Source: Antedon mediterranea (lineage: Eukaryota > Echinodermata > Crinoidea > Comatulida > Antedonidae). Taken from it: DNA of 64,000 nucleotides. A program made the position numbers and the translations under genes. The stretch spans positions 37,497,795 to 37,561,794 of the forward strand of contig NC_092670.1 in NCBI RefSeq assembly GCF_964355755.1, read 5' to 3'. Within the stretch, counting starts at the first letter, position 1. The number at the start of each line of letters is the position of its first letter. Positions 1 through 64,000 of the stretch are shown here, one piece after another. Below the pieces are notes generated by a model. That model was not told the DNA's origin and made no database searches. It worked only from the letters and a program-made list of their open reading frames with translations.

Positions 1-3000
1 AGTTTGTTGACAATACAACAACTTGAAGCTATAATTCTGTTCATATTTGTTTGTTTGGAATTTATATTCAGTGGCGTGTATCTCAAAATCTCTTGATATT
101 TGTCCAAGTACAGTATGGCTTTGATCAAAGCATTTTTGCATTGAAGCAATTCAGCTCCTCTTAGCAACAACTTTTTTGTTTGTTTATGACCTATCTTTCT
201 ATCTGCATATTTTCCACAAATTAAAAATGAATCACAACTTGTACTGTAGTAGTAACTGTTGAAAAGTAATTTTGTAAAAATACTTAAAAACATTTATGAA
301 GTAGATTATAATTGGTAAATTGAAGTTGATTATAGCTAATTAGTGATAAAAGGTTTCTAAAAAGTAATTTCCCCAGAGGTGGAGTAAAGAGGTCTGTTTT
401 ATTGACATAAAAAGGAAAGGGGTATTTTTTAAGCAATATACTAGAGAAGAACTTGTTTTTCTTTGTAATGTTGAACATCAGAATAGACAGAAGGGCCTAA
501 ACATAGCTTGAGTGGATGAATGAATAGAATGGGTGACCAGGCCTAAGTACAAGAGATCAAAGAAAGGTCTTTTCTTAAAGTTATACCTTCAAGTTCTACA
601 AAAACGTCTAATTTAGAACTTTGCATTAGTTCAAATTGAAGTGAGTAAAAGGCAAACTTTAGAACGACATCTTGACCTGTTTAAGTAGAATACATGAATT
701 TGAAATTTAGACTTTGCTTTCTGTAAAAGGTTTATTGCAAATAGCCTGCACAACGCATGGTGGGATAGATTTGGAAACAAACGATTTGTTGTTTGGACGT
801 ACACATAGTGACGTTTGCTTTCAAACCCTTCCCATCGTGCATTGTGCAATGATGTTCGTTCGAAATCAAACTATTTGTGATAAACCTTAACCTCGGCATT
901 TGTTATTAATTAGTAGATGGTGGTAATAATTGTCACAAGCAAGTTGTGCTTTAAAGCAACACAATGTGGTGGTACTGTACACTTTATATTTATGATGAGG
1001 GTACGGTATATTATTACTAATATGCCAGGTCGGCCTGAATCATCAAGTTTAGGATAATGCTAAGATCATTTCCTTCCCAATATTACTAATCCAACCGAAT
1101 TTACTTTCTATACTACTTGAGTTTTGTGTTTTTTTTTTTAACTCTAAAAAACTTTATTTCAAGTCATTCTTTCTATTTCAATTTGTGAATAAATAGATTT
1201 CTTTTGGTTGTACAATCGCCAAGAAATTAATTACATAAGTTTAAAGGAAGTACAGGCTTAAATCATCAATCATGTTCACTTTAGAAAGGACTTCCAATTT
1301 ATTTTTAGAATTTTAATAATAATGAATATAAAATTATTTTATTTATCACATAATAACAAATAATAGTAATTTACTGTATGTATGATTTAAAAAATGATGA
1401 ACTGTGGGCTCAAGAAAGAAAATAAGTTTGAGATCCCAGATTTAATTAATAAAATCTATATAATTTTCTTTTATTTATAGTAAAACTATTACTGCATTAA
1501 CAATAACTGATTTTAACTGTATCAAATACGGTACAGTAGTTCTACCACACAACTAATTACAGTTAGCTACATGTAGAATATATTTAGAACCTTATTGAAT
1601 ACTGTATTCTGGTATCCTACTGGAAAGTGACATATACAGTATTCCTGATTTAGGTTCATCAAAAGTCATTCAAGTATACAAGTTTGTTTACTAAAATGAT
1701 CAGTACATAGACCACCACTTGTAGCCTAAGGTACTTTGACAGTGGTAAGATTCCCAGGTAGATAATAATCATATCTGCAAAAGATTTCAGTCTCCACCAA
1801 AACAGAAAACTTTGACCCAAGGTACTAAAGGCTTCCTGATATTTGTAAAAAAAAGTGATGTAGGCCTATTAATGGTACTGTGAGTTTTATATACTTGGTA
1901 CAATTGTGTAAGTTTGTTTTTAATTAAATTTTCTTTTCAACATTCTTCTTTGGTTGTATCCTTGATACTAGTAACTGTACAATAGTACTGAAAACACTTT
2001 TAAATGCATTGTAAAATATTAAAAACATGCTATAGTTCTTAAGTTGATATTTTTCTGTTTAATTAAAAAGTCTTTTCACCATTCCTCAGGTTGAAATCTG
2101 GGTTAATGTTTTTAACAATCAACAACTTTTAAAAGCATAATAAAACCATGTGTTTAACTTACTGCACATGTTTTCTTTTGTTACTGTCAAATATTTTATG
2201 ATGATGTCATCGTTGGAATTTACGAGGAAACGCTATTGTTATTTCTTTTTAATCTATTGAACTTTTTGTGTAGAAAGAGTTTAGTTAATGATTAAAGCGA
2301 TCCCATACACAGTACGCCTGCCAATAACCACAGACATGTGTCTATAATCGTAAAGTATTAGTTATTGAAATGGGTCATAAGACCTGTAATTGCCACACTG
2401 TATTTTATATAGCCTATTTGATATTATCCAGTCGGTTAGTGGACCATTACGGTAACTCACAAACTGGGAAGATGGGCGTCTAATAGCAGACGAACGTCCC
2501 TCAATCAATTCAAAATAAAAGAATTGACAAGGACTCCAGGTGCCAAGTGTTGTTAAAACTTGAACGTGGTGACAATAGGAACTAACAGGTTGCGTGTGTA
2601 GAAACGGCAAGTGTGTGAAGAAAAAAAATACCATTCTAAACAATTTGCCAACTTGACTTTTACAATTAATTACCAAACTCTTTATTAACTGTGCACTATT
2701 TCAACCACCAGACAGTTACAATTTTAAACAAGTTTTACATAATTCTTTATCTTATCAAATTTTTTTTCACCAACAAAAAAGAATAATATTAAGAATAAAC
2801 AAAAATTAAAAACATTGGATTGAGGTTAAATTTAAATTCAGAGTAAAAAAATTAATTTTAAAGATTTTTTTCTAAATGTTCATACACTGTTTTTTAACAT
2901 CTTGCCACCCTCTCTAAGGTTGTTGGCACCCATCCAAGTGGTTTTTTTCAGTACACCAGCAACCCTGGACAAATGCATCACACATTTCTATTTATAATGT

Positions 3001-3265
3001 TATCACCTGAGGTCCACCATTAACATTTTTTTTTTGTAGTAAACAAAATTAAAAAATTGTAAGTAGGGATTATAGTGCATTAAACACCATGAGAGTGGCA
3101 ACGTCAGTTGCATTAAACAAATTATATTAAAAAAATTTCTAATCAGTTCCATAGCAAGTGTAGTTTATGTCATTATTTTTAATATAGAAAAGCCGAAATC
3201 ATTGTTTTATTGTTTCATGTTTTATATACAATTTTTGAAGATTATGATTAATCAAATGGAGAAAA

Positions 3266-3320
3266 AATGTGATGTGTCCAAATATAGACATGATGACGTC
3301 ATATCAGTGCTTGCCAAAAT
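3266..3320. repeat. Degraded fragment of the palindromic MITE family
   Basis: The core phrase of the common MITE (GTGATGTGTCCAAATATAG, then a GACATGATGACGTCATATCA-like core) is present without recognisable ends, so this is probably an old relic. Confidence 0.4.
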
Positions 3321-4579
3321 TGCTTCTACCCGTACGGAACCTTTTCAATTACTTATTACAATGATTGCAATTGAAAATTAATTATATATCAATCAAAAAG
3401 TACATTTTTGTGTTATTTTTAAACCATTAATAATACATCAAATAACACAATTTTTTCAAATCTGTACTACACATCAAGAACTTACTTTTTTTTATCAAAT
3501 CTATAACTACCAGTAAATAAAATAAATTTATTATCCTAATGTCTCCATTCTGTTTCATTGCCACAGATCGTGACATCATTTTTTGTCAATAAAGTTTTGT
3601 AGTTTTAGTGATTCTATGTCAGCAACAATATAGAATAAACTACCAACACTCTTATTCTTTTATAGTATTATTTTATGTCACGTTTGTTTTATAAACAAAA
3701 GGAAAATCATTATTAGTAACTTTGTGAAGAAGATGATTAAATTCAACATAAACATGTTAATTTGGGGTAATGTTTAAATGACCTAAGGCACCATTGAACT
3801 TGAACTATTTAAATGCTTGTTCTTATTGTCATTGTTTAGTACGGTTTAGCCTAGATTAAAACCATGGCTTAGAGCTATTGTTATGGACAATGGTCAATAA
3901 GATTCATTTATCGTGAAAAGATTATACTGACATCCAATCTCCTTTTAAGCACAGACCAGGACTTGTAGATCGAAGCTTATACAGAATGAGATTGTAGGTA
4001 CAGTAGGTTCATTTTGGAAATCTAACTTAAACTGCATACAGTATAAATTTCCATATACAATTTTCCATAAAAAATGTTCTTCATAATACATTGTCATCAC
4101 AAAATCGAAAGGCTAGCTGGACCTACTAGGTCTAGGATATATCATCCTAGGTCATTGTCAAAAGCTTCCAAATTACCAGGGTTGCCCATAACAGATGTGT
4201 CCCAATGTATACACACATTGCAAGTCAGAAATTAACTATAAATTAAATTAAAATTGTTAACCGTTCAGTTGTGTTTCTTTTTATTGTAATCTTTCTGGAT
4301 CAGTGTTAATCCTTGGTTTTCAGCTTCCAGACTCCATACAGGAAGAATACTATATAAATTGGAATCCCTATGGAAGCTACTTGATGCAGTAGACACCGTG
4401 GCATATTCCTTAATTCTATCAATTTTACTACATACCAGGGTTTAGGGTCAGACCACACATCTTGCGCATTGATTCTGATATTGAAGACTTATCATGTGCA
4501 CAACAAATTAACATTTGGGCTACATTTCTATCCTAACAAACTATTCATAACTTTCTATGATTTAAAAGTAAAAAAAATC

Positions 4580-4735
4580 AGTTCTCGGGTCCATTCTATA
4601 GTCGCCACAGAATGACTTCTTCATCAGTACTTCTATGAATGGATGCTTAGTTTTAGAACATGAACACATGATCATACCAAGAGTACTGTTTTGAGTGTAC
4701 GATCATTTTTAGGAAAGCACCACACAACGCCATGC
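4580..4735 (+). repeat. Dispersed repeat, copy 1 of 2
   Basis: This segment resembles 13317-13468. Both share the stretch ending ATCAGTACTTCTATGAATGG and a later TACGATCATT...ACCAC block, with many substitutions between. No coding potential is visible. Unknown family. Confidence 0.55.
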
Positions 4736-5160
4736 ATATAGTAGATGTGATACTATTTATGTAAAAACTTGAATTTCAATCTTTTTTTTTTAATTTATTA
4801 AAAGGACTTTCATATTGCATTGCCTTTCCAAGTTTTTAAATTACTTTTTGATTTCATTATGTCGATTCAACAAATCAAATGACTAGCAAATTTGATATTA
4901 AAAATAGGAATGAGAGTAAAATATTAAAGTTGTTGCCAATCCAAAACAGGTCAATGGGTGGTAACCGTGCACCTGTACTAAAGCACTACCAATTATTGAA
5001 GCCCTTTATTTATTCACCTTTAAAATGTTCACAATTTTGAAAATATGTTGTGCCTACAGTACTGTAGGTACCGTAACCTGATAAAAAAAAAGTTGGCCTA
5101 CTTCTGTCTTAAACAGCAACTTTCAATTCAGTGATTAATATCATCTTAATCTCAAATCTA

Positions 5161-5291
5161 AAGCTCTGTCTACACTAATAAACTAGTTTGACAAAAAAAA
5201 AAGGTGATATACCCATATATGGACATGATGATGTCATATCACTACCATATTTGGGCACATTACATAAAGTTCGATAGTATAGACAGAGTTT
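5161..5291. mobile_element. Palindromic MITE (AAGCTCTGTCTACAC family)
   Basis: Inverted ends AAGCTCTGTCTACACTA and TATAGACAGAGTTTTA enclose the family core with GACATGATGATGTCATATC and one CACTACCATATTTGGGCA block. About 130 bp, non-coding. Confidence 0.8.
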
Positions 5292-5788
5292 TACTGACAA
5301 TCTTATTGTTTGCTTCTATGGAAACGATAGTTTATACATGATTTTAAAAGGTAAACAAGTTATCCAAGAGTTTAAAGAACTTGTTTATTTACTTCAAGAG
5401 CAGTTTGTATTGTTACCCAGATATCGTATAAAAGGCGTTCATCGAATTGAGTGGATCACTGTGTCACAACACACTACACACAATGAATAGCAACATACCA
5501 ACCATTGTGTTGAAATATTTCAACAGTCTATTTTTTGCATAATCAAAATATACATGGTGATGTTGATACTCTTCTAATACCATTCTAACAGACGATTTGG
5601 CGCTTCTTTGTAGGTTTTCATTTTTAAATAGAATTGGAATGCAATTATTAGCTTTTTGATCAGACTTACTTAACACACTATAATCAGATAATTTGCAGAT
5701 CTTCCCCAACAATATCTGCAAACATAAAGTGTTCCTTTTTCTGATATTTCTATTATAGTTTTACTTCAGTTTCTGCAGCAATGGTCCT

Positions 5789-5910
5789 AAAGCTCTGTAT
5801 ACGCTATTAAACTTTAGTGACAAAAAAAATGTGATGTGCCCATATATGGAGATGATGATGTCATATCACTACCATATTTAAGCATATCAGTACCATATTT
5901 GGACATTAAG
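5789..5910. mobile_element. Palindromic MITE, right end degraded
   Basis: Left end AAGCTCTGTATACGCTAT and the family core are clear, with two CCATATTT blocks; the expected TAGACAGAGCTTTA right end is lost. Confidence 0.7.
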
Positions 5911-8900
5911 AACTTAAGTTTAATTTAACTTTAATTCTTAATGTATAGTTATATAGTATATACAGTACAGTAATTAGACTTGTAGGTTGACCATCCGGCT
6001 TTCCTTGTGGTTGTCAACAAGACTGAATCATACACTAGGGTTTTGGCAACAGGCCTAAAAACCTCCAATACCAGCAAACTTTAATATTTGTTATTTTTCA
6101 GACTGTTTCTTTCTAAAAATAGGTTGTGGTTACTATTGACCACAGACCTGGAAGCCTAACCTAACACAAGTACTAATTTGAATCATCCAAAGTGTAAAAA
6201 AAATGTTTATTTTGTTACTTTTCTTGTAAATTTATCCAACTTTTCTGTCGAATTCCTTACAGACAATCATTTCTAAAATTGGGTTTGCTAAGTGTTGCCG
6301 GAGGATGAAGTGTTTGGTTGAGTACCTGCTGAGTTGATAGGATAGCAACGAGTGTGCTCTAGGCTTCTTGCATTCTTCTCTTCTATTACCCAATCTTGTT
6401 ATTGATTGATTTTTATATTATTTCCCTGACAGGATGGAATTAAAGGAGAATTATTAGATAGATTATTGTAGTAGCAGTAGTGATACAGTATTATATTTTT
6501 GATATAACATTTTAAGCAAACAAAATTGATACCTCAAAACAGATGAACAATTATTACATGCATACATACATAGAATAACTTCTTAATTTGAAACTAGCTT
6601 TATTATTATTATTTTTTCATTCCTTGACAATTCCTTTTTTTGTATTATCCTTCAGGAAGTGGACATTATGCTATCAGGAAATGACAATAGGAACATTTTT
6701 GGGGAATATTTTATGTAATACAATTGCCTTTTCAGAACCAAGATCAATGCTTGAAAACCAGTAACGTTCCAACCCCAAAAGCCACACTACACAAATACTA
6801 ATGTTATACTGTAAATTGTTTTCATGCTGAACATCTAGCATACAGTACATTTGATTTTGTTTTTTATTTCAGAACATTTATTTCTCTTTTCTTTTCTATT
6901 AACATTGTTTGTAAAAAAAACCAATTTTAAATAAGAGAGGCGAACCCCAGAAAGTGTAAACTTGTGGTGGGCTGCCAAAAAATAAAAAATATCAAAAAAT
7001 CATAAAAAACCAAAGTAAACAAAAATAACCGATTGAAAATATCAATGAAATTTGAATTAATATTATTTAGGATTCAGTGATTATATGTGGATAATAGATT
7101 CCATTTTTACCATGTTGACAATCAGATACTTACAGTATTGTCCATTAATACAATTTTTCTTAACTTTAAAAAATTGCACTTTAACATTAGATATTTATTG
7201 TCTATTATTAATAATTTCTTCTGTTTTTTTTTATGAGTGTTTCTCAGGTTTTTCGATACTCAAGAATAAATTGCTACTGTAGCGTTTGAAAACCCCTCCA
7301 CATGTCACAAGTGTTTCCAGTTTTGGAAAAATTGAAATACTATGAATGCTCTTCTAGTTATCTAATTATTGTAAGAACATCATTGCCATCTTATCAATAA
7401 TTCTTTCAGAGCTTATTCCATCTGTCATCCTATACCACTTTCTGGATTAACCTTTAGTTATCTGAAGCTTAAAAGATTATCTAGAAATTCCGCAGGGAAC
7501 TATTGTATTTTTAAAAAAGATTATCATTAATGCTATGCATTTTTACCAGCAACTCATAAAATGTCTAGGGATAGTTTTTTAGTTCCAATCGGGTCACATA
7601 AAAAAGGAGATTTAAATTTTGTTACAATAAAGTAGTATTAATACTTCCTTGAAATTATGTTTCAATATTTTTGAATTAAGTGGCCTACAGTTTTGCATTA
7701 CAAGAAAATGTCCAACCAAGATTTACATTACTATATTCTCGTATTTTAACTGTAAAAAAAAAATTATGTTGCATGAGGGATTTTGTAGAATGTTTAGGAA
7801 ATGTTGCATACAAATTAGCACTGTACTTCCGTTTGAATGACCACTTCTGTAATAACACTCATAATTGCACTTGCATTGAAGCGCAGTTGTTTGCCTCTAT
7901 CCCATGTGACTCATTTTGTTCACATGTGAAGCGTTTTGGCCAATTCTGTGAAAAGAAACATAGTTGTGGCCATTTCTTAATACAGTCTCTGTCTTTAGTG
8001 AATATTTAGAAATTCTGAATTCAAAATGATTAGACAAGTCTATAGATGGGTATGTACATTTTGCAAAGACTTTTTTCAAGTGCCCTTATACTGTAATCTG
8101 TATACCAAGTGCAGAATGTTAGTTTAGTCTATTTCGTGCTTAGCTTACCTGGATAAACTAACATTGACCAATAAGCCACAGATCATGAACATGATCAGAC
8201 CAGTCTTTCTGTACCTAGCAGGCAATTCTCATCTACTGTAGGCCTAAAACAATCTTCTTAAAACAGATATTAATCTTAATGTACACTCATACCTTTGCAC
8301 GTTTTTTGGAGAAAGGGAACCCCTTTGCTACCCCTGTAACAATCCATGCTATGGGCTTGAACAGGTAGGCATAATGTTCACATAATACACACCACAACCA
8401 CACATTCATTGAAGCATAGCTGTAAACATCATTACTCTTGCCTCCTCAGTGAATTTACCAGTTTTTGTAGGTCCCACTGCAGGTTACCCCTGGGACAACC
8501 ATAACTATTTTATTATTCCATAAATGTCTACCTGAATATAACTTTTTTTTAAAATAGAGGTGTATACAATAATGAAATATGCGCAATTAAGACAATAGTT
8601 TTCCTAGAATCTAACCTTTAAAACTAGGGGTACTCACTGTAATCAATCTTCCCTATTTTGTTACCAGTAGAGTTTTTCTGTGATTTTTTTAATGTTGTTT
8701 GTACAATATTGCAAGTGTCAAAGGGCTTAAAAAAAGAACTATAATAAAAATAATTTATTGGAGGAAGTTAAAAAAAACTTTATTAATATTAAGATAGAAA
8801 TGTCTTCTAGTTCTGTGATGTGGAAGATTAGAAGTACAATATAAACAGGTGCAAACTCTTTGCACTTTGTGAACATTGCTGCCTTGAAAGGTGACTGCAA

Positions 8901-9592
8901 AGTACCTCATATCGTGTGAGCTTATGTAACTCCTAACTTTTTATTAATTTGTTACTTTAAATTGAAGCCAACACTTCAAAAACTCGGGAATCTGACTATT
9001 TTATTTTTTTTTTTAAATTAGTGTTATAAATGGTGTGCTGTTAGTTAGTGGACATGAAAGTCAGTCAAAAATCACTTTCCCTTTTAAAATCAGATTATTT
9101 ATCTCTTTGGACGCAAACATTCCTATGACATTAGGATAGGATGATAGGAAGCAATTATCAATAAAACAATAGTTGATCGATATGTGATTGTTCGGATTAG
9201 CAAACTACCCATTGATTTCCAGACAGATCTTTTGTTGATGTCGTCGCAATTGATTCACCTAGACCGCATTCCACTCGTGATTATCTCGAGTTAGCAAGCT
9301 GGGAGGAATGTTGATAGTCTGACCTTCTTCCAACTTTGCACAGGATGGCTAATTTAGTTAAGGACTTTAGTTAATTAAGACTCGCTGTTGAAAATAATGG
9401 TGGAATCTTCAGTCCAATTATTTTCTGGAATTTCCAACGCCGGATACGTGAGAGTGGTAAAGAGATCTTGATGATTGAGATGTTATTCAAACTGACTGAA
9501 TTCTGTGATGTCATTCTACACAACCACCTGTGCATAGCAACTGAAATTGAAATCCAACATGTTGCCTGGCAACCACATGTGTTTAGTATCGA

Positions 9593-10147
9593 ATGTATTA
9601 GTTGCTAGGCAACACAACATGAATGCCAAGTGATCGAACATTTCATTACATTAATTCAAAATAATACATACCGTACTCTATGTACAAATTATGTAACACA
9701 TGATTCTCTGTTGAGATAATCAATGTTTTTTTTAACTTTCCTACAGTTTTTGTTTTTTATATAATAAACAAAAACTATAAATCTCTTGGCGGAGTGGGAA
9801 GAAAGCATAATTAGTATTCTATTTGCAATTAATGTATAAAATATGTAAACTCCAAATTTCGAAAAGCGAGTACAACATCCAACATGAATAGCTTAGAATA
9901 AGAAGAAAGTATTGATGATTGTTCTAAACGTCAATTGAATATTTCTGTTGCAGGTACACTTAACTATAACTGTAGTGCCTCTGACAGACTAGAACCAAGT
10001 ATTTAAACTTACACGGATGTAGCTTTATACAGCTGAACCAGTATGTACTAACAGTAATTATCCGTACCTTGTCCATGTAACAGTAACTAATGATTACTGT
10101 CATACAATGTTAAACCAAAATATTGGTGTCATTATATTTGGTATATT
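9593..10147 (+). repeat. 550-bp direct duplication, copy 1
   Basis: Almost identical to 11986-12535. Landmarks shared in order are TAGTTGCTAGGCAACACAAC, TAATACATACCGTACTC, CTTGGCGGAGTGGGAAG and CTTACACGGATGTAG. Only scattered substitutions and a few small indels separate the copies, so the duplication is fairly recent. No open frame is shared that looks like a gene. Confidence 0.85.
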
Positions 10148-11470
10148 GGCGATAATTGTTCCCACGATTTTCAGTAAATTTTGTTACTAAATATGGTATT
10201 ATTATTTATATCATCATCATCATCCGTTATGCTATTCGTCTTGGGTATTATTTATAGTTCACAAGTAAATTATTTTAAAACTTAATGATGATATTATATC
10301 TCTTGTCTACCGACGTGGATCAGATCTTAATTTATGAAAGTTCACTGTGTTTTGAACTCAATTACATTGAATCGTATCATGTAGCAAACTAAGTTACTTC
10401 TGTTTAGAATGCAGCGTGGCTAAACGAAGATTATTCCACTGGAATGGCCAGTCACATGGATGTAGCTAACTGTATTTTTAATAGGATATATGATAGCAAA
10501 TGAATGTTCTTGTACTAGCAGTTGTTTGAATGGTGTGATACTGACCTACATATTATAAAAATGAAAATGTTTAAATAAAAAAAAAAAATGTATTCTATTG
10601 CAAACTAAAGCCACATCCCCTTGGCATTATCAATCTTTTTTCTTTTTGCTTAAGTCAAAATAGTGAAGAGAGTGCTAAAGTGGAAACTTTTTTTTTTTAT
10701 CAAACCAGTTTTTTTTTATGGAATGAACTTATTTCATCATTTGATCTAATCATTTATTATAATTTATAAATAAGGTTAAGATTGACTTTTATAGGTTAAG
10801 ATGATTATCTATTTTGACTGAAATGAAAAATCAGAGGATTTGTACCCAGATTTCCGGAATTTGAATGCAAACAAATGTAGATTTAGTCTCTGGTAGTATT
10901 GTACATGCTATCTCTCCCGTTTTGGCCACACTACGCTCTCCTCGTCTCCTGATCTTGATGATAAATAGAGGGCGGTGTTCATATAAAAAAAGTCACCTCA
11001 AACCACATCACCTCCCGTTTTTTGAACTTCAGATTTTGGTATGTATAATTACTACCATAAGCGTTTGTAACTTTAGACATATCTTGTTTACCGTATCATA
11101 AAGGTAACAAAATGAAGATCCGCATTCCGCGATTTCAAGCTCGCCCCCTTCTTAAAAGAATTGATACCCTATCATATCTCCTTGCATTTGTAAGTTAATT
11201 GACTGAAAGATATATATTGAAGAAATGTAATGGAGCATTTTATCAACCAACTTTCCACTTGTACTTTTGAAACATGACCAGTTTGCATTGGCGTGGTCAA
11301 ATTGAAAAGTTTCAATAGGAAACTACTTGTTTGTTGGTTTATAAATAACTACTTGCTGATTTGTTATGTTTATTAAATTATACTACTAAAAATAGTAACT
11401 AAGTTTATTCAACTGTCACTCGCAGACACCTTTCTTAAAATAATTTCTTCTTTTTTGTTTTAGATATTGT

Positions 11471-11782
11471 TAAAGATGTATTGTCCCCCTGAAAAAATAA
11501 TTCTTTTAAACATATTTTGTTGAATATTCCATTTTAATGTAACATAATAGTTATCCACTTTGATCAAAAATTGGATTTTTAAAAAAATGTATTTGCCTGA
11601 AAAAAATGTAATTTAAAGTAAAAAATGGCCAAAATGGCTGCCAGCCAATGGATTTTTGGTTGAATTTAACCATTTATTGTGTAAGTGTAAACATTAATTT
11701 TATTAAAACTACAAAATAACGTATTCAAAGTCTGATTTAATTAATCTTCAGTTTTCATGTTTTTGGGGAACAATACATCTTT
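11471..11782. mobile_element. Inverted-repeat element, TAAAGATGTATTGTCCCC family
   Basis: Begins TAAAGATGTATTGTCCCC and ends GGGGAACAATACATCTTTA, a terminal inverted repeat. The interior contains GGCTGCCAGCCAATGG and TTTTTGGTTGAATTTAACC, both found again in other copies near 55319, 59996 and 63753. About 310 bp, non-coding: a non-autonomous DNA transposon. Confidence 0.8.
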
Positions 11783-11985
11783 AAACTACTAAAGACAGAA
11801 ATAATACATATTCGACTGGTCACTCACAAACACATCTTATTCAATTCAAAAATTTATTTCCACCAAAATCAACATTTATGTACATTTAATAAACAAATCA
11901 AACAACAAAAGTATCATTTTTTCGTTTGACAACATAGAGACCCTAACAAGTACGTCACTGTCACATCTCCTCATAGACACAATCC

Positions 11986-12535
11986 ATGTATTAGTTGCTA
12001 GGCAACACAACATGAATGTCAAGTGATTGAATATTTCATTACATTAATTCAAAATAATACATACCGTACTCTATGTACAAATTATGTAACACATGATTCT
12101 CTGTTGAGATAATCAATGTTTTTTTTAACTTTCCTACAGTTTTTGTTTTTTATATAATAAACAAAAACTATAAATCTCTTGGCGGAGTGGGAAGAAAGCA
12201 TAATTAGTATTCTATTTGCAATTAATGTATAAAATATGTAAACTCCAAATTTCGAAAAGCGAGTACAACATCCAACATGAATAGCTTAGAATAAGAAGAA
12301 AGTATTGATGATTGTTCTCAACGTCAATTGAATATTTCTGTTGTAGGTACACTTAACTATAACTGTAGTGCCTTTGGCAGACTAGAACCAAGTATTTAAA
12401 CTTACACGGATGTAGGTTTATACAGCTGAACCAGTATGTACTAACAGTAATTATCCTTGTCCACGTAACAGTAACTAATGATTACTGTCATACAATGTTA
12501 AACCAAAATATTGTTGTCATTATATTTGGTATATT
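11986..12535 (+). repeat. 550-bp direct duplication, copy 2
   Basis: Second copy of the block at 9593-10147. It is directly followed at 12536-12602 by an internal piece of the TAAAGATGTATTG family (AAAATGGCCAAAATGGCTGC), which also occurs just before this copy in the element at 11471-11782. Confidence 0.85.
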
Positions 12536-12602
12536 AAAGTAAAAATGGCCAAAATGGCTGCCAGCAAATGGATTTTTGGTTGAATTTAACCATTTATTTT
12601 GT
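12536..12602. mobile_element. Internal fragment of the TAAAGATGTATTG element
   Basis: AAAAATGGCCAAAATGGCTG through AACCATTTATTTTGTC matches the interior of the element at 11471-11782, without either terminus. Confidence 0.6.
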
Positions 12603-13316
12603 CTATTCAATCCATTCAAAAAAGAATTACATTAAGTACACATAGACAAATGATTTTGCATGTTTAATTAACAAACATTTCCTTTTTCTACATTCTATAC
12701 TACTTTTTCATATTCTATCATATTATATACCTATGTTATATTTTCGATCTTCTACTACTATGTACGATACACTTATAAACATACACTATTGTACAACTCT
12801 GCATCGCGCACATCGTACGCACGCATTTCATTCTATTACGCACACGCACTAATATCGAACATAGAGTATTTTAAACTAAAACCATACAACAACAAGACAT
12901 CCACCGGTTCAGTTCAAAACCATTTTAAGGTAAATTTTTTATTAATTATTTTCTATCCACTCTACCATTTTCATATAAAGATACCATGGAACCACGTCAG
13001 GTCAAGTTCAATATTGAATATCGAAACGTGGCAGGCTATAGGCGCTTGACCTTTGACAAGATCGCCTAAAATTTATAATTTAAATCTACGATACTTAGTA
13101 TTGTATATTCAGGAATAGCCGCTCCATAGTCTCTTAGCTTTTCTTCCTTATATCTTATTCTGATTAACTCAAAATTATTTTTACTAACAAACATTACTAT
13201 TTGTATGCCTAGTGTGTAAACATTATTGACATAATTTCATAAACATCTTCATGTCGTACAACTACTCGTAACATTTTTTCTCAACTTTCTATCATCTAAA
13301 GTCGTAGTTAGTCATG

Positions 13317-13468
13317 CCTCGGGTCACATTCTATGGTCTCCGTACAGGTAGGCTACTACATCAGTACTTCTATGAATGGATGACTAGCCGGTGACAATAA
13401 CGCTAGTTGGTCATACACAGTACCGTTTTTGATTTTACGATCATTCGGGAAACCACCTCACGACGACA
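13317..13468 (+). repeat. Dispersed repeat, copy 2 of 2
   Basis: Divergent copy of 4580-4735; the best conserved part is ACATCAGTACTTCTATGAAT. Confidence 0.55.
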
Positions 13469-14740
13469 AAATGATTTTGCATGTTCAATGGACACTATAG
13501 AACAATTCAACACAAGAACAATTATAAGATCAAAACATCCCTTTAATATAAATTAAAATTAAATCTCTTAATACAGGTATACAGGTATGTTGTATAATTT
13601 ATGATGTAATATATGATATGTATGATTTGTATAGAGTATACCGCTACATAGCTAAAAGAAACAAATTATTCTGATTATAATTAATTCCTGAATAAGTACA
13701 GACTAAATGCAGTTGGCATTTAAGATTCCATGAATGTAGATGCGGAGAAATAAGCTTAAAGACATACAGATTAGATTTCGTATTGATTTCTTTTATTTGA
13801 GTTACCTGCAGTCGTGTCTGGAAAGAATTAATGTACAGAGATCACATAGGTCCACTGGTTATTTTAATTAGACCGTATTATGCATACAATAAGATGAGCT
13901 TGCTGTATACTGTATATGTTTTGTTTGTCTGTATATTATTTTTACACATTTGAAACGATAGGATGAGGAAAATCTTTATTGTCTCAAATTAATTAATTAT
14001 TATTCAGTATATCACTGCCTGCCTGTTGATTTCTACACAAATATATCACTTATAATTGCAGATTATGTTTACAATTATACACATTTATTTATATCATTAT
14101 AGATCTTATAGCATAAATTGTTTATCATTTTTAACAATATCATATATCAATTACGTTACTAGCATTCGTAGTCTATTTTGCGCCTAGCTTACCTGGATAA
14201 ATCAACATCATTCCTTTTCTCTGCCAAGTGAGAGAAGAATAATACAAAATTAGAATTTAACGGCCCTACCTGAAAGTGAGACAGTCCACAACCATACCTT
14301 CTCTAGTAGAAACATCCCACATCTAAAGAAAGAAAAATCTTTCTAAACATGAAATTTTTACAAGCTTTTTGATTGCGAAATTGCGTCTCGGAGTATACAA
14401 AAGGCAAGAATATAGAGACGTCACTTAACAGATGGTATTACCTCAATTACCTTGAGAAAATAATAAACTGCAACAATTAAATTGATATTTTTGTATTTCT
14501 AATGTTATATTTCATTCTTTTTACAGTATTACAGTTACACTACAGAAATATTTACTGTTATCATGTTCTTTTAATGTACAGTGAAGTAGATTTTAATAAT
14601 TCTTATTTTTATATAATTTTATTAGCTTTTCTTCCTTTATTATAATTTTTATCTAAAAATAATTCCAATTTTCATATTCTCATAAATTTTTAGCTACTGT
14701 ATGTACATTACTTATTAAACTTTTTTTTATATATTTCCAG

Positions 14741-17700
14741 CCTCAAAATATCTTATTGACAGAACAGTTGCACAAACGCACGTCTAGTAATATTAAGTTG
14801 ATTGATTACGGCATTGCTCGGTTCATTAACGGAGAAACCGAGCTACGAGATATTGTTGGCACGTTGGATTATGTCGGTAAGCAATCGTTGATGAAAATTA
14901 ATATTACTTAGCTGACGGAAATCAAATATATATTTTCTTTATTGTTTGTTTTGTGGCTTATTGGCGTGGGTGAATATTGAATGATTTTGTTTACAATTAA
15001 ATCTAAAAACTGTTTCTTGAAAGTTGATACTGTATATTGTAACAACATATACTTTTAGATTTTTATGAAATTATACGTTAAAGTTTAAAATACACTAAAA
15101 TTTTGTTTTGTAACTTGATATGTTTTCATGTTTTAATAGCATGGGCAGACAGATTACATTTCATAGATATTAAAGCGTTAAAGCTTTGTCTACACTAGCA
15201 AACTTAATGTGACAAAAAAATGTGGTGTGCCCATATATGGACATGATTTTATGTCATATCACTACCATTATCTGGGCATATCACTACCATATTTACCATT
15301 ATAACTAGTTAGTGTACACAGAATTTTAATGTATTGTCAGGATTTTAAGCTAGTCCTCTGGGATTGGCAATGCTAGCATGCTAACCACTACTATGATAGG
15401 CATACTTGAGATGAATGGTCTTTCTTTCGTTTCTCTTAACTGCAGGATTCAATGTTGACCTTTATTAAAAACAATTATGTAATATTTTGGCGTCTTTTAG
15501 CTCCAGAAGTGATTAACTACGACCCCATTACTTTAGCGAGTGACCTTTGGAGTGTAGGTGTGCTTACGTACGTCATGCTCACCGGCATTTCACCGTTCCT
15601 CGGAGAATCCAAACAAGAAACGCTACTTAACATCTCACAAATAAATCTAGAGTTTCCAGAAGACATATTTGAGGAGATCTCAGAAGAGGCTCAAGATTTT
15701 ATTCAACGACTATGTGTTAAAGATCCAAGGTATGTATCTATTTACACTGTGGTGGAAAACAATGGTTCTTGATGTGATTAATCCCTATTCGTAAACAAAG
15801 CTGTACTATACTATAGTAGTAGTAGTATATATAGTAGTATGTAACATCAACAGGTGTTGAATTTAAACCTACTCATCATCTTGGATGCCCAAGTTCTTTT
15901 AAGCTTTGTCTACACTATCAAACCAGTTGACAATAAAAGTGTGATGTGCCCAAATATGGTAGTGATATGACATCATCATGTCCGTATATGCGCACATCAC
16001 ATTTGTCACATAAAGTTTGATAGACAGACAGACAGACAGACAGACTTTAGAGTGCACATGAGTCAAATCTGTACACTGGGTCTCTATTTTTTTAGTTCAA
16101 AAGACTTTAGTTCTACCACCAGAATTATGGTAGAGGCATCTTAAAATTACATTTAAAACATTGGTTTTTTAGATGAGCGTTGTGGGGTTTAGAGTTCTAC
16201 ACTGAGTCTCCATTTTTCAAAAATACTTAGTTCTACCACCAGGAGTCTTAAAATGACATTTAAAAATTTTTTTTAGAGGAGCATTGTGGGGCAGTTGTGT
16301 TGCTTGGGGGTGTCTGACAGACATCCTTTTGATGGACCTTTGTTTGCATATATTGTAAAATAACAGTCTGATGATGATGAAAGTTTGTTTGGAGATTGTT
16401 AAAGAACTTGTGTGAAATGTAATCAGTGATTGTTTTGTTGCCCTTGGTCTAACTTGTTGTTATTCTAATGTTGTTTTAATAAGAACAACAGCAACAAGAT
16501 CAAATTTTATTGTGTCATCATTAACAGCCATGAATTAAATTTACAATTATATTGACTTGATTTTCTCAATGGAGGGCCATTATACTGGTTATATAGGCAA
16601 TGTGTACCAATGCATTTTGATGGGAAAATTACAATTAAACTAAGCATTTTGTATTTTAATTTACTCGGTGGCGTAACGCAGAGGCCTGAGGCCCTTGGTT
16701 TAGGAACCCTAAGTGGCCATCCAACGCTGGAGACTTGAGGTGTTTTTTGCCTTTTCAACATATTTTAATGCCTGTTGTTTCTTTTGGGCCTACTTGGGAT
16801 ACAAGACAAGACTAGAAATTCCACTGTTAATGAAATAAAATCCATTGTTTAGGAAATCCCACCCCCCAATTTTGGCTGAATATTTCATACCCAGGCCCAA
16901 TGCTACCACTGCCCATTCACATAAAGACTTATTTGAGTGAATGATGAACATAGTACAGTTGTTTATTATCAATAAAAACTAAAGCCGCATTCCCAAAGTA
17001 ATTGCATTTTTTAATTGAAAAATACCGATTGTGGTAAACATCCTCTTTACCAACATCAGACATCATAGATACTGTATTACACAAATATTTTTCTTACTTG
17101 TTTATCTTTCATTTCGGCACACGATTTATCTCCTACTTCACCCTTAAATAACATGTATCAACAACAGTTACCGAATTGCTTTTCTCCGTTGCAAATGGAT
17201 CGTGAAAGAGACACTGAAAGAGAAACATCTGCCTATTGAATGCTTTCTTTTTGTCATTATCTTCACACGTTTTTTAGCACAATCATGTATTGTGTTTTTC
17301 ATATACTAGCAGGGAAGTGAGTTTAATAACTTGGTAATTAGTGATTGGTATCATGTAAAAATGTATGAACTGTGAACTTTTTAAGTTCTTATTGAAAGTA
17401 AGCCACACTTAAGTTTTGTTAAAACCAACTTTTATCCTATTAAATTGTGAGTGAATTTTGAGTCCTGTATATGTTTTGTAAGTGAGTCAGACCAGAGTAG
17501 TTAATTAAGCTAGTATTTGGTTAATAATAGTTCTGAAAAAAATAATTAATGTTTTTTATTATTATTTTTCTAGTGAGAGATCTACAATAAAAGAATGTAT
17601 GATCCACCCGTGGTTTGAGATGACGCTTGACAGTTCAAAAGTCGAGTGCATTTCTGAGGTCAACTCAAATGAAATCTATGAGTGTAAGGAGAAAACACAT

Positions 17701-18057
17701 AGTCACCACTGTAATATTGACAAACTAATGAACGATACTGGCGTTGAAAACCTAACGCCTAAAGTAATACGAAATTGTACAACATGTGGTGAAGAAAAGG
17801 AACTTAGCGATGAAATTAAAATGGAAGAATCATTTACTGAACATGTTGAAACGGAAGATCCGAAAATGGATGTTTCGCAGTCGTACGATTCAAAGATAGA
17901 TCGGTTGGAGGAGCCGCTTGACAAACAGACAGTACCGTATAGTCCACAAGGTATACGTAGAACATTATCGATAAATAAGGAAAATATTCCGCAAGATGTA
18001 AACGAACCTAAACGATTTAAGATGGATCAACGGAAACAAGAGGCAATAGTTTGCTAG
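14741..18057 (+). CDS. STK17: STK17/DRAK-type death-associated serine/threonine kinase (3' part of gene)
   Basis: Three exons join cleanly: 14741-14876 (acceptor TTTCCAG, donor GTAAGC), 15501-15729 and 17574-18057, ending TAG. Exon 1 starts at PQNILLTEQ of the catalytic loop and carries the activation segment with IKLIDYG, in which the usual DFG is DYG, and VGTLDYV. Exon 2 has [30 protein letters not shown] and the [14 protein letters not shown] stretch typical of DRAK kinases. Exon 3 finishes the kinase fold ([18 protein letters not shown]) and adds about 145 residues rich in Glu, Ser and Lys, ending near KRFKMDQRK; mammalian STK17A has a comparable KRFK tail motif. DRAKs are CAMK-group kinases linked to apoptosis and actomyosin control. 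The N-lobe and the preceding HLDLK exon were not found. Whether it matches vertebrate STK17A or STK17B cannot be said; invertebrates usually have one gene. Confidence 0.88.
15181..15327. mobile_element. Palindromic MITE in STK17 intron
   Basis: Family ends AAGCTTTGTCTACACTAG and GTGTACACAGAATTTTA with two CACTACCAT blocks. It lies in the intron between the first and second recognised kinase exons. Confidence 0.75.
15901..16048. mobile_element. Palindromic MITE with microsatellite at its right end
   Basis: Left end AAGCTTTGTCTACACTATCA and core intact. The right end, normally TAGTGTAGACAGAGCTTTA, reads TAGACAGACAGACAGACAGA..., a run of about six GACA units, then CTTTA. It sits in the STK17 intron between 15729 and 17574. 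Confidence 0.8.
16669..16765 (-). repeat. Relative of the CAGTGGCGTAACG hAT-like MITE
   Basis: CGGTGGCGTAACGCAGAGGC followed by GGTTTAGGAACCCTAAGTGG is the inverted, divergent counterpart of 53742-53860, including CTTTTCAACATATTTTAATG at one edge. Lies in an STK17 intron. Confidence 0.6.
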
Positions 18058-18764
18058 AAATAAATCGCAAAGACTCTTTAGTAACGACAAACAAACACTT
18101 GAAATAATGAATAACTGCCAAGACTAGTTGTTTGTGCTTGTTGAATGGTAGATGACTGTATTTCTATTATGATTACTGCAGTAATTGAAATATGGTAACA
18201 GAAATGATAAGAAAATGTAGAATCTGAAATAATATAAATTATAATCAAATGAGTAGGCTATTTAGTAGACAAACAATTGAAAATAATTATGAAGAATAGA
18301 CTCTTTGGTACAGACAAATAACAAAGTAGACTCTTTGGTACAGACAAACAATTGAAAAATAATAATAAAAAGTAGACTCTTTGGATCAGACAATTGAAAT
18401 AATATCTGTGAAGACTAGTTTTTTGTGCTAGATGAATGGTAGATGACTTTTTCTATTGTGATTACTGCAGTAATTCTTTTTGCAGTAATCATACACCAGT
18501 AACACTTTTCAGATGAAAAAACTGCAGTGTTAATTAATGCAGTAACTGCAGTAGAATGTTTACATCTTAATATGTTGTTACAAACTGTATATAAAACATA
18601 GAATGACATTTTAAATCTTTGTATTATTATTACTATTTTTATTATATTGTAGTTTAAAAGTTGAAATGTTTTTATCATATTGTTTACATAAAGTTTTATG
18701 GATTTTAAATGAATAATCCAACTTAATATGGTGTAAATCCTGGACTTGAATGAGCTAAAAAAGA

Positions 18765-19060
18765 ACAGTGTTATACGTCATAGAGATCTTGTTCACTTGA
18801 ATAATATCTCTATGGTTATACATGATTTGAGAAGATGAATTTGACAACGTTATAGTTTAGAGATAATCTAAGAAGCGTTGACATTAAAATCAATTCAATT
18901 TTATGCATGACAGTGTTATACGTCATCGAGATCTTGTTCACTGGAATAATATCTCTATGGTTATACACGATTTGAGAAGATGAATTTGACCACGTTAAAG
19001 TTTAGAGATAATCTAAGAAGCGTTGACATTAAAATCAATTCAATTTTAATGCATGACAGC
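18765..19060 (+). repeat. Two-copy tandem repeat, unit about 145 bp
   Basis: ACAGTGTTATACGTCAT starts a unit at 18765 that repeats from 18909 with few differences, through AATCTAAGAAGCGTTGACAT to GCATGACAG. Confidence 0.85.
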
Positions 19061-20631
19061 ATTGTTTGAAAAAGTAAACATCCTTAAATCCCAATCCTTC
19101 TATTGAAGAGTTTTTAACACAGTTGACCAATCGAATACCGATAGTCCTTTGCATATAAAATTTAATGTTTTACATTTTACACCGTACATAATAAAAAAGA
19201 AATTTTAAGTATGTTTGTAAATATGAATTAATAATGCTAGCAATAGGTTTGGTTTACATTAATTTCATTAACAAAATTATATATTATTAAATTTCTATAG
19301 AGAGCAAATTGTTTAAAAAAACAATAGAACAAACTAATTGTTGTAGGCTAAATGTGTGACAATCAATTCCAATACTATATTGAGCACAAATGAAGATTAT
19401 CTATTTGTTTAAATATGTATTACTTACAATGTAAAATATACTTACTTAAAATTTCCCCAACTTTTCCGCAAACTCTATTAAAAGTTTTTTGAGTTACTGG
19501 AGTAGTTTAAACTTGACTTCCAAAAGCCTTTCATATTTTGTATCTCATGATTTTTTTATTTTTTTTTTGTCATCTACCCCTAGATTAGATATTGTTTTTG
19601 TTGTTTTTAATACGTGGACCTGAATGTCAATTGAATATGGGAATGATCATTTGTTTGGTATATCATATTCCCATTTTTCTGTTAAATTAGACCCAAAAGT
19701 ATCATAAGAACGCTAATAGAGATGTATACTACCCATGTACAGATTATTGTCACCATGATGAGTGGTATAAATTTGTACTGTGGTGTACTTTTAAGAATCC
19801 GTTATTATTATCTGGACAGTAATATTCTACTGTTGATAGACCCTAGTTAATCACCAATCTTTTACCATTTTGAGACTCATTTTTAAGGCTACAATTGAAC
19901 CATAATGTTGACTTATAAACCCTTTAATACATCGCCTAGCAAAAATCCAGAGTTTCCACAAACTGGGGGCTCAACACCTTTGTATGGTATGCGTCCCCGA
20001 TGTGTTTAAACACTGGGTATGTTGATATGCGATGTGAGGATACCAACATTATGTTGGCAAACTTCTGTGTGTGAGAACATTGTGGGGTTTGGTATGTGTA
20101 GCTGTATTCTAATATATTATCCTATTATATTGTATAACTGATTATTATTTACATAAATATATTTAGTTCATCAGTCGACTTAATTTTGAATCGATCTGTT
20201 AATTTAATCTCTAGAAAGAATAACCTTGATATAAAGAAGTTTTACTGTTATTTTATAAGGTGTATACAAATTAAACTAGAGAGGGCGACATTCAGAAAGT
20301 ATTATGCAGAGAGCATTATGTTGGTAACGTTCTATGCAATTGAGATTTTAATAAACTCAATTATGCTGACGATATTTTGTTTGTCGTAATATTTAGTTTC
20401 AGTGCAATACACATATAAATAAGACGGATAGAAATTCAATATTCTTCACATGCTTTGATATACGCGCGTAATATAATAAATGTTATATAACACCTATATA
20501 AATTCCTGTCATTTGATTGGACGAATGTGGGTCACATGGCGTGCAATAGTACGCACTATTCAACGATCGTTAAATAGTACTTTTTGAAACATTTTTGTGT
20601 ACGAAAAAAAAACGTCTAGATGTTATATAAA

Positions 20632-20793
20632 ACAAATAATGAATGTTTTGTATTCGTGTAATGGTACAAATAATGGCACTTGGTGAATGATGAAAGGTTA
20701 TATCAACTCGGCTTTGCCTCGTTGATATAACCTTTCATCATTCACCTCGTGCCATTATTTGTACCATTGCACTCATAAACATTCATTATTTGT
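20632..20793. mobile_element. Near-perfect fold-back element, about 160 bp
   Basis: Arms of roughly 75 bp meet at GGCTTTGCC around 20714. Left landmarks AATGGTACAAATAATGGCAC and GAATGATGAAAGGTTATATC recur inverted on the right. The outer edge (AATAATGAATGTTT) is shared with segments at 48460-48576, 53217-53315 and 55868-56035, so this is a dispersed family. The adjacent GTGCAATAGTACGCACTATT (20540) also has an inverted counterpart near 56070. Confidence 0.8.
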
Positions 20794-21124
20794 ATATTTT
20801 ATTCGACCGTGCGACAAAGGTGGGGGAAATAAAGGAACAAAATTCAAGTATCCTAAAAAGGGGTTGGCTGTAGTCTTCATTTATATACTGCTCCTAATTC
20901 GTAGTAGTAGACACATCATAATCATTGTTTTATATAACAGTGACGGCAATACAAATAAATGACAACTTAACAACATTTATCACCACACATGATATCTGTG
21001 TTGTAGTTTAATGACGTCATAATAAATTACTTTATACTGTAATATATGAAATGAATATAATACTTTAATGTAGAATTTCACAAGTTGAAATACAATGGCA
21101 CATCAAAAGAAACACGCACGCACA

Positions 21125-21265
21125 CGTTTAAGACGCTGATCTCTAGACGTTCATATAACGCGTCTAATGCGCTGATATAACGTTTCTAGACGTTAATATA
21201 ACGCGTTTTTAAGCCGCTGTTATAGTCTCTAGACGTTCATATAACGCGTCTAATGCGCTGATAAT
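21125..21265 (+). repeat. Imperfect tandem repeat with TCTAGACGTTCATATAACGC units
   Basis: CTAGACGTTCATATAACGCG, CTAATGCGCTGAT and variants alternate several times between 21140 and 21262. CpG-containing, non-coding. Confidence 0.75.
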
Positions 21266-22200
21266 GTGTTTCTTTATTAGCGGTATACTGACTTTCGTAA
21301 CTATCTAGAAACATGTACGTTTTGCAACTGACGTGACGGAAAAGATTGGTTGCTCTTTGCATGCATGAATCAAGTTTGCTACATCTGTACCCAGTATGCT
21401 ATGACTGTTAATAATAAATACACCAACTCTTATCAAAATAAGTTTTAAATACATAATATCATGAAGTATGCGTGTATAGTGGTGTTTTGGGAACAACTTG
21501 CAACTAATAATAACCGGGGTTGTTACCTAGCCAGGTGTAGGAATATGTTATGCAAATCATTCATTACATCCGTATTCAAACGTGTCACAACAAATTATCG
21601 TTATACACTACCGGTCGTCTTCGTCGAATTATCGAAAACAACCCCTATTACACAGTATTTGGAAAATCGACTCTTGCTATTGTAGGGTATGTAGTTTATT
21701 TATATCTTTATATAATCTCCCTCAATAGTATTTACTGTTCAAATACAGACGTCCTATGATAGACTATTCAATTACTGTATGCCTCTTAAACTATCAATTC
21801 CTTGTGGAATGTAATAAACGTAAAATTATAGCTATACAATTATGAAAACGGTATAACTAATGTTACGCGAGCTTTTAAAATAGAAGTACAATTTTAGCAA
21901 TAAAGATATTAGTATTTATCACTCATGTCATGGAGTTCGCGGTATTACCGTATAGATGTTAAGGGCTCGAAACATTCCATCCGAATTATAGCTTTCATTG
22001 TAGTAGCCTAGTCTGGCTACATTAATGAGCCGGACGAGAGCACGTGACCAACATCAACCATTGTTTGATAGTTGTTGATACGCGCGTCCAAATTATACAG
22101 GTTTTGCACGCGCGCGTCGAGTGTGCTCTTTACCGCTGCCAGTTGCTGTTACAAAATGCAAAAGCACATTAAACATTAGCGCGCAATCGTAAGTGGAGAT

Positions 22201-22212
22201 GGGGGGGGGGGG
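22201..22212 (+). repeat. Poly-G run
   Basis: An uninterrupted run of about twelve G, 125 bp beyond the stop codon of the cystine-knot gene, in a locally GC-richer, CpG-containing region (22020-22200). Confidence 0.8.
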
Positions 22213-22335
22213 CTACTTCAATTCAAACATAGAACATTATTTTATATTTCTTGGTGTAATTTCAAATGTGCTCCACCCGAGTTTACAAGTGAACCGCATG
22301 CCTTTTTTTCATGCGTAGGCCTACATGTTACGTTA

Positions 22336-23171
22336 TCAAGATGATGGACTGTTGCTACATCTCGCACAGCCACAACTTGTTGGTACGCTCACTTTTGCAC
22401 TACGCGCAACACCTCGTAACATTCTACCCGTGTGATCACGGCAGGTACGTAACATGACGTTGATTGATTCTTTACTACTTATATCACAGCATCGACATAC
22501 CTGTAAATAAAAACCTGTATGTTAATGTTGAATATTTCCATAATATCATACAAATACATTCAGTCTATGCGCCCTCTATACCCACTTTAAGTTTAGTCTC
22601 GGTTTCAGATAAACCCAGTGGCCGTATTCACCAATAATCAAACTTACGTGAGATAAGTATTTCACTTAACTCAATAAATATAAATAAATACGTATTTCTC
22701 GTAAATTGTATTCACTTCTTGTATAGAAGATGTTTGGCTTAAAACTGTGAGGGAGATCTGCTTTTATTTACCATCCAACTTACCTACTATTCTAGTGACG
22801 TCAACACGGTTCACAATTTCTTTCTACAACAACAAATGAAGAAGATAGCAAATGCTTACCCTAGTCAAGCCTCTTTTTATACTCCACATCTCGCTCGACG
22901 GACAGTTTCCTTCACATGCTTTTACTAGAACAGTTCCCTCGCATCGTATCTTCGAATTAACGCTTGTTGGGTTTGTGTAAAATCGCTTAACTTGAGTCGG
23001 GTACGATATTTCTGATAGTGCGCATTTAAAATATACGACGTCTGAGGTTCTCCCACCACCGCCGCCGCCGACACCCCGCCTTCCACCACCTCTAGTAGCA
23101 CCGTCGCATATACAGGCGAACTTGTAGAGGACGAAAATTACCATCAATGAAATACTGTTCACAGTGGCCAT
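22336..23171 (-). CDS. Secreted 11-cysteine cystine-knot hormone, bursicon-beta-like
   Basis: Two exons, 22860-23171 and 22336-22500, join in frame (donor GTAAGC, acceptor TTATTTACAG) to give 158 residues. Residues 1-24 form a signal peptide (hydrophobic LMVIFVLYKFA). A Gly/Arg-rich linker (28-41) follows, then a cystine-knot domain from Cys50. The cysteine pattern is C-x26-C-x8-C-x3-C-x15-C-x-C-C-x14-C-x22-C-x-C-x2-C, eleven in all. CEG-x9-CEGNC, CRCC and the final CGCARC are hallmarks of the bursicon/glycoprotein-hormone knot class. The x8, x3, x14 and C-x-C-x2-C spacings match the bursicon beta subunit as I remember it, but the family's more conserved QVQPS, CCRE and HCYDPDG stretches are absent. 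It could instead be a divergent GPA2-type or orphan knot protein. Such hormones are secreted dimers acting on LGR receptors; that role here is inference. Confidence 0.8.
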
Positions 23172-23364
23172 CTATAAGAGAAGATAATTACTAAAAACAA
23201 AGACAAAATGTCTTCATCTCCCTCATAATAAAAAATCCCGTCAAATTAGACCCTCCCGCCCATTAGCCTATTTACAGACTCGAATTAAAAGTCTCGATGG
23301 TCTATTCTACTACTAGTCGATGATTGTGAAAATAATAATTTAAAGTGATTTATGACAAAAGTGG

Positions 23365-24403
23365 TAGGTGGCCTACAATATTGTTCGTTTAGTTTTAAAT
23401 TTCATTTGTGGTAGAAAACAATTTGTTAATATTAATGGTGTTAAGTCAGAAATCGTAACCTCTGACACCGGTGTTCCTCAGGGTACTGTCAATGCACCTA
23501 AATTATATTCCTTGTATACGGCCGATTACAGATCTTTAAATGATGAGCTTTGCCCCGTTGTTAAATTCGCTGATGACACTTGTACTATTGGTCTCATAGT
23601 TTCAAACAATGATGAACATTATCGTAGCGAAATACAAAGATTTGTTAAATTTTGTGACGATAATTATCTCCAAATAAATGCATCTAAAACAAAGGAGATG
23701 ATCATTGATTTTAGGACTAAACATAAATTTAATTTTCAACCAATCACTATCAAAGGTAAAGAAATTGAAATTGTTGACCAGTACAAGTATCTAGGTATTG
23801 TTTTCAATGATAAACTGAGTTGGGGAGACCATATAGACTTCATCAGCAAAAAATTAAATCCCAGAATGTATTGTATGAGAACTTTATATAAATTTAACTC
23901 CTGTGATTTGATGTTACTTTCGTTCTATAGTTCCGTTATATGTAGTGTTTGGACGTACTGCCTCTCCTGTTGGGCTGGTAATGTTACCGGAGGGAATAAA
24001 GGACGCCTTGAAACTTTCATCCGTCGGGCTGGTAAAATGATTGGTCTGGAACTGCCTTCCATTACCGATGTGCACCTAGAACACCTCCAAGAAAGATTTT
24101 GAACGCATTGAGTCGGATGCCTCTCATCCTCTCCACAAAGTGATCATAGACCAACTTAATCCAAGTGGTAGATTGAGGCTCCTCAGTGTGAAAACAAATC
24201 GATATGCCAAATCCTTTATTCCCTCCGGTATCATCCAGTACAACAGAAAGTCAAGAAGATAATTTTATCTTCTATTTTTTGATGTTTTTTTATGAATGGT
24301 TTTATGCTATATTTGTTTTTATTGTGTTTTCTTGTTATTATGACGAGCAATGAATTTCCTTTTTGAGGATCAATAAAAGTTATCTTATCTTATCTTATCT
24401 TAT
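23365..24403 (+). mobile_element. 5'-truncated, frameshifted non-LTR retrotransposon (reverse transcriptase C-terminal part)
   Basis: An open frame from about 23368 to 24102 encodes the palm and thumb end of a LINE-type reverse transcriptase: GVPQGTVNAP, the catalytic FADDT (residues 67-71), LQINASKTKE and YKYLGIVFND. An extra T near 24100 breaks the frame. Reading resumes with FERIESDASHPLHK and ends at TAA 24260-24262. The 3' end AATAAAAG is followed by about five TTATC units (24380-24403), a short-repeat tail seen in CR1/L2/jockey-like elements. Finger domain, endonuclease and ORF1 are missing, so it is a dead, 5'-truncated copy. It starts roughly 190 bp upstream of the start codon of the divergently oriented cystine-knot gene. 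Clade cannot be fixed by eye. Confidence 0.85.
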
Positions 24404-24427
24404 GGAGAAGGGCGTTTCGATCCCCGG

Positions 24428-24775
24428 CTTAGAAATCCCTGACCAAGGCTAGTATGGGGTAACGGTAACGGCGTAGGCCTACTTATTGGACGATTAAAAA
24501 GCTCTGGAAAACAACCATCTATTTTTAGAATGTACTCAATATGTAAGTTCACGTGATCAATGAGTCGGACATTATTATACAGTACGTGAGTATGAGGCAT
24601 TTCTGACCGAGGCTAGTATTGGGGTAACGGACATACTTATTGGACGATGAAAAGCACTGTGTTCGCGCTCTGTAAAACAACCATTATTTTGTTTCTATTT
24701 TTAGAAGGTACTTAATATGTAAGTATTTTCACGTGATCAAAGACATTATACAGTACGTGAGTATGAGGCATTTCG
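24428..24775 (+). repeat. Two-copy tandem repeat, unit about 175 bp
   Basis: Both copies contain GACCAAGGCTAGTAT/GACCGAGGCTAGTAT, a GGGGTAACGG stretch, TTATTGGACGAT and end TACAGTACGTGAGTATGAGG. It directly follows the retrotransposon tail. Confidence 0.8.
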
Positions 24776-25664
24776 GTGTGAAGATGTTAAGTGCGAATGA
24801 ATGTTTATGATTTCTAAATGCCATTAATGTCTACAGCAATAAAAAAACATGTAATCTCACCCATCTCAATTGTATAATTGTGTGAAATTCTTGTTCTACT
24901 AGAAATTATCAAATAAATTGAGAATCATTTATTATTACTTATTTCTTTTATATTTTACCTACGCTAATAAAACACAAATTAAATTAATTTCACACTGATT
25001 GAATTTCGAAATAAATATAGGAAACTATTATACAATACTTGTTTACAAAACAACATTTATCATCAACCAAAGTGAACAGGCCTAAATGTCAAAGTACTGC
25101 TTATTTTTCGGAACGAACACGTATCTATATTTCACCGCTTAAATCAGAAATAGACCTTTATATAAATAATCAACCTTACCTTGTAAACCACTGTATCTTT
25201 CGAAGATGAAATAAACCCCGTTAAGTTGTACCTTACAAAGCAGCTAATATAATATATATATTTCGCATTGATTCTAATATCCTGTCTCCTACTCACACAG
25301 AGCATATCTTTTCTAAGCATCTACGAATGCTTGTCTCATCCTTATATCCATCCCGTCAAGGTAGGTAATAACGTCAGGAGTGTTTTGCGTAAAGTAAGGG
25401 ATTTAGGGAGAATTATTAGTAGCTAGGAGCTGGCTGGCTTGCTGATGATGGTAGTAGGCGGTGTTAGGCGTTAACGTTATTGAATTAAAATTAATCAAAA
25501 TAAATAACTTAACGATTCTTACAAGTTACAGTTAAAGGTTACCTGATTGTTAATGGTTTTTATTTGTTAAATTTAATAGAATCATGAAGTAATTATAACA
25601 ATTGTGGGGCCATTTCGAATTTGTTGGTCGGCTAGCATATTATTGAAATTGAATTAACCTGTAT

Positions 25665-25840
25665 AAAAGTCGGTCGGTTTGACGGTTAGGTCGGTTGGTT
25701 TGATGGTTAGGTCGGTCAGTTTGACGGTTAGGTCGGTCGGTTATTTTGTATCTAAAAGGAGGCAAAGTAAACGCAACGCAACGCAACGCAACGCAACGCA
25801 AATGCAACAAACAAAACGCAACGCAAATGCGTCAATTTGC
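25665..25840 (+). repeat. Two adjoining simple/mini-satellite arrays
   Basis: 25668-25745 holds about four units of a GGTCGGT-TTGACGGTTA type; 25768-25840 holds an ACGCA pentamer array with interruptions (AACGCAACGCAACGCAACGC). Confidence 0.85.
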
Positions 25841-26943
25841 GTTACGCAAATCATTGTAACCGTGTTCTTGAACGAACATTCCTTTAAATTTGAAATGCAA
25901 TCTGTATGCCTATTATTTTTTTTTTTTTTTTTTGGTTACAATTAAAACTTACGGTACTTACCTTTTATTCACAAGAGGATAATACAGTATGAGAGAACGG
26001 TGTAAGCTGCCCACCTCTATGACAGTGTTCCGTGTTATATCTTGAAGTCTTTATTGTTTTGTTCAGGTAAGAATGATGATCACCGTACAAATACTCTTAC
26101 TATAAGTAGTCTTACAATAGGAACGAGCGTCGTCGTCGAATATTTTATGTTATTTCTCTAAATTTTGATAAGAAATTCATTGTTCATTATGTCTTAATGT
26201 CTATTGTTACGATAGTCGTATCCGCAGTTTGTTAGAATAATAAACATACATATTAATACGTGGTGGTTGGCTGAGGAGGCAGAAAAACATTCTAAGATGA
26301 CGCGTAGGAGTTGGGCCAACAATATCATAAATATCTCGTAATTTAAAATAATACTTATACAATTACTATTGATAATGGATGAAGGAGGAGGATAGGATGG
26401 TGATTAGAGGTTGGGTAGGGATGTGCTCACTCTAACTTCGCTTTCAATATTAAAAAGATTATGCACCTTACCGAGATACCGATCATGTGCAACATTTCTA
26501 ATGAGTGAAAAGTGACTAAATTCTGGTTCAGTGATGAGGAAAGGACAACAATTAGGATTATAAACTCAGTTGTCATACCGTACCAATCTCTCTCGGAAGA
26601 AACCTTCCTTTACATACAAAACATTAACTCGCCAATAGTACAAATTTATATCAGAGGGAGGGGTAAAATCAACAATCAATGTCATCCCACGTAGTAATCT
26701 TTAACCTAGATAGGCCTATTCATCATAGATGGTATACTGTAGGCCTATGAACCGCATGTCACCATGTTTCTTTGGTAACCATAATAATGTTCGTCTTCAA
26801 ATTTTCCATATACGGTACTGCAGAGTCGCGAGTATATTTCTAGTGAAATGTTGGTTCCATACAAAGTTCCGGGTGTCCATTTACACGTGTGCTGCGTGCG
26901 AGGCAATGGTATTGGGTTTTTTAAAGCAAACTCATCAGGTCTT

Positions 26944-27112
26944 AAGCTCTGTCTACACTATCAAACGTTATGTTACAAAAATGTGATGTGCCCATATATG
27001 GACATGATGATGTCATATCACTACCATATTTGAGCATATCACTACCATATTTGAGCATATCACTACCATATTTGTACTTTCTTTGTTAAACTAGTTTGAT
27101 AGTGTAGAGCTT
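26944..27112. mobile_element. Palindromic MITE with internal triplication
   Basis: Left end AAGCTCTGTCTACACTATCA, right end TAGTGTAGAGCTTTA. The block ATCACTACCATATTTGAGCA is present three times, lengthening the element. Confidence 0.85.
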
Positions 27113-27464
27113 TATACATTATCGCACTGTCGCAATATTTTGACTTTTAAACGGCAGGAATCATGACGGCAATAATCGCCTATTCAAAGAATATGCACTC
27201 TGATATGCATTAACTATGGAATTCAACGTATTGTCCTCCTTTATGCGGATCGCAATTCAAATTAAACACAAGAGAATACACGATGTGCGATGGATTGTTA
27301 AAAACGTTTTTTTTTACCTTCTAATTTTAAATGCGAGAGAATTTTATATCAACGTCACTCGGTGCGTGCCGTCAATATGACTTCTTCTCAACGTCGAATG
27401 GAACTGCAATCAAAAAATCAAGTTAAAAATACGTAAAATAAGCTGATAGTTTTAGGTATGCCTT

Positions 27465-27641
27465 AAAGCGTGGTTCCCACTAGCGACGCAAGGACGTAAC
27501 GCAACGCAAGTGAATTGACCAATCACAAGCGATGGCTTATTCGCTTGTGATTGCTAACTGTCTATAACTTCGCTTGTCATTGGTTAAAACGCCTGCGTTG
27601 CGTTTACGTCCTTGCGTTACGTTCTAGTGGGAACCAAGCTT
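27465..27641. mobile_element. Distinct fold-back MITE with TGGTTCCCACTAG ends
   Basis: The left end (AAGCGTGGTTCCCACTAG, then GACGCAAGGACGTAACGCAA) is mirrored at the right (AACGCAAGGACGTAAACGCA in reverse complement, ending GGGAACCAAGCTT). Inner arms around TCACAAGCGA/TCGCTTGTGA also pair. About 175 bp, non-coding; seen once here. No target duplication could be read. Confidence 0.75.
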
Positions 27642-28422
27642 ACGTATTATATGCTAACGTTAATAAACATAGAGGCAAATTAACAAATGTCTCATCTCAT
27701 AAACAAACAAAAAACACATAACAAAAAAAAAGAGTAAAACATTTTAAAAAAGATGAAAGGGACCTCCAGCAAATTCCAATGGGCTTGTGAACTAGTTACC
27801 GTACATTAAGATAATTTGTAAATTTATCCCAAAAAACAGGAACAACAAAAGATGACATGCGCGCCCAAAAAAATCATATCCATTTCAAATTAAGAAAAAG
27901 TGCGTGTTTCTCTGACTCTCCGTGTTATTGCATATATTTATTCATATTACACTAAAACAATATAAACGCAAATGAAAATAATTATATTCAAAGAATTTTA
28001 TAGTTATTGCTTAAAGATGTGGATGTTTGTCGTTTTAAAAATAGCTTTAAAAAAAAGAAGAAATGTATGTTTTTTTAATGTAGGCGCACCACATGCACAT
28101 CATGTTAGGTCTAATCGATTATTTGCAAACAAAATTGCAATAAATGTCATACTTCTATATTTTGAATCTGATGGATATTTGGTTGAGTGAATGAGATAAA
28201 ATGGTCGCTTTCATAATGTGACCCTGCCGCTTTACGATAAATATTAATTTAAGCTCCGTGTAAAATGACGTCATTGAATTTCTATTTGAATATAAATCGA
28301 ATTGAATATTTAATTAGATCTGCAATCTGAGCAGCCGAACAGTAAACCGTAACAATTTTACTTTAAAAAAAAATATATAAATCTTAGAAACGAATATTTT
28401 TCACATCAATTAAAGCCGTAGT

Positions 28423-28689
28423 TTAGTCATGTATCGGTCCATCAACTACCGCCAAATGACCTTCTTCAGCACAGTCAGGGGAAATGGCAAAAGGCTTCCT
28501 GCTTTCTAAGAGTTTATCAGATAATCTATATTGTTTTGACAACTCTTGCACGAGTCTAGTTGGAGGGGGCAGGGGTGTGGGAGATGTTAGAGGAACGCTA
28601 GTAGACCAATCGCCATTATCATTCTGGAAATTACGACTAATTTTACCATTAGTCCAAAATATGTTCACCTCTTTATGATCTTTCTTGGC
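28423..28689 (-). CDS. Possible terminal exon of an unrecognised protein
   Basis: A frame open from an ATATAG acceptor-like site at 28690 to TAA gives 88 residues. It is rich in Pro and Ser around TSPTPLPPPTR and has a basic stretch. Base composition is less AT-rich than the flanks, which is the main reason to list it. The upstream pyrimidine tract is poor, no partner exon was found, and the opposite strand is also open for 65 codons. It may be a transposon-derived or random open frame. Confidence 0.2.
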   Translation of the reverse strand, partial: AKKDHKEVNIFWTNGKISRNFQNDNGDWSTSVPLTSPTPLPPPTRLVQELSKQYRLSDKLLESRKPFAISPDCAEEGHLAVVDGPIHD

Positions 28690-29617
28690 CTATATTCTGT
28701 TTTTTAAAGGTTTATGACGTGTTAAAAAGTGCTAGAACCTTTCATTAAAAAATATATATAATATGCCCAATTGATGATATAGATACGCTATGGTATGACG
28801 AAATGTTCCGTTGCAAATTTGAAATTGCATCTAATGGCCCATGCCAAGCAGCAAGTATCCATTAGTGAGGACGCAAGTTATCAAATCAATTGTTTTATAT
28901 CCCTCCATATTAAAGGATACACACAAAAAAAAATCGTTCGGTCGCTGAAGAATAGACTGAGCGTAGATCGACCAAGTAGGCCTACAGTATGAACAAACCG
29001 GAGTTTACGCTAGGCTTATACGCATGCGCAGTTTAATCTTTCTATATATTACCGTCTCCTTTCGTTCAGGAAGGAAAATGGTTTTCCACTAACTCAACAA
29101 CCTCTTAATGTTACATTTGTCTTGTTGTAATTGTATTCTCCAAGTTTGATTACTACGCACAAATATATTTACTCTTTAGAAAAAATCTATACGGAAATGG
29201 GAGTGAAATGATCGATTGGAATTTAATCTCATCTGCGATTGGCCAGCTGAGTTTATAAGGTTAACCATGGAGTAATTAGTTTAAACTAATCTTTCATGGG
29301 TTAACTGTCTCGTGCTTGCTAATCTTGTAAACTTTATTATTTCATTTACTAATCCTGAATTCTATAATTTTCGCATTAACCTCGTTTTTCAGTCAAACTG
29401 AGATAACATTTGCGAAGAAAATTACTACTTCATGCATTCCGTTTGTTATCTTTAAAAAATGATAAATAATCGTCAAAAGGTAATTTGAATTACAGTACTT
29501 CACAATAAATCATGTTCATATACTCTAACTGTACACAAAACAAAACGTACTGTACGCGCGCGTTCAATTAATGTCACTGACAATTTGCATATTCTAGGCA
29601 CATTTCTGTCTTTTCTT

Positions 29618-29746
29618 AACACTATCAAACTAGTTTGACAAAAAAAGTGTGATGTGCCCAAATATGGTAGTGATATGACATCATCATGTCCATATATGCA
29701 CATCACATTTTTATGTCACATGAAGTTTGATAGTGTAGACAGAGAT
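29618..29746. mobile_element. Palindromic MITE, left end truncated
   Basis: Starts within the left end (CACTATCAAACTAGTTTGAC) and ends TAGTGTAGACAGAGATTA, with the family core GTGATGTGCCCAAATATGG. Confidence 0.8.
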
Positions 29747-31712
29747 TAACAGAAAGCTTGGTTCTCGTGTTAAGACGAAGCGCCAATTGAAAAATCACAA
29801 GGTGGTAACCAATGATTTGCAACGATTTGTAATTTGAAATATTATACGGGGTTTCTATTTGTCTTTATTAGTTAATTTGTAGGTCATTTGTTGCCTTCAA
29901 AATGCCCCCACACAAAGAAAGAAAAAAAACATGGATTAAATAATATCATTTATTTCAATATCTCTTAAATGTTACAAAATAAAAGTACCTTTACAAAATA
30001 AAATAATAATTTAATAATAACTAAACATCAAGATGTTTAGAGTACAGTGCAATATGACGTTCTTATGGAATAATGATTCGATCGTATCGTTACGATTCCC
30101 AAAAGCATTTATTTATATCAGTTTCAACAGATACACATTCCATTTTAAGAGATGTTAAAAACTACCGTACCATTACTAATAGCCACTTAAAATTAGTAGG
30201 CCTACTCTATTCCTTATTACTCGCTACATTAAACTGCTCTTTTATATTTTTAATTAATTATTTAAAATAATTTTAGTTTAATTAAAACACTGGCCATTAT
30301 AGACAAAACTAGCAAAATTTAAATATTGCACCGGACGTATTGGCTGTTATAGAATGAAACCGAAGATTGCAACCTTGTGAAATACAGTAGATATTCTGAT
30401 TGCTCTAGAAATATACATCGTAACGAAACAACTGCGCATGCCTACAAACAAAATGCCATAGCTTGTGTTGTGTAAAAGGTGCTGACATGTATCAAAATGT
30501 TTAAATTAGGCCTATACCAAATACAATAGTATAATTAAGAAATCATTGTTTATAAATAATGCATCGGTAAATTTTTTAAAGAAATAAATACATAATGATT
30601 CAGTCATTAAAATCCTTTTTTCTTGATCTTTATTTTGTGTTATCTGCTTTGCTTAACAAATCAGTAAGTTTCCATTGTACAAATCCGATTGGCATCCGTC
30701 ACTGGTCCTGATTTTCCATACTTCTGAAGATCTAGAACTTACAACGTTCCAGAACGAACGGCGAAAACATCAAAGTTTGTTAAAATAGGTCTATAATTTA
30801 AAGATCAAGGCTTATCGCCAATCCTCTTTCGAAATACCATTGATGGCAAAAATGCAAGAGATTGGACAACGTGACAGTGTTGTGACGTCACTAAAGTGTT
30901 CTTGGATCGACATCATGATTTGACTACGTCTCTCAGGACATCAATATACACCAACCTTAACCATTAAAACGGCAGAAGAGATTCGTCTCAGGCTTTAATG
31001 GCAGGACTGACGTCAGCAAAGTAGGAGTGCTGGAGACCGTCTTCTGCAGACATCCGTAAAGACGGGTTGCAGATTAGAAGATGCTATCAGAAGTAACAAG
31101 TATTTCATTAATGAGGTCATTAAGGAGGAAGCAAACCACGTGACAAAAGATGTTATAGATTGAAGATTAATCATAATTAATACAAAGTTCTCTAAAACGT
31201 CAATGTTCCTCGAAAGGTTTTTTTTTCTTCTTTTCTTTCTTTTTTTAAAATTATCCATAAAAAACAAACAAAACAATAACAATATTGTAAATGAATTTAA
31301 ATACGTGTGGCAATATATCAACATAGACTAAGAGGAAACAAAAAAAAAATATATATATATATATAAACACAACAGGCAAAGAAATGTATATTTAAGCATG
31401 CAATAAATAATCAGTGAATTAAGCCTTAAATAAAGTTCTATATAAATGGGTTCTAATTGGAATAGTTAAAACTTAATACCTAGTTACGTCATGTTAATTC
31501 ATTCATTCATTGTGTTTTGCGGATTTTTGTACAGAACCAATAGGAAGGTCATAGTTCGCCACAAACCGAACCCTATTCTGTTTTGTGCTTTTGTTATTCT
31601 ATTTAACAAGGTTAAAATATTGTCTAAATATATTTTTTGATAGAGACATCAACACCATATTTTACAATGTACTGGATAAAAATACAAAATGAGTGACGTA
31701 TTATAATAATAT

Positions 31713-31818
31713 AAAACTCTGTCTACATCAAACTTTATGTGACAACAAAATATCAGTACCATATTTTGGCATATCACTACCATATTTGGGCACATCACAC
31801 TTTTTTTGTCAAACAAAA
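31713..31818. mobile_element. Palindromic MITE, internally deleted
   Basis: AAAACTCTGTCTACATCAAA at the left and GGGCACATCACACTTTTTTT near the right, without the palindromic centre and without the final TAGACAGAGC end. Confidence 0.65.
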
Positions 31819-33351
31819 TGTTTAATCAAATAAAATTAGAATATAAACAAATGCGTCAAGTAAAATGTGCAAATTTGGTTTAATTTAAGAAATCCACAGC
31901 CTTTGGGCAAGTCGTAGTTCATCATTACTGGAGGAGTATTATGATGTTGCCGTAAAGGTCAATGGCGGAAAGTGCCAAACCCACAGAAATGTCAAACTAT
32001 CAGCTTTAGGCCTATTGGTTACTAATAAGATAAAGAGGCGTAAGTTTTATTATAAAACTATTATAATAATCAACTTATGGTTACGTAGTCCGGGGTGGAT
32101 GACGTGCCGTACGTGACATGTAACTAAGTAAAGTAGTCTAATACGCGATGACCTAATATAAAAATGGGATAATAAATGAAAGGTATATTGGTTTTAAAGG
32201 CTTAAAGTGAGCGGGATGCGATATTTCTTTTCGTACATAAGTTGAGGAGAGATTATTTAGAGGGTTAGGTTTAGTTATATTTAGGAAGTAGTTCGGCTAT
32301 CTTTCACACAAGGGGTCCCCAACTTACGTACGAAAAACAATCGTGAGCGGGATACTATAATGCACCGTTTTGACATGTGTGTGCCCATGCTTTCAAAATG
32401 TGCGGTAATTTAAATCATAATAGTATACACGGAATTATACATCCGTTTACGGTGTTGCGGCAGTCTTTTCCGTTTGGTTCAGCCATGCATGCAGATGTAC
32501 CGTGGACAACAACAAAATTGATGAATAGTAACCAATTAACGAAATTTGCATAGGGTAGGTCATAGGTCATAGCTATTGAAAAAGGAGCATATAGACGGTA
32601 AATTAAACTATCAATTTCGTTTGGAATCGAATCAAAATGCATCTTTCAAGACCAGGAGGTACAAATGTCTAGGGCAGCCTTGGGCACAGTCATGCTTACT
32701 TCGCTGGGTAAAAAGTCAGTAACCTAACCACCAAAAGTTACCGACAATTTGACCATAAAAACTAACTGATCCGGGTAAAAAAATCTCAAATAACCGTGAT
32801 TTTATAAAATAGCAAGGTTAAAAAATGCATGTACTTAATGAGTTTAAAACTTTCCACCATGTCTCACTACTTAACAGTGGCTCAATGGTCCTTTGTATAA
32901 TTAAGTACCTGGAAATATGTCTGTGTATTCATAAAAACAATGACGTCACTCAAGTAAAGTATTTGTTTACAAGTCCGGGAATTTTCCATCAGACAAATTG
33001 GCAAAAGCTAGTATTTCGAGGATTTGTTTCAATTGTAATTCGTCCAACCATGCATGTCAGCATACAAATACATCGTACAGTATTTGAATCATTTCAATTG
33101 AAAGCTCCGTGGTAGTGAGGAAGTAGAAGAAAGCTAAAAGTGTCATCATTTGCAGACGTTTTGTTGACAGAATCAGCCCAACGACATACACGTACTATAC
33201 ACACGAGTGTCAATATTGTTCATTGGTTAACCGGTGGTACAACAACAAGACATTTTACAGGTGTCAGTAGCGTACCTCCATTCATACGTAACTATCAGAA
33301 ACAATACTGCTAGAATAGTTCATCTTTGCGACGTCATAACAGAGCATCAGC

Positions 33352-35598
33352 ATGTCATCCCACGGACTGTACATGGTGGTTACCAGGCTTAATCCAGAGG
33401 AACAAGCAAGATTTTTTAACCAGCATTCGTTTTGTTGGCTTTATGCATTTGAGGTAACATTTAAAGTTAGAACACTTATTTAATTCTGGTCTTTTGTGGA
33501 CTCATTCTATTTCTAAAACACTATTTTCTTCAGTTCTTTCAAAACGTTCTCCATATTTCGACAATCTCCACAACTTGATTCTACTTTTTGTTGGCTTTAT
33601 GCATTTGAGGTAACATTTACAGTAAAACACTTCTTTAATTCTTGTCTTTTGTGGACTCATTCTATTTCTAAAACACTATTTTGTTCAGTTTCTTCCAAAC
33701 GTTTTTCTTATTTCAACAATTTCCACAACTTGATTCTACTTCTATTTAAGGATGGTTTTTTAAGGTGTTGGTTGTGATGTGTTCTTTTGAGTGTTGCACT
33801 TTCTTTCGATCACGTTTATCAATGTTTCACACCGAGTCACCAAATCACGTCACAGTATTTAATTTGTCATCCACTTTTACTGCGGATAACCATTGTGATT
33901 GTCAAGTTTCTTTATTTTTTTTTTCTTCAAAAGATGCTATTCTTTCTTTATTTCAAGATTGTTGTGCAAAGCATTTCACCAAATCTTGAAAACTAACCAT
34001 TTTGTAAATTTGAAAGCATTTTTTCACCTGAACTTGTCCAATCTTTGGAAACATCGGATTTACGTAGCATTAACTTACATGAAATTCTGTAATTGATCAT
34101 AAACTAAAAGTCAAAAGACAGTTTTTATTGAAACTTAACAAAAGTATAATTTTTTTTTTTTCTTGAGTAACGGAACGTTAGTTAGTTAGTAAGCATACAA
34201 TGTTTTAAAAAGAACCTATTGTTTTCTCTTTGAGCAGTATACTGTAACCACTACTATTACTAATTAGTGAATTCATGGAAAAAACTCTATTTTCCACAGA
34301 TTATAAGAATGACCTTTCACACTACTATGGTCAAGTTTCTTTCTTTTACAGTATAAACAAGTTTTAATTGTACAATATGGTTTAAACATGACCTTTTTCA
34401 AACTTTTTTTTTTATAAACATTTATTGATTTTTTTTAAAAATATTTCTAAAAAACCTTTGAAAATTCCATTTTTATTAAAGATTGTTTTACTTTTTCAAT
34501 CTTATTAAGAACCAGCAAAAAAAAATTGACTACATAGTCACAGTATGACATAGTAAAGAAAATTGAACTGAAATGTCTTCCTCAATGTTGTTACTAAGCA
34601 GTAATTCACTTTCTACTATCATTTCTCACATCACGTTGTTGAAGTCAAGCTGTTCTCATTTTTGTCACTTGTTTCATCGTACATATGAATGGCATTCAAC
34701 GACCCGTCAGGGTTTGCGATGAATCTTCTTTAAAACTATTTATGATTATAGGTACCTTGATGATTGGCATGACCTTTGAACTTCTCATCAATGGGATTAG
34801 CCTACTGGTGAATCGACGGTGTTCTCGTTACCTTCAAAGCTAACCTCTTCTCTGGAGCTGCAAGTACAGTATGTCTATTGAGTAGTACACTGATTCCATG
34901 ATGTAATGGGCCTAGAATGCCATCAAGGGAGCGTACCTGATTACTTTTAAAGCTTTACTGAATCCCAATGGATTTATAAATAGAATATTTACAAGGACCA
35001 AATGTTTATTACACAACTATATTACTACTTTTTTTGTTTAGTACAATGCATTTTGTCACTTCCATGCCATAAATACATCAATAAAATATTTAATTCTACT
35101 ACACAGATTAAACAAAAATGAACAACTTTTAATCTTGTTTATTTCATACACATCCAACAGCCAGTAACTTGCCAATTACAGGATGGATAAAATAAAAGTG
35201 CTTATATCAAAGGAAATCTATTTGAGGCTTGGGGAGTGGTTTAGAAAGGGTTGGGAGTTGCAAACCCAGGCCCTATGTAAATATTGCAACTTGGGATTGG
35301 GAGGAAAGCTTATTAAACTACCAAGTTACAACTCCACTACATAAATTATTGATACAGTATTTGCTATAATAAAATAACAATGTATATCTTCCACTTTTAG
35401 GCCTTGAAGGACTACATTGAACTGAAATGGAAAGGACTGCAGGTAGAGTCGGTATCCGATGATGAATTTGAAGTCATTGAAATTTTAAAAAGAGAAAATA
35501 AAAAGATAATAACAGAACTAACGATCGAAGAGGCAGAGAAGCTACGCCAGAAATGGATTCACGTTGGGTACGGAAAATCGGTCGGAGTCGGAGGTTAA
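33352..35598 (+). CDS. Two-exon gene for a 99-residue protein of unknown family
   Basis: Exon 33352-33453 (donor GAG|GTAACA) joins exon 35401-35598 (acceptor CCACTTTTAG) in phase 0. The frame upstream of the ATG has a close TAA, so this start is likely. The product begins MSSHGLYMVVTRLNPEEQ, contains an aromatic HSFCWLYAFE at the junction, then a charged, helix-prone half (DYIELKWKGLQVESV, DDEFEVIEILKREN, LTIEEAEKLRQKW) and a Gly-rich end. No signal peptide, membrane segment or known motif is visible, so it is probably soluble. I do not recognise the family and assign no function. The sequence looks like real coding because both exons stay open with sound splice sites and a smooth junction. 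Intron 1 opens with a local duplication that copies the exon end and its donor (see 33430-33740). Confidence 0.7.
33430..33740 (+). repeat. Tandem duplication spanning an exon-intron border, unit about 155 bp
   Basis: TTTTGTTGGCTTTATGCATT plus TGAGGTAACATTTA at 33430 recurs at 33585, followed in both copies by CTTTTGTGGACTCATTCTAT and CCACAACTTGATTCTACT. The first copy holds the last 24 bases of exon 1 and its splice donor; the second carries a duplicate of both inside the intron. Confidence 0.85.
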
Positions 35599-36766
35599 AA
35601 CTGAAATGCAATGGGAAATCAAATGGCTACTACTGCAGTAAATTGCAGTAAATCATTTGTTGTTGATATGATTTGTATAAAGTGTATATATGTATTGTGT
35701 TCATATTTGTATCCGATGTCAAATAATAGTATGCCACTTTCAGGAAGAGAGCTGTGCATGGTATTGAATTCTGGAAGGTTGGGCCTAGGCATTGTTAAAG
35801 CCCAGCTACTAGGTCAATACACTATATAATTGATAGCAGATAAAGGCAACGAAATGGAACAGTCTTTGTGAAATCACCTGCATCATATATAATTACATAC
35901 ACAACAGATTTGTATGGAAATCAATGAGATGTGTCTGTCATGGAAAAAAAAGATTAAAATCATTCAAAGATGGATTGCAACCACACAATACTTGAATGTT
36001 GATAACTCAAAATGCAGACATACATTTACAAAACAATTTTCTAAACCTACGTCATGTAAATAAATTCACGATAACAAGGTGTCTGTGCTTTTAATAAATA
36101 CACCTAGACAATTAAAGACCTCCCTAATTCAGTGTACAGTATGCAAAACAGTATAATACATGTGTAGAGAAAGGCTAAATTTAGTATGGTAGGAGGTTCT
36201 TATATGAATTTGGGGGTACAAGTCACAGACACTTTAGCAATATAGTAGTAATGTCTATATGTATTATGTAGAGCAGAATACAACAACTTTTGTATTGTAG
36301 TGCAGTTAATATTAAATAGCTGTAGTGTACTGCTGTATTATTTTCTATAACAATATTATTTTAAGGCTTCCGTCAATCTTTACTTCTCTTTAATAAGACA
36401 TAATAATTGCACTGTGTAAAAGGAAAGCAGAATTCAATGCAACAACAAAAAATGTCGTCAAGTTAAAATCTTTTACAGTATTGGATTTTTGTTGTTGTGT
36501 AAATCATTCGGTTTTCATGATATACAAATAAATCATTAAAGGTGTTCACATAGGTAGCCTGGAGCTATACATAAGAATACACCTGTATAGGATGTAACCT
36601 CCCACTCGTTATATCACGCAAAATAAATCATGTAAAGAAATTTCAATAAACTAAATTCTATGCAAAACTTGAAAAATGTGTTTTTCTTATTTTCAAATAT
36701 CGTGAACGACGGAAATAAAACAAATTCAAAATGTCATGGTCACCGCATTCTCAACCTTTCTGATCT

Positions 36767-36893
36767 AAAACTCTGTGTAGACAGACAAACTAGTTTGACA
36801 AAAATAGTGTGATTTGCTTAAATATGGTAATGATAAGAAATTATCGCACATCCCATTTTTTGTCACAAAGTTTGATAGTGAAGACAGAGCTTT
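36767..36893. mobile_element. Palindromic MITE
   Basis: Ends AAAACTCTGTGTAGACAGAC and TAGTGAAGACAGAGCTTTA with a shortened, diverged core. Confidence 0.7.
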
Positions 36894-36923
36894 ACACAAA
36901 CATGTATACAAATAACTACTTAA

Positions 36924-38051
36924 AATGGACCTGAAATGGATTTTCGATTTTTTTCATTATAGAATGATGTTTTGGGGGCTATTAGGTATTGCTAGAATGT
37001 ATATTGTTACCAAATAAATTGGTCCTTTTGGGGAAAGCCCCATTTGAAAATCAAAAAAATTCGCGGGTGACGTCACTTTGCGAATATATTCCTATCCCTC
37101 CAATGGACAATTTGCAGTTTTTTGGCTATAACTCTTGAAATCTATGGAGTATTTTCTAAAAAATGCTTGTGCATTTGCAGAAACGTATTTAGAATTATTT
37201 TAGATAAAATTATTACCGTATAAACGGTTATTCATCGAGTAAATGACGATTTAAAATCTTAAAATCAACGTTTTTTTTCTGGAAATACCGAAGTTGGCCT
37301 GGCAACGTTGTCCGGGATACAGCTCCGTGCGCAATGATGCGTATCCATATTTTCCGTTTGTGTATTTTGTATATCGTTCGTAATTTATACTGCTAAAATG
37401 TGTTAGTTTCTTTAGTTTTTAGTTTAGCAGAATTAAATTAGTAATATGAGATGACAATTTATTTGTCACGAATCAGGCAGTTCGAAAACGAATTTTATTC
37501 ATATTTTACTTTAGCTTGACAATGAGCGCAGCAAGTTGTTGATATCGCTTTGGTCCTTGGATGCACATGAAACGGAGCCTCGCCGCATGATGTGGGTGGT
37601 GGATCGACTCCGCGCGCTAGATTGGGGGCCTAGGCCTAGTAAAGGTTTGGGAGGTAGGCCTTCTAAATTTGGGTTTTAGAACAAACAAAGTACATTTTAG
37701 GGACCTATATTTCAACAACATTAGATATTGAATAAATTAGTATTAGTGTCAACGCTTCGCGTATCTTTCCAGGCCGTCGATCATTCACTGACTATCGGGC
37801 GGCATACACGCTCTCGATATCATCGTCGTGTATATGTGACGTCGTGAATATAGAGGCTTCCGACGGCCGTTGAAATAGAATATTGCAATGGCGTGAGTAA
37901 TTTTCGCTAATTTACCATGGTATCTTAAAATTTCGTTTTTACTCAAAATACTATACATTTTGTTTTTATTTGTATGGGTTTGTGTTAATTTGATACATTT
38001 AAATAACATGTGTGAATTTCTTGAAAATCGAAAGTCCATTTCAGGTCCATT
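36924..38051. mobile_element. 1.13-kb element with terminal inverted repeats and TTAA target site
   Basis: The ends are inverted copies of AATGGACCTGAAATGGA followed, after one mismatch, by TTTCGATTTT. TTAA flanks both sides directly (36920-36923 and 38052-38055), the target-site signature of piggyBac-like transposons. The interior is less AT-rich, includes GTGACGTCAC and TAGGCCTA motifs, and has no transposase-like frame, so the element is non-autonomous. It probably sits in the last CDK5 intron or 3' flank. Confidence 0.8.
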
Positions 38052-38191
38052 TTAAAACCTTACCTGCAGTATTTATCCCCTAACAAAAAAGCCCTGAAAT
38101 TCTATCTGAACAAGCGTTCTTAACTTTATTTCTGTCTGTTGTCTATTAACTTAAGCGAAGAAATAAAATGGGACACAAAAAAAAAACTTAC

Positions 38192-41100
38192 TTGTAGAAG
38201 GTCACGACCTTTTGAGCTGATGTTGGGAACAATACTTGACAGTGACATTGACATTGGATATATTGGGAAGGGCTGAAATTATAACAAATATATATATAAT
38301 GCATTTGTTTCAATGTGAAATGCACACTATTTTGTTATAGCACCTTTAAGTGCAGGTTACGTTTCTGAATGAATGCGCTGCTTGCACAGCATTTATTGTC
38401 AAATATATAAAAATATTTAAAACTTTGTACACAGACAACGCTCTTAACAAAGTATAAAAAACACAATAATCTGGTCACAGGGCTTTTCATTATGTTTAAG
38501 TTTTATGTTGCAGGTATTATTAAATGCACTACACTAAGGTACAACAATAGTGCATAATCTTGCTCATTAGACTGTCTACACTATCAAATTGTATGTGACA
38601 AAAAAATGTGAGGTGCTCACATATCACCACCACATTTGGGCACTAGTTTGATAGTGTAGACAGAGCGTTATACCTTGTAATCTGGATGTTTAGAGACGCC
38701 TGGCCATGTCTCTTCTGTAGGTGTTCCCAGAAGTTTAAATATACGTTTCAGTTGATCCTCAACATCATTCCCCGGAAATAGTGGTCGTCCCGCATTACCC
38801 ATCTCTATAATGATTAATTAATGATTAAACCAATAATAACGCACAGTTAATGGCAAAAACAATTATACAATATATTACAAATTTAAAATAGTAGGGGATT
38901 CTGATGGTAATTTATATTTAAAAAAAATAAAAATGTTCATTTGAATATTAAAATTTAAAAGAATGTAGAAAGAAGGCACTGTTCATATTTGAAATAACTA
39001 TTACTGTACAGTACTTTATTCATTTTACTGTGAATGTACAGTTTTTTCTGTAATTTCTAACATACTGTACTATAAATATATTGTGTTAATGTATGATGTT
39101 TGTTATGAATAATATTCCCTCATTTTATGAATATTTGAGGAACTCCATTCATAGTTTTAAGAAGAGAATGCATGACAGTCGTAATAGTCTGATTACAACC
39201 ATAGTTAATGTATTTCCACAATCCAAACTGCATCTGTGTTGGTGCATAGAGATATTATAGTTCACTATAATATCTCTATGGTTGGTGCAAATTGATATTT
39301 TATGATAATTTAGGTTGTTTTTGAGGAAGATGCTATTGTTAATTTCCTTGTGACATTTTCTCTTTTTGTTTTGTACTATCCAAAATAAAGGAAATGAATG
39401 AATGAGTATACACTATACTGTAGCTATAAGGCTCTGTCTACGCTATCAAACTAGTTTGACAAAAAAAGTGTGATGGGCCCAAATATGGTAGTTATATACC
39501 CAAATATAGTAGTGCTATGACATCATCCATGACATGTCCATATATGGGCACATCACACTTTTTTGCCACATAACGTTTGATAGTGCAGACAGAGCTAAAA
39601 TAGAATCCATCGAAACTGTGCAATTATCTTTTAAAAATTATACACATTTTTACAACCTGCGAATATACATCCAGCGGACCACATATCAATTGATGTTGTG
39701 TAAACTTTAGCACCAAAAAGAACATCAGGAGGACGGTACCAGAGGGTGACAACTTCAGCTGAGTAGCACCTGACAGGTATACCAAACGCACGAGCAAGAC
39801 CAAAATCTGCAAGCTTTAGGTCTCCATTCTGAAAAAAAAATTATTTGGACCACCTGTACTGTTACAGCACTCTAGTATGTATTAAACACTGTAACTGGCT
39901 TGAAAGAAATATCTGAAAATTAGGTATCCTCAAAACAATATTTTTAACTTTCTTAAAATTAATTTAATTTATACAGTATTATTAGAAAAGGCAAAACAGA
40001 ATGGGTTTTGTACCATCATTAATTGATTTTGTGTTTTGCTGATGGGTGCATTGTGGATTCCAAACATCCTTCTTAGTATGCCTTCCTTTCCTCCTATCAG
40101 CACATCACTCAAGCTATTTTATATTTAATTTTGTTTTTATTTATTTTTCTGCTGTATATATTGTATTCTCTGGAGGAAATAAATATAACAAAAAAATAAA
40201 TAAATAAAAACAATAGAAATGATATTTAAACATTTTTGTAATACTAATATATTTACTGTATTAATAAGTAGATTCTGTGGTTTGAGGTCACGATGCAAGA
40301 CGTTGTTGCTATGGCAAAATGCTAAACCCCGTAGCAACTGATACATGAATGCTTTGACAACATCCTGGTCTATTTCTCCATTGCATGCATCAAAGTACTT
40401 CTTCAAGTCTTGATCGCAATATTCAAACACTAAAGTCAACCGCTTCTCGCTGTGTAGTACATCGTGAAGGCGAACAATATTCTTGTGTTTTAGTTCCTTT
40501 AACAGGCAGATTTCTCTTAATGCTGAGCTTGGTACACCCTAATGATAAAACACAGTAAAGCTCTGTCTACACTCAAACTTGGAAACAAAATTTGATGTGC
40601 CTATAATACACACAAATATGGTAGTGGTATGACATCATCATGTCCATATAATATGGACATGATGATGTCATACCACTACCATATTTGGGTGTATCACTGC
40701 ACTACCATATTTGTCAAACTAGTTTGATAGTGTAGACAGACCTTTATGTGACAAAAAAATGTGATGTGCCCATATATGGACATGATGATGTCATACCACT
40801 ACCATATTTGGCTATATTTGGACACGCCACACTTTTTTGGTAAAACTAGTTTGATAGTTAAGACAAAGCTTTATTTATTATTTTTTTAATTGGCACCGTT
40901 GACCACTTGGTCTAATGTAAAGATTTCTATCTTGTCTTAGGCACTACGCTGTGCTGATATAGACACCAGAATGGTCAAGTACCAATAGTCTATACACAAA
41001 ATGTTAGTTACATGCATGGACCACACCGATAGGCTTTTACAAGCACAGATGAATCTACCGATTGCAGTTTCCCCATCTCAATAATAGCCGGCCGGCCATA

Positions 41101-42553
41101 CAGTACATACCTCATCATCGTCATCAAGACGTACTCTCTTTAGAGCTACGATTTCCTGCGTATCTTTGTTCTTTGCTTTAAATACTGTTCCATAAGTACC
41201 TATTCAAATCAAATCAAATAATATTAGTATAAGTTTGGGCGCTAGTTCCGTTTCGCACCTGTCATTTATTTCGACTCAAAATGTGTTAAGAAACTTTATC
41301 GTGAGTACCACACCTTAGAATTAGGCCTCAAAAATACTTTTACGAAGGAGATCACACAAAAAGTAAAAAATAAATGCTTTAAAGTGATGAATTTACAGAC
41401 GTGTTTCTCGCACATCGGTTCCATACGCCATGTTCAATGTTGTAGTTTTTATGGAGCGCCAAAAGAGCAATCATAATAGAGGGCTAAAAACTCAATATAA
41501 TGCGTATATTTAATGCATTTATTGGTGAAAATTACGTTCAATTTTAATATATTTTGTCAATGTCAATGCAAAAAAAAATGTTACTGTTGATACTGTACAT
41601 GGTTTTCGCAGTTTTCGTTAACTTTTAAGAATGAAAATCGACAAATTCATCATCATATTACATGTACTGTAGTTTTTATTTATACCTCAATGATCTAAAT
41701 AATATTCCTCTTAGTCTTATTAGGCCTAGGCCTAGGCTAGGTAGTGATTACTCCATGGTAGTGATGCTGATTTAGGCCTAGGGTTTTGTTGCATTGACAT
41801 TGACAAAATACAGTATAGTAAAATTGAACGTAATTTTCACCAATAAATGCATTAAATATACGCATTATATTGAGTTTTTAGCCCTCTATTATGATTGCTC
41901 CTTTGGCGCTCCATAGAAACAACAACATTGAACATGGCGTATGCGAAATTGATGAACCGATGTGCGAGAAACACGTCTGTAAATTCATCAATTTAAAGCA
42001 TTTATTTTTTACTTTTTGTGTGATCTCCTTCGTAAAAGTATTTTTGAGGCCTAATTCTAAGGTGTGGTACTCACGATAAAGTTTCTTAACACATTTTGAG
42101 TCGAAATAAATGACAGGTGCGAAACGGAACTAGCGCCTAAGTTTGCACACTTTCACAACAAAGAAACAGAATTTTGGTCAAAAAAATTGTAAATTAAAAA
42201 AAATTAATTTCGGTTAGAAAATTGTTTTAAAAAAATGTTAAGTATTAATATCTAGGCCTAAGCCTTATGTATGTTTGGAAGCATACACAATTCCCATTTT
42301 AAAAAATCTCTAGGCCTAGCTTATATATGGTGTGGTTTGTTTTCCGTCCTGGTCGCGGACCGCTTTAATTGATCGCTGTCGCTGACCCTGCCTTTGTTAG
42401 GCCTAGAGTTTAGATTTACTTATATAGGCCTACCGATAGGATTTATTCATTCGTGAATGATCGGTAAGTAAGCTCATTTTCAAACTTAACTTAATAGATA
42501 TTCAATTTATACATACCTTCCCCAATTTTCTCAAGTTTTTCATATTTTTGCAT
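38192..42553 (-). CDS. CDK5: Cyclin-dependent kinase 5
   Basis: Six exons join in frame: 42517-42553, 41111-41199, 40257-40538, 39657-39828, 38674-38804, 38192-38272, giving 264 residues. [13 protein letters not shown] opens the protein. Tyr15 lies in GTYGTVF, PSSALRE (residues 45-51) is the CDK5-specific cyclin-helix motif, HRDLKPQN is the catalytic loop, DFG falls at 144-146, and Ser159 ([11 protein letters not shown]) stands where mitotic CDKs have an activating Thr. All these positions agree with vertebrate CDK5, which has 292 residues, so about 28 C-terminal residues are missing; their exon was not found. CDK5 is a proline-directed kinase activated by p35/p39, best known in neurons. It is transcribed head to head with PDIA4. 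Introns hold MITEs and a 900-bp fold-back element; the donor after exon 5 is formed next to a MITE end. In the catalytic-loop segment, LLINT replaces the vertebrate LLINR. Confidence 0.95.
38569..38670. mobile_element. Short palindromic MITE abutting the CDK5 exon 5 donor
   Basis: Left end GACTGTCTACACTATCAAA, right end TAGTGTAGACAGAGCGTTA. The CDK5 donor on the minus strand reads GTATAACGCTCTGTC, so the intron enters the element after about three bases. Core shortened to a CACCACATTTGGGCA block. Confidence 0.8.
39245..39280. repeat. Perfect inverted repeat, 16-bp arms and 4-nt loop
   Basis: CATAGAGATATTATAG, TTCA, CTATAATATCTCTATG. In the intron between CDK5 exons 4 and 5. ATAATATCTCTATGGTT also occurs in the tandem repeat at 18765. 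Confidence 0.85.
39428..39597. mobile_element. Palindromic MITE in CDK5 intron
   Basis: Ends AAGGCTCTGTCTACGCTATC and TAGTGCAGACAGAGCTA; two CCCAAATATGGTAGT-type blocks inside. Confidence 0.85.
40557..40872. mobile_element. Two fused copies of the palindromic MITE
   Basis: A complete copy (AAAGCTCTGTCTACACTCAA to GTGTAGACAGACCTTTA, about 40557-40744) runs directly into a second copy lacking its left end (from TGTGACAAAAAAATGTG, to AGACAAAGCTTTA). The first copy's core, 40618-40683, is a near-perfect palindrome centred on TCCATATAATATGGA. Located in the CDK5 intron just upstream of exon 3. Confidence 0.85.
41238..42137. mobile_element. 900-bp long-TIR fold-back transposon with 8-bp target duplication
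   Basis: Terminal inverted repeats of about 310 bp begin GGCGCTAGTTCCGTTTCGCA. Further landmarks present in both arms are GGTGCGAAAC, GTGTTTCTCGCACATCGG and TGCATTTATTGGTGAAAATT. The spacer (about 41560-41815) includes TAGGCCTAGGCCTAGGC. Direct repeats TAAGTTTG (41230-41237 and 42138-42145) flank it exactly, the signature of an insertion. No transposase is encoded. An 8-bp duplication fits hAT or Merlin superfamilies; GG at the ends leans to Merlin. It lies in CDK5 intron 1. Confidence 0.9.
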
Positions 42554-43227
42554 TTTAATATACCGTCAAAAACAACAAAACAAAATGTTATACAATAATA
42601 ATTAAATTTGAATCCAGCCGTTAGGAAAACAAATACACCGCGTTTTATTGCATCATCCACCACACACGGCCTGGAAATGCTAGACCAATCGTGTACCTAT
42701 TGACAATAAATTTTTCATTTAAATAAATAATTTCTATTCTGTTGTCTACTTAAAATTATAAACCAGAATATAATAACACGTTATGAACCAAATATATTTA
42801 TTATTATTATAGATTTATTGAATTTACATACAGAATTTAAAAATCTATTTTGGAGATTATTTCTCTCACAATTTTGAAGCAGACGACGTATAGTTCCTAA
42901 CACCGACATGGCAAAGTGTTATTGGTCTAAAGTATTTTGGACAATATATCTATCCGCATAAACTTTTTCAATTTCAAATTGCAAACTTATTAGTATAATC
43001 TATCCACCGATTACAGTTGATTATGTATTATATAAGTATTTTGCAACAATTGATGGTACAATAGAAATAAACTTTGAAAGGAAATCACCATTTCTATAAC
43101 TACTTTATGACAGGTTTGAAGACAAACTAAATGATTGAGTGAGTGGGTTTCACACACTGACAATAACACTGTCGTGTCACTAATTTGAAGGAGGCCCACG
43201 GAACCGGTGTGAGGTAGAAACGTGAGG
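42554..43227. promoter_or_regulatory. Shared CDK5/PDIA4 intergenic region
   Basis: Only 674 bp separate the two start codons in head-to-head order, so both promoters must lie here unless 5' UTR exons extend further. I see one CCAAT (42686) and one ATTGG (42922), and a CCACG near 43196 close to PDIA4, but not a correctly spaced ER-stress element. Confidence 0.5.
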
Positions 43228-46200
43228 ATGTTTTCGGCTAAGTTCCTAACTTTTCTTATCTTTGGCTTGCTAATATTTGGTAGGCAACTCTGTAAAGCTG
43301 ACGAGGATGCAGCTACGGATGCTCCAGGTATTTATAGCTGTTATAATTTCAGTAGCTTAGCTAGCTCTAGGTAGGCCTAGACATGCATCTCCCCTGCTGC
43401 ATAGCATAGACCATAGGCTAATAGGCCTACATCATGATCATGATACACAGACTGAGGATGGTATATGAAGATAGGCATGGGCTATATAGGTAGGACGGGT
43501 AGGCTTTGCTTAGATTCATTCATCTTTCACCGAGCACTGCCTGTATAAAATGCACCGACCTACATAAACAACAATACAAGAGGAGACCAATCGTGCTTTA
43601 ATTATTTAGGCATATTAGTTTGAAGCAGGCACTCTGATTTGAAGATAGTAAAATTTGAAAATAAAACCATTTAATCTTTATTTATAACCAACCAAGAAGT
43701 ATTAAAATAATAAATCATTTTTTGTTTGTTATTTAGCTGAAACCGAGACCGGAAATGAAGAGGAGGCTGAAGATAGTGCGGATCCTGTAGTGGAAGAGGA
43801 GGGCGATGTTATTGTTCTAACAAATGAGAATTTTGACTTTGTTGTTATGGACAAAGAAATAATTTTAGTAGAATTTTATGCTCCTTGGTAAGTGGACAAA
43901 TGAAGTGGATCGACTTGGTCCATGCCTATCTCTTGGAGTCCTAGTACTAAACACCATGCAACATGTCCAATGCTATACATAATAATTCCACACACGCCTT
44001 TCCCTAGATGCTATTAGATGTTATTGTTTAGTACAGTAATCCATACCCCCCTAAATAATCAACTCACTCGTACATCTAACTGAAATTCTTTTTACTTCAC
44101 CATTGCTAATACCCTTTCTCTTCATAACAGATATCGATATCAACTTGGCTGTCTTACTTTTAAACCTCTCCATAATCTTGCTACTCAATCTATCTCTCAA
44201 TTACATTTTTATGTCTCGTCATGATGTATTTTTGTGAGGGTCCCTAATGATCAGCTTCGACTGGATGGTCCACCCTAATAAAATATTGTTGAAATAAAAT
44301 TAATAAATAATAAGACTGATTTGCCATTAAGCTGTTTAGTGGGTACAGTATACTTGTCAGACAATGTCTGACAAGGTCTTTATTTTAATTGTGTTGAACT
44401 TATATATACACAAATACATTATACAACAAACCTGTGGCAGTAAAAGAAGCTATTTGTATTCCAACATTGTATATATTATTTGCAGTAGTACACAAAATGC
44501 TAATTTGTTATTGTATTCAATTTCAGGTGTGGACACTGTAAAAGATTAGAGCCTGAATATAAGAAAGCTGCAAAAACTTTGAAAGAGAATGATCCACCTG
44601 TAGCTCTTGCAAAGCTTGATGCAACTGCTCATGCTGACGCAGCAGGACGCTACGATGTATCTGGATACCCTACCCTCAAAATATTCCGCAATGGAAAGGC
44701 GTACGACTACAAAGGTCCTCGTGAAGAGGCTGGTAAGGAGTACCATTTTGGTATTTGTTTTTTACTTGGTAACCTCTTCAGTCAAAGACTGCTCTCCCCG
44801 AGGGCCCAGTTATGATCAGTGGCTGTGTGTGTACTATTACACCGGGGTAACCCTACTCGTCTTGAAAGATGTACTAGGTTATTTAAAGTGCACATGAGCT
44901 AGATGTGTACACTGCTGGGGTAGCACTAACATTTCATTTTGTTTAGCCATTTGGCGAAAGTCAAAATATTTTTTTAGTCAAATCAGTTTATCTATAGCCA
45001 AAATGGCTAAAGTCTAATTTTTTTATTTAGCCAAATGAATCGGTTTATAGCCAACATTTAAAATTTTTGAAATATAGTGGTAAAAACATTTTAGTCAATT
45101 TATCTATGTCAACAGGTCTATACACTGTTCCCTGAACATTTTTGTAAGGCACTGAGATAAAGTAAAGAACCATGCCTACTGTATATCACTGTATGATTAA
45201 AAAAAATATTTTTTTTTTGTATTTTTTTTACATGATCAAAACAATTGTTCAAATTGTTTTTAATCATACAGCATTTTATACAGTTATCAATTTAATAAGA
45301 AACATTTTACAGTTTTCTGAAATCCCCTGAACGCTATGTTACTTTTGTTTTTTACGCTTGGCTGGTCATGTTTGCGTGTGGCGTACCAGGCGAAAATCGT
45401 GTCCTAGAATCACTCAGAATCACCGCCGCGCAGCCGGTTAATGTTTTTAAATTGGGTATGCTCAAGAGGTGCAAAAGTGCAGAACCGCCGGCCTAGGCCT
45501 ACAAAATTATGTACAACAACGCAACGGTATATCGTATGCTAAAAATATTGAGGGAAATGCCTGGAATTTTTATCATTTTATTTTATTGATGATCCTCCTT
45601 TATCTGCAAAAAAATAAAAACATTATTAGATAGATCTACATTGTTATATAATTATGTAAACATTTTGTATATTCTTAAGTTGTTGGAATTCAATCATGAT
45701 TAAGTCAATTACAAGGCGGTAGACCGGGAACCAGTCAACTGACAGAAGAGGGCTCTCAATGTCATTTCTATTGACGTACCTGCACACAATATTCATAACC
45801 ACACACCCCCACTTTAATAATGGAATAACCCTAAAAAAAAACTCCAGAGCCAAAACGGCAGTTGATCCATTCCGCTAGCAAACGAACACTCGTATCGTTG
45901 TTAAACGTAAGATAATATAGGCCAAAGCACAGAGTACACGTCTCTCCATCCCTCAAGGCTGCGCCGAAGCGTTTCTGTCAGGGCGAGAAATTTATCCGAT
46001 TATTATTAATTTTACACAACAAGACAGAAGCCGGCGGCCGGCCCCGCTCAGATGCACGTGTGTGTTCAGCTAAATCCCCGTTAGACTTTACCATTTCCCG
46101 CATGTTGTTTTGTTTACACTACTGACGCACGAGGGAAGTTTATTAAGGCTAAAATATGAAACTACATTAAATTGGAAGACTCTAAAATGCATAACGCATA

Positions 46201-49200
46201 CATTTTTGATTTCGATAAGATTAAGACGTCATTCATCGAAGATACTATAATGTTTCTTTTTAATCTGAAAAGTACACCCCTATCGAAAAATAGACAATCC
46301 CGGTAATTAGCCGACCGTCGGCTACGTAGTCGATCGTTTGTGCAGCGCACAACACGTGATAGTTTGGGTAGACTTCATCGTCCATGTGTCGTGTAACGTC
46401 TGTCTCTCTGTGCAGTCTACCTCTGCTATCTCCATCTTTTTGAAATAACAAAGAGACGCCTGGTACAACGAAACAAGTTGACGAAAAATGGAGCTTGAAG
46501 TAAACAATGTGATAACAAACAAAATAAATGCTTGGAGATCGACAAATGGACCTTTTAGTTGGACTTTATGCTTTCGCCAAAATGGTTATTTAATTATCTA
46601 TTTTATCATATGTCATCACCAAAATGGCTAAAGTAGCCGTTTTATTTTTCGCCAATCTAGAAACGTTTTCGCCCATGGCGACTTGGCGATCGGCCAGTGC
46701 AAGCCTAGCACTGGACCTACAGTAGGGTTTATAGTCCTTATCTGAGAAGACTTGATGCCATTCATCCAATAACTTGATGCTCACTGGCCCATTAGTTAGA
46801 CAGCTGTAAGATGTGAATAGATAATTGTACTCCTGTTGATTTTTTGAAATGGTTTTTTTGATTTTATTTTTCAGGTATTGTGAGCTACATGAAGGAGCAA
46901 GCAGATCCTAGCTGGGCACCACCTCCAGAGGCAGTCATCACGTTGACAGACGCAACATTTGATGAGGTCGTCAACAAAGAAGAGTTGATTCTTGTTGAAT
47001 TCTATGCACCTTGGTATGTTCTGCTAAAGCTCTGTCAAACAGATGGGACAAAAAAATATGATGTGCCCATATATGAACATGATGATATCACTACCATATT
47101 TGGGCATATCACTACTATGTTTGAGCACATCACACTAGTTTGATAGTGTAGACAGCTTAATAAGACGTTTCTCAAATAATATTGTGCGCTGTGAACCTAT
47201 TCAACCTTATTAAAACAAGGTCGAAAACTAAAATAGGAAGTATTCAGTTTCACAAATAAAATACTGTAGCAACCTAGCGCGCTGTTGTTGATGGGAAGAG
47301 GCTATTGGCACGAACGGTTAACAGCATATAATAATTTATTTATTTTCTATCTGCATAGGTGAATTTTTTTTAATGATCATGCACCTAGTTCGCTGTGCTG
47401 ATAAGACAACAGAATTAAGGATTATGTGTCACCTTGCCAATAGAAAACAAAGCATTAGATGCATAGTTGACGTTGTCGATAGGGTCAACTGTGCTAATAG
47501 CGATGATACTAATTATTCTGTATCATTGATAGAAAATACTATTGCATTGATTGAAAATACTATTGCATTGATTGAAAATACTATTGCATTGATTGAAAAT
47601 ACTATTGCATTGATTGAAAATACTATTGCATTGATTGAAAATACTATTGCATTGATTGAAAATACTATTGCATGGTCGACCAAACCTATAGAAACTTTAA
47701 ATTACACACTAATCACAAAACAAGTCAATAATAATTATATTCTTTTACTTCAGGTGTGGTCACTGCAAAAAGCTAGCCCCAGAATATGAAGATGCAGCAC
47801 AGCAATTGAAAAAGTTTGATCCCCCAATTCCACTAGCTAAAGTGGATGCAACAGAAGCAACAGAAAGCGCTGGTAGATTTGGAGTTACTGGCTACCCAAC
47901 GCTTAAAATCTTCAGGAATGGAAAAGATTATGAATATAATGGACCACGAGATGGCCCAGGTAAGTTACTGTTATCAATATGTCGCCCTCTACTTTTATTA
48001 GACACTGGTCCAGCATACAATGTCTATGTCTTTATCTTATTTCTTTATACTAATTTTAATATTATTATGATTGTAGTACACTGAAAGTATCTATTTTTAT
48101 TTCATCGTTTTTGTTTTTATTTATTATTTTAAGTAGTAAATTGTATTAGTTTAAATGTATGTGTATTATTTCTGGTGTCTTTCTCGAGACAAGAAACTTG
48201 ATTTCTTCTAGAGAAGACCCTAAATGATGGCTTATTACTATGTTTTCATTTATGTACACACATATATTATACTGTATAATGCCATTGTTGAACAAATAAA
48301 TGTTTTTTGAACTTTTGAACTTGATGTACAGACTCTAGTCAATCACAACACACCTGGATCATTGCCGTTTTAAACATGCTGTTTAGTATTGGTTCTATTG
48401 TATGATCATAACAATTCTATTCAATTGTACTATTGCATGACAGATTTTTGTGAAAAAAAAACTGATAATGAATGTTTCAAAATTCGTTGAAAACCAGTCC
48501 TATTTAACTTGCCAATCAATCTTCCAACCCATAGAAATATTCTCTCTATTCAACTCATAAACATTCATTATTGTACACTGATAAAACAATATTTCATTCT
48601 TCAGGAATAATCGATTATATGCAGAAACAATCAGGCGATAGTTCAAAGAATAAAGCAACATTGAAGGACATGAAGAAGTTCTTAGAACATCAGGATGATG
48701 TCAGCATTGTTGGCTTTTTTAGTAGTGAAGAAGATGATCTATACAAGATGTACCTTGACAAAGGTATGTAGTATAGCAATGTTAGTCACAATGAGGCCCA
48801 GACTTTATACCCACACATACGATGATTAAAGCTCTGTCTACTCTATCAAACTAGTGATATCCCCACATATGGTAAAAATATGACATCATCATGTCCATAT
48901 TTAGGGCACATCACATTTTTTGTCACATAAAATTTGATAGTGTAGACAAAAGTTTAAAACACAAGAAAGAAGATTATATATATATGTATGTATGCCGTTC
49001 TGTGTCTTTATTAATAACAATAAGCCTCAAAGGAGGGGTTTATAAGCACGATAAATTATAAAATAGTTTATCCATCCTGTAATTGGCGTATTTGTGCTCA
49101 CTGTTGGATGCGTATAAAATAAAAAATATTAATAATAATAATAATATTATGAAAAATTCTAAATTAAAACTTAGTTTATAAGCATGATTTATAAGCATGA

Positions 49201-51253
49201 TAAATTATGAAATAGTTTATCCATCCTGAAATTGGCGAGTTTGTGCTCGCTGTAGGAAGCGTATGAAATAAAAAAAAAATTGTTTTAATTTCAGGTAATA
49301 GTTTACGTGATGACTACCGATTTGCCCACACATTTGATGCGACGGTTATAAGCCACTACAAAGCAAAAACTGAATCTATTGTTGTCTTTGTACCAGAACG
49401 ATTCCAAAGCAAGTATGAACCAAAGAGATATGTGTTCACACAGGTAAGAATGGATACTTTATACTGGCCACAAGAAAGTTACTTTCCTTTTATGCAGTCA
49501 GTGAACTATAAATTGTGACACCTTAAGCTCTGTCTGCACTATCAAACTAGTTTGATAAAAAAAAATGTGATGTGCTCAAATATGGTAGTGATATGCCCAA
49601 ATGTGGTAGTGATATGCCCAAATGTGGTAGTGATATGCCGAAATATGGTAGTGATGTGACATCATGTCCATATACCCTGTATGGGCACATCACATTTTTT
49701 TGTCGCATAAAGTTTGATTGTGTAAACAGAGCTTTAGACTGGCCTTTAAAAATGCTTTTAGTTTTAAGATAGTTTCTCGGTTTTTTTTTTTGAGTTTCCT
49801 AAATGACCCATATACACCATTTCATAATATATTGCATGGAGGTTTTTTTATGCACTTAAAATTAAAAAATTGAATTTTATCAACTGTCTTAGGCTGATGG
49901 AGACTCCGATGATCTTGAGGAATTCTATGAAAAACACCAATTGCCGTTGGTTGGGCAGATGACAAAGGCAAATCAAGAAAAGCGATATGCAGGCCGCCCT
50001 CTATTGGTTGCTTATTATTCCGTTGACTGGAGTTTTGAATACAGAGTTGGTAAGTGAAACTTTGTTTGGTGTTTAAACGTGTTTATGGAACTTGTTTTTG
50101 AGTTGAGTACAATGAACATTAATTTACACATTCTAGCCACTGAGATCTGGCGTAAGAAGTTATTAGACGTTGCTAAGGACTACAAAGATTTGACCTTTGC
50201 CATCGCGGACGAGGAAGAGTTCAAAGATCAACTGAAAGAGCTTGAGCTGGATGACAGCGGTGAAGAAATAAGCATCGGTATCTGGGGAAATGACAAAAAG
50301 AAGTTTAGGATGGATCCAGAGGAAGATTTTGATGACGAAGAGTTGAGAGAATTTATTGATGACTGGAAAAAAGGTAAATCAGTATTTATTTACTTAATTT
50401 ACAATAGATTGGTTCTGGCTACTACCATATGAATGATCTCGTTAGACCTTATCATACAGTTTATCAGTAAAGTGGTTTTCTTAAGCCTAGTCTACACAAG
50501 CAAGTTTGTCAACTACTGAAGTTTACACCAGCAAACTTTGATAAACCTTTCTTGACAAATTCAGAGTTTGTTGAGTTTGTTTACAGAGGTAGCTTAAAGC
50601 TCTATCTACACTATCAAACTATATTGAGAAAAAATGTGTGATGTACACAAATATGGTAGTGGTATGCCCAAATATGGTAGTGATATAGCATCATCATGTC
50701 CATATATGGGCACATCATATTCTTGTTACATACAGTTTGAAAGTGGAGACAGAGCTTTAAACAATAAATAAATGTGTATCCTTTTAGTTTAGTTATCACT
50801 TGGTAACTTCAAAATTCTGTTCTCTGTACAGGTAAAGTTGATCCTGTTGTTAAATCACAGCCAACCCCAAAGAAGAACAATGGACCAGTTACGATTGTTA
50901 CTGGAAAAACATTTGAAAAGATCGTTTTGGACAAATCTAAAGACGTCCTATTGGAATTGTATGCTCCTTGGTGTGGACATTGCAAAAAACTGGAGCCGAT
51001 CTTCAAGAAACTAGGCAAGAAATATAAAGATAACAAAAATATAGTTATAGCTAAGATGGATGCCACAGCCAATGATGTGCCATCTCTAAGTTACACCCAT
51101 ATGGGATTCCCAACACTTTATTTCGCAAAAGCTAATGATAAACAAAAGCCAGTTAAGTTTGAAACTGGCGAGCGTTCGTTGGAAAAGTTGGTAGAATTTA
51201 TTGAATACCATGCTACAGTTGATTTGAAAAAGGGGGCAAAGACCGAGTTATAA
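43228..51253 (+). CDS. PDIA4: Protein disulfide-isomerase A4 (ERp72)
   Basis: Ten exons join in frame: 43228-43327, 43737-43887, 44527-44732, 46875-47013, 47754-47959, 48605-48763, 49295-49443, 49893-50049, 50137-50373, 50832-51253, giving 641 residues (vertebrate PDIA4 is about 645). Order: signal peptide (1-24, [12 protein letters not shown]), acidic segment, thioredoxin domain a0 with WCGHC at 84-88, domain a with WCGHC at 199-203, two redox-inactive thioredoxin-like domains b and b', domain a' with WCGHC at 548-552, and the C-terminal KTEL ER-retention signal. It forms, breaks and shuffles disulfides in client proteins in the ER lumen. Domains a0 and a share intron positions: inside the Trp codon of WCGHC and after the final Gly, with both middle exons 206 bp long. 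Domain a' has no such introns. Introns hold four palindromic MITEs, a 21-bp mini-satellite and a tandem duplication. Confidence 0.97.
44930..46712. other. Probable large insertion in PDIA4 intron 3
   Basis: The 2.1-kb intron has related, inverted edges: TAGCACTAACATTTC with TTTAGCCATTTGGCGAAAG at the left, and TTCGCCAATCTAG with GCCAGTGCAAGCCTAGCACT at the right, each near ATGGCTAAAG motifs. The middle (45340-46530) is richer in G+C and CpG than the surroundings. No clear coding frame or target duplication was found, so the element type is unknown. Confidence 0.35.
47025..47158. mobile_element. Palindromic MITE beside PDIA4 exon 4 donor
   Basis: TAAAGCTCTGTCAAACAGAT starts 11 bases after the donor at 47014 (GTATGTTCTGC). 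The right end is TAGTGTAGACAGCTTA. Core contains CATATATGAACATGATGATA and two CACTACNAT blocks. Confidence 0.8.
47525..47671 (+). repeat. Seven-copy mini-satellite, 21-bp unit, in PDIA4 intron 4
   Basis: ATTGATTGAAAATACTATTG plus C repeats seven times; only the first copy differs (ATAGAAAA). Because 21 is a multiple of three it keeps one frame open and creates a false repetitive peptide. Confidence 0.95.
48460..48576. repeat. Fold-back family fragment (AATGAATGTTT ends)
   Basis: GATAATGAATGTTTC at the left is mirrored by AAACATTCATTATTG at the right, matching the edges of the element at 20632-20793; the middle is unrelated. In PDIA4 intron 5, ending about 30 bp before exon 6. Confidence 0.55.
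48828..48954. mobile_element. Palindromic MITE in PDIA4 intron 6
   Basis: Ends AAAGCTCTGTCTACTCTATC and TAGTGTAGACAAAAGTTTA, with the family core and its GACATCATCATGTCCATAT centre. Confidence 0.85.
49030..49275 (+). repeat. Two-copy repeat in PDIA4 intron 6
   Basis: TTTATAAGCACGATAAATTA ... GTTTATCCATCCTGTAATTG at 49038-49130 recurs with substitutions at 49188-49275, just before exon 7. Confidence 0.8.
49524..49735. mobile_element. Palindromic MITE with four-fold internal expansion
   Basis: Ends AAGCTCTGTCTGCACTATCA and TTGTGTAAACAGAGCTTTA. The block TATGGTAGTGATATGCC is present four times in tandem, making this the longest copy (about 210 bp). In PDIA4 intron 7. Confidence 0.85.
50595..50759. 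mobile_element. Palindromic MITE in PDIA4 intron 9
   Basis: AAAGCTCTATCTACACTATC at the left, AGTGGAGACAGAGCTTTA at the right, two CAAATATGGTAGTG blocks in the core. Confidence 0.85.
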
Positions 51254-51748
51254 GACACAAATTATTCCCATCCATTTTTTTTTTTAGGTGTGGGAAATTT
51301 TTTTTTTTTTAACTAAATTTATTTCTTAACATTTTACATTTTTGTTCAAATTTTGTTATCACATCAGTAAAAAAATTTTTTCAAGGGCACCAACCAATTT
51401 TTAAATAACTTTAATGATCAAAGTTAGTTTAAACTGAAAAATTGTTGGAAAAACAAACAGGTTATCTTTATTTTACACTGATTAACATTCCTAATTTTTA
51501 CTCGATTAGATCCAACTTTTGTAGATGGTGGTGGGTTGTGTCTGATAGAATTATTTAAATTTTTCCCTTTTTCAAATATTTCATTTTTTTTTCCCAATCT
51601 TGCTTAGTTCACTTTATATAATACTGAGATCCAGTATAATACATTTGGACAACTCTACTTTCAAATTAATGGACACCTTTAAATGGACAATATTATTTAT
51701 TTTAAACTAATCTATGCAGTTAATAATCATGAATATCTGTTCTACAAT

Positions 51749-52072
51749 ACAGATGTACCTCCAAATAAGGACCATTGCTAGAATAATTTATATTAAAATA
51801 TAAAACACAGGTGTATCTCCAAATAAGGACCATTGTTAGAATAATTTATATTAAAATATAAAACACAGGTGTACCTCCAGATAAGTACTATTGCTAGAAT
51901 AATTTCAGTTAGCATATGTAACACAGGTGTACCTCCAGATAAGTACTATTGCTAGAATCATTTCAGTTAGCATATGTAACACAGGTGTACCTCCAGATAA
52001 GTACTATTGCTAGAATCATTTCAGTTAGCATATGTAATACAGGTGTACCTCCAGATAAGTACTATTGCTAGT
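51749..52072 (+). repeat. 58-bp mini-satellite, about 5.6 copies
   Basis: Units begin ACAGGTGTACCTCCAGATAA at 51749, 51807, 51865, 51923, 51981 and 52039 with an exact 58-bp period. The first two units form one subtype (AAATAAGGACCATTG, TATTAAAATATAAAAC), the later ones another (AGATAAGTACTATTG, CAGTTAGCATATG). Confidence 0.95.
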
Positions 52073-53216
52073 ACCCAAACTAAGTATATAGAATCGTGCA
52101 GTATTTGGAATACAAGTGGTTGGCAGCTAAATTTGAGGAACTTCCGTAAATATCAATGATCTTTATTTGGAGGTAGATCTTACACAGTCATATTGCCAAA
52201 GTTATCGGGTATAAAATATTTGAATAATTTATGACCAGTTTACAGATAACAAAAAGAGTCATTATTTCAGAGGCTGTTCAATACAATAAAACTCTTGTTA
52301 TAAAAAAAAAAACATTTTTTATTATATTTTTCTGTGAAAGAATATTGAGAATATATTAATTACTAATAATTCCATAATTAATTTACTGCACATCAGTATT
52401 GTACTTACATTTGAGATTGCAAATAATAATTTATTATAGCATAAAGATTTCTCCATGATTCAATAGCAAAACAGTATCAGATATAGGTACTGTACAGGAA
52501 AAAATTACATAAACAAATTATATACATAAGGCAGCACAAGTAAATAAATATTGCTTAAACACTCATTGACCTTAAATTGACCCCATTCTTCAATCCAAAG
52601 GCTGATCTCTAAACTAAATTCTGTCAAAAAATTATTTTAGATTATCAAAACAATTTATAAGATTGGGTGGTCGTATGAAATAAATGTCAGAATGTCCCAA
52701 CTTTACCTCATTTAATATTCGTTAACTTAGAAAAACCACGAAAACCAGGCTTACAAACCAAAATATAGACTTTTGCTAACAAAATATATAACTTTTTGTT
52801 ACTACTATACAATTTAAAACTAAACTATTTTCTAATCTACATGTAATATACTTTGATAATCTTTTTTAAAATTTCGGATACCAATTGAATACCCGAAGAA
52901 TTAAATATTAATTATCATGTCGATATTATATATATTATAACGCACCTGATTTTATTCTTAAATTAGGCATCACGTGACATTTTTAATTAGCCCTATCTCA
53001 TGGAAAAATGATATCTAATGAATGGCTTTAATGCACGTTCAGCTTTCTTTTGAGAATTTTTGCCATGCGACGTTGTTGACTGATCTCATTCGGAAATCAT
53101 TCTACTCCGCATCTAAGGTTGGAACACTGCCCTTTTTAATGGCCTAGATTCCCGGCCTAGCATTCGTCAATGATTTATGATGAATAAATAACTTGAATAA
53201 GTAGGTGTGTTATAAA

Positions 53217-53315
53217 ACAAATAATTAATGTTTTGTTGAATGGAGAGAATATTTCAACGACTGCTCTATTTTTCAACTCACTCACCATTAAACCTGTAAA
53301 CATTAATTATTTGTG
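53217..53315. repeat. Fold-back family copy (AATAATTAATGTTTT ends)
   Basis: ACAAATAATTAATGTTTTG at the left and AAACATTAATTATTTGTGT at the right are inverted; related to 20632-20793. Confidence 0.6.
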
Positions 53316-53741
53316 TTTGTATTGTCTACTTTGATGCCTTTAGTTGTCTGAACCTTCTGGTAGTTGTGCTATATAGAAGGTCTATAGAAATCAACTTAAG
53401 ATGTTAACTGGTCATGTTCACATCCTATCTTACATTGCGTCTATAGTATACATTTACATATTAGGTGCTTGTCACCTTGATATGCAAAGTACCTAATCTG
53501 TGTAACAGCACTTCTGACTCAATGGTCAACAGTCAACTGGTACTGGTTCAATTAACCGTCTTCATAGAGACATCGATATAAAGCTGGCATTCAGATTAAT
53601 GCTACTTTTAAGTGTACTTTTTCAAAGTGACATACGAAAACCGTATTATATATGGCACGGCACATGTGCAAAATGAGTGCAATACAAAAGATTCTTTGTT
53701 TTTTTACCATTAAAAGCACGAGCATAAGGCAGACTAGGCTA

Positions 53742-53860
53742 CAGTGGCGTAACGGCTACGGCATTAAAATATGTCGAAAAAGGCTAAAAACTCCTGAGGC
53801 CTCCGCCGTTGGAGAGCCACTTAGGGTTCCTAAACCAGGAGCCTCAGCGTTACACCACTG
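53742..53860. mobile_element. 119-bp hAT-like MITE
   Basis: Starts CAGTGGCGTAACG and ends GCGTTACACCACTG, an inverted repeat. Flanked by an 8-bp direct duplication with one mismatch: CTAGGCTA (53734-53741) and CTAGGCTG (53861-53868). Eight-base duplications and CAGTGG-type ends are typical of hAT elements. A relative lies at 16669-16765. Confidence 0.8.
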
Positions 53861-53944
53861 CTAGGCTGGTAAATTATTTCAATTCCACTGTACACACAAT
53901 CTCAATATTGTCTTAATGATGTATTTCTGATAATGGCAGTAATG

Positions 53945-56900
53945 TCAAAGAACGGTGCAGTCGTGGAAACAACCAGTTGTTTTACTTGGTTTTCCTTCCT
54001 CTGGCGAGCGGCGTATTACGCGTACCAATTCGTGGAATGCGGTATCGATGTTCTGAGGCGGATTCTTGGCACTTGTTTCAATGTACTGAAGCTGTGAAGG
54101 AAATACATTTATATTTAAAATGGATACCTATTATTATAGAGCATTTGCAGTGGCAACAATTTTGAAAGGTGGGAGGAAGAAATGTCTTGTACTTACTCCA
54201 AATTGCATCGCAACATTCTGGCCTTCTTCTTTAGTGACCTTGCGTTGATGAACAAGGTCAACTTTGTTAGCAACGAGAATCATGGGATAGCAGTCTCTAC
54301 AATGATAAAACCAAATTAAAAGTAATAAAATATGACAAATAATAAAGACTAATTCTGTGAATAAGTGCATAACTACAGTCAATGATTAGCACAATAAATG
54401 TACAAAGTCTGCCGATATGAAGACGACACCAAAGTATCTGGGTGAAGTACTTTTTTTATGGTAAAACACAGCATGGTTGCTTATCATAGTAGTAGTAGTA
54501 GCCTAGTAACCGTGTTATATTTAGACAAGATTGTTATACATAAATCAATTAACATTCTGTAAGCCTCTCCAATTAAACGGATGCCCAGGATATGCAATGT
54601 CCTTGACGGAATTGATAGTAATTGGTTGTCATAGTGCATTCAAACTTTAAAGTATGTATTTTACCCCAAAAACATGAAAAATGAAGATTAATAAAATCAG
54701 ACTTTAAATAGGCCATTTTGCAGTTTTGATAAGATTATTCACTTCTCTAAAAAAAAAAATAAAAAAATAATTATTTCACTTATAAAAAAAATTTTTTTTC
54801 AGGTAAATACACTTTTTTTCGATCTAGTCTTTGGTCAAAGTGAATAACTATTAAGTGACATAAAATTGGCATATTCAACAAAAACATTTTTGGGGGACAG
54901 TTTAATTTATGTCATAAATTTTAATTTGATTTTACTGTAGTAGGCCTACTAACTTTTTTTCCCATAGAGGAATTTAGTTAGTACATCACTCAGGCTGGTA
55001 TTATACACTAAATAAAATTGTGCATTTAGAGATGGTCCCTTAATAGATTTTCTCACTTGTCTTATGGATATTTTAATCTAAAGCTCTGTCTACATTATCA
55101 TGTGACAATAAAATGTGATGTGCCCAAATATGGGCATGAGATGATGTCATATCACTACCATATTTGGGAATATCACTACCATTTGGGCACATCACACTTT
55201 TCAAACTAGTTTGATAGTGTAGACAGAGCTTTAAATTGTAATTATTTTTTTATGAAAAGAATGAAATAACAAAACTAATAACTGATAAACATTGTTATTA
55301 TATACTGTATGTAATAATTAAAGATGTATTGTCTTGTCAAAAACATGAAAAATGAAGATTAATTAAATCAGACTTTGAATATGTTATTTTGTAATTTTAA
55401 TAAAGTTAATCACTTCCGTAGAAAAAAAAACCACAAAAAAATAATGTTTTCACTTATAAAATGACAAAATAAATGCTTAAATTCAACCAAAAACCAATTG
55501 GCTGGCAGCCAACTTGACCATTTTTGCTTTAAATTACAGTTTTTTTCAGGTAAATACATTTTTTTCGATCCAATTTTTGGTCAAACTGGATAACTATTAG
55601 GTGACATTAAAATGGGGGACAATACATCTTTAAAAAGAATATTGATTTTCCTTTCCAAGAATTGTTATCTGTTCTACTAGTTTAATTGACTTAATGGATT
55701 TACGGGCTGGTTCATTACAGTGCTGCTTCTTCTGCTTTTTAATTAGCCTCTGTGATTTGTTTCTTGCTACTGATCACTATAGTCGCCACTTTACTGTAAT
55801 GCTAAATGTCAAATATTGAATATGTATATAAAAAGTGATTTATTCTACTCTTAATCATTACCTTGTTAATAGTATACAAATAATGGAAAGTTTTATGAGT
55901 TGAATTGGGAGATATTTCATGAGTTGAGTTTAGTCAAAAAGCTGAACATGCAATAGTATACAAATAATAAATGTTTATGAGTGGATTGGTACAAATAATG
56001 GCATGAGGTAAATGATGAAAGGTTTTTTTTTTTAATTAAAAAAAAGTATTAATTGTAGGACCGTTTAATAGTGCATACTATTGCACACCATGTGACCAAT
56101 AATTGAAAGGAAATTAACCAATCAAACGGCAAGGATACAGGTTTGATGGTTGATTTAAACGGATTGATTTGATCTGACCTCAAAATATAAATCATAATGG
56201 TAATATTTCAAAAGTATTATAAAAATATTATATTTAGGGAAATCTAATTTACTTTTTGTAAAACGTTAAAAAACATTATTCTGCTGCATTTACTGCAGTA
56301 ACTCCATTTTGACTCTTAACCCATTACTGCAGTAAAATGCAGTTACTGCAGTAAACTAATTTTGAAAAGACCCCAGGGCTCTCTTTAAGCTTTATAAAAA
56401 TATTTGTATAAGATGATGATGACGGTTTACCCGATCAACAATCTTAAAATACGGAAATAACTCCTGCCCTAGTTTTATCTTTCTGAGAATTGGATATTAC
56501 TTGAATTTATTTAGGTCAAATGTATTGAAGATTGCCAATAAGTGAACTAATAATCACATGCTATTATCAGTTGTTCAGACCACTTCAATGATTCAAACGT
56601 AAAGACAGTTAGTCTCTTGTATAAATAAAGCAAATATTAAGTCAATAGGGGACAGATGAGGTCATAATTCCATAAAAAGATGGCTGCAGGTAGGATCTGC
56701 TAGCAGGCATAGGCCCCGGCCTAGGCTTAACAAAATTTAACAAAACTCAACCGATCTATTCTCATACTAATTATGACAAAAAAGAAAATTTGTGTGCCAG
56801 AACAGTAACTTAACATATATTTTTCAGATTTATTTGGTCCTTGCGGAAATTCATAATAGGCACAATCGCTCACATAAAAATACAATGATATACAAAATAG

Positions 56901-58235
56901 ATATAAGTAAAATAAATATAAACAAGTAAAGATACACTATACAATATAGACTACAATGTGATTCAACAGTATTTGTCATTGAAAGCACGGATGGGAAAAG
57001 GAACGAATGATTTTAGATATCTGTTCTACCAGTTCTACATAGTGTGCTGCTACTTAGTTATTGCACTCACTTCCTTTCACCACAAACAAAACGAAAACTA
57101 TAGAGATCCATAATCACTAGTTTAGATTTAAACCACTTCACACCTTTAACAAAATGATTAACATGGTTGATTAAGCATGAAACTGAACATGACATCACCT
57201 GTCTTTGACTCTGAGAATCTGATTGTGAAATCCAACAATATTCTCAAAGCTTGCTCGATCTGTGACTGAATAAACGAGAAGAAAACCGCCACCGCTCCTC
57301 ATATACTGCTCTCTCATTGCACTAAATTCTTCCTGTCCGGCAGTATCTAAAACTTTTGAAAGAAAATGACAAAATTAATTATAATACTGTCCAAGGGCGG
57401 ATCCAGCATTATAGATTAGGAGGGGGTTAAATATTTCATAAATGATAAAAACAATCCGTCAGTTTGCATAAAAATAACATTATTTAAAAAACCATGTTTA
57501 TCCCCCACCTAAATCCGCGCCCGCTGTCTTGGTAGGATAACCCATCATAAAAAAAGCTCCTTTTAATTTGATACAATAGTGGTACAGGTCTTGTCTATTG
57601 AGGCATGGGATTGCGATATCACTCGCCTAACACACTTTTAAAATTCCCCCGAGTTTGGTAATTTTCTACCCGCTAAGATACAAACAGCAAGTGAAATTTG
57701 TAGCACACTTGCAAGTGAGTTGCCAATTTACAAATTCATCGATGTTTAAAACAATTACATGTTGTTTTTTTCTCATTTTGTACATAATATTATATGTTCT
57801 TTTTTTTTACAAACACATTTTCCCCAAAAAAATGAAAAAATGAAGATTAATTAAATCCGACTTTGAATGTAGGTTTTTGTAATTTTAAGAAAAAAATGAC
57901 AAAAATAAATGGTTAAATTCAACCAAAAACTATTTTTTTGCTTAAAATCACAGTTTTTTTTTTCAGGTAACTACATTTTTTTCTAACTATAAGGTGACAT
58001 TAAAATGGCATATCCAACAAAAAAAATGTTTCATTTTGCACAACTTACCATCTAACATGCACCACTCTCCATCTACTTCCTCATGCTGCATGTACGAATC
58101 CTCAATCGTTGGATCGTAATCTTCTACGAACATTTTCTGGAAGAACTGAATTGTAATTGCACTTTTACCGACACCACCGTCCCCGACAACAACCAGCTTA
58201 TAAGTTGATAAATTACTACTTGAAATATCTGCCAT
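53945..58235 (-). CDS. MRAS: Ras-family GTPase M-Ras (R-Ras3)
   Basis: Four exons join in frame: 58049-58235, 57199-57352, 54197-54296, 53945-54091, giving 195 residues. The P-loop GDGGVGKS is at 18-25, switch [10 protein letters not shown] at 40-48, DTAGQEE at 65-71, NKVD at 124-127 and ETSAK at 152-156. The C-terminus is CTVL, a CAAX box whose Leu predicts geranylgeranylation, with a second Cys four residues earlier (CFHDC) that could be palmitoylated. The Asp in VGDGG, FFQK and VNDxVHQRK-type NKVD context favour M-Ras over R-Ras. M-Ras is a membrane-bound switch that with SHOC2 and PP1 promotes RAF activation. Vertebrate M-Ras has a lysine-rich tail before the CAAX; here the tail ([14 protein letters not shown]) is short and only mildly basic. 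Introns 1 and 2 contain repeat elements. Confidence 0.94.
54659..54902. mobile_element. TAAAGATGTATTG-family element, ends worn
   Basis: CCCCAAAAACATGAAAAATG, ATTAATAAAATCAGACTTT, TTTTTCAGGTAAATACACTT and a GGGGGACAG edge match the element at 55319-55633; the interior GGCTGCCAGCC block is deleted. In M-Ras intron 2. Confidence 0.7.
55081..55232. mobile_element. Palindromic MITE in M-Ras intron 2
   Basis: Ends AAGCTCTGTCTACATTATCA and TAGTGTAGACAGAGCTTTA with TA on both sides; core with GATGATGTCATATCACTACC. Confidence 0.85.
55319..55633. mobile_element. Full-length TAAAGATGTATTG element in M-Ras intron 2
   Basis: Starts TAAAGATGTATTGTCTTG and ends GGGGGACAATACATCTTTA. Interior has ACCAATTGGCTGGCAGCCAA. 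About 315 bp, no frame. Best reference copy of the family in this window. Confidence 0.85.
55868..56150. repeat. Rearranged fold-back family copy
   Basis: ACAAATAATAAATGTTTATG and TGGTACAAATAATGGCATGA followed by AATGATGAAAGG match one arm of 20632-20793. AATAGTGCATACTATTGCAC and CATGTGACCAATAATTG are the inverse of the sequence near 20520-20560, so both loci carry parts of the same element. Confidence 0.65.
57822..58030. mobile_element. Partial TAAAGATGTATTG element in M-Ras intron 1
   Basis: CCCCAAAAAAATGAAAAAAT, GAAGATTAATTAAATCCGAC and a TCAGGTAACTACATTTTTTT block match the family; the outer ends are missing and it stops just inside the exon 1 donor region. Confidence 0.65.
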
Positions 58236-58523
58236 TTCTGATGCGTTAAAATTGTTTTGATACCCGCCAGTTAGTAAGAAATACGCGTCAAAAACATATC
58301 ATAATTTTTCCCACAGCTGTCATAATACAATAAGCATGTCTGCAAGCAAATAATAATTATTGTAATTAACGACCTGTCATAATTATTTCAAGGTTAATTG
58401 CTTGAATTAAGTGTGCAGGCAATTAGTACCGAGGGATCATGTCAAAATGATTCTACTCCAGTTACTGCAGAAACAAAATTATATTTAGAAAGCAAAATTA
58501 CATTACATGATCCCTGTGAAATG

Positions 58524-58692
58524 TAAAGCTCTGTTTACATTATCAAATTTTATATGAGAAAAAAATGTGATGTGCCTATATATGGACATGATATGATATG
58601 ATATCACTACAGTACCATATTTGGGCATATCACTACCATATTTGAGTACATCACATTTTTTTTTGTCAAACTAGTTTGATAGTACAGAGCTT
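58524..58692. mobile_element. Palindromic MITE upstream of M-Ras
   Basis: AAAGCTCTGTTTACATTATC to AGTTTGATAGTACAGAGCTTTA-type end; two CACTACCATATTT-like blocks and a degenerate ATGATATGATATGATATC centre. Confidence 0.85.
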
Positions 58693-58758
58693 TAGATACA
58701 TGTTTCTGACAATCAATCAATCAACTTTAAAAAATATACAGTATTCTTAATATAATGG

Positions 58759-58789
58759 CTTCATCCGGATATTACAGATCCGGATGAAG
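58759..58789. repeat. Perfect inverted repeat, 12-bp arms
   Basis: CTTCATCCGGAT, loop ATTACAG, ATCCGGATGAAG. Isolated, GC-richer than its surroundings; possible hairpin or remnant of a small element. Confidence 0.85.
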
Positions 58790-59995
58790 TATAAAGGATT
58801 GGTCTGGATTTCCTGGATACGCTAGATCACATCCCTTCATAACCACAAGGTGGAAAAGGTATGAGGCTCTACAGGGAAGTAAAAAATACTATTTAATAAT
58901 GGTTACAATTACTTTCTTTTATTGATTTATTGGTAAATAATTATGCAACATACAGTATTTTAATTATGTAATACAGATGTTTAAAACAAATTATGAGAGG
59001 GGCCCTCATATAGGCTCGGGCTATACCCTTTCACTGAATTATAAAGAGTTCTGCTGGTGGCAAGCAAAAAAGTAATCCCCCCCCCCCCCCACCTTTTTTT
59101 TTTTCAACATCTTCCCATCCTCCTATAAATATGTGAGCCAGACTCTACTGCTCATCATCACCATGAAACTACTCCAAATACTACTAAAAACAGTCCTATT
59201 AATATTGATAATTAGGAATGAACCTGATTTTTAAATTAATAATTTTAGTATTATACAGTCGTACCAACAGTATCCGATCAGTTATACATTTTGTATACTG
59301 TACATATTGATTGAAAATCAAGGAACTCTGTCGTACTTATTCTGCCTGTTGTGAGACTCACCTCAAATGTTGCGTTTCTCGCAGGAAAAATCGAAGGCTT
59401 GGGTTTTTAATAAAGATGTGGCTAGATTTCAAGTTTTAACCGATACTATACATCATCATCAAAATACTGTCATGCCACAGATTTATAAGTGCAAATTACT
59501 GTTGATGATAAAGCAAAGTAAAAACGCTAGCGCTATGTGTTTATATGTGCTTTATGATGAATAATAAAGAGAATAATAAATTATACAACTAGAGGGCGCT
59601 GTTTAATAAATTATTAATTTCTCTCACGGGAACGTAATACAAATTATGATTTGATGTAATAATATTTTGATTTTCATTTATCTTTTTATTTCGGAATATC
59701 ATGGTGACATAATATTATATCCATTAGCAAAAGACAGAAAAAACAAATCTTAATCTAACAGCTCATAGAACAAAAACAAAGATATGTAAATATATAAAGT
59801 CAATGCAACAAAGCATTCCATTGTATGTGCATTCTTGACACATAATGGCCATGATCAAGGAATTACTACTTGCGTTCACACGATTTTTAAAACTAAAAAC
59901 AGATTTTCTAATGAACTCATCAAAGGATGGGACAAAGATCATGCTTGCACTACAATGTCTAGGCTGTTACAGCGGCCATTATCTGTTAAACATAT

Positions 59996-60260
59996 GTCCC
60001 CTTGAAAAAATATTTTTGTTGTTGAATATGCCATTTTAATGTCACATAATTATAGTTATTCACTTTGACCAAACATTGGATCGAAAAATAAAATATAATT
60101 AGGCCTACCTGAAAAAAATTGGCTTGAAAAGTCAATAGGTTTTTGGTTGAATTTAACTGTTTATTTTGTCTTTATAAGCGAAAAAAAAATGTTGTGGAGG
60201 TTTCTACGGAAGTAATTGACTTATTAAAACTGCAAAAGGTCTACTCATATTCTTTAAAAA
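59996..60260. mobile_element. TAAAGATGTATTG-family element, inverted orientation and truncated
   Basis: TAAACATATGTCCCCTTGAA opens the copy; ATTTTAATGTCACATAATTA, TTTTTGGTTGAATTTAACTG and AAAAAATGTTGTGGAGGTTT follow the order of 11471-11782. The far terminus is not recognisable. Confidence 0.65.
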
Positions 60261-61769
60261 AAATTAATATTATTTTTTCATGTCACTTTTTTTTACAGTG
60301 ATTATAGTTATTATTTAAGCCCTCATTAGATTCTAAAAATCCCAACTTCGATACAGTATTTCAAGATGATATTCAAAGTATGACTTTTCGTTTTTAAAAT
60401 AGACCTAAAATGCGGTCTTTAAAAAATATTGTTTAGACATTGTAGGCATACTTCTAGACAGTCAGCATAGGATACTTCTGAATAATTCCTACCAATGGTT
60501 TATAGCGATTTACACTCACACGCAACAAAAAAAGAAAAAGTCTATGAAACTGCTTTTCTTGCGTAAATGGTAGAGGAAAATACGAGGAAAATACCGCCAT
60601 ACGGCGCCACGTGCAACAAGGGGAGGAGGATCCAGGGCCGATATAGTAGATGTAGAGACTACTAATAAAGCCATCTGATTGGTTAATAGCTACAGTGCAT
60701 TTCTAACATATGAAGGTTCCTACGCGAAAAGTTAGCATCAAAGTTGCTACAATAAATTACATAAGGTCGTTAAAATAATTAAAAACGACATATTACGTTC
60801 ATTATATTTATATAAAAAATTCTAACCGATTTTAAATTTTTAAAATTAGAAGGTCAGAGCAAACTATTTTGACACCGCTTCGCCCTCCGCCGATGAGTTA
60901 TCAGGCTGCATAGTTACGGACAAGATGGCTGCCTACAGTGTGTAAATATTTTGGTAGCGATTTGACAGCAATAAACTAATTATTCTGAGGGTTTTCACGG
61001 TATTATGATTAATTTATAATGACATATTATTTGAATTATTATGTTAAATAATGTAAGTTAGTGGGGAAAAACAAAATAGTATAATTGTGTCTTTTGCAGG
61101 TAAGTATATACTAGGCTAGGCCAACAGTCGCACTACGGCCTACTTACTACTGAAGTTAGAGCCGGGGTGTTGTGGTTGTCGATGCCAGACTGGGGTCGTT
61201 TTGCCCCATAGGCCTACTAACTTAAGTTTTATTTTATTTTTTATTTTATTCAGTTGACAACCAACAGCGATGAAACCGCCACTAACAGGTTGAATCTAAA
61301 CATAATAAACTATAATAATACATTCAAATATGCAACAAAACATAAACAAAGATCGGAACATTTTAGTGAGATTATAGGCCTAGCTAGGCCTAGGCCTACC
61401 TAGCCTACAGTAGGCCTAGCCTAGGTTGACTTGCTCATCATACCAATTTGGTTAACGTACTTAAGGTTTCTTTTTAAAATATATGTAGGCCTATAATAAA
61501 TAAATAGTCCTAGCCTATAGACTATTTTATAGAAATACCATCCATTCATGCATGAACATGATGAAGATAGAAAGCTAATTTTCTTTCCTTTTTTGGTCCT
61601 AGGCATACTTACAATACAGACAGTACGGACTACGGTTCCTACACAGTACTACTTATACTACTGACATAGGCCTAGCCTATAATACTACCCTGGTCCCTAG
61701 GCTAACTAACTACTAAATATTTGCTTGTATTTTGTTACTGTAACTCATCTTATTTTCTATAGCAGCACC

Positions 61770-63719
61770 ATGGCGGTGGCAAGGCCATTATCCCAGATAG
61801 ACATCCTGTCTCAGAATGGAATACGTTCTTCGGCATATGCAATACCAGATACATTGGTAGCACCGCACACTGCAAGTCCAGTTCCTAATCACCTACTGGA
61901 CACAAGTAAGTTGGCCTATGTCTAAGGTAGAGGGCGCGGTCCTCGGACATTGTTGGTAGTCAGACACCTGATACTGTTTACTTATGAATATGTACACCAT
62001 ATTGACCAATAATTTTTCTTCATGAATTATTAATTACGATGTAACGTCGCTGGGTAACCAAAAAAAATTACAATTTTCCATGAACATCGCTTCTAAAACC
62101 AGTAATTTATGTGAGGTCAAGTTCAAGGTCACACATGATTTTGGGTTTTTAAAGAACATTATAAGGTAATAGGTCTATAAAATCTGCACCAAAATTATTT
62201 AAAATGTGTAAAAAGTAACAAAAAATTTGATTTTAATAGTTGGTTCTTAACTCTTACTTCGTTGTTAACACACAAAAAATGGCCGCTACACGATATGACT
62301 GATAAAGTAATTCAATATCTCTATAAAAATTTGAAATTATTTTTTGTACTGGTAAATATAAATAATAAAATGATTATATTTGTATATTAAAAAAAAAAAA
62401 AAAATATTTTAATTAAAAAAATGTGAAATATAAACAAAACATTGAGGGCGTCCGAGTACCAAAAAACTTGTCCGAGTATCGATCCTTGAAGGCCTATGTA
62501 ATCCAGAGCCCTTCTACAGTAGATATGAATTTAGTTGCTGTTTTTGGCGACACTAAATTATTACAGTTATATTTGTAAGTTTCTATTAAAATTCTAAAAG
62601 TTTGTCAAAATGTACAATTTCAGCAATTGTGTACATTTATGGTGTTATCGTCCGAGTACCGCACCCCCTACTTTATGTAATATGTAAATCCAATATTCAT
62701 TGAGCTTACTGTACGAATGTTTTGGTCTTATCCTTTTCAACTAGGCCTAGGTACTCATTTACAACTGAGTAGACATACATTATTTTTGTATGTATTTGTA
62801 TTTCTTATATATTTTATGTTTACATTTTATTTTAGAAATTTTCCACAAGATATCTCAGAATGAACTAATCCAGGCACGACCAGCTTCCATTCATTTTGCT
62901 GGCTTTGCACCTGGGAAGCTGCACAAACTGACGCTGGTAAGTATACTTTTAAAACAATGTAGGCCTACAGAAAAATATCTGGCCCAGAAACAATGTGATC
63001 TCCTGAAGACTGTAATAAAGAATTGGGCATGAAAGCCAATTTAGAATTAAACCTAAACTTTTTAAATGAAATAAAACTTGATCTTAATTTTGATAGGATT
63101 TCTTGATAATATTTCTTTTATGAATATTTAATTAGTTTATTTTCAACACTTATTTGCTATGATAAGTATTTTTGTATGTATAGACATGTTGATATATTGT
63201 TTGAAGGTTTGCATGACGAAATCAAATGTTAGTACCACGTATATTAGTTCTGAAAAGAACTGTTGAATTTCTCGACGTTTCGATCAATATGCTTCGATTG
63301 TCCTTAGGAGTGAGAAACCATGTTGAGGATTAAAACTCACACCATATGTTGATCCTTTTTTTGTAATTGCAGTAGAGTCACAAAGAGTTTTAAACAAATT
63401 TATCAATATAATAACCTACTCTTGTTGCTATTCAGACATTAGGAAATGTATCCACTGAAGTTGTCAAGATGCATATAATCCCACCAACCACAAAATATTT
63501 CAAAATTTGGTACACGAAAGGTGACAGACTTGTGCCTGGACTTACAATGGATTGCACGATTGAGTTCAGACCGGACGAATGGCGCTATTTCTATGACTGC
63601 ATAAGAATACATTGTAAAGGGGATAGTAACTTAATTGTGCCCATTCATGCATATCCGGTTATGAACACATCAGACTTTCCTCAGATTGTACGGTTTCCAC
63701 CAACTCCGATATCGCAGAG
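61770..63719 (+). CDS. CFAP221: Cilia- and flagella-associated protein 221 (PCDP1), 5' part
   Basis: Three coding exons join in frame: 61770-61905, 62836-62936, 63436-63719; the last ends at a GTATAT donor and the gene continues past the window. A non-coding first exon probably ends at 61099 (TTGCAG|GTAAGT), spliced to 61763; the ATG has a good CACCATGG context. The first 173 residues contain [60 protein letters not shown] and [20 protein letters not shown], followed by [10 protein letters not shown]. These align in order with my recollection of vertebrate CFAP221, especially the PDEWRYYYDCIRVHCKGD block. The region looks like an MSP/ASH-type immunoglobulin fold. The protein belongs to the central-pair C1 apparatus of motile cilia and binds calmodulin; vertebrate loss causes ciliary dyskinesia. 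A short X-box-like site is found in the first coding intron. Confidence 0.9.
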
Positions 63720-63752
63720 GTATATATATAGCAATTATTTTTATTTAATTTA

Positions 63753-64000
63753 TTAAAGATGTATTGTCCCCCAAAAACATGAAAAATGAAGATTAATAAA
63801 ATCAGACTTTGAATAGTTTATTTCGTAGTTTTAATGAAGTTACTTCCGTAGGAAAAAAAAAAAAATTTTTTTTTTTTTTCACTTATAAAATAAAAAAAAT
63901 AAATGAATAAATTCAATTAAAAATCTATTGGCTGGCAGCCAATTTTATTATTTCTTGCTTTAAGTTACAGTTTTTTCAATTAAACACATTGTTTTTTTAT
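63753..64000. mobile_element. TAAAGATGTATTG element cut by window end
   Basis: Starts TTAAAGATGTATTGTCCCCC and continues with AAAACATGAAAAATGAAGAT and TTGGCTGGCAGCCAA; it begins 33 bp after the CFAP221 donor at 63720. Confidence 0.85.

Follow-up and report, generated by a model that had tools for sequence, protein, structure and literature searches.

The gene and its surroundings

The window, by which we mean the whole 64,000-nucleotide stretch of the crinoid Antedon mediterranea genome that was analysed, carries on its minus strand a spliced reading frame (23171-22860 joined to 22500-22336) that encodes 158 residues as a single open frame with TGA as its stop. Coding exon 1 (22860-23171, residues 1-104) specifies a signal-peptide-like start, a Gly/Arg tract and the first half of a cystine knot, and coding exon 2 (22336-22500, residues 105-158) extends from VCRCC to the stop. 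The minus-strand intron between them (22501-22859) is a phase-0 GT-AG intron of 359 bases, running from gtaagc to tttacag; the donor reads ACTAGG/gtaagc and the acceptor tttttatttacag/GTATGT, and use of an alternative AG 14 bases upstream of this acceptor would disrupt the frame. The exon and intron coordinates and the two-exon, 158-residue product proposed in the initial annotation are correct, with an open spliced frame and consensus splice sites, and judged by its sequence the gene looks real and intact.

The hydrophobic start of the product (about residues 1-23; 23103-23171, minus strand) was judged by eye to be a probable signal peptide. Between it and the knot lies the Gly/Arg-rich insertion that had been described earlier (residues 27-41; 23049-23093, minus strand), which is encoded by a trinucleotide-rich run and contains RR as a possible cleavage site. 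The knot domain comprises residues 50-152 (22357-23024, minus strand, with the intron inside). Of the 13 cysteines of the product, the signal-peptide region contains two and the knot the remaining 11, with the spacings C-x8-C-x3-C, C-x-C-C-x14-C and C-x-C-x2-C as first read. We note that TTCTCTTATAG, immediately before the ATG (23172-23186, minus strand), resembles a splice acceptor, so that a non-coding 5' exon is possible.

Part of the intron (22615-22735) is a dispersed repeat that recurs at least 40 more times across the genome, and a plus-strand LINE reverse-transcriptase fragment with a TTATC-repeat tail (23368-24400) lies some 200 bases 5' of the start codon. Elsewhere in the window, exons at 15440-18054, 40140-40538, 44504-51250 and 57990-58298 were assigned by domain and by eye to ordinary genes, namely a protein kinase, a CDK5-like kinase, a PDI with several thioredoxin domains and a Ras-family GTPase.

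Cystine-knot genes and hormone receptors in the genome

Family and protein searches covered the genome of 354 Mb in 18 contigs, and positions outside the window are given by contig. The reference sequences of Drosophila burs and pburs, human GPA2, GPB5, vWF and LGR5 and an invertebrate GPA2 consensus may not be exact to the letter; the pburs, GPA2 and LGR5 probes matched plausible targets, and part of the vWF sequence agrees with a PDB chain.

A canonical bursicon-beta gene is present at C1:12009368-12025113 (exons C1:12009368-12009625 and C1:12024958-12025110). Three bursicon-alpha-like genes (C1:39230305, 39238716 and 39244550) lie within 15 kb, at C1:39230305-39244816; two are reported for A. 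mediterranea. GPA2 was located at C10:19.47 Mb and GPB5-type exons at C10:19.42-19.45 Mb. The human GPA2 probe found no GPA2 in the genome, and its match at C6:11.9 Mb was rejected as a GPA2 candidate and reads as a TGF-beta-like knot; the invertebrate consensus recovered the crinoid GPA2. Further knots, named by eye, are of gremlin, sclerostin, norrin and slit type, together with several that are vWF/mucin-like. Two vWF-like knot exons, C1:14859813 and C1:14908671, are nearly identical and 49 kb apart, indicating a recent duplication.

With regard to receptors, two type-A glycoprotein-hormone receptors were identified (C7:9844373 and C10:16091561), which among solved structures are nearest to the LH and TSH receptors. 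A search with the human LGR5 probe did not find a type-B (bursicon-type) LGR, its two best matches being these type-A receptors; such an LGR may nevertheless be encoded. The same genome encodes at C4:25447225 a secreted CFWRTCPVG-GKR; CFWRTCPVG-NH2 is the crinotocin of A. mediterranea, and its Trp-Arg pair is distinctive of crinoids within the echinoderms (PMC9793003). The peptide identifies the genome as that of a comatulid crinoid, probably close to Antedon; a COX1 search of the genome gave no match.

Evidence for kinship with bursicon-beta

The knots can be compared by listing the first loop, the following x, the residues around CxGxC, the next loop, the C-x-C-C motif, the x after it and the residues to the last C-x-C. 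Written in this way the window gene reads 26/8/EGN/15/CRCC/14/22, the canonical crinoid bursicon-beta 23/8/EGT/17/CKCC/14/22 and Drosophila bursicon-beta 23/8/EGK/17/CYCC/14/25. The other measurable knots have first loops of 13-18 residues, nearly all have CC-x13-C, and 15-21 residues precede their last C-x-C. The window gene thus has the bursicon-beta pattern of 11 cysteines, a long first loop (26) and 22 residues before the last C-x-C, and three features that it shares with bursicon-beta set it apart from the other knots of this genome: the long C1-C2 loop, CC-x14-C and an intron in phase 0 that lies one residue ahead of C-x-C-C. In starfish and insects, too, the bursicon subunits have 11 cysteines (PMC4772807).

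The intron interrupts the window gene at GLTR/VCRCC and the canonical bursicon-beta gene at GFTK/VCKCC, that is, at the same site and in the same phase. The bursicon-alpha, vWF-like, gremlin, sclerostin, norrin and slit-type knots of the genome are each a single exon across this site; in crinoid GPB5 the intron falls just after CxGxC and in crinoid GPA2 after CC. That site and phase both coincide is the strongest single indication of shared ancestry, since intron position is independent of residue similarity.

The canonical crinoid gene and the window gene further agree in x8/x3 and in a signal-peptide-like start. They differ in the length of the first loop (23 versus 26) and in the loop before C-x-C-C, which is two residues shorter in the window gene, as well as in its Gly/Arg tract; the canonical protein has an N-V-T glycosylation motif, whereas the knot of the window gene is without one. 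Identity to either bursicon-beta, crinoid or Drosophila, is about 25%. The initial annotation stated that hardly any other conserved bursicon residue was present, which overstates the divergence: C-x-G-x3-V-x2-CEG-x-C-x-S is conserved with both the canonical crinoid bursicon-beta and the Drosophila partner of bursicon, as are a G ahead of C-x-C-C, an L within x14 and a P preceding the last C-x-C.

A bursicon-beta profile built from two sequences scores the window gene at 32.4 bits, compared to 21.5 for vWF-like, 16.9 for bursicon-alpha, 10.9 for GPA2 and 2.4 for GPB5 profiles. None of 2000 shuffles in which the cysteines were held fixed reached 32.4 bits with the bursicon-beta profile (best shuffle 28.9), and the likeness to bursicon-beta is beyond chance. 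The top raw pairwise scores are to the crinoid and Drosophila bursicon-beta sequences; the largest pairwise z-score is to GPA2. A protein search of the genome with the window-gene product found no paralogue and a genome search with the canonical bursicon-beta did not recover the window gene, so the link to bursicon-beta rests on profile, spacing and intron.

Pfam returned for the product only Cys_knot, at 14.1 bits and below its cut-off of 24, the Pfam DAN profile had no match at E up to 10, and NCBIfam gave chance matches only. Since the Pfam knot and DAN profiles likewise fail to match the canonical crinoid and Drosophila bursicon-beta proteins, the weak Pfam match of the window gene says little; standard domain profiles overlook bursicon-beta genes, the canonical ones included. 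Against PDB, a sequence search with the product gave a weak vWF match (E 0.43) and a profile search gave 8enb_B, a Cys_knot domain protein (E 0.018).

In the trees, originally proposed as a check and built on 94-104 columns, the gene is placed with bursicon-beta (57/88 in one tree), but no branch is well supported, and in two of the three its partner is human GPA2, within the bursicon-beta group. With about 100 columns and no well-supported branch the tree evidence is therefore weak.

A probable second bursicon-beta gene and rival readings

Taken at roughly 80% probability, our reading of the sequence is that the window gene is a second, fast-evolving bursicon-beta (partner-of-bursicon) paralogue, besides the canonical copy. 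The earlier suggestion of a fast-evolving bursicon is supported, for the beta type, by spacing, intron site and phase, and the profile score. Between the window gene and the canonical crinoid copy all 11 cysteines are identical as compared to 15 of the 91 other aligned residues (Fisher p 4e-8), a combination that points to rapid sequence change with the fold kept under constraint. The window gene shares 16 of 93 non-cysteine residues with Drosophila and the canonical crinoid copy 28 of 92 (p 0.04), which fits a faster rate in the window gene. The window gene lies no closer to the crinoid than to the Drosophila copy, so the duplication may be either recent and fast or old.

Alternatively, the gene might encode a solitary knot of vWF/mucin type, a group expanded in this genome, with a convergent likeness to bursicon-beta and a role in extracellular matrix or mucus rather than as a hormone. 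Knots of this type are usually the terminal part of a long multidomain protein. They share C-x-C-C with the window gene and a local similarity around CxGxC, seen in the PDB match to vWF and in the knot at C1:14.9 Mb; the vWF-like profile score likewise exceeds all shuffles, and the trees do not reject the placement (AU p 0.09-0.50). Their loop lengths are nevertheless different (first loop 13-18 against 26, CC-x13 against x14, 15-16 residues against 22), the intron is absent from all such knots in the genome, and the bursicon-beta profile scores 11 bits higher. Measured against the pattern of vWF/mucin C-terminal knots, a first loop of 13-14, CC-x13-C and 15-16 residues to C-x-C, the window gene does not fit. 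We regard this explanation as improbable. Bursicon-alpha also has an 11-cysteine knot with C-x-C-C, but its first loop is 13, followed by x9 and CC-x13-C, with no intron at that site.

A divergent glycoprotein-hormone subunit of GPA2 or GPB5 type, which the initial annotation also offered, could be argued from the human GPA2 pairing in two trees and from the largest z-score. Both hormones, however, have genes of their own here that differ in cysteine pattern and intron position: in the crinoid GPA2 the CC lacks the preceding C-x, the spacings are x9 and CC-x13, and the intron follows CC, where the window gene has CRCC, x14 and its intron before, and the crinoid GPB5 differs in its intron and in having no C-x-C-C. 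With the two lowest profile scores as well, this relationship is not supported and seems very improbable to us. We find it just as hard to credit that the gene is a pseudogene or an unexpressed bursicon-beta duplicate. The LINE fragment upstream of the ATG and the repeat that fills part of the intron would suit such a history, but the frame is open, the splice sites are consensus, and all 11 cysteines are retained though more than 80% of the other residues have changed, which is not expected of a decaying pseudogene. A new knot subfamily, the remaining earlier suggestion, is unneeded to explain the data, though the trees alone leave room for it.

In A. mediterranea, two bursicon-alpha and two partial bursicon-beta precursors have been reported (PMC9793003, Figures 3C,D for beta), so that a crinoid with two beta genes has a precedent and the window gene would be a new or re-found bursicon-beta and not a new knot subfamily. 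It may be orthologous to one of those two beta precursors; a text search of the literature found no bursicon-beta sequence strings.

Possible hormone function

Bursicon is familiar mainly for its part in insect moulting, and to our knowledge no role has been established for it in echinoderms. The label "neurohormone" given to the window gene comes from its family. By analogy with that family, the product would be a secreted protein, possibly cleaved at the RR within the Gly/Arg tract, which could pair through the extra cysteine of C-x-C-C with one of the three bursicon-alpha proteins or with itself, and could act on a bursicon-type leucine-rich-repeat GPCR. Bursicon itself is an alpha/beta heterodimer acting on the receptor DLGR2 (rickets), and insect bursicon homodimers switch on antimicrobial peptide genes without DLGR2 (PMC5320557). 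That the window gene contributes to an alpha/beta heterodimer acting on a bursicon-type LGR is a tentative proposal, to which we give slightly less than even odds. We speculate, with clearly less conviction, that it might be a crinoid beta subunit with a changed partner or receptor, for instance one particular bursicon-alpha of the three, or a homodimer; if true, this would amount to a second bursicon-like hormone in feather stars. With two unlike beta and three alpha subunits in one crinoid several different dimers could form, and such an animal would show how dimeric cystine-knot hormones diversify.
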